Origin: Pseudomonas sp. ZH-FAD | Lineage (GTDB): Bacteria > Pseudomonadota > Gammaproteobacteria > Pseudomonadales > Pseudomonadaceae | Length of the DNA stretch: 64,000 nucleotides | Direction of reading: 5' to 3' | NCBI RefSeq assembly: GCF_002803095.1 | Contig: NZ_PGLR01000030.1 | Span: 1-64,000 of the forward strand | Shown here: positions 1 to 64,000 of the stretch, piece after piece | How the letters are laid out: every line of letters begins with the position of its first letter | Numbering within the stretch: position 1 is the stretch's first letter | The notes under the pieces: model-generated | Told to the model about the DNA's origin: nothing | The model's input: only the letters and a program-made list of their open reading frames with translations | Database searches by the model: none | Translations under genes and position numbers: made by a program

Positions 1-111
1 GGCCGGATGGCCGTGGAATCAGTGGCCGGATGCGCGTGGAATGGGTGGCCGGATCAGCGTGGAATCGGTGGTCAGATGCTCATGGAATGGGTGGCCAGAT
101 GACCGTGGAAT
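1..111. repeat. five 23-bp tandem repeats, IS21-type element end (partial)
   Basis: Five units with an exact 23-bp period start at 1, 24, 47, 70 and 93. Each unit reads approximately GGCCGGAT-NNN-CGTGGAAT-NGGT, and units 4 and 5 are slightly diverged. IS21-family elements carry multiple repeats of about this size at their ends, and I recall this unit next to istA/istB genes in Pseudomonas. No istA or istB is visible, so the element body would lie to the left of the window. The assignment to IS21 is inference from the repeat pattern; the repeat itself is directly seen. Confidence 0.6.
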
Positions 112-388
112 CCGCATCCAAGCCACTCCGAACGCCACCGAGGAACACTTAGCGATCCTGGGAGGTCTGCGTGAAGCCATCGACAACAATGCAGCACGCT
201 TCAAGCTGCTGATCGACCTTCGGGCATCCTTCAAGACCCACCGAGACTGGCAAAGCGAGCAGCAATATCTGATTGAGCGTAATCGATCACCGCTGCTGTC
301 CAAGCTGCTGGCGTCCCTGGAGGCATCTGGGGTTCCTCTTCGGGATGCCCTCAGCGTCCCGGCGCGGTTCGTAATGAACGCCCGATAG
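112..388 (+). pseudogene. 3' fragment of an unknown gene, cut by the repeat block
   Basis: An open frame runs out of the repeat block and ends in TAG at 386-388, encoding about 91 residues of non-repeat protein. The first ATG of the frame (41) lies inside the repeats, so the native start is probably missing. The fragment is helical and charged (a stretch around TEEHLAILGGLREAIDNN, ending in PARFVMNAR). I do not recognise the family. The likely history is an intact mobile-element gene interrupted by the insertion sequence on its left. It could instead be a non-coding frame, since nothing but length and composition supports it. Confidence 0.35.
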
Positions 389-535
389 ACAGAATAGGAA
401 CCTATGACGAAACCATAGATTGCAGCCAGCTACCCACACCCAGATTTACCTTCAGCTCCCACCTGAAGCGACTTTGTAGCTGTCCATCAGCTCCCACCCA
501 AGCCCACCGCTGGGCATCCAATCGAAACCAAGAAA

Positions 536-620
536 CCATAGAGCATCCTTCAGGGTCGGCGTGTCCACGTCTCCTTGTGTCTTGTCGCGCCTACCGTGCG
601 GACTGAAGGATGCTCTATGG
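536..620. promoter_or_regulatory. perfect 18-bp inverted repeat over a start region
   Basis: CCATAGAGCATCCTTCAG at 536-553 is perfectly complementary to 603-620, with a 49-bp spacer. The right arm contains AAGGA (606-610) and an in-frame ATG (617-619) that precedes the next gene. In RNA the hairpin would hide that Shine-Dalgarno sequence and start, leaving the downstream ATG at 638 with its own GGAG exposed. A role as a translational switch, a protein-binding palindrome or a terminal repeat cannot be separated from sequence alone. The rest of 389-637 shows no further gene. Confidence 0.55.
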
Positions 621-637
621 GCAGGAGACAACTACCC

Positions 638-1024
638 ATGAAAATCATCATCACCGCTGTAACTCCCACCAAGGCGACCATCAACGGTCAGCCCATGGCC
701 CGCGAATATGCCGAGGGCATCTTGCTGCCTCTACTGGTAGCCGCTCAGGGCAAAGACCACGCAGGAGTCCTCAAGGTCGCCAAGGCGTTCTCCCTGGCTG
801 GCTTGCCGCTGGATGCCTCCCCGGTCGCGTCCCGTGTTCACAGTGAGCACCTGACCGAACAGGCCCGCCTTGAGGCCCGCCAACGTGCCGAGGCGCAAGC
901 CCACGCTGAGCGCTGCCGAGTGCCCACACCTCAGGAGATTGCCGAGAAGAAAGCCAAGCGTGAGCGCGAGGCCCTGGCAATTCGTGAACACGGCGCCCGC
1001 CTACGTGCCCAGTTGGGCCGCTGA
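638..1024 (+). CDS. unknown small protein of the mobile-element remnant
   Basis: The frame encodes 128 residues from ATG 638, preceded by GGAG at 624-627. An alternative start at ATG 617 adds seven residues and uses AAGGA at 606-610, but that site lies inside a strong inverted repeat. The N-terminal half is globular (KIIITAVTPTKATINGQPM). The C-terminal half, from about residue 70, is a highly charged Ala/Arg/Glu-rich helix ending in REHGARLRAQLGR. There is no signal peptide or membrane segment. It lies 36 bp upstream of the next gene on the same strand, so the two are probably co-transcribed. If the next gene is a capsid protein, a charged helical partner could be a scaffold, but that is speculative. 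I do not recognise the family. Confidence 0.6.
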   Translation: MKIIITAVTPTKATINGQPMAREYAEGILLPLLVAAQGKDHAGVLKVAKAFSLAGLPLDASPVASRVHSEHLTEQARLEARQRAEAQAHAERCRVPTPQEIAEKKAKREREALAIREHGARLRAQLGR

Positions 1025-1060
1025 CAGCATTTCCCACAGAATCCTTAGGAGTTACAGACA

Positions 1061-2077
1061 ATGAAACCGTTTCAATACAAAGCCCCAGACCGCACCTATA
1101 CCCAGTCCGTCGCGTCCCTCGGGCTAACTCAGGTGTCGTTCCATAGCTCAGACATCCGCGCCACTGAGATGGCAGCCACTGACCCTGTGATCTACGCCCA
1201 AGCGCTGCTTGAAGCTGCCGACGATCACCTCAATGGTGGCGAATGGCGTGAGAACATGAACGCCGCGTTTCCTTCGGAAATCCGCCCGTATGGTTCCGTT
1301 CCGACATGCCCTCAGGTCGCCCTGATGGCTGATCGTTCGGTGTCCTTCGATCCCCGCCAGACCTACGATGGTCGCTCAGTGGCCAAGGGTGTCGCCGTGG
1401 CAGGCTCGCTGGTGTCCATGTTGGCACCTGAGGTCGGCGTGCTGGTGTCCGCCCGAGTATCGATCCTTGATCACACAGTCCAATTCGGCTTTACGGAACG
1501 CTCTATGCAGCAGACCGGGGACAAGGCATTGAATGACCTTGAGTTGTCGTTGGCCGGTAAGATCGCCGAGAACCTTGAGGGACAGCCCTCGGTGTCCAAG
1601 GTCTACGCTGGGCAACTCAGCGGCACACCTGCGACTCAGGCCGAGGACATCCTCGACATTATCGCCGTCCACCTGGATACCTTCTGGGGCCGCGATATCT
1701 CCGAGTTTGGTGTTCTGATCCCCGTAAGCCTTCGCCCTGTCCTCAACCGAGCCGCCCAACGTGCGGGCCTTGAAGACATCGATGAGCTGGTGGGCACCCG
1801 CGTGCAGGTCTACAGCGGCACCGACCGGGGCATCTTCCTGGCACCTAAGGCATTCGCCATGCTGTCCTTCCGTGAGAACAAGGACGGTGACGTGTGGCGC
1901 CTTGAGCTGTCCCGCAATAGCTCCATGATGAGCTGGGAGCTGGAAGTAACCGCAGTGGTGGACGTAATGGCCACCGCCATGGTGGAGGTCAAGTTAGGCG
2001 GCTCGGACTGGGAGACGACCTCGGTAGCCCTGCCGATCATCAAGCAAATCGTATTGGCTGACGAGCCGGCGCCCTGA
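1061..2077 (+). CDS. unknown 338-aa protein, possibly a phage capsid-like protein
   Basis: The start ATG 1061 has AGGAG at 1047-1051. The protein has no signal peptide or membrane span. Its C-terminal third (about residues 215-330) reads like the distal part of HK97-fold coat proteins: a hydrophobic strand and helix with VLIPVSLRPVLN, a turn with GTRVQVYSGTDRGIFLAPKA, then alternating strands ending in MVEVKLGG. This is a visual impression of fold order and not a family hit. It follows the 128-aa gene in the same direction and is followed by a terminator about 200 bp downstream. The setting beside insertion-sequence repeats supports a phage or satellite origin. It could be an unrelated mobile-element protein; a structure prediction would settle it. 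Confidence 0.5.
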   Translation: MKPFQYKAPDRTYTQSVASLGLTQVSFHSSDIRATEMAATDPVIYAQALLEAADDHLNGGEWRENMNAAFPSEIRPYGSVPTCPQVALMADRSVSFDPRQTYDGRSVAKGVAVAGSLVSMLAPEVGVLVSARVSILDHTVQFGFTERSMQQTGDKALNDLELSLAGKIAENLEGQPSVSKVYAGQLSGTPATQAEDILDIIAVHLDTFWGRDISEFGVLIPVSLRPVLNRAAQRAGLEDIDELVGTRVQVYSGTDRGIFLAPKAFAMLSFRENKDGDVWRLELSRNSSMMSWELEVTAVVDVMATAMVEVKLGGSDWETTSVALPIIKQIVLADEPAP

Positions 2078-2586
2078 GTCATCTCTGGGCACTACCCGAA
2101 CATTGTTCGATTAGTAGGCGGGTTCGCTGAGTCGCCTAAGCGTGGAGGGAATGGCTGATAACCACCCTCCCACCACAAAGGATTGAGCCCCTGGAAAGCC
2201 TGGGGCCATCCTACCGAGTCTATAGCCGACAACTGGCAGACATTGGTTCTCGTAACCCGAGAAACCTCCTTGATAGCTCCGAGCGCCCTTATGGCCTCGG
2301 GGCTTCTTTTTGCAATACCCGACTAAATTACTTGGTCTCTATTAGGGCGGCCTTAGTGGGGGATTTCCCCACTATGAAGCCCTTGAGAAAATGGGCCAAA
2401 AATTTGAGACCCCATTTAATACATTTCGGGTCGCCCTGCCCCCCTTGCCCCCCGCGACGAGTAACTAAGGGGGGGTCTATCCCGCCGCTGTTACAAAAAC
2501 TGGCACAACCCTGGCACAAATCGAGATTGACAGACGCCCTGAGGCAGCCATTAAGATGGCGCCTCCTGACCTACTTCAGGATTGTT
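2078..2586. other. 509-bp gene-free junction between mobile remnant and tesA
   Basis: This stretch holds a terminator (2275-2311), an 8-bp stem TAGTGGGG/CCCCACTA at 2354-2361 and 2367-2374, homopolymeric C and G runs (about 2435-2480), and a 9-bp direct repeat CTGGCACAA at 2500-2508 and 2511-2519. Parts of it are more AT-rich than the flanking coding DNA. Open frames here (for example 2332-2628 on the plus strand) lack convincing start signals and run into tesA antisense. It is probably the right boundary of the inserted element, since tesA downstream is core genome. The exact junction is not visible. Confidence 0.5.
2275..2311 (+). terminator. Rho-independent terminator after the capsid-like gene
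   Basis: AGCTCCGAG (2275-2283) pairs with CTCGGGGCT (2296-2304) with one G-U pair, the inner GCC/GGC extends the stem, and a T-rich run TTCTTTTT follows (2304-2311). It would end the plus-strand transcript of the two element genes. Confidence 0.7.
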
Positions 2587-3192
2587 TCAGAGCAATGGTT
2601 TGAGTGTCGGCCAGACGTTATCGAGTAGCACTGGCTGAGCTTCAGCGGTCGGATGGATTCCATCAGGCTGCATCATGGAAGGCACGCCGCCTATGCCCTC
2701 CAGCACAAATGGCACCAAGGCAGAGCCGGACTCTTCGGCCACTTTGGAGAACACTTCAGCGAAAGCTGTCGTGTAGCGCGCCCCATAGTTGGGCGGTAAG
2801 CGCATCCCTAAAATGAGCACCTTGGCCCCTGCCTGCTGTGACTTCTCGACCATAGACGCAAGATTCTGTTGCAATTGCGCAGGGGGCTGGCCGCGCAGGC
2901 CATCGTTGCCGCCCAGCTCGATGATGACCAGCTCCGGCTTGTGCTCTGCAAGTAGCGCAGAGAGCCGTGCGGCGCCGCCTGCGCTGGTGTCGCCGCTGAT
3001 CGAAGCATTGACCACCGAGTGCTCGAATCCCTCGTCCTCAAGGCGTTTTTCCAGCAGAGCGACCCATCCCTGGCGGCTATCCAGGCCAAAAGCGGCGCTG
3101 ATACTATCGCCGACCACAAGCAGGGTGCCTGCAACCGCCCCCTGAGCCCAGAACATCAGGGCCAAGGCACCACTCAACCACCATGCACGCAT
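2587..3192 (-). CDS. tesA: periplasmic acyl-CoA thioesterase I / lysophospholipase, GDSL (SGNH) family
   Basis: The 201-residue protein begins with a signal peptide (residues 1-21, cleavage after AVA) and has all four SGNH blocks: GDSISAAFG with nucleophile Ser30, the Gly block in SISGDTSAGG, GGND, and DGIHPT with the Asp/His pair. TesA hydrolyses acyl-CoA and other thioesters and lysophospholipids in the periplasm. The start ATG has GGAG nine bases upstream. It is divergent from the ABC transporter genes that follow, the same arrangement as tesA/ybbA/ybbP in many gammaproteobacteria. Length and motifs are typical, so the identification is firm. Confidence 0.95.
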   Translation of the reverse strand: MRAWWLSGALALMFWAQGAVAGTLLVVGDSISAAFGLDSRQGWVALLEKRLEDEGFEHSVVNASISGDTSAGGAARLSALLAEHKPELVIIELGGNDGLRGQPPAQLQQNLASMVEKSQQAGAKVLILGMRLPPNYGARYTTAFAEVFSKVAEESGSALVPFVLEGIGGVPSMMQPDGIHPTAEAQPVLLDNVWPTLKPLL

Positions 3193-3203
3193 TTGGAATC
3201 TCC

Positions 3204-3887
3204 ATGACTTCGAGCATTCTCGCTGCGCGGAACCTTAGCAAAGTGGTCAGCAGCGCGGAAGGCGAGCTGACCATCCTTCATGATCTCGATCTCGAACTGA
3301 GCAAAGGCGACAGCCTGGCCATCGTCGGGGCCTCAGGCTCTGGCAAATCCACCCTGCTCGGACTGCTCGCTGGCCTGGACCTGCCCAGTGGCGGCGCCGT
3401 GCTGCTGGCCGGCAAGAACCTCGGCGAGCTCGATGAAGACCAGCGTGCGCGCCTGCGCGCCGAGCACGTGGGTTTCGTCTTCCAGTCGTTCCAGTTGCTC
3501 GACAGCCTCAACGCGCTGGAGAACGTGATGCTGCCGCTGGAGCTGGAAGGTCATGCCGATGCCCGCCAGCGTGCCCGGGCGCTGCTCGAGCGCGTCGGCC
3601 TGGGGCAACGCCTGACGCACTACCCTCGGCAACTCTCCGGTGGTGAGCAACAGCGCGTGGCCATCGCCCGCGCCTTCGCCGCCGAGCCGGACGTACTGTT
3701 CGCCGATGAGCCCACCGGCAACCTCGACAGCCACACCGGAGAGCGCATCAGCGACTTGCTCTTTCAGCTCAACCAGGAACGCGGTACCACCCTGGTGCTG
3801 GTCACCCACGACGAGCGTTTGGCGCACCGCTGCCAACGCCTGATCCGCCTGGAAGCCGGACACCTGATCGACCGCGTGGAGCCCTGA
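3204..3887 (+). CDS. ybbA: ABC transporter ATP-binding protein, YbbA/LolD-like
   Basis: The 227-residue ATPase has Walker [10 protein letters not shown] (about 42-50), a Q-loop in FVFQSFQLL, the signature [14 protein letters not shown], Walker [13 protein letters not shown] and the switch His in VTHDE. This is the MacB/LolD subfamily that energises FtsX-type permeases. The start at 3204 gives a standard N-terminus; an upstream in-frame ATG at 3183 would overlap the 5' end of tesA. The stop TGA overlaps the ATG of the permease by one base (TGATG), so the two are translationally coupled. Substrate is unknown; the pairing with tesA suggests an acyl or lipid-related job, but this is inference. 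Confidence 0.9.
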
Positions 3888-6391
3888 TGAAACGCGTGCC
3901 CGTCACTCGCCTGTTTTCGCTCGCTGCCCGCCAACTGCTGCGCGATGCCCGCGCTGGCGAGTTGCGGGTGCTGTTCTTCGCCTTGCTGGTCGCTGTAGCC
4001 GCCAGCAGCGCCATCGGTTATTTCAGCGCGCGCCTGAATGACGCCATGCTGCTGCGTGCCAGCGAGTTTCTCGCCGCCGACCTGCGCCTGAGCGGCAGCG
4101 CACCGGCCAGCCAGGAACAGATAGACGCGGGGCTCAAGCTGGGTCTCGATCACGCACAAGCGGTGGAGTTTTCCAGCGTGGTGGCTGCCCAGGAAGGCAT
4201 TCAGCTGGCCAGCGTCAAGGCAGCCAATAGCCTTTATCCGCTGCGCGGCGAACTGAGGAGCGCAGCCGAACCCTACGCTCCAGAGGAAGCGGGTTCCGGC
4301 CCGCGCCCCGGAGAAGTCTGGGCCGAAGCGCGCCTGATGGTCGCGCTGAATCTGAAGATTGGCGATGAACTGGAAATAGGCGCCAAAACCCTGCGCTTGA
4401 GCCGCGTGCTCACCTATGACCCCGACACTGCTGGCGACTTTTACAGTCTGACGCCGCGCGTGCTGATGCACCTGGACGACCTTGCCGCGACTGAAGTGGT
4501 ACAACCCGGTAGCCGTGTACGCTTTCGTGAACTCTGGCGCGGCGATGCCAATGCCCTGGCGGCCTACCGTCAGGCAGTCGAAGCCGACCTGGAACCCAAC
4601 CAGCGCCTGGACGACGCTCGCGATGGCAATCGCCAGGTCGGCGGTGCCCTCGGCCGCGCCGAACGTTATCTGAACCTGGCCAGCCTGGCAGCCGTGTTGC
4701 TCGCTGGCGTCGCGGTAGCACTCTCGGCCGCTCGCTTCGCTGCGAGGCGCTTCGATGCCAGTGCGCTGCTGCGCTGCCTTGGGCTATCACGGCGTGAAGC
4801 GTTGGCCCTGTTCGGCCTGCAGCTGGCGTTGCTCGGGCTGATCGCCTGCCTGATCGGCGCACTGCTGGGCTGGGCCGGCCAACACGTGCTCTTCTATCTG
4901 CTGCGCGGGCTGATCCCGGATGATCTGCCGCCGGCCGACCTATGGCCCGCATTGGCCGGCATGGCCACCGGCCTGGTGGCGCTGGCCGGTTTCGCCCTGC
5001 CGCCGCTGGCCGCGCTCGGCCGCGTGCCGCCGCTACGCGTCTTGCGCCGCGATATGCTGCCGGTACCGGCCAGCTCCTGGCTGGTCTACGGCGCAGCGCT
5101 GATCGCACTGGGTTTGATCATGTGGCGCCTGAGCCTGGATCTGCGCCTGACGCTGGCACTGCTGGGTGGCGGACTACTCGCCGCATTGCTGCTCGGCGGT
5201 CTGTTGTTGCTCGGTTTGCAGAGCCTGCGCCGCCTGCTGCAGCGCGCCGCCCTGCCCTGGCGCCTGGGCCTGGGCCAGTTGCTGCGCCATCCGCTGGCGG
5301 CAGCCGGACAATCGCTGGCGTTCGGCCTGATCCTGCTGGCCATGGCGCTGATCGCCCTGCTGCGCGGCGAGCTGCTCGATACCTGGCAGGACCAGTTGCC
5401 GGAGGACGCGCCCAATCATTTCGCCCTCAATGTGCTGCCTGCCGAGCGCGATGCGTTCGCCGAACGCCTGGCCGAGCTATCGCCGCATCCAGCCCCGCTA
5501 TATCCCGTGGTGCCGGGCCGTCTGATCATGATCAACGGTGAGCCGGTACGCCAACTGGTAACCAAGGAAAGTCGCGGCGAGCGCGCCATCCAGCGCGACC
5601 TGAGCCTGACCTGGGCCGAGGATCTGCCATCCGACAACCTGATCACCGCTGGCAATTGGTGGGGCGCTGCGCACGCCAGCGAGCTGCCTGGGGTTTCCGT
5701 CGAATCCGAGCTGGCCGAAAGCCTGCAACTGAAGCTCGGCGACCAGTTGCGTTTCAATGTCGGCGGGATCGAACGCGACGCGCAGGTCACCAGCCTGCGC
5801 CAGGTGGATTGGGACAGTTTCCAGCCCAACTTCTACATGATCTTCGAGCCGCAGACCCTGCAGGACCTGCCTGCCACCTACCTGACCAGCTTCTACCTGC
5901 CGCCCGGCCAGGACGCGGAGCTGGTAGCCCTCAGCCGCGCCTTCCCCAGCGTGACGCTGCTGCAGGTCGATGCCCTGCTGGCGCAACTGCGCAGCATCCT
6001 CGCTCAGGTCACCCTGGCCATCGAGTACGTGCTGCTGTTCGTGCTCGCCGCCGGCATCACCGTGCTGCTCGCCGGGCTGCAAGCGACACTGGACGAACGC
6101 ATTCGCCAGGGGGCGCTGCTGCGCGCACTGGGCGCCGAACGCAAGCTGCTGATCAGTGCCCGGCGCGCCGAATTCGGCCTGCTCGGCGCGGCTGCCGGCC
6201 TGCTGGCCGCTTTGGGCTGCGAGCTGGTGAGCTTTCTGCTCTATCGCTACGCATTCGACATGAGCTGGCAACCGCACCCCTGGCTGCTTCTGCTGCCGCT
6301 GATCGGCGCCCTGCTGATCGGTCTGGCCGGCGTGCTCGGCACCCGCCGCGCACTGAATGCCAGCCCGTTGAGCGTGCTACGCGAAGGCTGA
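3887..6391 (+). CDS. ybbP: ABC transporter permease, YbbP-like, two FtsX domains
   Basis: The 834-residue inner-membrane protein has an N-terminal segment (about 20-45), a large periplasmic domain, a first block of membrane helices around 260-490 with very Leu/Ala-rich stretches, a second periplasmic domain (about 500-690), and a final FtsX domain (about 700-834) ending in the usual ASPLSVLREG-like tail. It is the partner of the ATPase directly upstream, with a one-base overlap. The 10-helix FtsX layout and length match the YbbP family, whose transported substrate is not established. The gene ends 54 bp before greB. Confidence 0.9.
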   Translation: MKRVPVTRLFSLAARQLLRDARAGELRVLFFALLVAVAASSAIGYFSARLNDAMLLRASEFLAADLRLSGSAPASQEQIDAGLKLGLDHAQAVEFSSVVAAQEGIQLASVKAANSLYPLRGELRSAAEPYAPEEAGSGPRPGEVWAEARLMVALNLKIGDELEIGAKTLRLSRVLTYDPDTAGDFYSLTPRVLMHLDDLAATEVVQPGSRVRFRELWRGDANALAAYRQAVEADLEPNQRLDDARDGNRQVGGALGRAERYLNLASLAAVLLAGVAVALSAARFAARRFDASALLRCLGLSRREALALFGLQLALLGLIACLIGALLGWAGQHVLFYLLRGLIPDDLPPADLWPALAGMATGLVALAGFALPPLAALGRVPPLRVLRRDMLPVPASSWLVYGAALIALGLIMWRLSLDLRLTLALLGGGLLAALLLGGLLLLGLQSLRRLLQRAALPWRLGLGQLLRHPLAAAGQSLAFGLILLAMALIALLRGELLDTWQDQLPEDAPNHFALNVLPAERDAFAERLAELSPHPAPLYPVVPGRLIMINGEPVRQLVTKESRGERAIQRDLSLTWAEDLPSDNLITAGNWWGAAHASELPGVSVESELAESLQLKLGDQLRFNVGGIERDAQVTSLRQVDWDSFQPNFYMIFEPQTLQDLPATYLTSFYLPPGQDAELVALSRAFPSVTLLQVDALLAQLRSILAQVTLAIEYVLLFVLAAGITVLLAGLQATLDERIRQGALLRALGAERKLLISARRAEFGLLGAAAGLLAALGCELVSFLLYRYAFDMSWQPHPWLLLLPLIGALLIGLAGVLGTRRALNASPLSVLREG

Positions 6392-6445
6392 GAACAGTGA
6401 GAGGGGTTTGCTAAACTTGGCGCCCCTCTTCATACCAAAGACACC

Positions 6446-6943
6446 ATGAGCCGCTATCGCCCCCCTCGCCCTGCCGGTACACCACTGATCACGCCAGAGG
6501 GCGAAGCGCGCCTGCGCGCCGAGCTTCACGAGCTGTGGCATGTGCGCAGGCCACAGGTGACGCAATCGGTCAGCGAAGCGGCGGCCCAGGGCGATCGTTC
6601 GGAGAACGCCGAATACACCTACGGCAAGAAGATGCTGCGCGAGATCGACAGCCGTGTGCGCTTTCTCACCAAGCGCCTGGAGAAGCTCAAGGTCGTCAGC
6701 GACAAGCCGTCCGATCCGAGCAAGGTGTACTTCGGCGCCTGGGTCACCATCGAAGACGAAGACGGCGAACAGTCGCGCTACCGCATCGTCGGCCCCGACG
6801 AGCTGGACCTGAAACAGGGCCTGATCAGTATCGACTCGCCTCTGGCCCGCGCCCTGGTCGGCAAGGAGCTGGACGCCGAAGTGCGGGTGCACAGCCCCAG
6901 TGGTGAGAAGACCTGCTATATCGTCGAGATCGAATATCCCTAG
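6446..6943 (+). CDS. greB: transcription elongation factor GreB
   Basis: The 165-residue protein has the N-terminal coiled coil with the acidic tip region [14 protein letters not shown] (about residues 49-62), which enters the RNA polymerase secondary channel and stimulates cleavage of backtracked RNA. The C-terminal FKBP-like domain includes RYRIVGPDE and [14 protein letters not shown]. The basic N-terminus SRYRPPRP and LxxRL helix favour GreB over GreA. A small hairpin AGAGGGG/CCCCTCT (6400-6406 and 6423-6429) sits in the leader just ahead of the gene. The gene is monocistronic, followed by a REP-like repeat. Confidence 0.93.
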
Positions 6944-6947
6944 GTGC

Positions 6948-7016
6948 TGTAGGAGCTCTGCTCGCGAATACTGGCGCTTAAAAAGCTTCGCGAGCAGACG
7001 GCCGGCCTCCCCACAG
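6948..7016. repeat. REP-like palindrome downstream of greB
   Basis: A perfect 12-bp inverted repeat TCTGCTCGCGAA (6957-6968) and its complement (6987-6998) is flanked by CTGTAGGAG on the left and a roughly complementary CTCCCCACAG on the right. The GTAGGAGC...CGCGA pattern is that of Pseudomonas repetitive extragenic palindromes. It separates the converging greB and the next gene and may also stop or stabilise transcripts. Confidence 0.65.
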
Positions 7017-7021
7017 CCCAA

Positions 7022-7330
7022 CTAGCGCCGGGTGATCAGCCCCTGACGCGCCACCCGCACCAGCTCACCGACGGTTTGTGCCACGTCCTCGGCGCTGGGG
7101 GCCTGGATCACTGCCAGGTCGAAGCTGTCCCGCGCAAAACGACTCAGCGACTCGCCGTTCTGCACGAACTGGATGCGAAAGGCACGCGACCCGGCCCAGC
7201 GCTTGGGCCAGCCTTCGAGATAGCGCAGCAAGGTGGGCTGGTGGCTGCCGCCCAGCAGCACGCGCGGATTGCGCAGCAGCAGGCCCGAGGTGATGGGCGC
7301 CAGACGAATAAGGGGTTGGGGACAGATCAT
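7022..7330 (-). CDS. conserved hypothetical protein (greB-lipA neighbourhood)
   Basis: From ATG 7330, which has GGAGA seven bases upstream, the frame encodes 102 residues; an upstream ATG at 7381 has no such site. The protein begins MICPQPLIRLAPITSG and includes a segment SFDLAVIQAPSAEDVAQTVGELVRVARQGLI that resembles the late strands of a small methyltransferase-like fold, but the rest of such a domain is absent. There is no signal peptide or membrane helix. Its position between greB and the lipase genes matches an uncharacterised gene at the same place in P. aeruginosa (PA2860, from memory). Function is unknown. Confidence 0.7.
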   Translation of the reverse strand: MICPQPLIRLAPITSGLLLRNPRVLLGGSHQPTLLRYLEGWPKRWAGSRAFRIQFVQNGESLSRFARDSFDLAVIQAPSAEDVAQTVGELVRVARQGLITRR

Positions 7331-8795
<1,465 letters not shown>

Positions 8796-8807
8796 ACCGC
8801 TGCGCTT

Positions 8808-8875
8808 CGTAGGGTGCGCCGCGCGCACCGGATGCTGGGAAAGTCGGCATTTCGGTGCGCGCGTCACACCCTGCG
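8808..8875. repeat. GTAGGGTG-bounded imperfect palindrome between lipA and lif
   Basis: The left arm CGTAGGGTGCGCCGCGCGCACC and right arm GGTGCGCGCGTCACACCCTGCG are imperfectly complementary around a short AT-richer centre. It belongs to a set of GTAGGG-bounded repeats also present at 50655-50823 and 52454-52508. Its position inside the lipA-lif unit could attenuate or stabilise the transcript so that less foldase than lipase is made, but this is inference. Confidence 0.55.
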
Positions 8876-8922
8876 AGGTACCAGCGCTGAGCAGTGGTTC
8901 GAACGCCTTACTGGAACCTGCC

Positions 8923-9954
8923 GTGAAGAAAACCTTGTTCGCCCTGCCTTTACTGATCGTTGCCGGCCTGGCATTGATGCTTTACCTGCAACCCGGACAC
9001 CAACCGACCCAACTCACGCCTCCCGCCGCCACTGCCACGCCTACGCAGTCCGGGCCGGCGCCGGCTGCAGAGGCCTTAACACCGCCCAACCAAGATACCC
9101 AGAAGAAGGCCACGACGCTGGCCCTGCCCAGCTCCTTCGTCGGCACCGAAGTCGACGGCAGCTTTCGCGTGGACGCTGCCGGCAATCTGATCATCAGCGA
9201 AGACATCCGCCGAATCTTCGATTACTTCCTCGCCAGCATCGGCGAGGAAAGCCTGGATGCCAGCGTGTCACGCCTGCGCAACTACATCGACAGTCAATTG
9301 CAGGAACCTGCGCGTGCCCACGCGCAGGCACTGCTGGAGCAATACCTGAGCTACAAGCGAGAGCTGGTGCTGCTGGAGCGCGACCTGCCGCAAATGGCCA
9401 GCCTGGATGCCATGCGCCAGCGCGAGACCGCCGTGCAGGCCCTGCGCGCAAGGCTGTTCGACAGCGAAACCCACCAAGCCTTCTTCGCCCGTGAGGAAGG
9501 CTACAACCGCTTCACCCTGGAGCGCCTGGCCATCCAGCACGACAGCACAATGAGCGCAGAGGAAAAAGGTGTTGCCGTCGACCGCCTGCGCGCATCCCTG
9601 CCTGAAGAGCTGCAGGACGCCGTACTGCCGCAACTGCAGCAGGAACTGCGGCAGCACACCGCACGCCTGCAGGCCGAAGGCGCCAGCGCGGCGCAGATCC
9701 GCCAGCTGCGTCAGCAGCTGGTAGGCGCCGAAGCCACCACGCGCCTGGAGGCGCTGGATAGCCAACGACAGAATTGGCAGCGGCGTCTGGATGACTACAT
9801 CACCGCGAAGGGGAAGATTCAGGTCAATGAGGGACTCAGCAGTGGCGACAAGCGCGCGGCGATCGAGGCGCTGGCTGCAGAACGTTTCGATGAGCGTGAA
9901 CGCCTGCGCCTCGACGCCGCCGAGCAATTGGCGGCGGCCAACAAGAAGCAGTAG
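8923..9954 (+). CDS. lif: lipase-specific foldase (lipase chaperone)
   Basis: The 343-residue protein has an N-terminal membrane anchor (about residues 3-21), an Ala/Pro-rich linker to about 70, and a periplasmic helical domain. The family motif RxxFDY(F/C)L...GE is present as [14 protein letters not shown] (near residue 96). Lif folds the class I lipase in the periplasm before type II export. The gene has also been called lipB, lipH or limA. It ends three bases before the convergent repressor gene, with no terminator between them. The long helices with many Gln and Arg residues fit the known extended chaperone arms. Confidence 0.95.
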
Positions 9955-9957
9955 GTC

Positions 9958-10977
9958 TCAGGCGCTGTCGCGCATCACCAGCTCGAAGCCAACGTCGATG
10001 CAATGCTGCTCCGGCGTTTCGCCACGCATCAGCGCCAGCAGCATGTTCGCCGCCAGCTCACCGACACGACCACGGGTGGTACGCACGGTACTCAAGGCCG
10101 GATGCATCCAGGCTGCCGCTGGCAAATCGTTGAAACCGGCGATGGCCAGGCGTCCCGGCACGTCCAGGCCCAGTTGACGCGCGCGGAACAGCGCGCCCAT
10201 GGCCAGGTCGTCGTTGTTGAAGAACACCGCATCGATCTGCGGCTGCTGCGCCAGCAGGCGATCGAGCAACTCGGCGCCCAAGCCGATGGATGACAACTGC
10301 GGTGTCAGCAACTCCAACGCCGGATCATGTCGATTGAGGTAGCGCATCACCTGACGGTAGCCTTCTGCACGCTGCAAGGTGCGTGGGTCAAGCTGCGCTG
10401 CGGCGAAGGCGATATGGCGGTAACCACGCTGCACCAGGGCACGGGTCATGGCAGCGCCGGCTTCGACCTGAGAGAAGCCGACGCAGTAATCCTCCGGCTC
10501 CTCGCTCAGCTCCATCAACGTCACCAATGGGCAACTGCTGGCGCCGAGGATTTCGCGCGCCGCATCGCTGCGCTCGAACCCCGTAAGCAGCAGACCCGCT
10601 GGCTGGTGCGCCAGATAGGAACGCAACAGACGCTCATCCTCCTCGACCCGGTAGTGACTGACGCCGATCATCATTTCGAAGCCGGCCGGCATCAGCACCC
10701 GCTGGATGGCCTCCACGGTATCGACGAACACCGAGTTCGACAGCGACGGGATCACCACCGCCACCAGGTTCGAACGTGAACTGGCCAATGCCCGCGCTGC
10801 CGGGTTGGGCACGTAACCCAGCGCCTGGGCCGCACGCATCACCTGCTCGCGCAGCGCATCCGACACCCGCCCCGGCTGCGACAGCGCGCGCGAGGCGGAC
10901 ATCAACGAGCAGCCCGCGGCCTTGGCCACGTCGGACAAGGTGACACGTTCTGCGGACCGGCGACGGCGTTGGCTCAT
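9958..10977 (-). CDS. gntR: LacI-family repressor, gluconate (GntR-like)
   Basis: The start ATG 10977 has GGAGG upstream; the longer frame to 11064 lacks a site. The 339-residue protein has an N-terminal LacI helix-turn-helix (about 12-32, TLSDVAKAAGCSLMSASRAL) and hinge helix (NPAARALA), then a periplasmic-binding-like effector domain from about 60 (LVAVVIPSLSNSVF to the end). It is the last gene of the minus-strand gluconate cluster, 177 bp after dctP, so it may be partly independent. A palindrome with a TAGCGCTA core lies over the promoter of the cluster and is the likely operator. Gluconate or 6-phosphogluconate is the probable inducer, by analogy with GntR of P. aeruginosa. Confidence 0.85.
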   Translation of the reverse strand: MSQRRRRSAERVTLSDVAKAAGCSLMSASRALSQPGRVSDALREQVMRAAQALGYVPNPAARALASSRSNLVAVVIPSLSNSVFVDTVEAIQRVLMPAGFEMMIGVSHYRVEEDERLLRSYLAHQPAGLLLTGFERSDAAREILGASSCPLVTLMELSEEPEDYCVGFSQVEAGAAMTRALVQRGYRHIAFAAAQLDPRTLQRAEGYRQVMRYLNRHDPALELLTPQLSSIGLGAELLDRLLAQQPQIDAVFFNNDDLAMGALFRARQLGLDVPGRLAIAGFNDLPAAAWMHPALSTVRTTRGRVGELAANMLLALMRGETPEQHCIDVGFELVMRDSA

Positions 10978-11154
10978 AGCGCCTCCAATGATTTCAGCGG
11001 CCGATTCTACCAGCCCCGCCGGGGAATAAAGCGCGGGACACGCCGCCCGGGGTAACGCCACCATGCAAGGAGCGTTACCACCTGCGTGCCCCGCGAAACT
11101 GCGAACCTGCCCAAAATCAGCGGCGCACTGACCGCGCCAATCCTGGGCAAGCCC

Positions 11155-12168
11155 TTATAGAGCGGCCTTTTCGGCTTCGGCCTGGACCTGATCGAACAGC
11201 TGCTGGCCGACCGTATCGACGACCTTCTGGATCGCCGGCGCGGCCTGCTCACGCATGCGCTGCACTTGCGCCGCTTCCACTTCGTTGATCTGCATACCCT
11301 TGTCCTTCAGCTCGGCCAGGGCACGCGCAGCTTCCTCGCGGGTGTCCTGGCGCTCGAAGTCACGCGCCTTCTTGGCCGCTTCCAGCAGAATGTTCTGCTC
11401 GGTTTGCGACAGGCCATCCCACCAGCGCTTGGACACGGTGACGATCCACGGGCTGTACACGTGGTTGGTCACGGTCAGGTACTTCTGCACCTCGTAGAAC
11501 TTCGAGGAAAGAATGGTGTTGAAGGGGTTTTCCTGGCCGTCGACGGCCTTGGTCTCCAGCGCGGTGAACAGCTCGGAGAACGGCAGCGGCACGGCATTGG
11601 CGCCCATCAGCTTGAAGGTCTCGAGGAATACCGGGTTGGGCATCACGCGCAGTTTGACGCCGGAGAAGTCCTCCAGCTTGCTGATCGGCCTTGTGTTGTT
11701 GGTCAGGTTGCGGAAGCCGTTCTCCCAATACACCAAGCCGACCAGGCCCTTCTCCTCCAGCTTGTCCATGACCTGGCGGCCCACCGGGCCGTCGAGCACG
11801 GCATCGGCCTGCTCGGCACTGCTGAACAGGAAAGGCGTGTCCCACACCGCCATTTCCTTGGTGATGCCCACCAGGGTCGCGGTGGAACCGACCATCATTT
11901 CCTGCGCGCCGCCAATCAGCGCACTCTGCATCTGATCATCCGAGCCCAGGCTGGCGGCACCGAAGGTGCGCACCTTGAGCTTGCCGTCGGAGGCCTTGGC
12001 GACCTCCTCGGCGAACAGCTTGGCCGCGCGGCCCTGATTGCTGTTCTCGTTGAGACCGTAACCGAAGCGGATCATGCGTGAGCGCACGTCATCGGCATGG
12101 GCGGTGAAACTGGCGAGCGGGCTGCACAGCATGGCAGCGGTGAGGATGGCGAGCAGTGGACGTTTCAT
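11155..12168 (-). CDS. TRAP transporter solute-binding protein, probably gluconate
   Basis: The 337-residue DctP-family protein has a signal peptide (1 to about 25, ending TAHA). It shows family features GAASLGSDDQMQSALIGGAQEMM, the Arg-containing segment GVKLRVMPNP that usually clamps the substrate carboxylate, and VDGQENPFNTI. It captures an organic acid in the periplasm and delivers it to the membrane subunits encoded upstream. Gluconate is inferred from the linked gluconokinase and repressor. A Crc-like motif AACAATAA abuts its Shine-Dalgarno sequence. Confidence 0.88.
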   Translation of the reverse strand: MKRPLLAILTAAMLCSPLASFTAHADDVRSRMIRFGYGLNENSNQGRAAKLFAEEVAKASDGKLKVRTFGAASLGSDDQMQSALIGGAQEMMVGSTATLVGITKEMAVWDTPFLFSSAEQADAVLDGPVGRQVMDKLEEKGLVGLVYWENGFRNLTNNTRPISKLEDFSGVKLRVMPNPVFLETFKLMGANAVPLPFSELFTALETKAVDGQENPFNTILSSKFYEVQKYLTVTNHVYSPWIVTVSKRWWDGLSQTEQNILLEAAKKARDFERQDTREEAARALAELKDKGMQINEVEAAQVQRMREQAAPAIQKVVDTVGQQLFDQVQAEAEKAAL

Positions 12169-12180
12169 CGGGTCTACCTC

Positions 12181-12188
12181 TTATTGTT
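12181..12188 (-). promoter_or_regulatory. candidate Crc/Hfq site upstream of dctP
   Basis: On the minus strand AACAATAA stands directly before AGAGG, the Shine-Dalgarno sequence of dctP. This is the classical position of AAnAAnAA sites through which Crc and Hfq repress transport genes. A weaker version, AACAATAC, lies upstream of dctM around 13533-13540. Confidence 0.45.
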
Positions 12189-12225
12189 GTGAATGATGTC
12201 GGCGCGCCAACGCCGTCAGGTCAAC

Positions 12226-13503
12226 TCAGCGCAGCCAGGCCAGCGGCACGGTGACGATGGACGGGAACGCCACCAGCATCGCGACGATGATCAGGTAAAT
12301 CAGGAAGAACGGCATGACGCCGCGTACCAGCACTTCCATGCGCAACTTGCCGATACCGCCGACGACGTTAAGCACGGTGCCCACAGGCGGCGTGATCAGG
12401 CCGATGGAGCCGATCAGCACGAACATCACACCGAAGTACACCGGATCGACACCGGCCTTGATCGCGATGGGGGCCAGTACCGGCGCCAGAATCAGGATGG
12501 TCGGCGTCAGGTCGAGCACCATGCCCACTGCGATCATCAGCAGCATGATCGCCAGCACCAGCAGGCGCGGGTGTTCGGCCAACGGCCCGAGCATGGCGCC
12601 AATCTCGTCCGGCAACTGCGCCAGGGTGATCATGTAGGCCGATACCGTGGCAGCGGCGCAGAGGAACATCACCGACGCCGTGGTGCGGCTGGCGCGGGTC
12701 AGGGTTTCCATCAGATCGCTCCAGCTCAGCTCGCGGTAGAGCAAGGTGGAAACGGCCAAGGCGTAGACCGCAGCGACCACCGCCGCTTCGGTAGGGGTGA
12801 AGATACCGAAGCGCAGACCGCCGACGATGATTACCGGCAACATCAGCGCCGCAGCACCGTCGATCAGCACCCGACGACGCTCGGCGGCACTGGCCTTGGG
12901 TGGCGTTGGCTCGGTGAAACCCCGGGCGATCAGCGTCCAGGCAATGATCAGACCTGCGCCCATGATCAGCCCTGGCACCAGACCTGCCATGAACAGCTGG
13001 CTGATGGAGGTGTTGGTGACCACGCCATAGATCACGAACGGCATCGATGGCGGAATGATCGGCGCGATGATGCCGCCAGCGGCTACCAGTCCCGCCGAGG
13101 AATGCACCGGATAACCGCGCTGGCGCATCATCGGCAACAGCAGGGTGGCGAGCGCAGCAGTATCGGCCAGTGCCGAACCGGACATGCTGGCCAGCAGCAC
13201 GGCGGCCGCAATGGCAACGTAGCCGAGGCCTCCGCGCAGGTGGCCAAAGTAGGCCTGCGCCATGGCGATGATGCGCCGGGAAATGCCGCCGGCGTTCATC
13301 AGCTCGCCAGCCAGGATGAAGAACGGCACCGCCAGCAGCGGGAAGCTGTCAGCGCCGGCGAGCAGGTTCTGCGCCAGCAGCTGCACGTCCCAGAAATCCA
13401 GGTACCACATCAGTACGGCCGCGGTGAGGATCAGGGCGAAGGCGATGGGCATGCCGAATGCCATGAACCCCAGCAGGGAAGAAAGAAATACCGCGACAGT
13501 CAT
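12226..13503 (-). CDS. TRAP transporter large permease (DctM), probably gluconate
   Basis: The 425-residue protein is almost entirely membrane helices (about a dozen) with the DctM hallmarks FMAFGMPIAFAL, SFPLLAVPFFILAGELMNAGGISRRII, SGSALADTAALATLLLPMM and TPTEAAVVAAVYAL. It forms the sodium-coupled transport channel together with the small permease. The start ATG 13503 has AGGA upstream. It lies 49 bp after the gluconokinase-DctQ gene and 57 bp before dctP, so the three are one operon. A long open frame on the opposite strand is a codon-bias shadow. Confidence 0.92.
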   Translation of the reverse strand: MTVAVFLSSLLGFMAFGMPIAFALILTAAVLMWYLDFWDVQLLAQNLLAGADSFPLLAVPFFILAGELMNAGGISRRIIAMAQAYFGHLRGGLGYVAIAAAVLLASMSGSALADTAALATLLLPMMRQRGYPVHSSAGLVAAGGIIAPIIPPSMPFVIYGVVTNTSISQLFMAGLVPGLIMGAGLIIAWTLIARGFTEPTPPKASAAERRRVLIDGAAALMLPVIIVGGLRFGIFTPTEAAVVAAVYALAVSTLLYRELSWSDLMETLTRASRTTASVMFLCAAATVSAYMITLAQLPDEIGAMLGPLAEHPRLLVLAIMLLMIAVGMVLDLTPTILILAPVLAPIAIKAGVDPVYFGVMFVLIGSIGLITPPVGTVLNVVGGIGKLRMEVLVRGVMPFFLIYLIIVAMLVAFPSIVTVPLAWLR

Positions 13504-13552
13504 CGGCAGGTCCTCGCTGGGCAGTGCCCGTATTGTTGGAATTGGGCCAGCA

Positions 13553-14674
13553 TCATTCGACCTGAGCCTGGGTCAGCGTCACCTGCGGCGTACGCCGCCA
13601 GAGGTTGACCAACTGCACCACCGCCAGAATCGCCAGCACCAGCATGCTCGCCAGCACCGGCAGCATCGCCAGCACCACTGGATAACCGACCACGGTACTG
13701 ACGTTGCCCCAGCCGAACTGCACCTGATTCCAGGCGCCCAAGGCCGAGAGCAGGCTCGCTCCTGCCACGAGAATCCAGCTCAGCGAATCAACCAGTCGCT
13801 GCGCCAGCAGCGGGAAGCGGTCACGAATCATGCGGAAGGTCATCAGCTCGCCACGGCGCATACCAGAGGCCACACCGACGAAGACCAACCAGACGAACGC
13901 CAACCGCGAAAGCTCCTCGGCACCCGGCCAGCCGGTGCCGAAGACGTAACGCAGCACCACGTTGGTGAACACCGCCACCACCATGAAGGCCATCAGCACC
14001 GCCATCAGGCCATCGGTCAGGCGATCGAACATACGCGCGATGCGGCCTTCGTAGATCGGCTCGGCGCCTAGCTGGGCCGCCTGGTTAGCGCTATCAATTT
14101 CGCTATCGAGCATATCCTGAGCCTGGCTCGACACTGCCTCCGCCGCTTCGCGACGTACCCAAGCCTGAATGTCGGCCACCAACGCTTGCTGCGACTGCTG
14201 CGCATCGACGACTCGTACGTATGGCTCACCTGCCGGGCTTTCGAGGGTGGCGAACTGGCTGTCGACCAGCGAAGTCGGCATGAAATGTCCGGGCCGAGCA
14301 CCGACACGTTGCACCGCGGTGGCGTGGTCGATATCCAGATGCACGAATTGCAACCCTGGAACCGCCTGACGCAGGCGCTCGCGGTAAGCGCGCTTGAGCG
14401 CCGAGCAAGCCAGTACGAAACATTCACCTGCGGCCTGCGCAGCCAGCATCTGCTCGCACAGTGCATCCAGCCAGTGGCGACGGTCTTCGTCACTCAGTGG
14501 GATGCCCGCGCGCATGCGCTCTACGTTCTCAGGGGGATGGAAATGATCGGCTTCGATATGGCGCCAACCGAGTGCGGTGGCGACCGCCTGGCTGATCTCG
14601 CTCTTGCCGGAGCCACTGACACCCATGACCACCAAGGTGGTACGGGCAGGCAATGCGCAAGGCTGCTGTTGCAT
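13553..14674 (-). CDS. gntK: gluconokinase fused to TRAP small permease (GntK-DctQ)
   Basis: From ATG 14674 (GGAG nine bases upstream) the single frame encodes 373 residues. Residues 1 to about 175 are a GntK/IdnK gluconokinase: Walker A GVSGSGKS (18-25), EADHFHPPENVERMRAGIPLSD, VLACSALKRAYRERLR, and GHFMPTSLVDSQF. A polar linker of about 35 residues follows (SSQAQDMLDSEIDSANQ), then a four-helix DctQ domain from about 205 (FDRLTDGLMAVLMAFMVVA, RYVFGTGWPGAEELSRLAFVW). The kinase would face the cytoplasm, tethered to the gluconate importer, and phosphorylate the incoming sugar acid to 6-phosphogluconate. I see no stop or frame break at the join. The first gene of the operon, it is controlled by the adjacent operator. 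The longer frame to 14782 would run back over the promoter. Confidence 0.88.
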   Translation of the reverse strand: MQQQPCALPARTTLVVMGVSGSGKSEISQAVATALGWRHIEADHFHPPENVERMRAGIPLSDEDRRHWLDALCEQMLAAQAAGECFVLACSALKRAYRERLRQAVPGLQFVHLDIDHATAVQRVGARPGHFMPTSLVDSQFATLESPAGEPYVRVVDAQQSQQALVADIQAWVRREAAEAVSSQAQDMLDSEIDSANQAAQLGAEPIYEGRIARMFDRLTDGLMAVLMAFMVVAVFTNVVLRYVFGTGWPGAEELSRLAFVWLVFVGVASGMRRGELMTFRMIRDRFPLLAQRLVDSLSWILVAGASLLSALGAWNQVQFGWGNVSTVVGYPVVLAMLPVLASMLVLAILAVVQLVNLWRRTPQVTLTQAQVE

Positions 14675-14722
14675 GGGAACTCCATGGGCACCATCGAAGT
14701 GGCGCCGCTCATTGTTTGATCC

Positions 14723-14753
14723 GGATGTTAGCGCTATCCAAATCGTTCGACAA
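14723..14753 (-). promoter_or_regulatory. sigma-70 promoter with overlapping GntR-type operator for the gluconate operon
   Basis: On the minus strand TTGTCG (14753-14748), a 17-bp spacer and TAACAT (14730-14725) make a good promoter, placing the start of transcription about 44 bases ahead of gntK. A near-palindrome GGATGTTAGCGCTATCC (14723-14739, plus strand) with the perfect core TAGCGCTA covers the -10 and spacer. A TAGCGCT core is what I recall for the P. aeruginosa GntR operator. Binding there would block polymerase. Confidence 0.6.
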
Positions 14754-14870
14754 CCCTCTCCCGGCAACATTTCGTAGAGCATTTCCGCTAATGACTACCG
14801 TCCAGCTCTGGTCCGTTGCTGGCTGACGCGTTCAAGATCGCCTACCTGCCCCGAGGGAGACATTTCGCTT

Positions 14871-16988
14871 ATGTACCGGCTGAGCCCCAGCTTCTGGCTG
14901 CCCGCATTGTTCCTGCCACTGACTGCACAGGCCGAAAACGCCACCTACCAGGCCGACCCACTGGTGGTCACCGGCAGCCGTTATCAGGCCAGCGGCTGGC
15001 AATTGCCCTTCTCGGTCAACCGCATCGATGCCGAACAGGCCACCCAGGGCAAACCCGGCGTCAACCTCTCCGAAGCACTCGGCAGCGTTCCGGGACTGGT
15101 GGTGCAGAATCGGCAAAATTATGCGCAGGACCTGCAAATATCCTCACGCGGCTTTGGCGCCCGCTCGGCCTTCGGTATTCGTGGCATCAAGCTGCTGGCT
15201 GATGGTGTGCCGCTGTCCAACCCGGACGGCCAGGGCCAGGCGGCGACCTTCGACCTCGACACCCTGGAGCGCATCGAGGTCCTGCGCGGGCCATTCGCCA
15301 GCGTCTACGGCAGCAACTCAGGCGGGGTCATCCAGCTGTTCTCGCGCGATGGCGAAGGCGCCCCCAAGGTCGCGCTCGACACCTCCCAGGCCGCTTACGG
15401 CACCAGCCGTACCCGCGTCTCGGCCGAAGGCGGCAACGACAGAGCCGGTTTCATCATCAACCGCTCGCACTTCGAGACAGACGGCTACCGCGACCACAGC
15501 GGCGCCATCCTCGACAAGACCTTTGCCAAGCTGACCCTGTACCCGGATGACCTCAGCAAGCTCAGCCTGAGCTTCAGCGAACTGGATCAGAACGACACAC
15601 AAGACCCGCAGGGTCTGACCTGGGATCAGGTACAGACTGATCGGCGATCTGCCGCGCCTAGCGCCCTGGCGTTCAACACACGCAAAACGGTGGATCATCG
15701 TCAGCTGGCGCTCAACTACGAACGCAGCTTTGCCGTCGGCACCTGGCAAAGCACGTTGTACAGCGGCACGCGACGGGTGATTCAGTACCAGTCGATTCCA
15801 AAGGCGGTGCAAGAAAATAGTGATAAACACTCCGGCGGAGTAATCGACTTCGAGCGCCGCTTCCATGGCATCGGTAATCGCTGGATCCAGTCGTTCGACC
15901 TGGGTAGCAGCCTGCTGACTGTCACCACCGGCCTGGACTACGACTATTCGCGCGATGACCGTCAGGGCTACGAGAACTTCGTCGGCGACACCCTCGGCGT
16001 GAAGGGCGATCTGCGCCGCGACGAGCGTAATGAGGTCACCAGCCTGTCGCCCTACGTCCAGGCAGCCTGGCAATTGGGCAAGCTAGAGATACAGGCTGGG
16101 CTGCGCTACAACCATGTCGAATTCGATGTAGATGACAATTTCATCCTCTCCAGTGCCTGCCTGAACCCGCAAACCGAAAATTGCGACGACAGTGGCTCCG
16201 CCACCTACCGTGAATGGACCCCAACCCTCGGCGCCAGCTATGCCCTGCTGCCAAACTTGAATATCTATGCCAGCTGGGGCAAGGGCCTGGAGACACCCAC
16301 GCTCAACGAACTCTCCTACTCAGGCCCAGGCAACAGCTTCGGCTTCGATCTGAAACCTGCAACTAGCGAGCAGTTCGAGATTGGCCTGAAAGCCCGTCTG
16401 GCCGAAGCGACCAATCTGCAGGTCGCACTGTTCCAGATCGACACCGACGATGAGCTTGTCGTTGCCTCGGCACAAGGTGGCCGCAACAGCTTCCAGAACG
16501 CCGCACAGACTCGCCGCAGGGGCGTCGAGCTGGCACTGGAGAGCCGCTTGAGCGACACCCTGCGCGCCAACCTCGCCTACACCGAGATCGATGCCACCTA
16601 CAGCAAGGATTTCACCAGCAACGGCCGCCTGATCGCAGAAGGTAACCACCTGCCCGGCATTCCCGCGCGCACGCTGTATGGTGAGCTGGCCTGGCAACCT
16701 CTGGACTGGTTCAGCACCGCCGTCGAAGGCCTGTACCGCAGCCAGCTCTATGTCGAGGACAGTAATACCGCCAAGACGGCGCCCAGCTACTCGCTGTTCA
16801 ACTGGCAGGCGCGCTTCGAGCAGAAGGCCGGCGCACTGACCTTCAACCAGGTGCTGCGCATCGACAACCTGCTGGATCGCGAATACATCGGTTCGGTGAT
16901 AGTCGGTGACGGCAACGGCCGCTACTACGAACCCGGCCCGGAGCGCGCCTGGTATGTCGGCGCAGGCGTGCAATACCAGTTCGATTGA
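14871..16988 (+). CDS. pqqU: TonB-dependent outer-membrane receptor, PqqU (YncD)-like
   Basis: The 705-residue precursor has a signal peptide (1 to about 21, ending TAQA) and a TonB-box-like DPLVVTG. The plug domain follows, with SVPGLVVQNRQNYAQDLQIS and RGFGARSAFGIRGIKLLADG, and a 22-strand barrel ends in aromatic YQFD. Long stretches match my memory of E. coli YncD, now known as PqqU, which imports the cofactor PQQ: INLSEALxxVPGL, YQSIP, GDLRRDERN, ETPTLNELSY, NAAQTRRRGVELA and SVIVGDGNGRYYEPGP. The start has GAGGGAGA about 11 bases upstream. It is divergent from the gluconate operon. Uptake of PQQ would feed periplasmic glucose dehydrogenase, which makes gluconate. A siderophore role is the alternative. 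Confidence 0.82.
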   Translation: MYRLSPSFWLPALFLPLTAQAENATYQADPLVVTGSRYQASGWQLPFSVNRIDAEQATQGKPGVNLSEALGSVPGLVVQNRQNYAQDLQISSRGFGARSAFGIRGIKLLADGVPLSNPDGQGQAATFDLDTLERIEVLRGPFASVYGSNSGGVIQLFSRDGEGAPKVALDTSQAAYGTSRTRVSAEGGNDRAGFIINRSHFETDGYRDHSGAILDKTFAKLTLYPDDLSKLSLSFSELDQNDTQDPQGLTWDQVQTDRRSAAPSALAFNTRKTVDHRQLALNYERSFAVGTWQSTLYSGTRRVIQYQSIPKAVQENSDKHSGGVIDFERRFHGIGNRWIQSFDLGSSLLTVTTGLDYDYSRDDRQGYENFVGDTLGVKGDLRRDERNEVTSLSPYVQAAWQLGKLEIQAGLRYNHVEFDVDDNFILSSACLNPQTENCDDSGSATYREWTPTLGASYALLPNLNIYASWGKGLETPTLNELSYSGPGNSFGFDLKPATSEQFEIGLKARLAEATNLQVALFQIDTDDELVVASAQGGRNSFQNAAQTRRRGVELALESRLSDTLRANLAYTEIDATYSKDFTSNGRLIAEGNHLPGIPARTLYGELAWQPLDWFSTAVEGLYRSQLYVEDSNTAKTAPSYSLFNWQARFEQKAGALTFNQVLRIDNLLDREYIGSVIVGDGNGRYYEPGPERAWYVGAGVQYQFD

Positions 16989-17083
16989 GTCTGGCGAAAC
17001 ATGCGCGCATCCGATACCCGGCCCTAAGCCCCTCTACCCCACTTATGAGGTAAGGCGCCAGATACGCACGCGTTCAAAAACGA

Positions 17084-17109
17084 AAAAGGCCACCCGAAGG
17101 TGGCCTTTT
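17084..17109. terminator. bidirectional terminator between pqqU and sucD
   Basis: An 11-bp perfect stem AAAAGGCCACC (17084-17094) and its complement (17099-17109) surround a CGAA tetraloop. A T-run lies on each side depending on strand, so it can serve both converging transcripts. Confidence 0.85.
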
Positions 17110-17129
17110 CGCGAGCAGTCAGCGAAGGC

Positions 17130-18017
17130 TTAGGCCTTCTTGACTTCCCAACCGGTCAGCTCGGCCAGGGCCTTGCCGATGTCAGCCAGGGAGCGCACGG
17201 TTTTCACGCCGGCGTCCTGCAGTGCAGCGAATTTCTCGTCTGCAGTGCCCTTGCCGCCGGAGATGATGGCGCCAGCATGGCCCATGCGCTTGCCTGGAGG
17301 AGCGGTCACACCAGCGATGTAGGAAACTACAGGCTTGGTGACGTTGGCCTTGATGTAGGCAGCCGCTTCTTCTTCAGCCGAACCACCGATCTCACCGATC
17401 ATGACGATCGCTTCGGTCTTCGGATCTTCCTGGAACAGTTTCAGGATATCGATGAAGTTGGAGCCCGGGATGGGGTCACCGCCGATGCCCACGCAGGTGG
17501 ACTGGCCGAAACCGGCGTCGGTGGTCTGCTTGACGGCTTCATAGGTCAGGGTGCCGGAACGCGACACGATACCTACCTTGCCTGGCAGGTGGATGTGACC
17601 CGGCATGATGCCGATCTTGCACTCGCCGGGGGTGATCACACCCGGGCAGTTCGGGCCGATCAGGCGAACGCCCAGCTCGTCGCAGATGACCTTGGCGTCC
17701 AGCATGTCCAGGGTAGGAATGCCTTCGGTGATGCAGACGATCAGCTTGATGCCACCGAATGCAGCTTCCAGGATCGAGTCTTTGCAGAACGGAGCCGGAA
17801 CGTAGATGACCGAAGCGTCAGCGCCAGTGGCTTCGACAGCTTCTTTCACGGTGTTGAACACTGGCAGGCCCAGGTGGGTAGTGCCACCTTTGCCCGGAGT
17901 CACGCCGCCAACCATCTTGGTGCCGTAGGCGATGGCTTGTTCGGAGTGGAAAGTACCCTGCGAGCCGGTGAAGCCCTGGCAGATGACTTTGGTGTCTTTA
18001 TTGATCAGGACGCTCAT
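17130..18017 (-). CDS. sucD: succinyl-CoA synthetase alpha subunit
   Basis: The 295-residue protein has the CoA-binding N-terminal Rossmann domain ([24 protein letters not shown]) and the active-site phosphohistidine His247 in KRMGHAGAI. With SucC it converts succinyl-CoA to succinate with formation of ATP or GTP in the TCA cycle. Its ATG overlaps the sucC stop by one base (TAATG), so translation is coupled. It is the last gene of the sdh-suc cluster, followed by a bidirectional terminator. Confidence 0.97.
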
Positions 18018-19183
18018 TACTTGCCCTCCGCAGCTTTGACGACTTGCTGAGCAGCGTCGGTCAGGCTGGTTGCCGCGATGATGTTCAGGCCGCTTTCAGC
18101 CAGGACCTTGGCGCCCAGCTCAGCGTTGTTACCTTCCAGGCGGACGACCACCGGGATTTTCACGCCGACTTCTTTCACGGCGCCGATGATGCCTTCGGCA
18201 ATCATGTCGCAACGAACGATGCCGCCGAAGATGTTCACCAGAACGGCAGCGACGTTGCTGTCGGACAGGATGATCTTGAAGGCTTCGGTCACGCGCTCTT
18301 TGGTTGCGCCGCCACCTACGTCGAGGAAGTTGGCTGGCTTGCCGCCGTGCAGGTTGACGATGTCCATGGTACCCATGGCCAGACCGGCACCGTTGACCAT
18401 GCAGCCGATGTTGCCTTCCAGAGCCACGTAGTTCAGCTCGAAGCTGGCAGCGTGGGCTTCACGAGGATCGTCTTGCGACGGGTCGTGGAAGGTCTTCAGC
18501 TTCGGCTGACGGTACATGGCGTTAGCGTCGATGTTGATCTTCGCATCCAGGCAGTGCAGGTCGCCGTCGGCCTTGATGACCAGCGGGTTGACTTCCAGCA
18601 GAGCCAGATCGTGATCCTTGAACAGCTTGGCCAGACCTACGAAGATCTTGGCGAACTGAGCGACCTGCTTGCCTTCCAGACCCAGTTGGAAAGCCAGCTC
18701 GCGACCCTGGTACGGCTGAGCGCCGACCAACGGATCAATGGTGGCCTTGAGGATTTTCTCAGGGGTTTCGTGGGCCACTTTCTCGATGTCCACGCCACCT
18801 TCGGTGGAAGCCATGAACACGATGCGACGGCTGGAGCGGTCCACTACAGCGCCCAGGTACAGCTCCTTGGCGATGTCAGTGCAGGATTCGACCAGGATTT
18901 TGCTGACCGGCTGACCGTTGGCGTCAGTCTGGTAGGTCACCAGACGCTTGCCCAGCCAGTTGGCGGCGAAGGCCTTGGCGTCTTCTTTGCTCTTGACCAG
19001 CTTTACGCCACCGGCTTTGCCGCGACCACCAGCGTGGACCTGAGCCTTGACGACCCACTCGCTGCCACCGATTTTTTCGCAGGCTTCTGCGGCTTCTTCC
19101 GGGGTGTCTACCGCGAAGCCCTTGGATACGGGCAGGCCGTATTCAGCGAACAGCTGCTTACCCTGATACTCGTGAAGATTCAT
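18017..19183 (-). CDS. sucC: succinyl-CoA synthetase beta subunit
   Basis: The 388-residue protein begins [19 protein letters not shown] and contains the ATP-grasp domain ([18 protein letters not shown] near residues 45-62) and a C-terminal ligase domain ([17 protein letters not shown]). It binds nucleotide and succinate and pairs with SucD. Length is exactly that expected. A 240-bp gap separates it from lpd upstream; this holds a hairpin and probably a separate promoter, so sucCD may be transcribed both with and apart from sucAB-lpd. Confidence 0.97.
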
Positions 19184-19393
19184 GCTTGTCTACCGTCTTC
19201 GTTTAGGTATTGCGCATTCGGCGCTGTACTTGTGATACCGCGCCACCTGTGACTGCCGAAGCAGTCCGTCGGGCTTTCCGCCGCGAGTCGAACTCGACGC
19301 GGGCCATCCGACGTGGTTCTGCTTGCAAACACCACCGCAGCGATGGGGCGATTACACGACGCCCCGCCTACCCGGCGGCTTACAACAATTTGC

Positions 19394-19414
19394 GTGGCCG
19401 CACGAGGCGGCCAC
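19394..19414 (-). terminator. hairpin between lpd and sucC
   Basis: GTGGCCG (19394-19400) pairs with CGGCCAC (19408-19414). No clear T-run follows on the minus strand, so it may be an attenuator or a transcript-stabilising stem and not a full terminator. Confidence 0.4.
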
Positions 19415-19423
19415 TTGTGACAC

Positions 19424-20926
<1,503 letters not shown>

Positions 20927-22153
20927 TTAGATTTCCAGCAGCAGGCGAGCCGGGTCTTCAAGCAAGTTCTTGATGGTCACCAGGAAGGTCACGGCTTCCT
21001 TACCATCGATCAGGCGGTGGTCGTAAGACAGCGCCAGGTACATCATCGGACGGATCACCACCTGACCATTGATCGCCATCGGACGCTGGATGATGTTGTG
21101 CATACCCAGGATGGCGGCCTGCGGCGGGTTGACGATCGGCGTCGACATCATCGAACCGAAGGTACCACCGTTGGTGATGGTGAAGGTGCCGCCGGTCATT
21201 TCTTCGATCGACAGCTTGCCGTCTTTGGCTTTCTTGCCGAAGGTGGCGATGCCGCTCTCGATTTCAGCCAGGCTCATCTGCTCGGCATTACGCAGTACCG
21301 GAACGACCAGACCGCGGTCGCTGGACACGGCAACGCCGATGTCGGCGTAGCCGTGGTAAACGATGTCGTTGCCGTCGATCGAGGCGTTGACTGCCGGGAA
21401 GCGCTTCAGGGCTTCGGTGGCTGCCTTGACGAAGAACGACATGAAGCCCAGGCGCACGCCATTGTGGGACTTCTCGAACAGGTCCTTGTACTTCGAACGC
21501 AGGGCCATGACTTCAGTCATGTCGACTTCGTTGAAGGTGGTCAGCATGGCCATGGAGGACTGAGCCTCGACCAGACGCTCGGCGATCTTGGCGCGCAGAC
21601 GAGTCATCGGCACACGCTTCTCGGTGCGATCGCCAGTGGCGACGACAGCAGCGGCGGCAGCAGGAGCAGCAGCCGGCTTGGCAGCAGCGGCCGGAGCGTT
21701 CTTCTTGGCTTCGACGGCAGCGACCACGTCTTCCTTGGTCACACGGCCACCTTTGCCGGTGCCGGCGATGCTGTTCGGGTCGATGCCGTTCTCTTCAGCC
21801 AGCTTGCGCGCGGCAGGCGAGAGGATGGCGTCGTCGCCAGCGGCGGCCGGGGCAGCAGCCTGAGCCGGAGCGGCGGCAGCGGCCGGAGCGGCAGCCGGAG
21901 CAGCGGCGGCAGCGCCACCTTCGGACAGCTTGCCCAGCAGTTCGTTGGAAAGAACGGTGTCGCCTTCGTTCTTGATGATTTCAGCCAGAACACCATCGGC
22001 CTCGGCCAGTACTTCGATCACCACCTTGTCGGTTTCGATGTCGACGATCAGCTCATCGCGCTTGACCGCTTCGCCCGGCTTCTTGTGCCAGGTGGCCACG
22101 GTGCCGTCGGCAACCGATTCCGGGAAGGTTGGGGCTTTGATCTCGATAGCCAT
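20927..22153 (-). CDS. sucB: dihydrolipoyllysine succinyltransferase, E2 of 2-oxoglutarate dehydrogenase
   Basis: The 408-residue protein has an N-terminal lipoyl domain with the modified Lys43 in ETDKVV, an Ala/Pro linker, an E3-binding domain (about 110-145, [18 protein letters not shown]), a second Ala-rich linker and the catalytic domain with His and Asp in [12 protein letters not shown]. The start ATG 22153 has AAGGAA upstream; the longer frame to 22195 begins inside an intergenic palindrome. It forms the 24-mer core of the complex. It follows sucA after 65 bp that hold a strong hairpin. Confidence 0.96.
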
Positions 22154-22181
22154 TGTATGCGTTTCCTTAAATTCGGTTTTA

Positions 22182-22209
22182 CCGCCAGGTGGCACCTGCC
22201 ACCTGGCGG
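22182..22209. other. near-perfect palindrome between sucA and sucB
   Basis: CCGCCAGGTGGCA (22182-22194) is fully complementary to 22197-22209 with a two-base centre, so a stem of about 12 bp forms in the sucA-sucB transcript. On the minus strand it is followed by TAAAACC and not a T-run. It lies just ahead of the sucB ribosome-binding site and could tune the E1:E2 ratio by mRNA processing. Confidence 0.7.
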
Positions 22210-22218
22210 ATGAAGGCG

Positions 22219-25050
22219 TTAAACAGTAAAGGCGTCCTGCAGCAGTTTTTCCTGCTGCTCGGCGTGCATCGACGCATAACCGCAGGCTGGCGCTGCCGAC
22301 GCATCACGACCGGCGTACTCCAGGAACAGCGACTTCTTGTGCGCGGTAGCGACGCGACGCATGTGGTGCTGGCTGCAGTACCAAGCGCCTTGGTTCATCG
22401 GCTCTTCCTGACACCAGACGATGTGCTTGAGGTTCTTGTACGGCGCCAGCGCCTCGGCCAGATCGTCTTCCGGGAACGGATAGAGCTGCTCGATACGAAT
22501 GATGGCGATGTCTTCGCGACCCTCGGCACGACGTTTTTCCAGCAGGTCGTAGTAGACCTTGCCGCTGCACAGCACCAGACGCTCGACCTTTTTCGGGTCC
22601 AGCGAATCGATCTCGCCGATGACGGTCTGGAAGGAGCCTTCGGCCAGATCTTCCAGGGTCGAGATGGCCAATTTGTGACGCAGCAGCGACTTGGGCGTCA
22701 GCACCACCAGCGGCTTGCGCAGCGGACGGATCACCTGGCGACGCAGCATGTGATAGACCTGCGCCGGGGTGGTCGGCACGCACACCTGCATGTTGTGCTC
22801 GGCACAAAGTTGCAGATAACGCTCCAGACGCGCCGAGCTGTGCTCAGGCCCCTGCCCTTCATAGCCGTGCGGCAGCAGAACGGTCAGACCGCAGAGACGG
22901 CCCCACTTGGTCTCGCCGCTGGAAATGAACTGGTCGAATACCACCTGGGCACCGTTGGCGAAATCGCCGAACTGGGCTTCCCAGATCACCAGCGCGTTCG
23001 GCGTGGTGGTGGCATAACCGTATTCGAACGCCAGTACCGCTTCCTCGGAGAGGTAGGAGTCGTACAGTTCGAACTTCGGCTGACCGTCGTACAGGTTCTT
23101 CAGCGGAACGTAGGTCGAGGCATCCTTCTGGTTGTGCAGCACCGCGTGACGGTGCGAGAAGGTGCCGCGGCCAATGTCCTGACCGGTCATGCGGATCGGA
23201 TGACCTTCGACCAGCAGAGTGGCGTAAGCCATGGTCTCGGCGAAGCCCCAGTTGATCGGCAAGCCGCCCGCGCCCATCTTCTGACGGTCTTCGAGAATCT
23301 TCGCCACCTGGCGCTGAACCAGGAAGCCCTCAGGGATTTCCAGCAGCTTGGCAGACAGATCCTGCAGGGTCTTCAGATCGAAACGGGTGTCATGACGTGC
23401 GGTCCAGGCATGACCCAGGTACGGACGCCAGTCGACGAACAGCTCCTTGTTCGGCTCCTTGACCAGGCTCTTGACCACGTGCTGACCGTTGTCCAGCGCG
23501 GTGCGGTACTCGTCGATCTTGGCCTGCACGTCGTCGCTGCTCTGCACGCCGGCGGCAATCAGTGCATCGGCGTACAGCTCGCGGGTGGTGCGCTGCTTGG
23601 CGATCTGCTGGTACATCAGCGGCTGGGTACCGTTCGGCTCGTCGGCCTCGTTGTGGCCACGACGACGGTAGCAGACCAGGTCGATGACCACGTCACGCTT
23701 GTACTGCATGCGGTAGTCGACAGCCAGCTGAGTCACGAACAACACAGCTTCCGGATCGTCGCCATTCACATGGAAGATTGGCGCCTGGATCATCTTCGCC
23801 ACGTCGGTCGCGTACTCGGTGGAGCGCGCATCCAGCGGGTTGCTGATGGTGAAGCCGACCTGGTTGTTGATCACGATGTGGATGGTGCCGCCAGTCTTGT
23901 AGCCGCGGGTCTGCGACATCTGGAAGGTTTCCATGACCACACCCTGACCGGCGAAAGCCGCGTCACCGTGGATGGAGATCGGCAGTACCTTGTCGCCAGT
24001 GGCGTCACTGCGACGATCCTGACGAGCACGCACCGAGCCCTCGACCACCGGGGAAACGATTTCCAGGTGCGAGGGGTTGAACGCCAGCGCCAGGTGCACT
24101 TCGCCACCGGCAGTCATGACGTTGGAGGAAAAGCCCTGGTGGTACTTCACGTCACCGGACGACAGACCTTCGGTCTTCTTGCCTTCGAACTCGTCGAACA
24201 GGTCGCGCGGGTTCTTGCCGAAGGTGTTGACCAGAACGTTCAGACGGCCGCGGTGGGCCATGCCGATGACCACTTCCTTGGTGCCGTAGGAGCCGGAGCG
24301 CTGGATGATTTCGTCCAGCAGCGGGATCAGGCTCTCGCCACCCTCCAGGCCGAAACGCTTGGTGCCCGGGTATTTGGTGCCCAGGTACTTTTCCAGGCCT
24401 TCGGCAGCGGTGACGCGCTCGAGCACATGCGCCTGCACTTCGGCAGAAAACTGCGGACGACCGCGCACGCTCTCCAGGCGCTGGGCGAACCAGTTGCGCT
24501 GGCCGGAGTCGACGATGTGGGTGAACTCGGCACCGATGGTGCGACAATATGTCTGCTGCAGCGCATCGCGGATTTCGCGTAGCGTTGCCTCTTCCTTGCC
24601 GATATACAGCTCGCCAGTGCGGAATGTGGTGTCCAGATCCGCGTCGGTCAGGCCGTAGTGATTGATCGACAGGTCAGACGGCGCAGTGCGCACCCACAGA
24701 CCCAGAGGGTCGAGCTGGGCGGCCTGATGGCCACGCATGCGGTAGGCCTGGATCAAGCGCAGCACTTCCACCTGCTTCTTTTCGTGCTCGCTGCTGACGG
24801 CCCCGGCGGAAACCGGCTGGGCACGACGCGAATTCTTGGCGAGCAGGACGAAATGATCGCGAATGGTTGAATGCGATACATCCGTTGCAGCGCTGCCGTC
24901 GGTCGGCAACTTCTGGAAGTAAGTGCGCCACTCTTCTGGCACAGCGTTGGGATCGTGCAGGTAGAGCTCGTAGAGCTCTTCCACGTAGGCAGCGTTGCCA
25001 CCGGATAGGTGGGCACTGTCCCACATGCGCTGCATCACGCTTTCTTGCAT
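22219..25050 (-). CDS. sucA: 2-oxoglutarate dehydrogenase E1 component
   Basis: The 943-residue thiamine-diphosphate enzyme has the N-terminal E2-binding helix ([22 protein letters not shown]), the ThDP/Mg region ([39 protein letters not shown]) and the C-terminal transketolase-like pyrimidine domain ([38 protein letters not shown]). It decarboxylates 2-oxoglutarate and succinylates the lipoyl group of SucB. Length is normal. A 249-bp gap separates it from sdhB. The long plus-strand open frame across it is a shadow. Confidence 0.97.
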
Positions 25051-25208
25051 GCTTGGTCACCCTCGGTAAGGGGACACCACCGGCGCGAATACCGCATGGT
25101 CCTGATCAAAGTCATGATGCTGCGACTCGGATAAAGCCACTTGGGTTCCCGCAGATAGTCCGGGTACCAGCCCGGATGCCCCTGCTGGTCGTCATATTTT
25201 TCGAGTAT

Positions 25209-25235
25209 GAGCCGCGGCTTTGTGGGCTGCGGCTC
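25209..25235 (-). other. hairpin in the sdhB-sucA gap
   Basis: GAGCCGC (25209-25215) pairs with GCGGCTC (25229-25235). There is no T-run on the minus strand. Stem-loops at this position between sdhB and sucA are common in proteobacteria and usually allow partial read-through or mRNA processing. The rest of the gap (25051-25299) shows no gene. Confidence 0.4.
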
Positions 25236-25299
25236 TGGCTTTACTGCGAGGCCGACCTAAGCCGGACTCGCAGGTGTTACAGGTATAGCAACTTGCGAA

Positions 25300-26007
25300 T
25301 CAGGTACCGCTCTGCAGCAGCATGTTACGCACGTGGCCGATCGCCTTGGTCGGGTTCAGACCCTTGGGGCAGACGTTCACGCAGTTCATGATGCCGCGGC
25401 AACGGAACACACTGAACGGATCGTCCAGCGAGGCCAGACGCTCAGCGGTCTTGGTGTCACGGCTGTCGGCCAGGAAGCGATAGGCCTGCAGCAGCGCAGC
25501 GGGACCGAGGAACTTGTCAGGGTTCCACCAGAACGACGGGCAGCTGGTCGAGCAGCATGCGCACAGGATGCACTCGTACAGACCGTCGAGCTTCTCGCGC
25601 TCTTCCGGAGTCTGCAGACGCTCGATGGCCGGAGCCGGCGTATCGTTCTGCAGGAACGGCTGCACCTTCTCGTACTGCTTGTAGAAGATGCTCATGTCGA
25701 CGACCAGGTCACGAATGACCGGCAGGCCCGGCAACGGACGAATCACCAGTTTGCCGCCCTTGAGGCCGGCAGCGGAGATCGGCGTGATACAGGCCAGGCC
25801 GTTCTTGCCGTTGATGTTCATGCCGTCGGAACCACACACACCTTCACGGCAGGAACGACGGTAGGAGAAGCCTTCATCCTGCTCCTTGATCAGCGCCAGC
25901 ACGTCGAGGACCATGATGTCCTTGCCGCCGGTGTCGACCTGGAAGTCCTGCATGAACGGAGCAGCGTCCTTCTCCGGGTTGTAGCGATAAACACTGACTT
26001 GCAACAT
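25300..26007 (-). CDS. sdhB: succinate dehydrogenase iron-sulfur subunit
   Basis: The 235-residue protein carries the [2Fe-2S] ligands in RRSCREGVCGSDGMNINGKNGLAC and the [4Fe-4S]/[3Fe-4S] ligands in CILCACCSTSCPSFWW and CRGIMNCVNVCPKGLNP. ATG 26007 is chosen because AAGGG lies eight bases upstream and the protein then begins MLQVSVYRYNP as in other pseudomonads. A GTG three codons earlier overlaps the Shine-Dalgarno sequence. It shuttles electrons from SdhA to quinone at SdhCD. Confidence 0.97.
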   Translation of the reverse strand: MLQVSVYRYNPEKDAAPFMQDFQVDTGGKDIMVLDVLALIKEQDEGFSYRRSCREGVCGSDGMNINGKNGLACITPISAAGLKGGKLVIRPLPGLPVIRDLVVDMSIFYKQYEKVQPFLQNDTPAPAIERLQTPEEREKLDGLYECILCACCSTSCPSFWWNPDKFLGPAALLQAYRFLADSRDTKTAERLASLDDPFSVFRCRGIMNCVNVCPKGLNPTKAIGHVRNMLLQSGT

Positions 26008-26018
26008 ATCAGTCACCC

Positions 26019-27791
26019 TTAATAAGTCCGAACCTTGGGTTCAAATGCCGGAACGGTCTTCGGCGCGAAGTTGACATCACGCTTGGCAACGCGCTTCTCA
26101 CCTGGGAAGTACAGGGAGTGGCACAGCCAATTCTGGTCATCGCGCTCTTCGAAGTCTTCACGAGCGTGGGCACCACGGGACTCTTTACGAGCCTCGGCGG
26201 CAACCGCAGTCGCTTCAGCCACTTCGAGCAGGTTTTGCAGTTCCAGCGCTTCGATACGCGCAGTGTTGAACGCCTGGCTCTTGTCCGCGATTTTGACTTT
26301 CGCGATGCGCTCACGCAGGTCGGCCAGTTGTTGGATGCCCTTCTGCATGTATTCGCCAGTACGGAATACACCGAAGTAGTTCTGCATGCACTGTTGCAGC
26401 TCTTTACGCAGCGGGGCGACGTCTTCGCCGGTGCTGCGTTCGTTGACACCTGCCAGACGCGACAGCGACTGCTCGATGTCGGTTTCGCTGGCGCCACGGA
26501 CTTCCACGCCTTCTTTCAGCGCTTTTTCCAGGTGCAGGCCAGCGGCGCGGCCGAATACCACCAGGTCGAGCAGCGAGTTACCGCCCAGACGGTTGGCACC
26601 GTGTACCGATACGCACGCCACTTCACCTACGGCGAACAGACCTTCGATGATCTTGTCGTTGCCGTTGGCGTCCTGAGTGATGGCCTGGCCATGAATGTTG
26701 GTCGGCACGCCGCCCATCATGTAGTGGCAGGTCGGGATGACCGGAACCGGAGCGACGACCGGGTCGACGTGAGCGAAGGTCTTGGACAGCTCGCAGATAC
26801 CCGGCAGACGGCTGTGCAGCACTTCTTCGCCGAGGTGGTCGAGCTTCAGCAGCACGTGGTCCTTGTCCGGGCCACAGCCGTTGCCGGCGATGACTTCCTT
26901 GACCATGGAACGGGCAACCACGTCGCGACCAGCCAGGTCTTTGGCGTTCGGCGCATAACGCTCCATGAAACGCTCGCCATGGGCGTTGATCAGGTAACCA
27001 CCCTCACCACGGCAGCCTTCGGTGACCAGTACACCGGCGCCGGCGATACCGGTCGGGTGGAACTGCCACATTTCGATGTCCTGCACCGGAACGCCGGCGC
27101 GCAGGGCCATGCCCACGCCGTCACCGGTGTTGATCAGGGCGTTGGTGGTGGAGGCGTAGATACGACCAGCACCGCCGGTGGCCAGAACCACGGCCTTGGA
27201 GCGGATGTAGACGGTTTCGCCAGTCTCGATGCAGATGGCGATGACGCCGACGATGGCGCCGTCCTGATTCTTCACCAGGTCAACCGCGTACCACTCGTTG
27301 AGGAACGAGGTGCCGGCTTTGAGGTTGGCCTGATACAGGGTGTGCAGCAGTGCGTGACCGGTACGGTCGGCAGCAGCGCAGGTACGAGCAGCCTGGGTCG
27401 GATTGTCCGGCCCCTTGGACTGACCACCGAACGGACGCTGGTAGATGCGGCCCTGCTCGGTACGGGAGAACGGCAGGCCCATGTGCTCGAGCTCGAACAC
27501 CGCTTCCGGACCGACGGAGCACATGTATTCGATAGCGTCCTGGTCACCGATGTAGTCGGAACCCTTGACGGTATCGTACATGTGCCAGCGCCAATCATCG
27601 TTCGGGTCGGCCGAAGCGATGGCGCAGGTGATGCCACCCTGAGCGGAAACGGTGTGCGAACGAGTCGGGAACACTTTGGTGACCACGGCAGTCTTGTGAC
27701 CGCCCTGGGCCAGTTGCAGCGCAGCACGCATGCCGGCGCCGCCGCCACCCACGATGATGGCGTCATAGGAAAGAGTACGGATGCTAGCCAT
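26019..27791 (-). CDS. sdhA: succinate dehydrogenase flavoprotein subunit
   Basis: The 590-residue protein has the FAD-binding N-terminus ([22 protein letters not shown]), the covalent-FAD histidine in [11 protein letters not shown], substrate-site residues around [22 protein letters not shown], and the capping domain [10 protein letters not shown]. It oxidises succinate to fumarate on the cytoplasmic face. It follows sdhD with a 3-bp gap and precedes sdhB by 11 bp, so the four sdh genes form a tight operon. Confidence 0.98.
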
Positions 27792-27794
27792 GAA

Positions 27795-28163
27795 TCAGAA
27801 ACCCCACAGAATCTGCACGCCCCAGACGAACATCGCGAACATCGCGATGCCACACACGGCCTGGAACAGGAAACGCACACCAGTCGCCCACTTGCCCAGC
27901 GCCATCGGCGTGAGGTAGTCGGTGGAGATGGTCCACATGCCAACCCAGGCGTGCACGCTCAGTGCAACAAGGGCCAGCAGGCTGAAGATGCGCATTGCGG
28001 TATGCGAGAACAGACCATGCCATTCGGCGTAGCCCATACCCGGATTACAGATCACATAGCCCAGCAGAAACAGCGTGTAAGCCGCGAGAACGACCGCAGA
28101 AACGCGCTGAGCCATCCAGTCATAGAGGCCCGAACGCGAGAAATTCGTGACATTGGTTACCAT
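27795..28163 (-). CDS. sdhD: succinate dehydrogenase membrane anchor subunit
   Basis: The 122-residue protein has three membrane helices (about 20-40, 55-75 and 95-118) and the segment SVHAWVGMWTISTDYL with the heme- and quinone-site His and Tyr/Asp. ATG 28163 overlaps the TAA of sdhC (ATGGTAA), so translation is coupled; a GTG two codons upstream is the less likely start. With SdhC it binds heme b and ubiquinone. Confidence 0.94.
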   Translation of the reverse strand: MVTNVTNFSRSGLYDWMAQRVSAVVLAAYTLFLLGYVICNPGMGYAEWHGLFSHTAMRIFSLLALVALSVHAWVGMWTISTDYLTPMALGKWATGVRFLFQAVCGIAMFAMFVWGVQILWGF

Positions 28164-28531
28164 ATCCACACCCCCAGCAGCACGATCACTACCACCGCCA
28201 CGACGACGACGATTTTCGAGCCCAGCTTGCCGCCTTCCAGCGTCTCACCGATGCCCATGTCCATGATCAAGTGGCGTACACCGGCCACCAGGTGGTACAG
28301 CAGAGCGGACAACAGACCCCAGATCACGAACTTGGCCAGCGGACTGGTCAGGCATTCTTTCACCTGGGCGAAGCCCTCCTCGGAGGTCAGCGACTTGTCG
28401 AGGCCAAACAGCAGGATGGCGATACCGACAAAGAGGATGACACCGGAGATACGGTGAAGAATGGACGTGTAAGCGGTGATCGGAAGCTTGATAGTCCGAA
28501 GGTCTAGGTTTACAGGTCGTTGGCTATTCAC
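28157..28531 (-). CDS. sdhC: succinate dehydrogenase cytochrome b556 subunit
   Basis: The 124-residue protein has three membrane helices and the family signatures RPVNLDLRTIKLPITAYTSI, SILHRISGV and the heme ligand in LLYHLVAGVRHLIMD. The start is GTG 28531, giving the N-terminus VNSQRPVNLDL expected from other pseudomonads; the longer open frame to 28612 has no family support. It is the first gene of the sdh-suc cluster, about 127 bases downstream of a strong sigma-70 promoter. Confidence 0.93.
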   Translation of the reverse strand: MNSQRPVNLDLRTIKLPITAYTSILHRISGVILFVGIAILLFGLDKSLTSEEGFAQVKECLTSPLAKFVIWGLLSALLYHLVAGVRHLIMDMGIGETLEGGKLGSKIVVVVAVVVIVLLGVWIW

Positions 28532-28664
28532 GGCTTTTTTATCACACTGAGAGCCCCTAACGATCAGGGCAAAGTTGTTGGGAAGTGCACTGGCAAGGTA
28601 CCCATCACCCAATGAGTGACAACCGCCATGACACGGCCCTAAAGCCTGTGGCGGTCGGCCGCAG

Positions 28665-28693
28665 AGTATAGACAGTTAGCAGACTAATGACAA
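28665..28693 (-). promoter_or_regulatory. sigma-70 promoter of the sdh-suc operon
   Basis: On the minus strand TTGTCA (28693-28688), a 17-bp spacer and TATACT (28670-28665) match the sigma-70 consensus closely. Together with the divergent gltA promoter it occupies the 363-bp gap 28532-28894, which contains no gene. The long leader to sdhC gives room for regulation. Confidence 0.7.
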
Positions 28694-28807
28694 TGCAATG
28701 CCCTCCCCCAAAAAGCGCATTGCAGCCTTTAAACAAATGGCGTAAATAGCGCCCTTTTTTCGTTGAAAATACCGTTCAAACCCTTCTACTGCCTGGGTTC
28801 TCGCAAA

Positions 28808-28835
28808 TTGACTTTCGGATTTATCCCACTATAGT
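28808..28835 (+). promoter_or_regulatory. sigma-70 promoter of gltA
   Basis: TTGACT (28808-28813), a 16-bp spacer and TATAGT (28830-28835) lie 60 bases ahead of the gltA ATG. The spacing is one short of ideal but both hexamers are strong. Confidence 0.65.
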
Positions 28836-28894
28836 GGTGCGGGCCCTGCGTGGGGGGCTGTCTGATGATTTCAAGCATAACTAGGAGGCCACAT

Positions 28895-30178
28895 ATGGCT
28901 GACAAAAAAGCGCAGTTGATCATCGAGGGCAATGCCCCCGTCGAACTGCCCGTTCTGACCGGCACTGTTGGTCCCGATGTAATCGATGTGCGGAGCCTGA
29001 CCGCCACGGGTCGGTTCACCTTTGATCCTGGTTTCATGTCGACCGCCTCTTGCGAGTCGAAGATCACCTATATCGACGGCGACAAGGGCATCCTGCTGCA
29101 CCGCGGCTACCCCATCGAGCAGCTCGCCGAGCAGTCTGACTACCTGGAAACCTGCTACCTGCTGCTCAATGGCGAACTGCCGAGCAAGGAAGAAAAGGCC
29201 AAGTTCGTCAGCACCATCAAGAACCACACCATGGTTCATGAGCAGTTGAAGACCTTCTTCAACGGTTTCCGCCGCGATGCCCACCCGATGGCCATCATGT
29301 GCGGGGTGGTTGGCGCCCTGTCCGCCTTCTATCACGACTCGCTGGACATCAATAACCCGCAGCACCGCGAAGTGTCGGCCATGCGCCTGGTGGCCAAGAT
29401 GCCGACCATCGCTGCCATGACCTACAAGTACTCCATGGGTCAGCCCATGATGTACCCGCGCAATGACCTGAATTACGCGGAAAACTTCCTGCACATGATG
29501 TTCAACACCCCGTGCGAGATCAAACCGATCAGCCCGGTGCTGGCCAAGGCGATGGACAAGATTTTCATCCTCCATGCCGACCATGAGCAGAACGCCTCCA
29601 CCTCCACTGTACGCCTGGCTGGCTCCTCGGGCGCCAACCCATTCGCCTGTATCGCAGCCGGTATTGCCGCGCTGTGGGGCCCGGCACACGGCGGCGCCAA
29701 CGAAGCCGTACTGGCCATGCTCGACGAAATCGGTGACGTTTCGAACATCGACAAGTTCATTGCCAAGGCCAAGGACAAGAACGACCCGTTCAAGCTGATG
29801 GGCTTCGGTCACCGCGTGTACAAGAACCGCGACCCGCGCGCCACCGTGATGAAGCAGACCTGCGACGAAGTCCTCGGCGAGCTGGGCATCACCAATGACC
29901 CGCAGCTGGAACTGGCCATGCGCCTGGAAGAGATCGCCCTGACCGATCCGTACTTCAAAGAGCGCAACCTGTACCCGAACGTCGACTTCTACTCGGGCAT
30001 CATCCTCAAGGCCATCGGCATTCCGACCTCGATGTTCACCGTTATCTTCGCCCTGGCACGTACCGTGGGCTGGATCTCGCACTGGAAGGAAATGCTCTCG
30101 GGTCCGTACAAGATTGGCCGTCCGCGCCAGCTGTACACCGGTTACGAGCAGCGCGACCTGCCGACCAACCGCGACTGA
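28895..30178 (+). CDS. gltA: type II citrate synthase
   Basis: The 427-residue enzyme condenses acetyl-CoA and oxaloacetate at the entry to the TCA cycle. It shows the NADH-sensitive type II layout, with an N-terminal beta domain ([18 protein letters not shown]) and the catalytic His and Asp in [18 protein letters not shown] and [16 protein letters not shown] 28895 is fixed by AGGAGG at 28883-28888; the longer open frame starts within the leader. It is divergent from sdhC and ends in a strong terminator. Confidence 0.97.
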
Positions 30179-30193
30179 TAGCGCCCTGAGACG

Positions 30194-30222
30194 AAAAAGG
30201 CTGCCAATCTGGCAGCCTTTTT
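30194..30222. terminator. bidirectional terminator after gltA
   Basis: A 12-bp stem AAAAAGGCTGCC (30194-30205) and its complement (30211-30222) with loop AATCT have T-runs in both orientations, ending gltA and the converging START-like gene. Confidence 0.88.
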
Positions 30223-30244
30223 TATTACCTGGCGAGTATCTCGC

Positions 30245-30844
30245 TCAGCGCCCTTCCACCTTCGCTCGCAAACCCTGCAGCGTCTGCAGCGGCGCATCGA
30301 CGACGAAGCTATTGGCCAGCCAGGAGGGCACGCTTCCACCCGGCTCGGTGTGCACCTCGTAGGTCACCTCCACCCTGCCCTGGTCCAGCGGTTTGAGATG
30401 CCACGCGCCATCGACACGCTGCACCCGCACGAAATCCTTCTCCTCCGGCAATCGCTGCGGCACCGCCTTGAGCAGGCGCGTGACACCGCCGTCAGCATCG
30501 GTGCGCGTGGTCACCTGGATCACCGAATCACGCGCCTTCACCGGCCAGGGCATCTCGAAACGGGTGTACAGCTCGCTCACATTGCCCTCGGTCTCGAGCA
30601 GTCGCTGCTGCTGGCAGCTGAATATCCAGGAGCAGGACCCCGCGACATCCTCCTGCGCCGCCTGTACCGCGGCCAGGTCAGCGTTGATCGTCACCACACC
30701 GCGATAGGCCTTGTACTTGGATCCGGGCACGTCAGCCAGGTAAACGCTCACACCGTCTTCTTCGCGTTCCAGCTGCCACTGCCTCTCGGCAGCCTGGACA
30801 GCGGTCGCGCACAACAGCATGGCCAGAACGGAATAACGCATCAT
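30245..30844 (-). CDS. exported START-domain-like protein
   Basis: The 199-residue protein has a signal peptide (1 to about 19, ending AVQA) and a single START/SRPBCC-like domain: REEDGVSVYLADVPGSKYKAYRGV, SELYTRFEMPWPVKARDSVIQ and a C-terminal amphipathic helix APLQTLQGLRAKV. Such helix-grip folds bind hydrophobic ligands; the ligand of the bacterial periplasmic members is unknown. A second ATG follows the first immediately, so the start may be one codon later. It is separated from the next minus-strand gene by 66 bp and may be co-transcribed with it. Confidence 0.8.
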   Translation of the reverse strand: MMRYSVLAMLLCATAVQAAERQWQLEREEDGVSVYLADVPGSKYKAYRGVVTINADLAAVQAAQEDVAGSCSWIFSCQQQRLLETEGNVSELYTRFEMPWPVKARDSVIQVTTRTDADGGVTRLLKAVPQRLPEEKDFVRVQRVDGAWHLKPLDQGRVEVTYEVHTEPGGSVPSWLANSFVVDAPLQTLQGLRAKVEGR

Positions 30845-30910
30845 CTTCGAGCAACTCCCGGTGGGACTGTTTGCGTTTCGACCCGCACGGGCCGTGAGCG
30901 GTTCACATCG

Positions 30911-31162
30911 TCAGGCAGTCGCCTGCTCCAGCCAACCCAACATACGAATGGCGCTTTCGCGATCATCCGCACACAGCTGCTCTTCCGCCTTGAACCCACC
31001 GCACACCGCGGGCCTCTCCGGGCGACCGAAGATGGCGCAGAGAAACTCGGCATTGAGATGGATACAGCGCACGCCAGCGGGCTTGCCGTCAGGCATGCCC
31101 GGAATCGGTGAACTGATGGAAGGCGCGATACAGCAGGCACCGCAACCGGCACGACACTCCAT
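30911..31162 (-). CDS. YkgJ-family cysteine-cluster protein
   Basis: The 83-residue protein starts MECRAGCGACC and has further Cys in GVRCIHLN, FLCAIFGRPERPAVCGGF and EEQLCADD, the pattern of the YkgJ zinc- or iron-chelating family. There is no signal peptide, so it is cytoplasmic. Members are small metal-binding proteins of unknown role. The start coincides with the conserved first Cys motif, and a longer open frame in another phase is a shadow. Confidence 0.82.
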   Translation of the reverse strand: MECRAGCGACCIAPSISSPIPGMPDGKPAGVRCIHLNAEFLCAIFGRPERPAVCGGFKAEEQLCADDRESAIRMLGWLEQATA

Positions 31163-31198
31163 GAAACGACCTCGACTACAAACGAACGGCGGCGATCC

Positions 31199-31345
31199 TA
31201 ACAGGCCGCTGAAAAACTACCTACGTTGCCATTGCTGCGTTAAAAACAGCCTCAAAATGCTCATTTACGAAACGTAAACTGCGCTTTTTCGGCTGCTTTT
31301 GCCTTGCACTGGCTGCCTCGCCTACGTTTTTTCAACGGCCTGCTA
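31199..31345. repeat. structured ~147-bp repeat, copy A
   Basis: Terminal arms ACAGGCCGCTGAAAAA and TTTTTTCAACGGCCTGCT are complementary. Inner stems are CAGCC (31247-31251) with GGCTG (31291-31295), and TTTAC with GTAAA about the centre. Read on the minus strand it aligns along its whole length with copy B at 38713-38854, and several stem positions differ in a compensatory way. It encodes no protein. The layout is that of a miniature inverted-repeat element or a dispersed structured RNA. Confidence 0.75.
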
Positions 31346-31380
31346 ATGAGGCGCGCGCCGTCCGTCGAGGCCTTTGGCGA

Positions 31381-32253
31381 TCAGCGGTTACGCTGCAGGC
31401 GAGCCAGCAGGCTGGAGGTATCCCAGCGCCCGCCGCCCATGGCCTGAACGTCGGCGTAGAACTGATCGACCAGCGCCGTCACAGGCAGTTGGGCACCGTT
31501 GCGACGCGACTCGTCGAGCAGGATCGACAGATCCTTGCGCATCCAGTCGACCGCGAAACCGAAGTCGAACTCGCCCGCCAGCATGGTCTTGTAGCGGTTT
31601 TCCATCTGCCAGGACTGCGCCGCGCCCTTGCTGATCACATCGACCACCGCATGGCCATCCAGCCCTGCGCACTGAGCGAAGTTGAGTGCCTCTGCCAAGC
31701 CCTGAACCAGACCGGCGATGCAGATCTGATTGACCATCTTGCTCAACTGGCCGCTGCCGACCGGCCCCATCAGGCGCATCATGCGCGCGTAGCTCTGGAT
31801 GACCGGCTCGGCAACCGCATAGGTTTCGGCCTCGCCACCGACCATCACGGTCAGCACGCCATTGACCGCACCGGCCTGGCCACCGGATACCGGCGCATCA
31901 AGAAAACCCAGGCCACGCTCGACCGCAACAGCCGCCAGCTCACGCGCCACATCGGCCGAGGCGGTGGTGTGATCGACCAGAATGGCACCCGGCGCCATGC
32001 CGGCGAACGCGCCCTGCTCACCCAGAATCACGCTGCGCAGGTCGTCATCATTACCGACGCAACACATCACCAGTTCGGCGCCCGCCACCGCCTCACGCGG
32101 GGTCGGCGCAGAGCTGCCGGCGTATTCGCCCATCCATTGCTCGGCTTTGCCCGGCGAACGGTTATAGACCGTCACCTGATGCCCTTTGCGAGACAGATGC
32201 CCGGCCATCGGATACCCCATGACGCCCAAACCGAGAAACGCGACCTTTGCCAT
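31381..32253 (-). CDS. NAD(P)-dependent beta-hydroxyacid dehydrogenase, 3-hydroxyisobutyrate dehydrogenase family
   Basis: The 290-residue enzyme has the dinucleotide motif GLGVMGYPMAGHL at the N-terminus, the substrate motif DAPVSGGQAGAVNG, and the catalytic Lys in QLSKMVNQI. ATG 32253 has AGGAGG upstream; the frame extends to 32454 but that part lacks family similarity. The family oxidises 3-hydroxyisobutyrate, tartronate semialdehyde, or short succinic semialdehyde-like substrates; the substrate cannot be fixed from sequence. No valine-degradation genes are adjacent. It is divergent from the exonuclease gene. Confidence 0.88.
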   Translation of the reverse strand: MAKVAFLGLGVMGYPMAGHLSRKGHQVTVYNRSPGKAEQWMGEYAGSSAPTPREAVAGAELVMCCVGNDDDLRSVILGEQGAFAGMAPGAILVDHTTASADVARELAAVAVERGLGFLDAPVSGGQAGAVNGVLTVMVGGEAETYAVAEPVIQSYARMMRLMGPVGSGQLSKMVNQICIAGLVQGLAEALNFAQCAGLDGHAVVDVISKGAAQSWQMENRYKTMLAGEFDFGFAVDWMRKDLSILLDESRRNGAQLPVTALVDQFYADVQAMGGGRWDTSSLLARLQRNR

Positions 32254-32445
32254 AGCAACCTCCTGCAGATATAGGCGCCAGAGCCTAACACGACGTTTGC
32301 CCTGGTCGAAAAGGCCTTCCATACTGCCTGCGGTTCGATTCAGAACGGGTGCTTGAGCTTGGAGCCTTGGCCCTGATGCCAGGAACCTTTTCCATGCAGC
32401 GAGGCCGAAGCGCAAGAGATCGCAGACAGGTTCTAAGGAGCGCCC

Positions 32446-32994
32446 ATGGGGCATTGGCTAGTCATCGACCTGGAGGCCACCACCGATGAGGGCGGCTGGG
32501 CGATGGAGGAAATGGAAATCATCGAGATCGGCGCCAGCCTGGTTGGTGTGGATGGCCATGAGCGGGATCACTTTCAGCGCATCGTCAAACCACAGCGCCG
32601 CCCGTGCCTGACCGACTTCTGCCGCGAACTCACCCACATCAGCCAGACCGACGTCGACAATGCAGCGCCCTTACCTCAAGTCTGGGCTCAGTTCGAACGC
32701 TGGCTGATACAGCATGCATCGCGCCTGGTCGGCTGGAGCAGCTGGGGGGATTATGATCGACGCCAACTGGAACAAGAGTGGCGCCAGCACCGCTTGCATA
32801 GCCTGCTGGCCGATGTGCCACACCTCAATCTCAAGCAGGCTTTCGCCAAGGCTCGCCAGCTACAGCGCCCGGTAGGCCTGCACAGCGCGCTGCAGCTGGC
32901 GGGCATGCAGTTTCAGGGACAACAGCACCGCGCCCTCGAAGATGCACGCAACACCGCGCGCCTGTTGCCGCTGGTACTGCCTCTCAAAGACTGA
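32446..32994 (+). CDS. DEDDh 3'-5' exonuclease
   Basis: The 182-residue protein has the three exonuclease motifs: DLEAT (residues 8-12), the Asp/Arg block [12 protein letters not shown], and HRALEDARN near the C-terminus with the DEDDh His and Asp. The start ATG has AAGGAGC upstream. It resembles the ERI1/inhibitor-of-KinA-like exonuclease group that acts on short RNA or DNA 3' ends. It is a stand-alone domain with no polymerase or RecJ-like partner nearby. The physiological substrate is unknown. Confidence 0.85.
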
Positions 32995-33115
32995 TGACGA
33001 AGAAAAGACGCTTGGGCATACTGGCGACCCTTTTAAGGCCTGCCTTCGGGTCGTCGCTACGCGACGTTTAAAATGGCTCCCTGCAACTTTTCCAACCCCT
33101 TTCGAGGAATCGCAG

Positions 33116-33397
33116 ATGTTCAAGGTCAACGAATACTTCGACGGCACCGTCAAATCCATCGGTTTCACCATGGCTGAAGGCCCTGCCACCATCGGCGTAA
33201 TGGCCCCGGGCGAATACGAATTCGGCACCAGCCAACTGGAAGTCATGCATGTCGTTGCCGGCGCCCTGACTGTCAAACTGCCGGGTAGCGACAACTGGAA
33301 CACCTTCGAAGCCGGCAGCAAGTTCACCGTCGAGGCCAACAGCAAGTTCCAGCTCAAGGTGGCCGTAGACACCGCCTACCTCTGCGAATACCGCTAA
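33116..33397 (+). CDS. ppnP: pyrimidine/purine nucleoside phosphorylase, cupin fold
   Basis: The 93-residue protein starts [17 protein letters not shown] and carries the single conserved cupin barrel ([27 protein letters not shown]). It matches the DUF1255/PpnP (E. coli YaiE) family, which phosphorolyses several nucleosides to the free base and ribose-1-phosphate. ATG 33116 follows GAGGAAT at the correct spacing. The upstream open frame to 32942 is a shadow of the exonuclease. A terminator follows directly. Confidence 0.93.
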
Positions 33398-33416
33398 GCA
33401 ACTAGGCGCCACGAAG

Positions 33417-33441
33417 AACCGGCCCCTGCGGCCGGTTTTTT
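33417..33441 (+). terminator. Rho-independent terminator of ppnP
   Basis: AACCGGCC (33417-33424) pairs with GGCCGGTT (33430-33437) and is followed by a run of T to 33441. Confidence 0.88.
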
Positions 33442-33469
33442 CTTGATGATCACCACCAGGACATAGCCC

Positions 33470-34321
33470 ATGCCACGCAGTGCACTTCTCGTCCCCATTG
33501 CCTTGTTGCTGGTGGCCATGGTTTCGATCCAGAGCGGCGCGTCGCTGGCCAAGAACCTGTTCCCGCTGGTCGGCGCCGAAGGCACCACAGCCCTGCGCCT
33601 GGTGCTCGGCGCGATCATTCTGTCGCTGGTGATGCAGCCCTGGCGGGCCAGACTGGATCTGCGCAAGTGCCATGCCCTGCTCGCTTACGGCCTGGCATTG
33701 GGCGGCATGAATCTGATGTTCTACATGTCCCTGCAGAGCATCCCGCTGGGCATCGCCGTGGCGCTGGAGTTCACCGGGCCGCTGGCTCTGGCGCTGTTTT
33801 CCTCGCGCCGCCTGCTGGACTTCGTCTGGGTGATTCTGGCCATCATCGGGTTATGGATGCTGCTGCCAACCGGCGCCACGCAAAGCGCCATCGACCCTCT
33901 CGGCGCAGCTCTGGCCCTCGGCGCGGGTGTGTGCTGGTCGCTGTACATCATCTTCGGGCAGAAAGCCGGCGCCCAGCATGGCCGCCACACCGTCGCCCTG
34001 GGCACCTGGGTCGCCGCCTTGCTGGTACTGCCCATTGGCATCTGGCATGCCGGCACGGACCTGCTGAGCGTGGACCTGCTACCCATCGCTCTCGGTGTCG
34101 CGGTGCTGTCCTCGGCCCTGCCCTACAGCCTGGAGATGGTCGCCCTGACGCGCCTGCCAGCGCGCACCTTCAGCGTGCTGATGAGCCTGGAGCCGGCAGT
34201 CGCGGCAATGTGCGGCCTGGCCTTTCTCGGCGAGAAGCTGCTCTGGGGCCAGTGGCTGGCCGTCGGTGCGATCATCATCGCTTCGGCCGGGGCAGCCGCC
34301 ACCATCAAACCCAAGAGCTAG
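33470..34321 (+). CDS. rhtA: DMT-superfamily exporter, RhtA-like (EamA domains)
   Basis: The 283-residue membrane protein has ten helices arranged as two EamA repeats; the first begins at about residue 8 and the second near residue 150. Motifs include SIQSGASLAKNLFPLVGAEGTTALRL and PYSLEMVALTRLPARTFSVLMSLEPAVAAMCG, the latter typical of RhtA, an exporter of threonine and homoserine. The closest named relative is inferred, and other amino acids are possible substrates. Its TAG overlaps the stop codon of the convergent ABC exporter by a few bases. Confidence 0.82.
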   Translation: MPRSALLVPIALLLVAMVSIQSGASLAKNLFPLVGAEGTTALRLVLGAIILSLVMQPWRARLDLRKCHALLAYGLALGGMNLMFYMSLQSIPLGIAVALEFTGPLALALFSSRRLLDFVWVILAIIGLWMLLPTGATQSAIDPLGAALALGAGVCWSLYIIFGQKAGAQHGRHTVALGTWVAALLVLPIGIWHAGTDLLSVDLLPIALGVAVLSSALPYSLEMVALTRLPARTFSVLMSLEPAVAAMCGLAFLGEKLLWGQWLAVGAIIIASAGAAATIKPKS

Positions 34322-36075
34322 TTGCCGAACTGCAACTCGGCCAAACGCGCATAGAGCGGACTACTCTCGATCAGCTCGGCATGACTGCCGATGGCAGCCA
34401 AACGGCCATGCTCGATCACCGCAATGCGATCCGCCTGCTTGACCGTAGCCAGGCGATGGGCGATCACCAACGTGGTACGCCCGGCCATCAGTGACGGCAG
34501 CGCCTGCTGGATCAGGTGCTCGCTCTCGGCATCCAGCGCGCTGGTGGCCTCATCGAGCAGCAGGATCGGCGCATCGGCGAGCAAGGCACGAGCAATCGCC
34601 AGGCGCTGACGCTGGCCACCAGAAAGCCCGAGCCCAGCCTCCCCAAGATGCGTCTGGTAACCTTGCGGCAGGCGCTGAATAAACTCATGCGCATGCGCCG
34701 CCCGCGCGGCCGCCTCCACCTCGGCCTGGCTGGCATCCAGGCGACCATAGCGAATGTTGTCCTCCACCGAGCCGAAGAACAGCGCGGGATTCTGCGAGAC
34801 CAAGGCGAAACTGGCGCGCAGCTCGCGTGGGTCGAGCTGATCGATCGGCACACCGTCGATGAGGATGCGCCCGCCCTGCGGATCGAAGAAACGCAGCAGC
34901 AGATCGAACAGCGTCGATTTGCCAGCCCCGGACGGCCCCACCAGTGCCAGCGTCTCACCCGCCGCCACCTGCAGGTCGACGCCATCGATGGCGTAGCTGT
35001 CCGAACGCGACGGATAGGCGAAACGCACATCCTGCAGCTCGATACGCCCCTGTACCGGCTGCGGCAGATGCTGCGGCTGCTCCGGCGCCATGATGGCGTT
35101 GCTGGCGCGCAATAGCTCGCCGATACGCTCGGCGGCGCCTGCGGCGCGCTGCAATTCACCAATCACTTCGCTCAACGTGCCGAAGGACGAGCCAACGATC
35201 AGGCTGTAGAACACGAAAGCCGCCAGCTCACCACCGGAGATACGCCCGGCGATCACGTCCATACCGCCGACCCAGAGCATCACCCCCACCGCACCGAGCA
35301 CCAGCACGATGACCACGGTGATCAGCCAGGAACGCTGGGCGATGCGCTTGCGCGCCACATCGAAGGCCGCCTCGGCAGACTCGCCAAAGCGGCGCTTGTC
35401 CTCTTCCTGGTGGTTGTAGGCCTGTACCGTCTTGATCTGCCCCAGCACCTCGCCCACGTAGCTTCCAACATCCGCCACGCGGTCCTGGCTCTGCCGCGAC
35501 AGCGCACGCACACGGCGGCCGAACAGCAGGATAGGCGCCACCACCAAGGGTAGAGCCAACAGAACGATACCGCTGAGCTTGGGATTGGTGACCACCAGCA
35601 GCACGCTGCCACCGATCAACATGATCAGGTTGCGCAGTGCCATCGACAGCGACGAGCCAATCACCGACTGCAACAAGGTGGTATCGGCGGTCAATCGCGA
35701 CTGGATTTCCGAGCTGCGATTGCTCTCGTAGAAGCCAGGATGCAACTCGATCAGGTGATCGAACACCCGCCGGCGGATATCCGCGACCACCCGCTCGCCG
35801 ATCCACGACACCAGATAGAAGCGCGTGTAGGTGCCGAAGGCCAGCGCCAATACCAGCACGAAATACAGCAGCAGGGATTGGCGCAGCGCGGCCGGCGACT
35901 GCGTGGCCAGTCCCTGATCCACCAGCAGCTTGATGCCCTGGCCCATGGACAGGGTGATCGCCGCCGTGAACATCAGGGCCAGCAGCGCGCCCAGCACTCG
36001 GCCGCGATAAGGCGCGATAAAGCGCCAGGCCAGGCGTATGGCACCACGCTGGCGAGAAGAAAGCATCGATGTCAT
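34318..36075 (-). CDS. ABC exporter with fused membrane and ATPase domains (MsbA-like)
   Basis: The 585-residue half-transporter has six membrane helices in residues 15 to about 310, then an ATPase domain with Walker A GPSGAGKSTLF, Q-loop FALVSQNPALFF, signature LSGGQRQRLAIARALL, Walker B PILLLDEATSALD and the switch His in VIAHRLATV. It would work as a homodimer exporting a lipid, peptide or drug. A bona fide msbA lies elsewhere in Pseudomonas, next to lipid A genes, and this locus lacks those genes, so it is a paralogue of unknown substrate. Confidence 0.9.
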   Translation of the reverse strand: MTSMLSSRQRGAIRLAWRFIAPYRGRVLGALLALMFTAAITLSMGQGIKLLVDQGLATQSPAALRQSLLLYFVLVLALAFGTYTRFYLVSWIGERVVADIRRRVFDHLIELHPGFYESNRSSEIQSRLTADTTLLQSVIGSSLSMALRNLIMLIGGSVLLVVTNPKLSGIVLLALPLVVAPILLFGRRVRALSRQSQDRVADVGSYVGEVLGQIKTVQAYNHQEEDKRRFGESAEAAFDVARKRIAQRSWLITVVIVLVLGAVGVMLWVGGMDVIAGRISGGELAAFVFYSLIVGSSFGTLSEVIGELQRAAGAAERIGELLRASNAIMAPEQPQHLPQPVQGRIELQDVRFAYPSRSDSYAIDGVDLQVAAGETLALVGPSGAGKSTLFDLLLRFFDPQGGRILIDGVPIDQLDPRELRASFALVSQNPALFFGSVEDNIRYGRLDASQAEVEAAARAAHAHEFIQRLPQGYQTHLGEAGLGLSGGQRQRLAIARALLADAPILLLDEATSALDAESEHLIQQALPSLMAGRTTLVIAHRLATVKQADRIAVIEHGRLAAIGSHAELIESSPLYARLAELQFGN

Positions 36076-36083
36076 GACGGGTC

Positions 36084-36491
36084 TCAGGAGTCAGCAGCCG
36101 AGGGCGCTTCAGCCAGCCAGGCCACTGCGCACAAGGCCAGCGCAGCCAGGTTGGTCGAAAGCGGATTGAACGCCTGAATCAACAGATGGGGGCTCAGCAG
36201 CACAACATCAAGCAGCAATACCAGCAACACACCGCCAGCGACCAGCAAGGGCCAACGCTGGCGCCGCACCGTCAGCAGCAGGATGCCCAGAAGGATCTCG
36301 GCAATACCGCCGGCAGCCGCGATCAGCTGCGGCGCGAACAGCGGATGATCTGGCAGGCCATGGGCCGCGATCATCGCTACCTCGTCAGGGCTGAGCCAGA
36401 GAATCTTCGGCGCCAGGCCATGCCAGATGAACACCAGTGCCAGAGCCAATCGAGCGAGCCAGGCGATCTGCGCCAGGCGTCGTTCAGTCAT
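36084..36491 (-). CDS. DoxX-like small membrane protein
   Basis: ATG 36491 (MTERRLAQ) overlaps the last eight bases of the upstream DUF393 gene, so it is translationally coupled; six extra in-frame codons upstream are less likely. The 135-residue protein has four membrane helices (about 12-30, 55-75, 80-98 and 108-125) with a DoxX-like pattern (ALALVFIWHGLAPKILW, GGIAEILLGILLL). DoxX relatives are tied to thiol and redox stress. Its pairing with a DCC-type thiol oxidoreductase supports a redox role, as inference. Confidence 0.75.
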   Translation of the reverse strand: MTERRLAQIAWLARLALALVFIWHGLAPKILWLSPDEVAMIAAHGLPDHPLFAPQLIAAAGGIAEILLGILLLTVRRQRWPLLVAGGVLLVLLLDVVLLSPHLLIQAFNPLSTNLAALALCAVAWLAEAPSAADS

Positions 36492-36918
36492 GCAAAAAGC
36501 GCTCGGCATGGTCGGCGCTGGGTAGCAGGCAGACCTCGTGCCGCCCGAACAGGCGATAGCGATTCAGCGCGATGCGGTCATAGCACCAATCGCGCAGCGG
36601 GCGCGGGATAAGACGCAACCAGGCAAGCGCACGCCAGGGCTGTGGCAGGCGAGCAAGGATGCGCAGCAGCGCATCCGAGCGTACATGCAGCCCCGCCTCA
36701 TCGATCAGCGCCATGGTGTCGAAACGGTCGGTCGGCAGCCCATACCAGGCCAGCAATGCCTGGCCTTGCGCCGACTGCACCGAGGCCAGACGAAACAGCA
36801 ACTGCCGATCATGACGAATTAGAAACTTCGCCCAGCTGTTGCACAGCTTGCAGACGCCGTCGAACAGCACCACGCGCTCGCCAGCGGCAAGACCGGGCGG
36901 CAGCGATTGCCTGGTCAT
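36484..36918 (-). CDS. DCC-family thiol-disulfide oxidoreductase-like protein (DUF393)
   Basis: The 144-residue protein has the family motif FDGVCKLCN (about residues 19-27), with the CxxC pair of the DCC family, and the conserved WAKFLIRHDRQLLFRLASVQS. The fold is thioredoxin-like and no membrane segment is present. Its start overlaps the end of the DUF1287 gene by four bases (ATGA), and its end overlaps the DoxX start, so the three genes form one tightly coupled operon. The substrate is unknown. Confidence 0.85.
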   Translation of the reverse strand: MTRQSLPPGLAAGERVVLFDGVCKLCNSWAKFLIRHDRQLLFRLASVQSAQGQALLAWYGLPTDRFDTMALIDEAGLHVRSDALLRILARLPQPWRALAWLRLIPRPLRDWCYDRIALNRYRLFGRHEVCLLPSADHAERFLHD

Positions 36919-37505
36919 TGCGCAGCGCTCGCCCGCTGGGCAAGCGGGCGGTAATGGCCGGTGATGCGATAGGCGAACAGAATGTCCTCCTCCTGCGTGC
37001 CGCGACCGATGTTATGCAGCACCAGCGGCGTAGCCGTTGGCGCCTGACGATCACTGACGATGCCGATATGAGTGAGGCCACGGCCCAGATCCCAGGTGAC
37101 GATATCACCGGGCTGGTATGCCGCGGCATCCTGCTTGACCGGCAGCGACCAGCCCTGACGCTTGAACCAGGTCATCAGATTGGGCACGCGGCGGTGATCG
37201 ATATTGCTGTCCGGGCGACTCAGCCCCCAATTCTTCGGATAGACGGAGAAGTTGCCGCGCATGTCGCGATGCACCGCTTCCTGCAGATCCAGCCCCTGCT
37301 GACGCAGCGCGCGGATCACCACGTCGGTGCAGACCCCGGTGGCCATGGGCACGTCGCCGCCCGGATAGCTCAGGCGGCGATAGGTCGGGTCATAGCTCAG
37401 GGTCACACCGACCTGCTGGCGCGCATCGAGCACCAGCCTGTCCGCCTCGATGGCCTGCACGGCAAACGCCAGCGACCAGAGCAGCAGCGCGATCAGCATG
37501 CGCAT
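36915..37505 (-). CDS. exported DUF1287 protein, NlpC/P60-like
   Basis: The 196-residue protein has a signal peptide (1 to about 18, ending AVQA). Its GVCTDVVIRAL with Cys, HIGIVSD with His, and HNIGRGTQ give the circularly permuted papain-like Cys-His pattern of DUF1287. Such proteins act on the cell wall or on amide bonds in the periplasm; the exact substrate is not known. It is the first gene of the coupled trio and follows the NAD-kinase-like gene by nine bases, so those may belong to the same transcript. Confidence 0.82.
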   Translation of the reverse strand: MRMLIALLLWSLAFAVQAIEADRLVLDARQQVGVTLSYDPTYRRLSYPGGDVPMATGVCTDVVIRALRQQGLDLQEAVHRDMRGNFSVYPKNWGLSRPDSNIDHRRVPNLMTWFKRQGWSLPVKQDAAAYQPGDIVTWDLGRGLTHIGIVSDRQAPTATPLVLHNIGRGTQEEDILFAYRITGHYRPLAQRASAAQ

Positions 37506-37514
37506 ATCGATCTC

Positions 37515-38630
37515 CTATCGACTCAGGGGGTACAGCAGTTCTTCCTTATAACCGGCCCAGACCCGCACTGCATCGGGAAACGCGTCGTCCAGGCTCACGT
37601 CGCCACTGTCGACCAGCAGCGGCCGACCTTCCAGCGTCGCCAGCTTGCGCTTGGTCGCCACTACGCGCAGGCGCTCCAGCCCTACGGCGCGCAGCACGCG
37701 CGGGCTGATCTGCTGGTTGCCGCGGCCGATGATATGGCCCTGACCGCCAATCGCGGTCACCAGCAGATAAGTCGGGTGCCCTTCGACCAGGGCGAACAGC
37801 TCGGTTTCATTGACGTCGCGGGCGATGACCCGGCCATCCTCGATCACATCGACGCCGAGCAAGGTGGTTTCCAGACCAAGATTCTGCGCCAGACCGTGCA
37901 AGGTCGAGCCGGGACCGAACACGTAGCGCGCCCCCGGCTCCCACTCGCTCTCGAGCCAGGCGGCCAGATCAGCCAACACCAGCTCTTCGGACTCCACGCC
38001 ACCCTGCTTGACCGCCTGCACGTAGCCGCCCTCCTGCGGCACGCACAGCTCGCCGTACCAGCGCGCGGTGACGCGGCCTTCGCGCAGGGCGCTCTCGTCG
38101 ATATCACGCACCTCGCCGCTGGCCAGTCGTACCAGGCCGCCCTCCACCAGGCGCGCAGTCAGCTCGCCTGCCGCTCGCGGGCTGATGGCGTAGACGCCGG
38201 ACTGGATCTTCACCCCCGCCGGAATACCCAGCACCGGCTGGCCGTCCCTGGCTGCGGCACAGACATCACGCGCAGTACCATCACCGCCAGCGAAGAGAAT
38301 CAGCGCCACACCGGCGTCCTGTAGCTGCTGCACTGCCTGGCGGGTGTCTTCGGCAGTGGTCGGCTGCGCACCGACCTGCCCCAGCAGGCGATGCTCGAAG
38401 CCCATCTGCGCCAAAAGATCGCCACCCATGGCGCCCGGATAGCTGACGAACTCGATGCGCTCGCGCAGGTTCAATAACTGCTCAAGCGCGGTGCGTGTAC
38501 GTTGCGCCGCCTTTGGCTCGACACCCAGAGCCAGCGCTTGCTCGGCCATGCCGTCGCTGCCCTTGAAGGCTGCAGGACCACCCAGCCCGGCCAATGGATT
38601 GATGATCAAACCGATATGAAAACGCGACAT
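37515..38630 (-). CDS. ATP-NAD kinase family (AcoX-like) protein
   Basis: ATG 38630 has GAGGAAT upstream; the frame reaches 38648 without a better site. The 371-residue protein starts MSRFHIGLIINPLAGLGG and has the kinase motif LFAGGDGTARDV, the GGDG pattern of NAD and diacylglycerol kinases, followed by PAGVKIQSGVYAISPRAAG. It is longer than NadK itself and falls in the separate COG of AcoX-like kinases of unknown substrate. The position matches PA1572 of P. aeruginosa, from memory. I would not call it the main NAD kinase. Confidence 0.78.
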   Translation of the reverse strand: MSRFHIGLIINPLAGLGGPAAFKGSDGMAEQALALGVEPKAAQRTRTALEQLLNLRERIEFVSYPGAMGGDLLAQMGFEHRLLGQVGAQPTTAEDTRQAVQQLQDAGVALILFAGGDGTARDVCAAARDGQPVLGIPAGVKIQSGVYAISPRAAGELTARLVEGGLVRLASGEVRDIDESALREGRVTARWYGELCVPQEGGYVQAVKQGGVESEELVLADLAAWLESEWEPGARYVFGPGSTLHGLAQNLGLETTLLGVDVIEDGRVIARDVNETELFALVEGHPTYLLVTAIGGQGHIIGRGNQQISPRVLRAVGLERLRVVATKRKLATLEGRPLLVDSGDVSLDDAFPDAVRVWAGYKEELLYPLSR

Positions 38631-38712
38631 GAATTCCTCGTTCCACACAGGCTGGCACGCAGCCTGCTATACGACTTTTGCTAAGTGTTTTGTGACGGAG
38701 TTCCGCCGTCTT

Positions 38713-38854
38713 GGAATCTGCTTAAAGTATCGCGAGCTAGAGCCAGGCAAGGCGAAATCGGGCGAAGAAGCGGAGTTTACGAGTAGTAAATGAGCTTTCT
38801 GAGCCCGATTTCAACGCAGCATGGCCGACGCGCAGCAGACTTTGAGCAGGTTCC
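38713..38854. repeat. structured ~142-bp repeat, copy B
   Basis: Terminal arms GGAATCTGCTTAAAGT (38713-38728) and ACTTTGAGCAGGTTCC (38839-38854) pair along their whole length with two G-U pairs. An inner stem GAAATCGGGC (38754-38763) pairs with GCCCGATTTC (38803-38812), and TTTAC with GTAAA closes the centre. It aligns with the reverse complement of copy A. It lies between the NAD-kinase-like gene and the small gene at 38921, where it could also act on transcripts. Confidence 0.75.
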
Positions 38855-38920
38855 CAGCTGTCACCGCGCCTTCATCTGGATGTCCTAGACTGGCGCGCAT
38901 TACTGATGAGGAGACAGGCC

Positions 38921-39094
38921 ATGAGCTTGCAAGACAACGCTGCCCAGTACCCCACCACCAAACATCAACAGGAGCCGGTGGGCGGTTTTATCATTGATGG
39001 TCAGGGCCGCGAAGTGCCCATTACCGAAGAGATGATCAAACAGGCCTGCGACGCCCTGGAAGAAGGCCGCCAGCGCGCCAGCCAGCAGGCTTGA
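38921..39094 (+). CDS. small conserved protein, PA1571-like
   Basis: ATG 38921 follows GAGGAGACAGGCC and encodes 57 residues with the core VGGFIIDGQGREVPITEEMI and a C-terminal charged helix (QACDALEEGRQ). It has no signal peptide or membrane helix. In P. aeruginosa a small gene of this kind (PA1571 as I recall) sits next to the same NAD-kinase-like gene, which supports it being real. Function is unknown. Confidence 0.75.
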   Translation: MSLQDNAAQYPTTKHQQEPVGGFIIDGQGREVPITEEMIKQACDALEEGRQRASQQA

Positions 39095-39135
39095 ACCTAC
39101 GGCGCCAGGCACGCAATGTGCCTGGCGTGCCTGCC

Positions 39136-39531
39136 TCAATCGCGTGGCACCAGCTTCAGCGACAGTGAGTTGATGCAGTAGCGCAACCCGGTCGGACGAG
39201 GGCCGTCAGGGAACACGTGCCCCAGATGCGCGTCGCACTTGGCGCATTTGACTTCGATTCGATGCATACCGTGGCTGTAGTCGTCGAGGCTGGCGATCAC
39301 CTCGTCGTTGATCGGCTGAAAGTAGCTCGGCCAACCGCTCCCAGAGTCATATTTGGCATCCGAATCGAACAGCGCCTCACCGCAGCAGGCGCAGTGGTAG
39401 ATGCCGGGGGTCTTGCTGTCGTGATAGGCGCCGGTGAACGGCCGCTCCGTGCCGCCCAGACGACAGACATGAAATTGCTCGTCAGTCAGCTCTTCGCGCC
39501 AGCTATCCAGGGGTTTGTCGATTTTATCCAC
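39136..39531 (-). CDS. msrB: peptide-methionine (R)-S-oxide reductase
   Basis: The start is GTG 39531, ten bases after AGGAGG, giving 131 residues beginning [15 protein letters not shown] as in other pseudomonads; the open frame to 39786 is non-coding upstream. Zinc ligands are two CxxC pairs (Cys47/50 and Cys96/99), and the catalytic Cys119 is in RYCINS. The frequent recycling Cys of the GCGWP segment is Ser65 here (SGSGWPSYF), so regeneration may depend on thioredoxin at another Cys. It repairs oxidised methionine in the cytoplasm and is divergent from alaA. Confidence 0.94.
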
Positions 39532-39803
39532 GAACGGGGTTCCTCCTCGGTAATTGGGCAATACGCAGCAGTACAGGCAGCGCCAGCATTTGAAAGCTTC
39601 GAGAGTGAGGTTCTGCGACTGCAGCGCCTCTGTGCGCCGCATGGCAGGCCAGAAAAAAGCCGGACTGATACCTTTGCCGCACTCAGGTCGCCACGTATGA
39701 TTCGACCCCAGTCTGTCACCCACGTTACGGGCTGCCAAGATTCCCCGCCGGGAGAATTTTGCAGCGTACTTCAGTGGGTTCTCCATAGCTCGGGAATCCT
39801 TAC

Positions 39804-41015
39804 ATGCAGGTCAGCAAATCGAACAAGCTCGCCAACGTCTGCTACGACATTCGCGGGCCGGTGCTCAAGCACGCCAAGCGTCTGGAAGAGGAAGGCCATC
39901 GCATCCTCAAGCTGAACATCGGCAACCCGGCGCCGTTCGGTTTCGAGGCACCGGAAGAAATTCTCCAGGACGTCATCCGCAACCTTCCTACCGCCCAGGG
40001 CTACAGCGACTCCAAGGGGCTGTTCAGTGCGCGCAAGGCGGTGATGCAGTATTACCAGCAGAAGCAGGTCGAAGGCGTCACCATCGAGGACATCTATCTC
40101 GGCAACGGTGTCTCCGAGCTGATCGTGATGGCCATGCAGGCACTGCTCAACAACGGTGACGAGGTGCTCATCCCGGCGCCCGACTATCCGCTGTGGACCG
40201 CCGCCGTGGCGCTGTCCGGCGGCAAGCCGGTGCACTACCTGTGCGACGAGCAGGCCGGCTGGTTCCCCGACATCGCCGACATGCGCGCCAAGATCACACC
40301 CAATACCAAGGCCCTGGTGCTGATCAATCCGAACAACCCCACCGGCGCGGTGTATTCGAAGGAAGTGCTGCTGGACATCGTCGAACTGGCGCGCCAGCAC
40401 AACCTGGTGATCTTCTCCGACGAGATCTACGACAAGATTCTCTACGACGAGGCCGTGCACATCAGCACCGCCTCGCTGGCGCCGGACGTGCTCTGCCTGA
40501 CCTTCAACGGCCTGTCCAAGAGCTACCGTGTAGCGGGTTTCCGCTCCGGCTGGGTGGCCATCTCCGGGCCCAAGCACCGGGCGCAGAGCTATATCGAAGG
40601 CCTGGATATACTGGCCAACATGCGCCTGTGCGCCAACGTGCCGAGCCAGCATGCGATCCAGACCGCGCTCGGCGGCTACCAGAGCATCAACGACCTGGTG
40701 CTGCCCAACGGCCGCCTGCTGGAGCAGCGCAACCGTGCCTGGGAACTGCTCAACGACATTCCTGGTGTCAGTTGCGTCAAGCCCATGGGCGCGCTATACG
40801 CCTTCCCCAGGATCGACCCCAAGGTCTGCCCGATCCACAACGATGAGAAGTTCGTCCTCGACCTGCTGCTGTCGGAAAAACTGCTGATCGTCCAGGGCAC
40901 CGCCTTCAACTGGCCGTGGCCGGATCACTTCCGTGTGGTCACCCTGCCCCGCGTCGACGACCTGGAGCAGGCCATCGGTCGTATCGGCAACTTCCTCAAA
41001 GGTTACAGCCAGTAA
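39804..41015 (+). CDS. alaA: alanine transaminase, AlaA-type class I aminotransferase
   Basis: The 403-residue PLP enzyme has [10 protein letters not shown] at the N-terminus, the substrate motif [15 protein letters not shown], the PLP-binding Asp/Tyr in SDEIYDKI and the Schiff-base Lys239 in [16 protein letters not shown]. AlaA interconverts pyruvate and alanine with glutamate as donor. The match to E. coli AlaA motifs is close. The next gene follows after six bases, so the two are co-transcribed, and htpX comes next, the same order as PA2828-PA2830. Confidence 0.92.
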
Positions 41016-41021
41016 GCCGAC

Positions 41022-41468
41022 ATGGACCTGCAGATCGACGATTTCTACAAGGACGCCGCCAGCGGCCTGCTCATGCTCTATCAAGCCTTCCCGCGCAAGA
41101 TGGCGCTGTACGTGGAAGACCTGATCGGGCGCGAAGAGCCGGACGAATTCGGCCTGCCCAGCAAGCGTCACCAGGCCTGCCTCGGCGCGCTGCTGTGGCT
41201 GGCCGAGGAAGGCTATCTGCGTTTCGAGTCGACCATCGCTTACGACGCGCTGGATCAGGCGGTGCTGAGCGAGAAAGGTTTTCTGCGCCTGTCACGCGCC
41301 ATTCCCCACGCTTTGCGCGAGGGTGAGGTGCTGCCGCCAAGCGTGCGCCGCGTACACGCCACATTGGCATTTCAGCTGCGCGAGGCCCTGGCCCAGCAGC
41401 ACGGCGAGCGCACCGCCCGTCTCACTCGCCTGCTGTTCGAGAGCACGCTACAGGGTCAAGAGACATAG
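41022..41468 (+). CDS. conserved hypothetical protein between alaA and htpX
   Basis: The 148-residue soluble protein begins MDLQIDDFYKDAASGLLMLYQAFPRKMALYVEDL and is mostly helical with no signal peptide, membrane helix or Cys motif. A winged-helix-like middle (KRHQACLGALLWLAEEGYLRFE) hints at a DNA- or protein-binding fold but no family is recognised. It starts six bases after alaA. The matching gene in P. aeruginosa is PA2829, of unknown function. Confidence 0.78.
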   Translation: MDLQIDDFYKDAASGLLMLYQAFPRKMALYVEDLIGREEPDEFGLPSKRHQACLGALLWLAEEGYLRFESTIAYDALDQAVLSEKGFLRLSRAIPHALREGEVLPPSVRRVHATLAFQLREALAQQHGERTARLTRLLFESTLQGQET

Positions 41469-41562
41469 TTTGAAATAGTCGCTGGTTGAAAGCCCCGGGG
41501 GGGCGCCCTTATATAGCCGGCATTACTCGTACGTCTTTCCCCGTGAGGAGTCCGTTCACACC

Positions 41563-42435
41563 ATGATGCGCATTATGTTGTTCCTGGCCACCAACCTGGC
41601 GGTTCTGGTTATCGCCAGCATCACCCTCAAACTGCTGGGGGTCGACCGCTTCACCGGCCAGAACCATGGCAGCCTGCTGATTTTCTGCGCCGTGTTCGGT
41701 TTCGCCGGCTCGCTGGTGTCGCTGTTCATCTCCAAGTGGATGGCGAAGATGAGCACCGGCACGCAGATCATCACCCAGCCGCGCACCCGTCACGAACAGT
41801 GGCTGCTGCAGACCGTCGAGGAGCTGTCGCGCGAAGCCGGCATCAAGATGCCTGAAGTCGGCATCTTCCCGGCCTACGAGTCCAACGCCTTCGCCACCGG
41901 CTGGAACAAGAACGACGCACTGGTCGCGGTCAGCCAGGGTCTGCTCGAGCGTTTCTCGCCGGATGAAGTGCGTGCGGTGCTGGCCCACGAAATCGGCCAC
42001 GTGGCCAATGGCGACATGGTCACCCTGGCGCTGATCCAGGGCGTGGTGAACACCTTCGTCATGTTCTTCGCACGCATCTTCGGCAACTTCGTCGACAAGG
42101 CGATTCTGAAGAACGAAGACGGCCATGGCATCGGCTACTTCGTTGCGACCATCTTCGCCGAGCTGGTACTGGGCATCCTCGCCAGCATCATCGTCATGTG
42201 GTTCTCGCGCAAGCGCGAGTTCAAGGCCGACGAAGCCGGTGCTCGCTTGGCCGGCACCGGTGCGATGATCGCCGCGCTGCAGCGCCTGCGTGCCGAACAG
42301 GGTGTGCCGGTGCAGATGCCTGACAGTCTCACCGCCTTCGGTATCAACGGTGGCCTGAAGAACGGCCTGGCCGGTCTGCTGATGAGCCACCCACCGCTGG
42401 AAGATCGTATCGAAGCGCTGCGCCGCCGCGGCTGA
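41563..42435 (+). CDS. htpX: membrane zinc protease HtpX
   Basis: The 290-residue inner-membrane protease has two N-terminal helices (4-27 and 37-60), the zinc motif HEIGH (His142, Glu143, His146) with NGD after it, two further helices around residues 155-175 and 190-210, and the distal Glu ligand in [12 protein letters not shown]. It degrades misfolded membrane proteins with FtsH. It follows the 148-aa gene after 94 bp and ends in a strong terminator. Upstream sequence includes a usable GAGGAG at about 41544, 15 bases from the ATG. Confidence 0.95.
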
Positions 42436-42453
42436 TCCATCCGTCACAGACAA

Positions 42454-42479
42454 AAAAGGCGACCTTCGGGTCGCCTTTT
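42454..42479. terminator. bidirectional terminator after htpX
   Basis: AAAAGGCGACC (42454-42464) pairs perfectly with GGTCGCCTTTT (42469-42479) around a TTCG tetraloop, between converging htpX and tpm. Confidence 0.9.
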
Positions 42480-42495
42480 CATTGGGCCGCTGCCG

Positions 42496-43152
42496 CTAGC
42501 GACGCGTCAGATGGAAGACTCGCTCATCCACTGCAGCGAGACCGCTGTCGCTGAAACGCGGATTACCGGCCAGCACGTCCTTTTCCTCGACCATGCGCAG
42601 CCCCCAACTGGCCGCGAAATATCGCTCCACCTCAGCGTCTTCGACCGAGAATGGCGGGCCATCCATCCGCTGCTGGTCGTACACCAGGGTCACCAGCAGG
42701 CCCTGGCAGTTATCCGGCAATATCGCCTGCAGGTGGGCGGCGTAGCGCTCGCGCATTTCCGGCGGCAGAGCGATCAGCGCAGCGCGGTCATAGAAAGCCC
42801 GGCAATCGGCAACGTCGTCACGGCTCAAGGCGAAAAAGTCGCCGCACAAAATCCGCAGCGCGCCCGCCTGGTAGACCTTGAACGCACCGTGCTGCGACAC
42901 CTGTGGCTGTACATCACGCTCAGCGAAGAAATCCTGCACCGCGCGCTCGGCCAGTTCCACACCGATCACGGCATGCCCCTGTTCCGCCAACCACACCAGG
43001 TCGAGACTCTTGCCACACAGCGGTACCAGCACCGCCGCACCTTTCGCCAACCCGAGCGCGGACCAGTGACGACGCAGGTAGCCATTGACCTTTTCCTGAT
43101 GAAAACCGATTTGGCTGCGCGCCCACCTGTCCTGCCAGAACGCCTCATGCAT
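42496..43152 (-). CDS. tpm: thiopurine S-methyltransferase
   Basis: ATG 43152 has GGAGG eight bases upstream; the open frame to 43188 adds 12 residues without a site. The 218-residue enzyme begins [19 protein letters not shown] and has the SAM-binding [29 protein letters not shown] and the acidic segment [15 protein letters not shown]. It methylates thiopurines and, in pseudomonads, selenite and tellurite, and so contributes to metalloid resistance. It is divergent from the dioxygenase gene. Confidence 0.93.
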
Positions 43153-43257
43153 GGATAAAACCTCCATAAATTCGATAGGAATGGCCAACTATTTATGCTG
43201 GAAGCCGATAGATCCAGCAGCGAAGATGGCGTCATCCTACTTCAGGAGCTGATCGTC

Positions 43258-44025
43258 ATGCTGCCCAGTCTGTTCATTTCCCACGGTTCCCCCATGCTGG
43301 CCCTGGAGCCCGGTGCCAGCGGCCCGGCGCTGGCCAAACTGGGCGCCGATATACCCAGGCCCAACGCCATAGTGGTGGTGTCGGCGCACTGGGAAAGCCA
43401 GCGCCTGCTGCTGACGGCGGGCGAGCATCCGCAGACCTGGCACGACTTCGGCGGCTTTCCAGCCGAGCTGTATGCCGTGCAGTATCCGGCACCCGGCTCG
43501 CCGAAGCTGGCCGAGGAGATCGCCCAGCAACTGAACGACGCGGGTCTGCCTGCACAGCTCGATGCGCAACGCCCCTTCGACCATGGCGCCTGGGTGCCGC
43601 TGTCGCTGATGTATCCGCAAGCCGACATCCCCGTTCTGCAGTTATCGTTACCCAGCCGCCTTGGCCCCGAGTTACAGACCCGCGTGGGCCGTGCGCTGGC
43701 CAGCCTGCGTGTACAAGGCATCCTGCTGATTGGCTCCGGCAGCATCACCCACAACCTGGGCGAGTTGAGCTGGCGTGCCGGCCCGGACGTCATCGCACCC
43801 TGGGCCAAGGCGTTTCGCGACTGGGTGGTGGAAAAGCTCGAAGCGAACGACGAAGAGGCCTTGCACCATTACCGTCGGCTGGCGCCGGATGCCGCACGCA
43901 ATCACCCCACCGAAGAACACCTGCTACCGCTGTTCTTCGCCCGAGGTGCTGGCGGTACCTTCACGATTGAGCACAGCGGTTTCACCTACGGCGCCCTGGG
44001 GATGGATATCTATCGCTTCGGCTAG
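43258..44025 (+). CDS. ygiD: DODA-type extradiol dioxygenase, YgiD-like
   Basis: ATG 43258 follows AGGAGCT; an in-frame codon at 43195 has no site. The 255-residue protein has the His ligands expected of class III dioxygenases of the DODA group (FISHGSP, VVVSAHWE, FDHGAWVPL) and the C-terminal THNLGELS and PTEEHLLPL. It probably opens a catechol ring using zinc or iron; the natural substrate of bacterial members is unclear. Its end overlaps the convergent TetR gene by four bases. Confidence 0.86.
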   Translation: MLPSLFISHGSPMLALEPGASGPALAKLGADIPRPNAIVVVSAHWESQRLLLTAGEHPQTWHDFGGFPAELYAVQYPAPGSPKLAEEIAQQLNDAGLPAQLDAQRPFDHGAWVPLSLMYPQADIPVLQLSLPSRLGPELQTRVGRALASLRVQGILLIGSGSITHNLGELSWRAGPDVIAPWAKAFRDWVVEKLEANDEEALHHYRRLAPDAARNHPTEEHLLPLFFARGAGGTFTIEHSGFTYGALGMDIYRFG

Positions 44026-44606
44026 CCGCTGTTTTTCACGCTTTCCCAGGCGATCTGCGCCAGTAGCTCGCGGCACTCGCCCAGCTCGCTCTGGGTGCGG
44101 CCAGCCAGCCAGTTGCGCGCCAGATCATGCGTCGGGCCGATCACCACCGAGGCGAAACAGTCATCTGGCAGCGCCTTGAACAGTCCCTGTCGGCGATACT
44201 CGGCGAGCGCCGTGAGAATCTGCGCAAAATGCTGACGATTGGCTTCGCGCAATGCATCGCCCATTTCCCCCGCCTCGACCCGACCACGGCTGTGCAGGAT
44301 GAAACGCGCCCAATCAGGATTGGCCACCACCCAGTCGATGTAGCTGGTCACCAGCAACTTGACGCAGGCCTCGGCGCTGGCCGCGCTGGCAAATCCGCGC
44401 TGCAGCAACTCGGCGTATTGTGCGGTGCCGGCCAGATAGAGCGCGGCGATGATCCGCTCCTTGTTGCCGAAGTGGTGATACAGACTGCCGATGCTCGCAC
44501 CAGAACGGTCACGGATCATCTCGATGGTAGTGACATCGACACCGTGCTCGGTGAAGCAGGCCAGCGCAGCCTGCAGGATCTCGTCTTTGCGTGATGGACG
44601 GGCCAT
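44022..44606 (-). CDS. TetR-family repressor
   Basis: The 194-residue protein has the TetR helix-turn-helix at residues 1-50 (MARPSRKDEILQAAL, VTTIEMIRDRSGASIGSLYHHFGNKERII) and a ligand domain after it. It is divergent from a hotdog-fold gene at 44710, and two overlapping palindromes lie between them, so it most likely controls that gene and itself. The inducer is unknown; an acyl-CoA or fatty acid is plausible because of the regulated gene. Confidence 0.88.
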   Translation of the reverse strand: MARPSRKDEILQAALACFTEHGVDVTTIEMIRDRSGASIGSLYHHFGNKERIIAALYLAGTAQYAELLQRGFASAASAEACVKLLVTSYIDWVVANPDWARFILHSRGRVEAGEMGDALREANRQHFAQILTALAEYRRQGLFKALPDDCFASVVIGPTHDLARNWLAGRTQSELGECRELLAQIAWESVKNSG

Positions 44607-44621
44607 GCCGCTCCTTATGAC

Positions 44622-44649
44622 TAGAATATTTTTCTAGAATAACTTTCTA
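44622..44649. promoter_or_regulatory. tandem operator for the TetR repressor
   Basis: TAGAATATTTTTCTA (44622-44636) and TAGAATAACTTTCTA (44635-44649) are two overlapping 15-bp palindromes with TAGAA/TTCTA arms, repeated at 13-bp spacing. Two stacked sites of this kind are typical of TetR repressors between divergent genes. Confidence 0.6.
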
Positions 44650-44709
44650 ATGCTCGTATACTGCTCCCGCGCGCGCTCATCTTCAATCGCAAACACGCAG
44701 GAGAGAGTC

Positions 44710-45150
44710 ATGAGTCAAATGTTGCAGATGTTCCAGCAGGCCGGCGCTGCCCAATTCAGCGCGATGATCGGCCAGGTCGCCCCCTACTTCGCCAGCATCG
44801 CCCCGCAGATGGTGGAGCTGCTGCGCCCCGGCTATGCCGAGGTCCGCTTCGCCAAACGCCGTGAAGTGCTGAATCATATCGGTACGGTGCACGCCATCGC
44901 CTTGTGCAATGCTGCCGAGCTTGCCGCCGGCAGCATGACCGACGCCTCCATTCCTGACGGTTGCCGCTGGATTCCGAAAGGGATGACGGTGGAATACCTG
45001 GCCAAGGCAGACGGCGATATCCGCACGGTGGCCGATGGCAGCACGGTGGATTGGGATCGGACCGGCGACCTCAAGGTGCCAGTGATGGCCTACGTTGGTG
45101 ACAAGCCGGTGTTCCGCGCAGAAATCACCATGTACGTCAGCCAGGCCTGA
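44710..45150 (+). CDS. DUF4442 hotdog-fold protein, putative thioesterase
   Basis: ATG 44710 follows GGAGAGAGTC; an upstream in-frame ATG at 44650 is inside the operator. The 146-residue protein has the hotdog core VLNHIGTVHAIALCNAAELAAG and the strands GCRWIPKGMTVEYLAKADGDI. DUF4442 proteins are related to PaaI thioesterases that hydrolyse acyl-CoA. It is regulated by the divergent TetR gene through the operator between them. A hairpin follows the stop. Confidence 0.85.
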   Translation: MSQMLQMFQQAGAAQFSAMIGQVAPYFASIAPQMVELLRPGYAEVRFAKRREVLNHIGTVHAIALCNAAELAAGSMTDASIPDGCRWIPKGMTVEYLAKADGDIRTVADGSTVDWDRTGDLKVPVMAYVGDKPVFRAEITMYVSQA

Positions 45151-45154
45151 AATA

Positions 45155-45181
45155 CAGAGGCCCGTCATCGACGGGCCTCTG
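45155..45181. terminator. hairpin between converging genes
   Basis: CAGAGGCCCGTC (45155-45166) pairs perfectly with GACGGGCCTCTG (45170-45181) with a three-base loop. T-runs are short, so it may be a weak terminator or rely on Rho. Confidence 0.6.
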
Positions 45182-45187
45182 ATCCAC

Positions 45188-46177
45188 TCAGTCGAGTCGC
45201 ACCAGGATACGGCCCACCATACCGCCGGAGAGTATCCGCTCGATGGCCGTCGGCAACTCCGTCAGGCCTATTTCCTGGCATAGCGGCGCAAGATCGAGCT
45301 TCCACTGCAGCGACAGCTTGTCCCACATCGATGCCTTGACCACCAGCGGCAGCTCCACCGAGTCCACGCCCAGCAGGTTGACGCCACGCAGGATGAACGG
45401 CAGCACGCTGGCCTGGAAGCCGACGCCGGCAGTCAGCCCGCAACAGGCCACGCTGCCGCTGTGGCGCAGCGACTTGACCACATTGAACAGGATGTCGCCA
45501 CCCACTGTGTCTACCGCTCCCGCCCAGCGCTCCTTGAGCATCGGACGCTCACTACCTTGCTGCAGCTCTTCGCGGCTGACGATCTCGTCAGCACCGAGAC
45601 CACGGAGGAAATCGCCCTGTTCGGCCTTGCCGGTCGCGGCGGCTACGCGATAACCGAGTTGCTTGAGCAGCACCACGGCGATGCTGCCAACGCCGCCCGT
45701 GGCGCCGGTGACCAGCACGGTGCCTGACTCCGGGGTGACACCGGCCTGCTCCAGCTTGTCCACGCAAAGGGCAGCGGTCAGGCCGGCGGTACCGAGAATC
45801 ATCGCCTCGCGCAGCGGCAAGCCTTGTGGGCGCTTGATCGCCCAGGCGGCCGGTACGCGGATGTACTGGCCGAAACCACCGGCTGTGTTCATGCCCAGGT
45901 CGTAGCCAGTGACGATCACCTCGTCGCCCACGGCGAACTCGGCAACACTGGAGGCTTCGACTACACCGGCCGCATCGATACCGGGCGTATGCGGGTAGGC
46001 CTTGGTCACACCTCGATTGCCGCTGGCGGACAGAGCGTCCTTGTAGTTGAGCGAGGAATAGCGCACGCGAATCAGCAGCTCGCCCTGCGGCAGTTGCTCG
46101 ACGTTGCGCTGGACCACTTCACGCTGGAAACCGCCATCGGCGCCTTCGCTGACCAGCAAGGCCTTGAACTCGGTCAT
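45188..46177 (-). CDS. acuI: acrylyl-CoA reductase-like medium-chain oxidoreductase (AcuI/YhdH family)
   Basis: ATG 46177 has GGAGAGGG directly upstream; the longer frame begins inside the gap. The 329-residue enzyme has the zinc-free MDR N-terminus (RYSSLNYKDALSASGNRGVTKAYPHTPGIDAAGVV) and the NADPH domain (VLVTGATGGVGSIAVVLLKQLGY). AcuI reduces acryloyl-CoA, clearing a toxic intermediate of DMSP and propionate-related metabolism. It stands alone here with no DMSP genes. Neighbours match PA1833 and nearby genes. Confidence 0.88.
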   Translation of the reverse strand: MTEFKALLVSEGADGGFQREVVQRNVEQLPQGELLIRVRYSSLNYKDALSASGNRGVTKAYPHTPGIDAAGVVEASSVAEFAVGDEVIVTGYDLGMNTAGGFGQYIRVPAAWAIKRPQGLPLREAMILGTAGLTAALCVDKLEQAGVTPESGTVLVTGATGGVGSIAVVLLKQLGYRVAAATGKAEQGDFLRGLGADEIVSREELQQGSERPMLKERWAGAVDTVGGDILFNVVKSLRHSGSVACCGLTAGVGFQASVLPFILRGVNLLGVDSVELPLVVKASMWDKLSLQWKLDLAPLCQEIGLTELPTAIERILSGGMVGRILVRLD

Positions 46178-46250
46178 CACCCTCTCCTCTTGTCGTGGTT
46201 CGCGGCTGCGCGGCGCGAATCGCGTCGTGCAGCCCATCATGAACGAAGCG

Positions 46251-47270
46251 TTACCAGAAGCGCTGCTGATTGAGCCTGCTCAACCAGGTCAGAACGAAAC
46301 GATCTGCCGCCATGCTGGCCGCCAGCCCGACACGCTCCTGCAGACTCTTTTTATGAGCGAAATGCAGATGGAACAATTCAGCCTCGACGGCGCGCTCGGC
46401 CAGGTACTGGTCGCTGGTCTTGAGTTCGTCAACCAGCAGACGCTCCTGCGCCGCCATGCCCAGCCAGACCTCGCCAGTGGCAATGGCATCAATGTCCAGC
46501 TGGGGGCGGTAACGGGCAACGAAGCCCTTGAACAGCTCGTGGGTGGTTTCCAGGTCTTCCTGGAACTTCTCCCGGCCCTTTTCGGTGTTCTCACCGAATA
46601 CGGTCAGCGTGCGCTTGTATTCGCCGGCCGTCAGCACCTCGAAATCGATTTCGTGCTTCTTCAGCAGACGATGCACGTTAGGCAACTGCGCCACCACACC
46701 GATGGAGCCGAGGATGGCAAAAGGTGCACTGAGAATCTTCTGGCCGATGCAGGCCATCATGTAACCGCCGCTGGCCGCTACCTTGTCCACGCACACGGTC
46801 AGCGGGATACCCGCATCGCGGATACGCACCAGTTGCGACGAAGCCAGGCCGTAGCTATGCACCATGCCGCCACCACTTTCCAGGCGCAGCACCACTTCGT
46901 CCTCGGCCTTGGCCATGGACAACAGCGCCGTCACTTCGTGGCGCAGGTTGTCGGTGGCTGACGCCTTGATATCGCCATCGAAATCCAGCACGAACACCCG
47001 CGGTTTGCTGGGCGGCGCTTTCTTTTCCTGTTTGGCCGCCTTGGCCTGCGCCTTGCGCGTGGCCTTGAGCTGATCCTTGGACAGCACGCTGTGCTCCAGG
47101 CGCTCGCGCAGATCCTTGTAGAAATCATTGAGCTTCTGCACCTGCAACTGACCACTGCCGCGCCGCCCTTTGCCGCGCGTGGCGGCGATCGCCACCAGCA
47201 CCACGACGATGGCGACCACCAGGGTCAGGGTTTTCGCCAGAAAGCTGGCGTACTCGCTAAGAAACTCCAC
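46251..47270 (-). CDS. sohB: inner-membrane serine peptidase SohB (S49 family)
   Basis: The start is GTG 47270 with AGGGGG upstream, giving 339 residues; the open frame beyond it has no family support. A membrane helix spans about 12-30, a coiled basic region follows (residues 65-85), then the S49 protease domain has the nucleophile Ser167 in AASGGYMMA and the probable base Lys219 in AGEYKRTL. Single-domain SohB is related to signal peptide peptidase SppA. It is divergent from the histidine phosphatase gene. Confidence 0.92.
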   Translation of the reverse strand: MEFLSEYASFLAKTLTLVVAIVVVLVAIAATRGKGRRGSGQLQVQKLNDFYKDLRERLEHSVLSKDQLKATRKAQAKAAKQEKKAPPSKPRVFVLDFDGDIKASATDNLRHEVTALLSMAKAEDEVVLRLESGGGMVHSYGLASSQLVRIRDAGIPLTVCVDKVAASGGYMMACIGQKILSAPFAILGSIGVVAQLPNVHRLLKKHEIDFEVLTAGEYKRTLTVFGENTEKGREKFQEDLETTHELFKGFVARYRPQLDIDAIATGEVWLGMAAQERLLVDELKTSDQYLAERAVEAELFHLHFAHKKSLQERVGLAASMAADRFVLTWLSRLNQQRFW

Positions 47271-47469
47271 GGATCCCCCTCGGACAATGCAGCGGCGCCT
47301 GAGCGCACAAAGGCCCAAGCATACCGGCGCAGCGACTCGCCGGCCAAGCGCGGCAGCGCTGCACAATGGACATACAAGCAATTCAAACAAGCGTATGTTT
47401 TTTCGTTGACAGCCCCCGAGCTTCCTCATACCCTCGCCAAACATTCAACGTGCCGGGACCAATACGGAC

Positions 47470-48168
47470 GTGGGCAGCATCTATCTGATTCGACATGGCC
47501 AGGCCTCATTCGGTGCAGACGACTACGATGTCCTGTCTCCCGTCGGCGTGCGCCAGGCCGAAGTGCTGGGCAAGCACTTGGAGCAACTCGGCATCAGTCT
47601 CGATCGTTGCGTCAGTGGCAGCCTGCGCCGCCAGCAACACACGGCCAACGCCGCCCTGCAGCACATGAGCAGGGCGCCGGCGCTGGATATCGACGAAGCC
47701 TTCAACGAATTCGATGCCGATGCGGTGATTCGCACGCTGCTGCCGGATCTGCTGCCGGAAGAGCCCGAAGCCCTGCATATCCTGCGCAACGGTGCGCAGA
47801 ACCGCGCCGAGTTCCAGCGCCTGTTCGCCAAGCTGATCGGCCGCTGGATTTCCGGCGAACATGACAAGCCCGGCCTGCAAAGCTGGCAGGCCTATGTCGA
47901 ACAGGTCGAAGGCGGTTTGCGGCGCATCCTCGAACAAGCCACCAGCAAACAGAATATCGCCGTGTTCACCTCCGGCGGCACCATCACCGCCCTGCTCCGC
48001 CTGCTTACCGGCGTACCGGCGGCAAAGGCCTTCGAACTGAATTGGCAAATCGTCAATACCTCGCTCAGCCAACTGAAATTCCGCGGCAGCGAGGTGAGTC
48101 TGGCTTCCTTCAACAGCCATGTGCATTTACAGCTGCTGAAGGCGCCGGAGCTTATCACCTACCGATGA
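47470..48168 (+). CDS. histidine phosphatase (phosphoglycerate-mutase-like)
   Basis: The start is GTG 47470, so the protein begins GSIYLIRHGQASFG; 232 residues. The catalytic RHG is at residues 8-10, and the second conserved His is in the block after the middle helices (FTSGGTITALLRLL region). The family hydrolyses phosphate esters with a phosphohistidine intermediate; the substrate is unknown. The Shine-Dalgarno sequence is weak. The order sohB, phosphatase, SCP2 and phosphotransferase matches PA1832-PA1829 as I recall. Confidence 0.85.
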   Translation: MGSIYLIRHGQASFGADDYDVLSPVGVRQAEVLGKHLEQLGISLDRCVSGSLRRQQHTANAALQHMSRAPALDIDEAFNEFDADAVIRTLLPDLLPEEPEALHILRNGAQNRAEFQRLFAKLIGRWISGEHDKPGLQSWQAYVEQVEGGLRRILEQATSKQNIAVFTSGGTITALLRLLTGVPAAKAFELNWQIVNTSLSQLKFRGSEVSLASFNSHVHLQLLKAPELITYR

Positions 48169-48224
48169 GCTCCAGCCCACTGCGGCCGTGAGGCTGCGCG
48201 AAAAAACCGAAAAAGGATAAGACC

Positions 48225-48536
48225 ATGAGTGTTGCTGACATCGCCCAAACCATGCAGTCCAAGTTCAACGCCAGCGCCGCTGCAGGCCTGGATCTGGTAT
48301 TCCAATTCAACATCGAAGATGGCGAGAACTACGCGCTGATCGTAAAAGACGGCACCTGCGCCCTCGAGCAAGGCGACAACCCGAACGCCAACGTGACCCT
48401 GATCATGGACAGCGAAACCCTCAAGGGCATCGTCAGCGGCGAAACCGACGGCATGCAGGCTTTCATGGCTGGCAAGCTGCGCGCCGAAGGCGACATGATG
48501 CTGGCGATGAAGCTGGGCGAACTGTTCCCGGTCTGA
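48225..48536 (+). CDS. SCP2 sterol-binding-domain protein
   Basis: The 103-residue protein is a single SCP2 domain (DGENYALIVKDGTCALEQGDNPNANVTLIMDSETLKGIVSG). Such proteins bind acyl chains or other lipids in a hydrophobic tunnel. It sits 56 bp after the phosphatase and ends at a strong terminator, ahead of the phosphotransferase-SDR pair, which also handles acyl-CoA-like substrates. A link in lipid catabolism is plausible but not shown. Confidence 0.9.
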   Translation: MSVADIAQTMQSKFNASAAAGLDLVFQFNIEDGENYALIVKDGTCALEQGDNPNANVTLIMDSETLKGIVSGETDGMQAFMAGKLRAEGDMMLAMKLGELFPV

Positions 48537-48560
48537 TCGGCGAGCTGAGCGCAAAACACG

Positions 48561-48592
48561 AAAACCGGAGTCCTGGCACTCCGGTTTTTTTT
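48561..48592 (+). terminator. Rho-independent terminator after the SCP2 gene
   Basis: AAAACCGGAGT (48561-48571) pairs with ACTCCGGTTTT (48578-48588), loop CCTGGC, followed by T to 48592. Confidence 0.9.
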
Positions 48593-48757
48593 GCCCGTGA
48601 TTTGCGGCCAAGGTGGCAAACCGAAATGACTGATCAGGCAGTTTGATCGAGGTGCAACACGCCCGCCTATAACGGCGCGTATTGCTTGTGGCAGCCTGAG
48701 TGCAGCATTAGATTAGCCAATTATCTAGGGCACCCATCATAAGCAGAAGGGATAAGC

Positions 48758-49825
48758 ATGGCGCTCACCGACCAATCCACCCGCATCCGCACTGGCGAAG
48801 AACTCGACGCCGACGTCATCGACGCTTATCTGAAAGCCAATATTCCGGGCCTGAGCGGCACAGCCAAGATCAGCCAGTTCCCCGGCGGCGCTTCGAACCT
48901 GACCTACCTGATCGAATACCCGCAGCAGGAATTCGTCCTGCGCCGCCCGCCTTTCGGCCACAAGGCCAAGTCGGCGCACGACATGGGCCGTGAGTACCGC
49001 ATTCTCAACCAGCTCAACGCCGGCTTCCCCTACTGCCCCAAGGCTTACGTGCACTGCACCGACGAGTCGGTGATCGGCGCCGAGTTCTATGTGATGGAGC
49101 GGGTCAAGGGCATCATCCTGCGTTCGGACATGCCCGCCGAGCTGAACTTCAGCCCCGAGCAGACCAGGACGCTGTGCAAGAGCTTCATCGACAAGCTGGT
49201 CGAGCTGCATAACGTCGATTACAACGCCTGCGGCCTGGGTGATCTGGGCAAGCCCGAGGGTTATGTCGGCCGTCAGATCAAGGGCTGGAGCGAGCGCTAC
49301 GAGAAAGCCCTGACTCCGGACGCACCGACCTGGGAGCCGGTCAAGGCCTGGTTGAATGACAAGATGCCGGCCGATCACCACAAGCCGGGCATCGTGCACA
49401 ACGACTACCGCTTCGACAACGTGATCCTCGACCCGAACAACCCGATGCAGATCATCGGTGTGCTCGACTGGGAGATGACCACCATCGGTGACCCGCTGAT
49501 GGACCTGGGTAACACCCTGGCCTACTGGATCGAGGCCGGCGACCCGGCCCCCGTGCAACTGATGCGTCGCCAGCCGAGCAACGCGCCGGGCATGCTTACC
49601 CGCCAGCAGTTCGTCGACTACTACGCTGAAAAAGCCGGCATCGAGATCAAGAGTTTCGACTTCTACTACACCTACGGCCTGTTCCGTCTGGCCGGCATCG
49701 TGCAGCAGATCTACTACCGCTTCTACCACGGCCAGACCCAGGACAAGCGCTTCGCCCAGTTCATTCAGATGAACAAGCTGCTGGAGCAGATGTGCCTGCA
49801 GGTCATCGGCAAATCCACTCTCTAA
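48758..49825 (+). CDS. ACAD10-like phosphotransferase (APH family)
   Basis: The 355-residue kinase-like protein has the nucleotide motif FPGGASNLTYLIEY, the catalytic HNDYRFDNVILDPNN and the DFG-like LDWEMTTIGDPLMDLG. It resembles the kinase part of ACAD10/11 and LvaA of P. putida, which phosphorylate 4-hydroxyacyl-CoA during breakdown of 4-hydroxy acids. It is followed after 16 bp by an SDR gene, so the two may form a small operon for hydroxy-acyl substrates. The substrate is inferred from homology only. The position matches PA1829. Confidence 0.85.
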   Translation: MALTDQSTRIRTGEELDADVIDAYLKANIPGLSGTAKISQFPGGASNLTYLIEYPQQEFVLRRPPFGHKAKSAHDMGREYRILNQLNAGFPYCPKAYVHCTDESVIGAEFYVMERVKGIILRSDMPAELNFSPEQTRTLCKSFIDKLVELHNVDYNACGLGDLGKPEGYVGRQIKGWSERYEKALTPDAPTWEPVKAWLNDKMPADHHKPGIVHNDYRFDNVILDPNNPMQIIGVLDWEMTTIGDPLMDLGNTLAYWIEAGDPAPVQLMRRQPSNAPGMLTRQQFVDYYAEKAGIEIKSFDFYYTYGLFRLAGIVQQIYYRFYHGQTQDKRFAQFIQMNKLLEQMCLQVIGKSTL

Positions 49826-49841
49826 CCCCGGGGTAATCACA

Positions 49842-50609
49842 ATGTCCAAGACCCAACTGTTCGACCTCGACGGCAAGATCGCCTTCGTTTCCGGCGCCAG
49901 CCGCGGCATCGGCGAGGCCATTGCCAAGCTGCTGGCTCAGCAAGGCGCGCACGTGATCGTCTCCAGCCGCAAGCTCGAGGGCTGCCAGGCCGTGGCCGAC
50001 GCCATCATCGCCGAGGGCGGCAAGGCCACTGCCATCGCCTGCCACATCGGCGAAATGGAACAGATCACCAACGTCTTCGCGCAGATCAAGGAACAGTTCG
50101 GTCGTCTCGACATCCTGGTCAACAACGCCGCGACCAACCCGCAATTCTGCAACGTGCTGGACACCGACCTGGGCGCCTTCCAGAAAACCGTGGACGTAAA
50201 CATCCGCGGCTACTACTTCATGTCCATCGAAGGCGGCAAGCTGATGAAGGAAAACGGTGGCGGCTCGATCATCAACGTTGCCTCGATCAACGGCGTATCC
50301 CCCGGCGAATTCCAGGGCATCTACTCGGTGACCAAGGCCGCGGTGATCAGCATGACCAAGGTGTTCGCCAAGGAGTGCGCGCAGTTCGGCATTCGCTGCA
50401 ACGCTCTGCTGCCGGGCCTGACCGACACCAAGTTCGCCTCGGCACTGACCAAGAACGACGCCATCCTCAAGCACGCCCTGCAGCGCATCCCACTCAAGCG
50501 CGTGGCCGACCCGAGCGAGATGGCCGGCGCGGTGCTGTACCTGGCCAGTGAAGCATCCAGCTACACCACCGGCGTGGCGCTGAATGTGGACGGCGGCTTC
50601 CTCTCCTGA
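49842..50609 (+). CDS. short-chain dehydrogenase/reductase
   Basis: The 255-residue SDR has the cofactor motif SGASRGIGEA (17-26), the active-site Ser in VASINGV, YSVTK as the catalytic Tyr-Lys pair, and the C-terminal TGVALNVDGGF. It lies 16 bp after the phosphotransferase gene and ends in a terminator. In the PAO1 region a similar SDR follows PA1829. A role in oxidising or reducing a hydroxyacyl intermediate is inferred from that pairing; no specific substrate can be named. Confidence 0.9.
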   Translation: MSKTQLFDLDGKIAFVSGASRGIGEAIAKLLAQQGAHVIVSSRKLEGCQAVADAIIAEGGKATAIACHIGEMEQITNVFAQIKEQFGRLDILVNNAATNPQFCNVLDTDLGAFQKTVDVNIRGYYFMSIEGGKLMKENGGGSIINVASINGVSPGEFQGIYSVTKAAVISMTKVFAKECAQFGIRCNALLPGLTDTKFASALTKNDAILKHALQRIPLKRVADPSEMAGAVLYLASEASSYTTGVALNVDGGFLS

Positions 50610-50629
50610 GGCCAGATGCCATGAACGAC

Positions 50630-50654
50630 AAAGGCACCTCAGGGTGCCTTTTTT
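50630..50654 (+). terminator. Rho-independent terminator after the SDR gene
   Basis: AAGGCACC (50631-50638) pairs with GGTGCCTT (50643-50650) and a T-run follows to 50654. Confidence 0.88.
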
Positions 50655-50823
50655 GTAGGGTGTACCGGCCGGCGCTCCGCTTTAGCCCGCGGTGTAAAGC
50701 CGACCCTACGTCACTCCAAGTGCGTGGCAAGGGTAGCCCGGATGTAGTCCAGGGCTTTGCTCGGCCCGTAGGGTGGGCTTTAGCCCACCAACCACCATTA
50801 ATGTGGGCTAAAGCCCACCCTAC
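50655..50823. repeat. two GTAGGG-bounded palindromic repeats
   Basis: GTAGGGTGTACC...CGACCCTAC (50655-50709) and a cleaner one, GTAGGGTGGGCTTTAGCCC...GGGCTAAAGCCCACCCTAC (50768-50823), occupy most of the 319-bp gene-free gap 50610-50928. The second is two mirrored copies of a smaller TGGGCTTTAGCCCA palindrome around CACCATTAATG. They resemble repeats downstream of lipA (8808) and across the TSUP and nudC ends (52454). There is no evidence of coding. Confidence 0.7.
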
Positions 50824-50859
50824 ATCGCTCGCAGCCCAAGAAGCGCACAACGCCCACTA

Positions 50860-50904
50860 CCCTCTCCCGCCCTTCGGGCACCCTCTCCCGCAAGCGGGAG
50901 AGGG
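50860..50904. repeat. CCCTCTCCCG repeat hairpin
   Basis: CCCTCTCCCG occurs at 50860-50869 and again at 50881-50890; the second copy pairs perfectly with CGGGAGAGGG at 50895-50904 around CAAG. A smaller CCC/GGG stem lies between the copies. This short dispersed pattern is common in intergenic DNA of pseudomonads. It ends 24 bp before the next gene and may terminate the minus-strand transcript. Confidence 0.6.
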
Positions 50905-50928
50905 TCATCAGATGGCCGCAAGCGGCCG

Positions 50929-51576
50929 CTACCAATCCTTCAACGCAGCTTCCGCCGCCGGGTTCATCGGCTCTGCCAACAGGCCAGTCGGCGTCAGGCT
51001 GACGCTGTAGACGGCGTCGGCGGCAATCGGCAGGTAGGTGACGCGCAGCGCCTGCGGGTCGAACAGCAGCAGATCACGCTGACTCAGACGCAACCAGCGC
51101 CACAGGTCCACACCGTAGGGGCTCTCGGCCAACTGCACACGACCGTGTTGCGCCAGCGCCTGCTGCTCGATGGCCAGAAAACGCCCGGATAGACGTTCCA
51201 GACGGTAACCCGGCTCAAGGCCAATCAGCTCAGCCAGGCCTTTCCAGCGAATCAGTCGGCCGTCGAGTTGCCACATGTCACCCTCGAGCGTGACCGTGCG
51301 CTCACGCCCCCCTTCGAGCAGCGTCACCTGATAACGCTGCGGACCATCGGCCTTGAAGCTCAGCGTCACCAAGGGCTTGCCCGGTTGCAGCGGCTCGTAG
51401 GCATACAAGTCGTACGCCACCAGGCCGACCAATCCGGCCAGGGCGAGAAAGGCCAGACCACAGGTGCCACGCAACCAGCCGAGGAACCAGCCCGTATTGA
51501 GCAGAATGCGCAATGCCACCAGCAGCGCCAATACAGCCAACAGCGCCACGGCCCAGGCCAACCCGTCGTATTGCAT
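50929..51576 (-). CDS. conserved membrane-anchored hypothetical protein
   Basis: The start ATG 51576 has AGAAGGAAC upstream. The 215-residue protein has two membrane helices (about 8-30 and 37-56), then a soluble domain of about 150 residues with mostly beta content (TLSFKADGPQRYQVTLLEGG, MWQLDGRLIRWKGLAELIG). I recognise no family; some Pseudomonas genes like it are loosely labelled multidrug transporters, which the two helices do not support. It is divergent from the TSUP gene. Confidence 0.75.
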   Translation of the reverse strand: MQYDGLAWAVALLAVLALLVALRILLNTGWFLGWLRGTCGLAFLALAGLVGLVAYDLYAYEPLQPGKPLVTLSFKADGPQRYQVTLLEGGRERTVTLEGDMWQLDGRLIRWKGLAELIGLEPGYRLERLSGRFLAIEQQALAQHGRVQLAESPYGVDLWRWLRLSQRDLLLFDPQALRVTYLPIAADAVYSVSLTPTGLLAEPMNPAAEAALKDW

Positions 51577-51677
51577 CGATTGCGTTCCTTCTCTGACGAA
51601 ATCCCGGCATTATGCGCAGCTCTCCCCATGACGAACAGCCAGCAGGCTGCGCACTCGCCCACAAGTCGACACTTTAT

Positions 51678-52457
51678 ATGCCATTCGCTCTCGAGCTCGC
51701 CATCGACCCCAGCACGCTAGCCATACTCGCCCTGGTCGCCTTCATCGCCGGCTTCATCGACGCCATTGCCGGTGGCGGCGGCCTGCTGACCATCCCTGCC
51801 CTGCTGACCGCCGGCCTTCCACCACATCTGGTGCTGGGCACCAACAAGCTGTGCGCCACCTTCGGCTCGGGCACCGCGGCTCTCACGTTCTATCGGCGCA
51901 AACTGTTCGATCCGAAGCAATGGCGCAACGCGTTGCTGGCAACCCTGATCGGCGCCCTGCTCGGCGCCGTCATCGCACACTGGATGCCGGCCGCCTGGCT
52001 CAACCAGATGCTGCCGGTGATCGTCTTCGCCTGCGGTGTTTACCTGCTGTTCGGACGTATGCCGGAGGCACCAGCCGAACACGACCTGCCGATAGCGCGT
52101 GGTCGGCAATGGCCGCAAGGGCTTGGCCTGGGACTCTACGATGGGGTGGCGGGCCCCGGCACCGGCGCATTCTGGACGGTCAGCAGCCTGCTGATGTATC
52201 CACTCGATCTGGTGCGCGCCAGCGGCGTGGCGCGCACCATGAACTTCGTCAGCAACGCGGCGGCGCTGGCCGTGTTCATCGCCTTTGGTCAGGTAGCCTG
52301 GGTGCTCGGTCTGAGCATGGGCGCCGCCTTGATGGTCGGCGCCTTTCTCGGTGCGCGCACCGCGATCAAAGGCGGTTCGAAGTTCATTCGCCCGGTGTTC
52401 ATTACGGTGGTATTGGCGCTGACCGCGCGCCTGGTCTGGCAGCACTGGGTCGCGTAG
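51678..52457 (+). CDS. TSUP-family (TauE/SafE) sulfite or organosulfonate exporter-like permease
   Basis: ATG 51678 fits the family start (MPFALELAIDPSTLAILALVAFIAGFIDAIAGGGGLL); the frame extends to 51612 but overlaps the divergent gene leader. No strong Shine-Dalgarno sequence is visible. The 259-residue protein has eight or so helices and the signature GGGGLLTIPALLTAGLPPHLVLGTNKL. TSUP proteins move sulfite, sulfoacetate and other anions. The TAG stop lies inside a palindromic repeat. Confidence 0.86.
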   Translation: MPFALELAIDPSTLAILALVAFIAGFIDAIAGGGGLLTIPALLTAGLPPHLVLGTNKLCATFGSGTAALTFYRRKLFDPKQWRNALLATLIGALLGAVIAHWMPAAWLNQMLPVIVFACGVYLLFGRMPEAPAEHDLPIARGRQWPQGLGLGLYDGVAGPGTGAFWTVSSLLMYPLDLVRASGVARTMNFVSNAAALAVFIAFGQVAWVLGLSMGAALMVGAFLGARTAIKGGSKFIRPVFITVVLALTARLVWQHWVA

Positions 52458-52508
52458 GGCGGGGGCAACCCACCATAGCATCGATTTGGCGGGTTGCACC
52501 CGCCCTAC
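52454..52508. repeat. GTAGGGCGGG palindromic repeat holding two stop codons
   Basis: GTAGGGCGGG (52454-52463) and its complement CCCGCCCTAC (52499-52508) bound a 55-bp unit with an inner GCAACCC/GGGTTGC pair. The left TAG at 52455-52457 ends the TSUP gene and the right CTA at 52505-52507 is the TAG of nudC on the minus strand. It shares the GTAGGG ends with the repeats at 8808 and 50655. Confidence 0.75.
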
Positions 52509-53326
52509 GGCAGACTGGGTTCGGGCAAACCGAGGCGGCGAGCGACGTAGAGGTCGATCAGATGGCGGGCAATGGAGCGCGACGCTGGCAAAGGCGGCAA
52601 GTCATCGACACGGAACCAGCGCGCATCCTCGATCTCGTCTTCCTGCATGACGATCTCGCCACTGGCGTACTCGGCGTGGAAGCCAAGCATCAGCGAATGC
52701 GGAAACGGCCAGCCCTGGCTACCGATGTACTGCAGGTTTTTCACCTCGACGCCGACTTCCTCACGCACCTCGCGCGCCACACAATGCTCCACTGACTCGC
52801 CCGGCTCGACGAACCCGGCCAGGGTGCTGTACACGCCGGTGACGAACCGCGGTGAACGTGCCAGGAGTATCTCGTCGCCCCGTGTGACCAGCACGATCAT
52901 GCTCGGCGAAATGCGCGGATAGTGCTGCGATTCGCAGCTGTCGCAACGCATCGCCCGCTCACCAGGAAGCTGGCGAGTCGGCGCACCGCAACTGCCGCAA
53001 TAACGATGCTCGGCGTACCAGGTGCCGATCTGCGCGGCGTAGGCCAGCATGCGGAAGGTTTCTGCGTCGCCCTGCAGCATGAACTGACGCAGGCTCTGCC
53101 AGCTGCAGCCCTCCAGCGTCGCCGAGGGCTTGAGTTGCAGCAGGTAAACGGCATCGTCACCGAAATGACCGATACCCTGCTCGCCGAGAATCGGCAGGTC
53201 CTGGCGCTTGATCCAATCACGCGGGAACAGCACGCCATTGCTGTCGGCAAGAAAGTGCTGCTGGTTGTAGAGCAGCGCCCAGCCGCCAGGCTGGGCAGGA
53301 TCGAGAAAGGTATTGCGCCAGACCAT
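52505..53326 (-). CDS. nudC: NAD-capped RNA hydrolase / NADH pyrophosphatase
   Basis: The 273-residue protein has the zinc ribbon Cys110, 113, 128 and 131 (CGSC and CDSC), the Nudix box [20 protein letters not shown] (171-190), and the downstream NudC motif in the form SQGWPFPHS, where SQPWPFP is usual. It cleaves NADH and removes NAD caps from RNA. Its ATG overlaps the fimL stop by one base (TGATG), so the two are translationally coupled, as the order PA1822-PA1823 suggests. Confidence 0.93.
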
Positions 53327-55005
53327 CAGGCCGCCACCGGCATGCCCAGCGCCTTGACACTTTCTTCAGCCAGATCGAGCACGCTGGGACGGGTTTCAGG
53401 ACGCATCACCGCGCCCGCTTCCAGGTAGTACTCGAGGCTGCTCAAGGCATCAGCCAGGGTTTCCAGCATCTGCTCCGACGGCATTTGCGCCGACTCGAGC
53501 ATGCGCGCCTGGATATAGTCGGCACAGGCACCGACCAGTATCGCGGCACGGCGCTGCTCGAGAAACCACAAGCCGCCACGCACGGCCTGCAGGCTGAACG
53601 GCACGTTGGACAGGTGCATCTTGTCGCCAGCCGACTCCAGATACGCGGTGATCGCGCGCTTGGCCAGAGCCAGACCGGCCTGGGCCTCGTCGACTACGAC
53701 GATACGGGCTTCGTTGAGCTGATGAGTGGCGAAAGAGTCGGCCTCATTGCCCGGCTCGACGGCAGCCGGTCTGATATCGCGCCCCTCGCCACGCTCCAGG
53801 CTGGCCACCATGCCTTCGACATAGAGCACGGCATCGGCCAGCTTATGCAACTGCTCCGCCTGCGGCGGTGTGTCTTCGCTCCAGGCGGCAACCAGCGGCA
53901 GCTGCGCGCCGAGCGAGTTGCCGGCAGAGGTCAGGCCGACCATGCCCAGGGTCTTGGCCAGCTTGCCCAGCAACGCATGCAGGGTGCCCAGCGTCTCGCC
54001 CTGCAAGGTGCCGCGTTCGAGCAGGTCGAGCATGTCCTTGACGCTGGCCAGCTCTTCGCGAATCGCCGTGGACAACGAACGCATCACCGCCTGGCCCGGC
54101 CCGGCCAGACGCTGGTATTCCTCTTCCAGCAGGTGATCGGTGAACGGCAACGGCGTCAAGCCAAAGACTTCGCGCATGGCGCTGGCATGCGGACCATGGC
54201 TGTCGGCGAGCGCGACCAGATACAGCAACTCTTTGAGCAAACTGCGTGGCGCTTCGTACTGCGGATTGCCGAGCATCAGCTTGAGCTCGCGATCGACTCG
54301 CGAAAACAACTGCTTGCGCGATTTGCGTGGCAGCAACTGAGCATCGCACTGGGCTTCGATGGCGGCAGCGCCAATCCAGCACATGCGCCCACGCGGCTCG
54401 TTGGCGAACAGGCTGTCCAGGCGCGCCATAGCGCGCACCATCAGCTTGAGGCTGGCCTGCGGATTCTGCTCACGAATGAAGCCCAACAGCCCCACCTGAT
54501 ACATATGGCGCAGGCGCTTGCCTTCGCTCAGTTTGGCGGCACCATCGAGTGGCTGGGTAGCCGTGTGCGGCCGCGCATGATCGAGACGCACGCTGAAGAA
54601 GAAACCTTCCGGCAGCGGCTGCTGCGCGCCAGCCTGACGCAAATCATTGATCGCCGGCAGCAACAGTTCGGGCATTTCCTGGCGATGAGCGTCGACGTTT
54701 TCCAGATAACGGCGCAGCACATGCAGGGCATTGCTCAGTGCCGAGAGCTGCGCATCGCGCTCCTCACCTGCTCCAGCTGGAATATCGGTCGCCTGGTCCA
54801 GCACTTCCTGAGCCAGCAACTCGGCACCGGCCAGCTCGATCAGGTTGAGCGTGCCGCGCACCTGGTGCAGGCTTTCCACCGCCTGCTGCAACAGGCTGCC
54901 GTTATGCCGCTCGGCGATGAAATGCTCCAGGCTCTGCTCGGCCTCTTCCATGGTGACGAACAGCTCGTCGCGCACCAGATTCAGGGATGTGGCTCCACTT
55001 ACCAT
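53326..55005 (-). CDS. fimL: FimL, ChpA-like regulator of type IV pili and cAMP
   Basis: The 559-residue protein is close in length to FimL of P. aeruginosa and is encoded directly upstream of nudC, as there. The N-terminus ([30 protein letters not shown]) and helical repeats resemble the N-terminal part of ChpA. A histidine-phosphotransfer-like segment reads [17 protein letters not shown] with His47. FimL affects twitching motility through adenylate cyclase CyaB; it has no CheA kinase or receiver domain, and none is seen here. It starts 38 bp after the dienoyl-CoA isomerase-like gene end. Confidence 0.85.
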
Positions 55006-55042
55006 GCTCTAGGCCTCGCAGCGAACATCAGCGAATACGGCA

Positions 55043-55855
55043 TCAGTCGGCAAACTCCGGCTTCTGCTTGGTCATGTGCGCCGCCATGGCCAGGCGCAGG
55101 TCTTCCGACTGCAGCATGGCGGCATTCCAGGTAGCAATGTATTCAAGGCCATCGTCAACCCGATGATCGCGCATATAGCGAATCATTTCCTTGGTTCCAC
55201 GCACGGCAATCGGCGACTTGGCAGCGATTTGTGCGGCAATTTCCATCACCCCGGCCAACAGCGCCTCCTGATCTTCGTAAGTGCGATTGACCAGGCCGAT
55301 GCGTGCAGCCTCGTTACCGTCGATGGTGCGCCCGGTGAAGGCCAGCTCACGCATCATGCCGTCGCCGATGATACGCGGCAGGCGCTGCAGGGTGCCGACG
55401 TCAGCGGCCATGCCCATGTCGATTTCCTTGATGGAGAACTGCGCGTCGACGCTGCAATAGCGCATGTCGCAGGCGCTGATCAGATCGATGGCGCCACCAA
55501 TGCAGTAACCCTGAATGGCAGCCAGCACCGGCTTGCGGCAGTTGTCGACGGCGTTGAAAGAGGCTTGCAGCTCGAGAATCTTGCGCCGCAGCGCCGAGGC
55601 ATTACGACCAACATCCTTGCCCAGCTGTGCCCCGACCGAGGCCAGCAGCATCAGGTCGATGCCCGAAGAAAAGTGTTTGCCGGCACCGGAGAGCACCACG
55701 ACACGCACCGCATCGTTGTCATCGACCCACTGGAAGATCTCGATGATCTCGCGCCAGAAGTCGGCGTTCATGGCGTTGATCTTGTCCGGACGGTTGATCT
55801 GCACGTGGGCGATCTTGTCCACCAGCTCGACGCGGAAGGCTTTGTAGTCGGACAT
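55043..55855 (-). CDS. crotonase, probably dienoyl-CoA isomerase (ECH1-like)
   Basis: ATG 55855 (MSDYKAFRVEL) has GAGG eight bases upstream; an ATG three codons earlier overlaps it. The 270-residue crotonase has the oxyanion-hole segments VVLSGAGKHFSSGIDL and IQGYCIGGAIDLISACDMRY, and the ECH1 signature IDMGMAADVGTLQRLPRIIG, which includes the acidic residue used by delta3,5-delta2,4-dienoyl-CoA isomerase. It handles odd-position double bonds of unsaturated fatty acids. The usual annotation as plain enoyl-CoA hydratase is less likely because the second catalytic Glu is replaced. Confidence 0.82.
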   Translation of the reverse strand: MSDYKAFRVELVDKIAHVQINRPDKINAMNADFWREIIEIFQWVDDNDAVRVVVLSGAGKHFSSGIDLMLLASVGAQLGKDVGRNASALRRKILELQASFNAVDNCRKPVLAAIQGYCIGGAIDLISACDMRYCSVDAQFSIKEIDMGMAADVGTLQRLPRIIGDGMMRELAFTGRTIDGNEAARIGLVNRTYEDQEALLAGVMEIAAQIAAKSPIAVRGTKEMIRYMRDHRVDDGLEYIATWNAAMLQSEDLRLAMAAHMTKQKPEFAD

Positions 55856-56057
55856 GGCAGGCATCCTCAGCCGCGGCTCGGCAGCACAGTAACAATTTTG
55901 TGATTAATAACCGAGCAACTATAACAAGCACGCCATAAAAGTCGATGCTTGCCACTGTGACGCAGGGCACGCCCCGGACGTTAACAACCGCTTTGAATGT
56001 CAGAGATAAGAGATTGATCTGCCGAGGATCTTACTCCCCGACAGACCCACAACAGGT

Positions 56058-58301
56058 TTACTCCACCAGGCAATCCACGCAGTACTCACCCGCTTCGGTT
56101 TGCAAGCCGTGCACGTCGATATCGAAACCCGGGAAGGCCTGATCGAAGGTCCGCGCGAAGGCCAGGTAGTCGAGAATCGAACGCGTGGCGGCAGTGAAGC
56201 GCTCGCCTGGCATGATCAGCGGAATGCCAGGCGGGTAAGGCACCAGCATCACAGCGGCGATACGTCCCTGCAACTGATCGATGGGCACCGCCTCGACCTC
56301 GCCGCGCACCAGGCGGTCGTAGGCATCGGCAGGTTTGATCGCCAGCTCGGGCAGCGCCGTGTACATGCTTTTCAGCGCTTTGGCCGTGGCGTTTTCGCGG
56401 TAGCAGCCATGCAGCGCGTCGCACAGATCACGCAGGCCCATGCCCTGGTAGCGGCCCACTCCCGCGTGAGCGATGGAAGGCAGCACGTCGATCAGCGGCA
56501 GATTGGCGTCGTAGCTGCGCTTGAACTCCAGCAGCTCGGTCAGCAGCGTGCTCCATTTGCCCTTGGTGATGCCCATGGAGAACAGCACCAGGAAGGAGTA
56601 CAGGCCGGTTTTCTCCACCACCAGGCCGCGCTCCCAGAGAAACTTGCTGACCACCGCTGCAGGAATCCCCTGCTGCTCCAGCTTGCCGGCTGCATTGAGG
56701 CCGGGCATCACCAACGTGACCTTGATCGGATCGAGCAGCACATAGTCATCGGCCACTTCGCCAAAGCCATGCCAGTCGGCGTCCGGTTGCAACACCCAGT
56801 CGCAGGTCTTCAGGCTGTCGGCGCCATCGGCCTCACCCGGCTGCCAGATACTGAACCACCAGTCCTCGGCGCTCAGGTTGCGCCGCACATTGGCCAGGGC
56901 GCGGCGGAAGCTCAGCGCCTCGTCGAAGGTTTCCTGGATCAGCGAACGGCCGGCCGGTCCTTCCATCATCGCCGAAGCCACATCCAGCGAGGCAATGATG
57001 CCGTACTGCGGCGAGGTGGAGATGTGCATCATGAAGGCTTCGTTGAAACGGTCGCGATCCAGCTGCCGCTGCCCGCCGTCCTGCACGTGAATCATCGAGG
57101 CCTGACTGAAGGCTGCCAGCAGCTTGTGCGTTGAATGGGTAGTGAACACCAGCGGCGAGCGCTCGTCGTACTGAGTGCCCATGCCATAGCGGCCAGCATA
57201 GAACTCGTGGAAAGCCGCATAGGCGTACCAGGCCTCGTCGAAATGCAGCACTTCGACCGAATCCCCCAGCGCCTGCTTGACCATCTCGGCGTTGTAACAG
57301 AGCCCGTCATAGGTGGAGTTGGTCACCACCGCCAGCTTGACCTTGGGCGCACGGCCACGCGCCAGCGGGCTGGCGTCGATCTTGGCCTGGATCGACGCCT
57401 TGCTGAATTCGCTCAGCGGAATCGGCCCGATGATCCCCAGCTCGTTACGTTCCGGGCAGAGGTAAAGCGGAATCGCGCCGGTCATGATGATCGAGTGCAG
57501 GATCGACTTGTGGCAGTTGCGGTCCACCAGCACCAGGTCATCGCGACCGACCATCGAATGCCAGACGATCTTGTTCGCCGTCGAGGTGCCGTTGATCACG
57601 AAGAAGGTGTGGTCGGCGCCGAAGTTGCGCGCCGCGCGCGCCTCGGCCTCGGCCAACGGGCCAGTGTGATCGAGCAGCGAGCCCAGCTCTGGCACCGACA
57701 CGGACAGGTCGGAACGCAGGGTGTTTTCACCAAAGAACTGGTGGAAGGCCTGGCCCACCGGGCTCTTGCGATAGGCCACGCCACCGCCATGACCCGGCGT
57801 GTGCCAGGAATAGTTGGATTGCGCGGTGTGCTGCACCAGCGCCTTGAAGAACGGCGGTAGCAGGCCGTCGAGGTAGTTGTGCGCCGCGCGCGCCACCTGC
57901 CTGGCGAGAAAGGACACGGTGTCTTCGTAGAGATAGAGGATGCCACGCAGGTGATTGAGATCGGCCATGGCCTCGGCCGGCGCGTTCTCGATGGTGACCT
58001 GCTCGCCCAGGGCAAAAATCGGCAATTGCGGCGCCCGCACTCGCGCCACGCGGATCAGCTCGACCATGTCCTGCAACAGGCGGCTGTTCTCCCCCGCCCC
58101 CTCGGCCGCCACCAGGATGCAGGCCAGACCGTGGTGAGTGGACGCGACGATACGCCCCTCGGCGGCGCTCGCCGTGGGCAGAATGCTGAAACCGTCCTGG
58201 GTAAGCTCCTGAGCGATGGCGCGTACGCGATCACCGGCCACGGTGTCGGCCTTGATGTCGCGGTGCACGATTAGGACGGGGAATTTGAGATCTTTATACA
58301 T
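56058..58301 (-). CDS. ldcA: lysine decarboxylase LdcA (fold I Orn/Lys/Arg decarboxylase)
   Basis: The 747-residue enzyme has an N-terminal wing domain (MYKDLKFPVLIVHRDIKAD), the PLP domain with SNYSWHTPGHGGG, INGTSTANKIV, HFDEAWYAY and the Schiff-base Lys393 in TTHSTHKLLA, and a C-terminal domain with PYPPGIPLIMPGE. It turns lysine into cadaverine plus carbon dioxide. P. aeruginosa LdcA (PA1818) is in the same place and is lysine-specific and induced by arginine; the specificity here is by position and similarity. It is monocistronic. Confidence 0.88.
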   Translation of the reverse strand: MYKDLKFPVLIVHRDIKADTVAGDRVRAIAQELTQDGFSILPTASAAEGRIVASTHHGLACILVAAEGAGENSRLLQDMVELIRVARVRAPQLPIFALGEQVTIENAPAEAMADLNHLRGILYLYEDTVSFLARQVARAAHNYLDGLLPPFFKALVQHTAQSNYSWHTPGHGGGVAYRKSPVGQAFHQFFGENTLRSDLSVSVPELGSLLDHTGPLAEAEARAARNFGADHTFFVINGTSTANKIVWHSMVGRDDLVLVDRNCHKSILHSIIMTGAIPLYLCPERNELGIIGPIPLSEFSKASIQAKIDASPLARGRAPKVKLAVVTNSTYDGLCYNAEMVKQALGDSVEVLHFDEAWYAYAAFHEFYAGRYGMGTQYDERSPLVFTTHSTHKLLAAFSQASMIHVQDGGQRQLDRDRFNEAFMMHISTSPQYGIIASLDVASAMMEGPAGRSLIQETFDEALSFRRALANVRRNLSAEDWWFSIWQPGEADGADSLKTCDWVLQPDADWHGFGEVADDYVLLDPIKVTLVMPGLNAAGKLEQQGIPAAVVSKFLWERGLVVEKTGLYSFLVLFSMGITKGKWSTLLTELLEFKRSYDANLPLIDVLPSIAHAGVGRYQGMGLRDLCDALHGCYRENATAKALKSMYTALPELAIKPADAYDRLVRGEVEAVPIDQLQGRIAAVMLVPYPPGIPLIMPGERFTAATRSILDYLAFARTFDQAFPGFDIDVHGLQTEAGEYCVDCLVE

Positions 58302-58422
58302 TGTGACGTCCTGAAGGCTGGCAGGCTTGGCCTGCCCATTGCCTCAGGTTAGAGGCTCCCCCTGATCGGCGGAACCCCCTGTGCATCACGCTATAAGAAA
58401 AGGTCGCAATTGCGCTGTTCGG

Positions 58423-59181
58423 TTATTCCGGCGCTTTTTCCAGCTGCGCCCACAGCGACGGGCCACCAGCTGATTTCTCGATCACGGCCAGGCGCGCCAG
58501 ATGCGCTGCAAGCTCCTCTTCGCTGGCGCGAATGACGCGAGTGCGCGGACGAGAGGCGTCCAGACGGCGGATCGGCGTGGCCTGCTGGCGCCCGCTGCCA
58601 TCGCCATCGGCGTCCTCACCGGCCAGAGACAGATTGGTCTGCCCACCAGTCATCGCCAGGTAGACGTCGGCGAGAATCTCCGAGTCGAGCAAGGCGCCGT
58701 GCAGTTCGCGGTTGGAGTTGTCGACGCCGTAACGCTTGCACAACGCATCCAGGCTATTGCGCTGCCCCGGATGGCGCTCGCGCGCCATCATCAGGGTATC
58801 GAGTACCGAGCAGTAATCGCTGACGTCGGCACGCTCGCTCTGCCCCAGAAGGGCGAACTCGTTGTTGATGAAACCAACGTCGAACGCCGCGTTGTGGATG
58901 ATCAGTTGGGCGCCTTTGATGAACTCGTAGAATTCATCGGCGACCTCCTTGAAGCGCGGCTTGTCGGCGACGTACTCGTTGGTGATGCCGTGAACCGCGA
59001 TGGCGCCTTCGTCGATTTCACGATCGGGGTTTAGGTAAACGTGGAAATGACGCCCGGTCAGGCGGCGGCCCAGCAATTCGACACAACCGATCTCGATGAT
59101 GCGGTGCCCGTCGGTGACCGGCATACCCGTGGTTTCGGTATCCAGCACTACGTAGCGTTTGACGGTGTTCTCGGTTGTCAC
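58423..59181 (-). CDS. dnaQ: DNA polymerase III epsilon subunit, proofreading exonuclease
   Basis: The 252-residue protein has exonuclease motif I VLDTETTGMP, motif II with HNAAFDVGF, and motif III with the His/Asp of SLDALCKRYGV...HGALLDSEILADVY. The C-terminal tail (ALEKAPE-like) carries the alpha-binding region. It removes misincorporated bases during replication. It follows rnhA by 73 bp on the same strand; in most proteobacteria the two are neighbours and often divergent, whereas here they run in the same direction. Confidence 0.96.
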   Translation of the reverse strand: MTTENTVKRYVVLDTETTGMPVTDGHRIIEIGCVELLGRRLTGRHFHVYLNPDREIDEGAIAVHGITNEYVADKPRFKEVADEFYEFIKGAQLIIHNAAFDVGFINNEFALLGQSERADVSDYCSVLDTLMMARERHPGQRNSLDALCKRYGVDNSNRELHGALLDSEILADVYLAMTGGQTNLSLAGEDADGDGSGRQQATPIRRLDASRPRTRVIRASEEELAAHLARLAVIEKSAGGPSLWAQLEKAPE

Positions 59182-59254
59182 GCCTTGCCTCTCTCATCTA
59201 TTCGGGTTGCCGCACATTCAGCGCAGCATCTTAACTCAGGTGCTGCATCACCGC

Positions 59255-59707
59255 TCAGCGCGCCGCACGCACATCGTCGACACCGCGATTGGCCAACTGG
59301 TCGGCACGCTCGTTGCCCGGGTGGCCAGTATGCCCACGCACCCACTGCCAGCTCACTTGGTGGCGATTCACTTCCTCATCCAGCTTCTGCCAGAGGTCGG
59401 CGTTTTTCACCGGCTCTTTCGAAGCGGTCTTCCAGCCGCGTTTCTTCCAGTTCGGCAGCCATTCCTGGATACCTTTCATCACGTATTGCGAGTCGGTCAC
59501 CAGCTTGACCGAGCACGGCCGGGTCAGTGCGATCAGGCCGGCAATCGCCGCCATCAGCTCCATGCGATTGTTGGTGGTATTGGGGTCGCCGCCCCAGAGT
59601 TCCTTCTCCACGCCTTTGTACACCAGCAACGCGCCCCAACCTCCGGGGCCAGGATTGCCCTTGCAGGCGCCGTCGGTGTAAATCACCACATCATGGGTTT
59701 CAGACAT
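59255..59707 (-). CDS. rnhA: ribonuclease HI
   Basis: The 150-residue enzyme has the catalytic Asp12 in [16 protein letters not shown], Glu in NRMELMAAI, Asp in TDSQYVMKG and the acidic C-terminal NERADQLAN, with the basic protrusion W(K)[14 protein letters not shown]. It degrades RNA in RNA-DNA hybrids. It lies between the methyltransferase gene (41 bp upstream) and dnaQ, so all three may form one transcript. Confidence 0.97.
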
Positions 59708-59748
59708 TCATAAACTCTGTACAGAATTGTTTGGCCGCAGCCTGGCAT

Positions 59749-60507
59749 TCAGTTGTCGAGATCGCGCCGACTGACCTTGGCCACCGGCATCGGCAGCAAC
59801 TTGCCCATCGGCTCGCGACGCGACTGCCGCAACGGGCGCAAGCCGACCACCAGCTTGCGCGCCACCAACAGGTAGAAACCGGCGCCCGGCAACTGCCAGG
59901 CATCGCCCCAGCTCTCCATTCGCCGCAGGCGCATTTGCCAGGCCAGCGAAGCGAGCGGCGGACGATAGCACCCGAACCGGCGTTTCTCCAACGCAAAGCC
60001 CAGTAAACTCAGCCAGTCGCCGACACGGCTCGGGGCGATGCAACGCGCCTTGGCCAAACCGTCCCGGGCAAACAGGCGCCGCACGCCCCAGGCGCTCCAG
60101 GGGTGAATACCCAGAATCAGCAGATGTCCGCCAGGCCTGACGCTGCGAGCCGCCTCACGCAGCAGACCGTGAGGCGACAGACTGAAATCCAGGCCGTGTT
60201 GCAGCACCACCACATCGGCGGCGTGCTCACCCAAGGGCCAGGATTGCTCCTCACAGACGATCTGCACGCCAGGCATCGGCGCGCCAAGGCGCACGTTGTG
60301 CTGGATCTGCCCCGCGTTGGGCGGGCCTTCGGCGCCGGGGCCGTAGCTCACCAGATAACCACCGAAAAAGCGCGCCAGCTCTTCTTCCAGCAAGCGCCGC
60401 TCTTCCTCCAGCAACAGCTGGCCGAGCGGCCCGGCAAGCCAGTCGCGCGCCTCGCCGATAAGCTTGAGCCACTCAGGGTCGGCCTGGGCGAATGCCTGAT
60501 CAGTCAT
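59749..60507 (-). CDS. class I SAM-dependent methyltransferase
   Basis: The 252-residue protein has a degenerate Rossmann fold with ADVVVLQHGLDFSLSPHGLLREAARSVRPGGHLLILGIHPWSAWG, the late part of a methyltransferase of the UbiE/BioC type; the N-terminal SAM glycine motif is weak. It is divergent from gloB by 72 bp and lies ahead of rnhA. The same order holds in PAO1 (PA1814-PA1815). The substrate is unknown. Confidence 0.82.
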   Translation of the reverse strand: MTDQAFAQADPEWLKLIGEARDWLAGPLGQLLLEEERRLLEEELARFFGGYLVSYGPGAEGPPNAGQIQHNVRLGAPMPGVQIVCEEQSWPLGEHAADVVVLQHGLDFSLSPHGLLREAARSVRPGGHLLILGIHPWSAWGVRRLFARDGLAKARCIAPSRVGDWLSLLGFALEKRRFGCYRPPLASLAWQMRLRRMESWGDAWQLPGAGFYLLVARKLVVGLRPLRQSRREPMGKLLPMPVAKVSRRDLDN

Positions 60508-60579
60508 CGCTGCCTCCGCATGACAGGTTCTGCATGTCCTGTCTAAGATGCACCTTTATTACCAGCTTAGCGACCCGCA

Positions 60580-61353
60580 ATGATCCATATCGACGCGCTG
60601 CCCGCCTTCAATGACAACTATATCTGGCTGCTGCAGGAGGCCCGCAGCAAACGTTGCGCCGTGGTCGACCCCGGTGATGCGGCGCCAGTCATGGCCTGGC
60701 TCGAGGCCCATCCAGACTGGACGCTCAGCGACATCCTGATCACTCACCATCACTTCGATCATGTGGGCGGTGTCGAGCAACTGAAGACGGCTACCGGCGC
60801 CCGTGTCGCCGGCCCGGCAGCGGAAAAGATTCCGGCCCGTGACATCGACCTCAAGGATAACGACGCAATCGACGTACTCGGCCTGCGCTTCGAGGTCATG
60901 GCCGTACCTGGCCATACCCTCGGTCATATCGCCTACTACCACGCCGAACAGAACCTGCTGTTCTGTGGCGACACCCTGTTCGCGGGTGGCTGTGGCCGCC
61001 TATTCGAAGGTACGCCGCAACAGATGCACCAGTCGCTGAGCCGCCTGGCAGCGCTCCCTGGCGCAACACGGGTCTACTGCACCCACGAATACACCCTGAG
61101 CAACCTGCGCTTTGCCCATGCCGTCGAGCCGCACAACCCGGACGTCAGTGCGCGCCTGGCCGAAGTGGCCCGCTGGCGCGATGAGGGCCGCATCAGCCTA
61201 CCGTCGAACATCGAACTGGAACTGGCCACCAATCCTTTCCTGCGTGTTGGCGAGCCTTCGGTCGTCGCTGCGACCAACGGACGCGACGACCGGCAGTCGA
61301 GCGAGCCAAGCGCCGTATTCGCTAGCCTGCGTGCCTGGAAAGACAGGTTTTAG
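60580..61353 (+). CDS. gloB: hydroxyacylglutathione hydrolase (glyoxalase II)
   Basis: The 257-residue metallo-beta-lactamase-fold enzyme has the metal motif [10 protein letters not shown] (His56, His58, Asp60, His61), [10 protein letters not shown], the bridging Asp in [17 protein letters not shown] and the C-terminal Lys/Arg glutathione site. It hydrolyses S-lactoylglutathione made from methylglyoxal. The Shine-Dalgarno sequence is weak, but the start [16 protein letters not shown] is conserved. It is followed by mltD after 121 bp. Confidence 0.95.
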
Positions 61354-61474
61354 TCGCAGAGAAAAAGGTCGACAGGCCCGCAAAAGACCAGATTAAGACT
61401 GGTGAAAACTTGACCACCCCCGGCCCGATTCCTAGAATCGCCCGATCTTTTCGCCGGGACATACACCTCACCCA

Positions 61475-63049
61475 ATGCCTTTATCATCACGCAAGCCATT
61501 GAATATAAAGGCATTGGTGCGAAGCTCTCGAGCGCTCGCGGTGATGTGCAGCATGATCCTGGCCGGCTGTCAGAGCCTGCCCAGCGATACTCCGGACCGT
61601 TCGGCTGATACTTCTCGAGCCGTGGGCCTGGAGCGCGAGCCGGAGTGGCTCAACAACCAGGTCAAGCCGCGCGAATACGCCGATATCTGGGAACGCGTAC
61701 GCGACGGTTTCAAGCTGCAGGATGAAATCGGCATCAACCCGCGCATCGAACGTGTGCGCCTGTGGTACGCCAGCAATCCAAAACACGTCAATACCGTCAG
61801 CGAACGCAGCGCGCCTTATATCCACTACATCGTCGAGCGCCTGGCCGAGCGCGACATGCCGATGGAGCTGGCGCTGCTGCCGGTGATCGAAAGTGCTTAC
61901 GATCCACTGGCCTACTCCTCGGCACATGCGGTCGGCCTCTGGCAGTTCATTCCCTCGACCGGCCGCCATTACAACCTGCGCCAGACCAACTGGTACGACG
62001 GCCGCCGCGACGTCACTGCATCGACCGAGGCAGCGCTCAACTATCTCAGCCGCCTGCATGAAATGTTCAACGGCGACTGGCTGCTCGCCCTGGCCGCCTA
62101 CAACGCTGGCGAAGGCCGCATCAGCCGCGCCATCGAGCGCAACGAGAAGCTCGGCCTGCCTAGCGACTACTGGAACCTGTCGCTGCCCAAGGAAACCGAG
62201 GACTACGTGCCCAAGCTACTGGCGCTGTCACAGGTGATCCTGACGCCGGAAGCCTACAGCGTGAGCCTTTCGCCAATCGCCAACGAACCCTACTTCGAAC
62301 AGATCGCAATCAAGCAGCACATGGACCTGTCCCGCGTCGCCAAACTGGCCGACCTGGATGAACAGGAGCTGCTGCAGCTCAACCCCGCCTACAAGCGCGG
62401 TATTACCCTCGACGGCCCGCAACATCTGCTGGTGCCGACCGATAAGGCAGAAATGCTCAGCGCCAACCTGGCCTTGATGAAACCGCAGGAAATGGTCGAC
62501 TGGCAAAGCTACACCGTGCGCTCCGGCGATAGTCTGCACGCCATCGCCAACCGTCATCACCTGTCAGTGAACATGCTCAAGGACGTAAACCGCCTGAGCA
62601 GCAACAACCTGAGCATCGGCCAGGTGCTGACCATTCCTGGCAAACCTGGCGCGCAACCGAGCGAGCCGCTGTATCAACAGCGCAACACCGCGCAGAGCGC
62701 GAGCACGCGGACCTATCAGGTGAAGAACGGCGACAACCTATGGCAGATCGCTCGCGCCAATCAGGTTGCCGTGCATGACCTGAAGCGCTGGAACAAGCTG
62801 CAAGGCAATGCGTTGAAAGTCGGCCAGGTGCTCACACTGGCAGCCGCCGACAGCGGCGCGCGCGTCGCCAGCACCACTCGCAGCACCGCCACCTCACGAG
62901 ACAAGGCCACCTACTACCGCGTCCAGCATGGTGATTCGCTGTATGTGATCGCCAAGCGCTTCAAGATTGACCTCAAGCGCTTACAGGCCTGGAATCCACG
63001 CAGCAGCAAGCTGCAGCCAGGGGAAATGCTGACCCTCTATCTGCCGTGA
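61475..63049 (+). CDS. mltD: membrane-bound lytic murein transglycosylase D
   Basis: The 524-residue lipoprotein has a signal peptide with lipobox LAGC (Cys32), a transglycosylase domain (about 95-250) with the catalytic Glu in LPVIESAYDPLA and the SLT signature SSAHAVGLWQFIPSTGRHYNL, and three LysM repeats starting YTVRSGDSLHAIA, YQVKNGDNLWQIA and YYRVQHGDSLYVIA near residues 345, 410 and 480. It cleaves peptidoglycan glycan strands in the periplasm, and LysM anchors it to the wall. The Asp/Glu-rich first part precedes the domain. The C-terminus ends just before the convergent HDOD gene. Confidence 0.95.
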   Translation: MPLSSRKPLNIKALVRSSRALAVMCSMILAGCQSLPSDTPDRSADTSRAVGLEREPEWLNNQVKPREYADIWERVRDGFKLQDEIGINPRIERVRLWYASNPKHVNTVSERSAPYIHYIVERLAERDMPMELALLPVIESAYDPLAYSSAHAVGLWQFIPSTGRHYNLRQTNWYDGRRDVTASTEAALNYLSRLHEMFNGDWLLALAAYNAGEGRISRAIERNEKLGLPSDYWNLSLPKETEDYVPKLLALSQVILTPEAYSVSLSPIANEPYFEQIAIKQHMDLSRVAKLADLDEQELLQLNPAYKRGITLDGPQHLLVPTDKAEMLSANLALMKPQEMVDWQSYTVRSGDSLHAIANRHHLSVNMLKDVNRLSSNNLSIGQVLTIPGKPGAQPSEPLYQQRNTAQSASTRTYQVKNGDNLWQIARANQVAVHDLKRWNKLQGNALKVGQVLTLAAADSGARVASTTRSTATSRDKATYYRVQHGDSLYVIAKRFKIDLKRLQAWNPRSSKLQPGEMLTLYLP

Positions 63050-64000
63050 TCAGCGCTTGCTGATCGCCTCCAGGCAACGCCCCGCCAGTTGCGTGAAACG
63101 CTGAAACGCCACGAACTGCTCATGTCGCAGCGCCCGCCCGGACAGCCTGCTGTCGGCATACAGCACACCGATTTCCCGCGTACCCGCGATGATCGGCGCG
63201 ATGAAGAACATGCCAGCGCCAAGACTGCGCCGGATCGGCTGGGTCACCAGCTCGGCCAGGTTGTAGCTGGCTGGCACGCCCATCCAGATCGCCTCACGAT
63301 GGCGCAGCGCATAACTGAAGATATGCGGCTGCTCCACCTGCTCGGCTGGCAGCACGAAGTCCTCCAACCATTGCTGAGACTTTTCCCCGATCACCCGTTT
63401 GGCGCGGAAGCGGCTTTGCCCATCGGCCAGAACCGTGAGCATCACCCGCTCCAGGCCAGCGCCCCGATGCAGGCCTTTGAGCAAGGTGTCGAGCACCAGC
63501 CCGACATCGGCCCTGGCATTGACCATCAGACCGAGATCCTGCAGTGCCTGCTGCATCACCAACAGATCCGGCTGCAGCAAACGCGCACGACGCTCCTCCT
63601 GCTGCTGGCGAATCTGCTCGGGATCGGTATTGGGAATCAGCCGGCACAACTTGCTGGCACCGAAGGTCGAGGCAACCTTCACCGCCTCATCAGCACTGGC
63701 CAGCACCTGCTGCAGGGTTTCCTCCGGCGTCAGCTCGATAAACGCTGCCACCTTGCCCAGCACACCCTCCATTTCTGCACAATCCCAGCCGCCCAGCGCC
63801 GCCTCGCTGATGCGCACGCCCAACTGTACGGCGTAGGCGGCCGGATCATGCTGGCTGGCGCCCGCCTGGGCGAGGATGGCGGTTTCGCCGAGGTTCCAGC
63901 TTTTCAGCAACGCCTGGGTAAGTTGACGAAAGCTGGCACCGAGCACCTCGCGCACCGCCTCATCGACATCGACACCAGGGCGCTCAAGGGCATCGGCCAG
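63050..64000 (-). CDS. HDOD/GAF-domain signalling protein, 5' part cut by the window end
   Basis: The frame is open through the right edge of the window on the minus strand, so the true start is not seen; 316 codons are present. The visible N-terminal part (AVREVLGASFRQLTQALLKSWNLGETAILAQ) is the end of an HDOD domain; a linker follows and then a GAF-like domain from about residue 155 (LVLDTLLKGLHRGAGLERVMLTVLADG, GVLYADSRLSGRALRHEQ). HDOD proteins in pseudomonads link to c-di-GMP and twitching control. The place beside mltD matches PA1811. Confidence 0.78.
   Translation of the reverse strand: MADALERPGVDVDEAVREVLGASFRQLTQALLKSWNLGETAILAQAGASQHDPAAYAVQLGVRISEAALGGWDCAEMEGVLGKVAAFIELTPEETLQQVLASADEAVKVASTFGASKLCRLIPNTDPEQIRQQQEERRARLLQPDLLVMQQALQDLGLMVNARADVGLVLDTLLKGLHRGAGLERVMLTVLADGQSRFRAKRVIGEKSQQWLEDFVLPAEQVEQPHIFSYALRHREAIWMGVPASYNLAELVTQPIRRSLGAGMFFIAPIIAGTREIGVLYADSRLSGRALRHEQFVAFQRFTQLAGRCLEAISKR

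Follow-up and report, generated by a model that had tools for sequence, protein, structure and literature searches.

A gluconokinase fused to a TRAP small permease in Pseudomonadaceae, with a candidate second GntR operator in the coding linker

The window (the whole 64,000-nucleotide stretch of Pseudomonas sp. ZH-FAD DNA that was analysed) contains on its minus strand a gene, gntKQ (13553..14674), which encodes 373 amino acids, followed by a stop codon, in a single open frame. The preliminary description of this DNA had read the gene as a complete gluconokinase joined in frame to a complete TRAP small permease. Indeed, the profiles of both families recognise it above their cut-offs: the GntK-type gluconokinase domain (residues 14–173; 14156..14635) scored 186.9 bits with TIGR01313, the GntK/IdnK profile (cut-off 113.75), and the four-helix DctQ (TRAP small permease) domain (residues 231–361; 13592..13984) scored 81.4 bits with PF04290 (cut-off 28.3). 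The linker between them, also on the minus strand (approximately residues 177–206; 14060..14146), has about 30 residues. An alternative in-frame ATG is present at 14782, upstream of the gntKQ start at 14674. We consider 14674 the better start, because the operator of the promoter region (14727–14738, described below) lies upstream of it and because GGAG is found, by eye, five bases 5′ of its ATG.

The Walker A sequence GVSGSGKS starts at residue 18, exactly where it had been placed. When the kinase motifs were checked in an alignment of 30 fusions, they were found intact, as the P-loop (G18–K24, with S or T at residue 25) and D43, H46, R65, C90–L93, R123, R127 and H130 are all invariant or nearly so. 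Among solved structures, the gntKQ sequence matches three gluconokinase-type kinases (3t61, 4eun and 1knq, the nearest to the kinase domain), with which its motif stretch aligns, and, weakly, a TRAP small subunit. In an AlphaFold2 model built from the 30 aligned fusions (mean pLDDT 69, pTM 0.47), the kinase is modelled well, the linker is disordered (residues 181–210, pLDDT below 50) and DctQ has, with modest confidence, four long helices (211–245, 251–273, 289–323 and 327–360). The best ten Foldseek matches of this model were all gluconokinase entries, one of which, 4eun, is titled only ‘sugar kinase’.

In the genome as a whole, gntKQ was the sole match to the gluconokinase model in a profile search with TIGR01313. 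The same genome has 13 DctQ-like matches including gntKQ, 12 of them above the cut-off (that is, 12 others, 11 over it); it thus holds many TRAP importers, and gntKQ alone joins DctQ to a GntK-type kinase. A distant GntP-like permease (36% identity) is also present.

The genes that adjoin gntKQ on the minus strand complete an importer and supply a regulator. They are dctM, encoding the TRAP large permease (12226..13503; PF06808, 397.8 bits, cut-off 23.8), dctP, encoding the TRAP solute-binding protein (11155..12168; PF03480, 320 bits), and gntR, encoding a LacI-type gluconate repressor (9958..11064). The latter scored 483.8 bits with NF052440, the NCBI model of Pseudomonas GntR (cut-off 400), and closes the gntKQ operon. 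The NF052440 match begins at residue 36, and the true gntR start probably lies inside this frame. Divergent from gntKQ is a gene for a TonB-dependent receptor (14871–16988, plus strand), for which the best NCBI model is that of PqqU, the PQQ receptor (655.9 bits, far under the cut-off of 1200); such a receptor is labelled beside the fusion in 15 of 45 loci, all from near relatives of the window's species.

The solved structure nearest to DctP is 7bbr (E = 6e-102), the sugar-acid binder CxaP, which is described as taking several sugar acids (PMC12076931, PMC11668362). CxaP belongs to a TRAP system of Advenella mimigardefordensis, which we compare with the present operon by its binding protein only. 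This breadth of the closest solved binding protein would fit an importer that serves mainly another sugar acid, such as xylonate or galactonate, with gluconate secondary. We think this rather unlikely, however, since the kinase fused into the importer is a gluconokinase and the repressor of the operon scores as the gluconate regulator GntR; gluconate would then be the main substrate.

We analysed how widely the fusion is conserved. We scanned named genomes with the full-length fusion as query, an approach that picks up only close relatives; it gave 45 loci, and in all 45 the kinase–DctQ frame is uninterrupted. Their hosts are species of Pseudomonas (mendocina, oleovorans, alcaliphila, indica, luteola and others) and Stutzerimonas. 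Genes for DctM and DctP are labelled in every one of these loci, and the order gntKQ-dctM-dctP-gntR is found in 42; two of the remaining loci have no gntR labelled there (L049 and L051 have none labelled beside dctP), and one has a different labelled order. Among 248 genomes sampled from the family, 61 gave a match at E≤1e-60, and 60 of these have the fusion in one open frame. Comparison of these relatives thus rejects a missed stop or an assembly error as the source of the fusion. The exception in the family sample is genome G381, in which the halves occupy separate overlapping frames (3139–3747 and 3744–4268 of locus L070), with the overlap in the linker. The split leaves the operator, described below, in the kinase part; both a sequencing error and a real split could account for it.

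In a genus sample the fusion was present in 9 of 149 genomes, most of the others having a stand-alone kinase. Outside the window's family no fusion was seen in samples of the class (369 genomes, E≤1e-54), the order (293 genomes, E≤1e-20) or the phylum (398 genomes, E≤1e-20), which overlap, include family members and could let weaker or split-scoring fusions escape. Two candidates were set aside: G1191 has a stop between the genes and is an unfused pair, and a 689-amino-acid kinase frame of G028 was not counted, as it sits where long frames overlap on both strands; some of the other long frames around kinases in the phylum sample were viewed by ORF map only. A search of plasmids matched 261 records, and among the best 10 of the 261, four had both genes under the match, annotated as two genes. 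Both domains of the fusion are under purifying selection (dN 0.01–0.11, dS 0.37–0.81 against six relatives), and the linker evolves faster than the domains (dN 0.03–0.44 against the same relatives). The 20 fused kinases included in a tree group together as a single clade (support 100/99). Judged from these sequences, the fusion is old, maintained and widespread within one bacterial family. A literature search at the level of titles and abstract openings, in which subscription journals were thinly covered, found no description of a gluconokinase–DctQ fusion or of a gluconate TRAP operon in these bacteria; the fusion may well already stand in sequence databases as an unremarked domain pair.

In known TRAP structures, the N and C termini of DctQ are both cytoplasmic, which would place the kinase on the inner face of the membrane. 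The product of gntKQ would thus be one protein, in which a flexible tether in the cytoplasm connects a gluconokinase with the small membrane subunit of the importer. Gluconate, either made in the periplasm or external, would bind to DctP, enter the cell by way of DctQM and be converted to 6-phosphogluconate by the tethered kinase. Tethering at the importer had been proposed for this locus, and a tether to the membrane follows from the anatomy of DctQ; the further idea, that the sugar acid is phosphorylated as it enters, we keep as a suggestion.

A stronger form of that idea would be substrate channelling, in which gluconate would pass directly from the exit of DctM to the tethered kinase, so that import and phosphorylation are coupled in the manner of a PTS. 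The union of the kinase and an importer subunit in one chain in all 45 named loci, together with the conservation of both domains, would be expected of such a device. However, rigid docking of the kinase is unlikely, because the linker is disordered in the model and varies in length by up to approximately 30 residues among the relatives. Moreover, the transport path of TRAP importers is formed by DctM, and DctQ is not known to form a substrate path. Unfused operons of the same make-up also exist, as does the one genome with a split gene (G381). Channelling is, in our opinion, a doubtful explanation of the fusion, and we prefer a flexible tether.

The preliminary description had treated the linker as a polar protein segment. 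A linker is present, but a reading as protein only misses the GntR-type DNA operator that makes up its best-conserved part. Codons D194, S195, A196 and N197 (14084..14095) read GATAGCGCTAAC on the coding strand, and the identical 12-mer is found in this genome in the gntKQ promoter region (14727..14738), 643 bp from the linker operator. In the whole genome (6,176,533 bases) the pattern GWTAGCGCTAWC occurs in two places, the gntKQ promoter region and the linker; this count took the exact form of GWTAGCGCTAWC only, so that looser variants fall outside the figure of two. The same pattern read backwards, used as a control, occurs nowhere in the genome. A scan allowing one mismatch, confined to the window, found two sites against a mean of 0.42 expected, but 6 of 100 shuffles also reached two. 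Since this last result is weak, the case for the operator is built on the exact count in the whole genome and on the codon test described below.

The core of the linker site, TAGCGCT(A), is the core of published GntR operators. DNase I footprints of P. plecoglossicida GntR are reported at GGTAGCGCTGTC, GACAGCGCTATC and GACAGCGCTGTC in the gntR, gntK and gntP promoters (PMC12195362), and the P. aeruginosa GntR consensus is given as ending in TAGCGCT, the repressor being released by gluconate and 6-phosphogluconate (PMC5902321). The sequence TAGCGCTA is found in the linker in 41 of the 45 named loci and, as an exact match, upstream of the operon in 43. In 39 of the 41 loci with a linker operator, the 12-mer is GATAGCGCTAAC. 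The upstream site is more varied, being GATAGCGCTAAC in 16 of 45 loci; thus, as upstream operators differ between loci, the exact identity of the two sites seen here is not general. The distance between them is 637–664 bp across the named loci. With added loci, the linker operator is present in 51 of 56 fusions, or in 49 of 53 after removal of three repeats (pairs L059/L030, L067/L044 and L080/L039). The four distinct fusions that lack it belong to the luteola/duriflava/asuensis group and to S. azotifigens DSM 17556, in which the linker operator is therefore dispensable.

We compared the fusion with unfused relatives, drawn from the window's genus and family. The set was raised from 22 to 24 Pseudomonadaceae loci by the addition of L078 and L120; L077 and L098, which repeat L064 and L068, were excluded. 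In 21 of the 24, a GntR-type operator lies 3–29 bases after the gntK stop codon, and in all 21 a relative of one GntP symporter follows directly behind the operator. The earlier comparison of the fusion with the separate gntK and gntP genes of P. aeruginosa was, therefore, apt. The three loci without an operator after gntK are L094, L099 and L102; the L102 kinase is distant, and the result for L094 is taken from the scan of 22 loci, its kinase having been missed in the scan of 24. The position of the operator relative to the kinase is also alike: the distance from the operator core to Walker A is 513–540 nt in 51 of 56 fusions (or, with the three repeats removed, in 49 of 53) and 508–536 nt in 19 of 22 unfused loci.

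A second type of relative has the same genes as the fusion operon, with gntK followed by dctQ, dctM and dctP, and with a gene for a LacI-type regulator. Six such loci were available, four from a gammaproteobacterial family (f109) and the others from Comamonas endophytica and Azospirillum sp. B510. In these operons gntR is transcribed divergently and gntK stands as a gene apart from dctQ; unlike in gntKQ, both operators lie upstream of gntK, with none found between gntK and dctQ in any of the six. In Comamonas, edd lies close behind the unfused operon.

These positions make the linker look like a former intergenic regulatory region that is now translated. They suggest, as the simplest account of its origin, that TRAP dctQMP genes replaced gntP behind a Pseudomonas gntK, and that upon loss of the gntK stop codon the intergenic operator became the linker. 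It is also possible that the whole gntK-dctQMP operon was inherited and the operator gained afterwards. Trees of the kinase and of GntR neither support nor reject a nearness of the fused genes to the unfused Pseudomonas genes as against the unfused TRAP operons. Holding the fused and unfused Pseudomonas kinases together was not rejected in two trees (p-AU 0.147 and 0.138). Grouping of the fused with the f109 kinases gave p = 0.0004 without the plasmid locus L128 and p = 0.522 with it, L128 then falling inside the group. The GntR tree had three separate groups and carries a long-branch warning. L115 and L121 gave no row in the first kinase tree, and L102, with its very long branch, was dropped from the two later ones. 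Because the trees do not decide, derivation from the region between gntK and gntP is argued from the position of the operator.

The operon gntKQ-dctM-dctP-gntR would be repressed by GntR from the upstream site. The linker site would be a second operator and would make repression tighter, through a DNA loop to the site approximately 640 bp upstream or joint action with it, or as a roadblock to transcription. It could instead control an internal promoter, for extra dctM-dctP transcript or for a separate DctQ protein. The equivalent site of P. plecoglossicida does precede gntP and was footprinted there; the authors of that study, however, suggest co-transcription of gntK and gntP, with no −10 box between the two genes (PMC12195362). 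A promoter scan found none in the corresponding region of gntKQ, an observation of little weight, as it found none upstream of gntKQ either. As for a separate DctQ, an in-frame ATG, GTG or TTG occurs at least once in the stretch scanned in 20 of 31 fusions, some of these codons lying before the operator. This stretch, situated before the first helix, begins 25 codons ahead of the PIY motif and ends at the FD motif; for the longest linkers it stops short of the operator. But the position of the start is not conserved, and the other 11 fusions have no start in this stretch, which makes a conserved separate DctQ product unlikely. We therefore give little credence to an internal promoter, and favour a second operator.

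If the linker site is kept as DNA, its codons should be more constant than the protein requires. We analysed codon usage in 31 of the 56 fusions, thinned to less than 93% identity, at degenerate columns in which the amino acid is common to 20 or more rows; the statistics treat related sequences as independent and so show the strength of the effect and not an exact probability. In only five of 231 such columns is the codon always the same, and the D, S and N of DSAN account for three of these five (GAT in 28 of 28, AGC in 27 of 27 and AAC in 25 of 25, respectively). For the alanine of DSAN, GCT is used in 27 of 28, against a share of 12% among alanine codons. The codon before DSAN ends in T in 27 of 31 fusions, with six amino acids among those 27, whereas T is found at 15% of third positions. 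Where residues are exchanged in individual loci (D to G, D to V and N to T), TAGCGCTA is preserved in each case. The linker site thus looks to be conserved as DNA, and under selection, while the neighbouring residues drift. That DSAN, alike in most fusions, is kept as protein, for instance as a hinge, and matches the operator by coincidence is hardly credible, given that its codons are invariant while the preceding residue varies, that the exchanges retain TAGCGCTA, that the fusions without the operator (L039 and its repeat L080, L049, L050 and L051) also have different residues, and that the 12-base pattern is found elsewhere in the genome only upstream of gntKQ. Most likely, the translated site is kept as a second operator.

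The above results lead us to consider it probable that gntKQ encodes a gluconokinase tethered to the membrane at a TRAP importer for sugar acids, and that the former intergenic operator in its linker serves as a second GntR operator. The broader proposal, that the fusion made an intergenic regulatory region both a linker and a working intragenic operator while the tethered kinase couples import and phosphorylation in a PTS-like way, is put forward tentatively, being improbable in that full form.

The arrangement can be compared with known systems. In lac, the O2 site of the repressor lies inside lacZ, hundreds of base pairs from the main operator; the linker site likewise lies in the first structural gene, hundreds of base pairs from the main operator, but differs from O2 in being placed between two protein domains, where an intergenic operator formerly would have stood. 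Fusions of DctQ with DctM, and the PnuC–NadR fusions of a transporter with a kinase, also unite transporter parts, or a transporter and a kinase, in one chain; neither joins a gluconokinase to DctQ. The gntR/gntK-gntP loci of P. aeruginosa and P. plecoglossicida share with gntKQ the GntR repressor and the operator core, as far as described (PMC5902321, PMC12195362), but there the importer is the GntP symporter and not a TRAP system, and kinase and permease are separate. A literature search of titles and abstract openings found no description of an intragenic LacI-family operator of this kind.

The operator in the linker is a more surprising part of this locus than the fusion itself. A coding linker that doubles as a regulatory site can rarely be traced to its origin, and here living bacteria hold all the states: gntK, operator and gntP in succession, gntK and dctQ with no operator between them, and the fused gene. 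Since the unfused and fused states are extant and the core is common to footprinted operators, it can be tested directly whether the linker is kept for its DNA and not for its protein. A natural TRAP importer with its own kinase would also be a simple system in which to ask whether tethering speeds the capture of the substrate.

Two further features of the operators were noted. In many loci (L027, L029, L036, L042, L046, L048, L061, L062 and L076), a CTTTCC or CTTTCT stretch is seen by eye approximately 18 bases ahead of the linker operator, and may be a further regulatory or promoter element. On beta- and alphaproteobacterial plasmids, pairs of TAGCGCTA operators precede gntK (near 3856 and 3959 in L128, and near 3774 and 3864 in L129), indicating that this type of operator reaches well beyond Pseudomonas.
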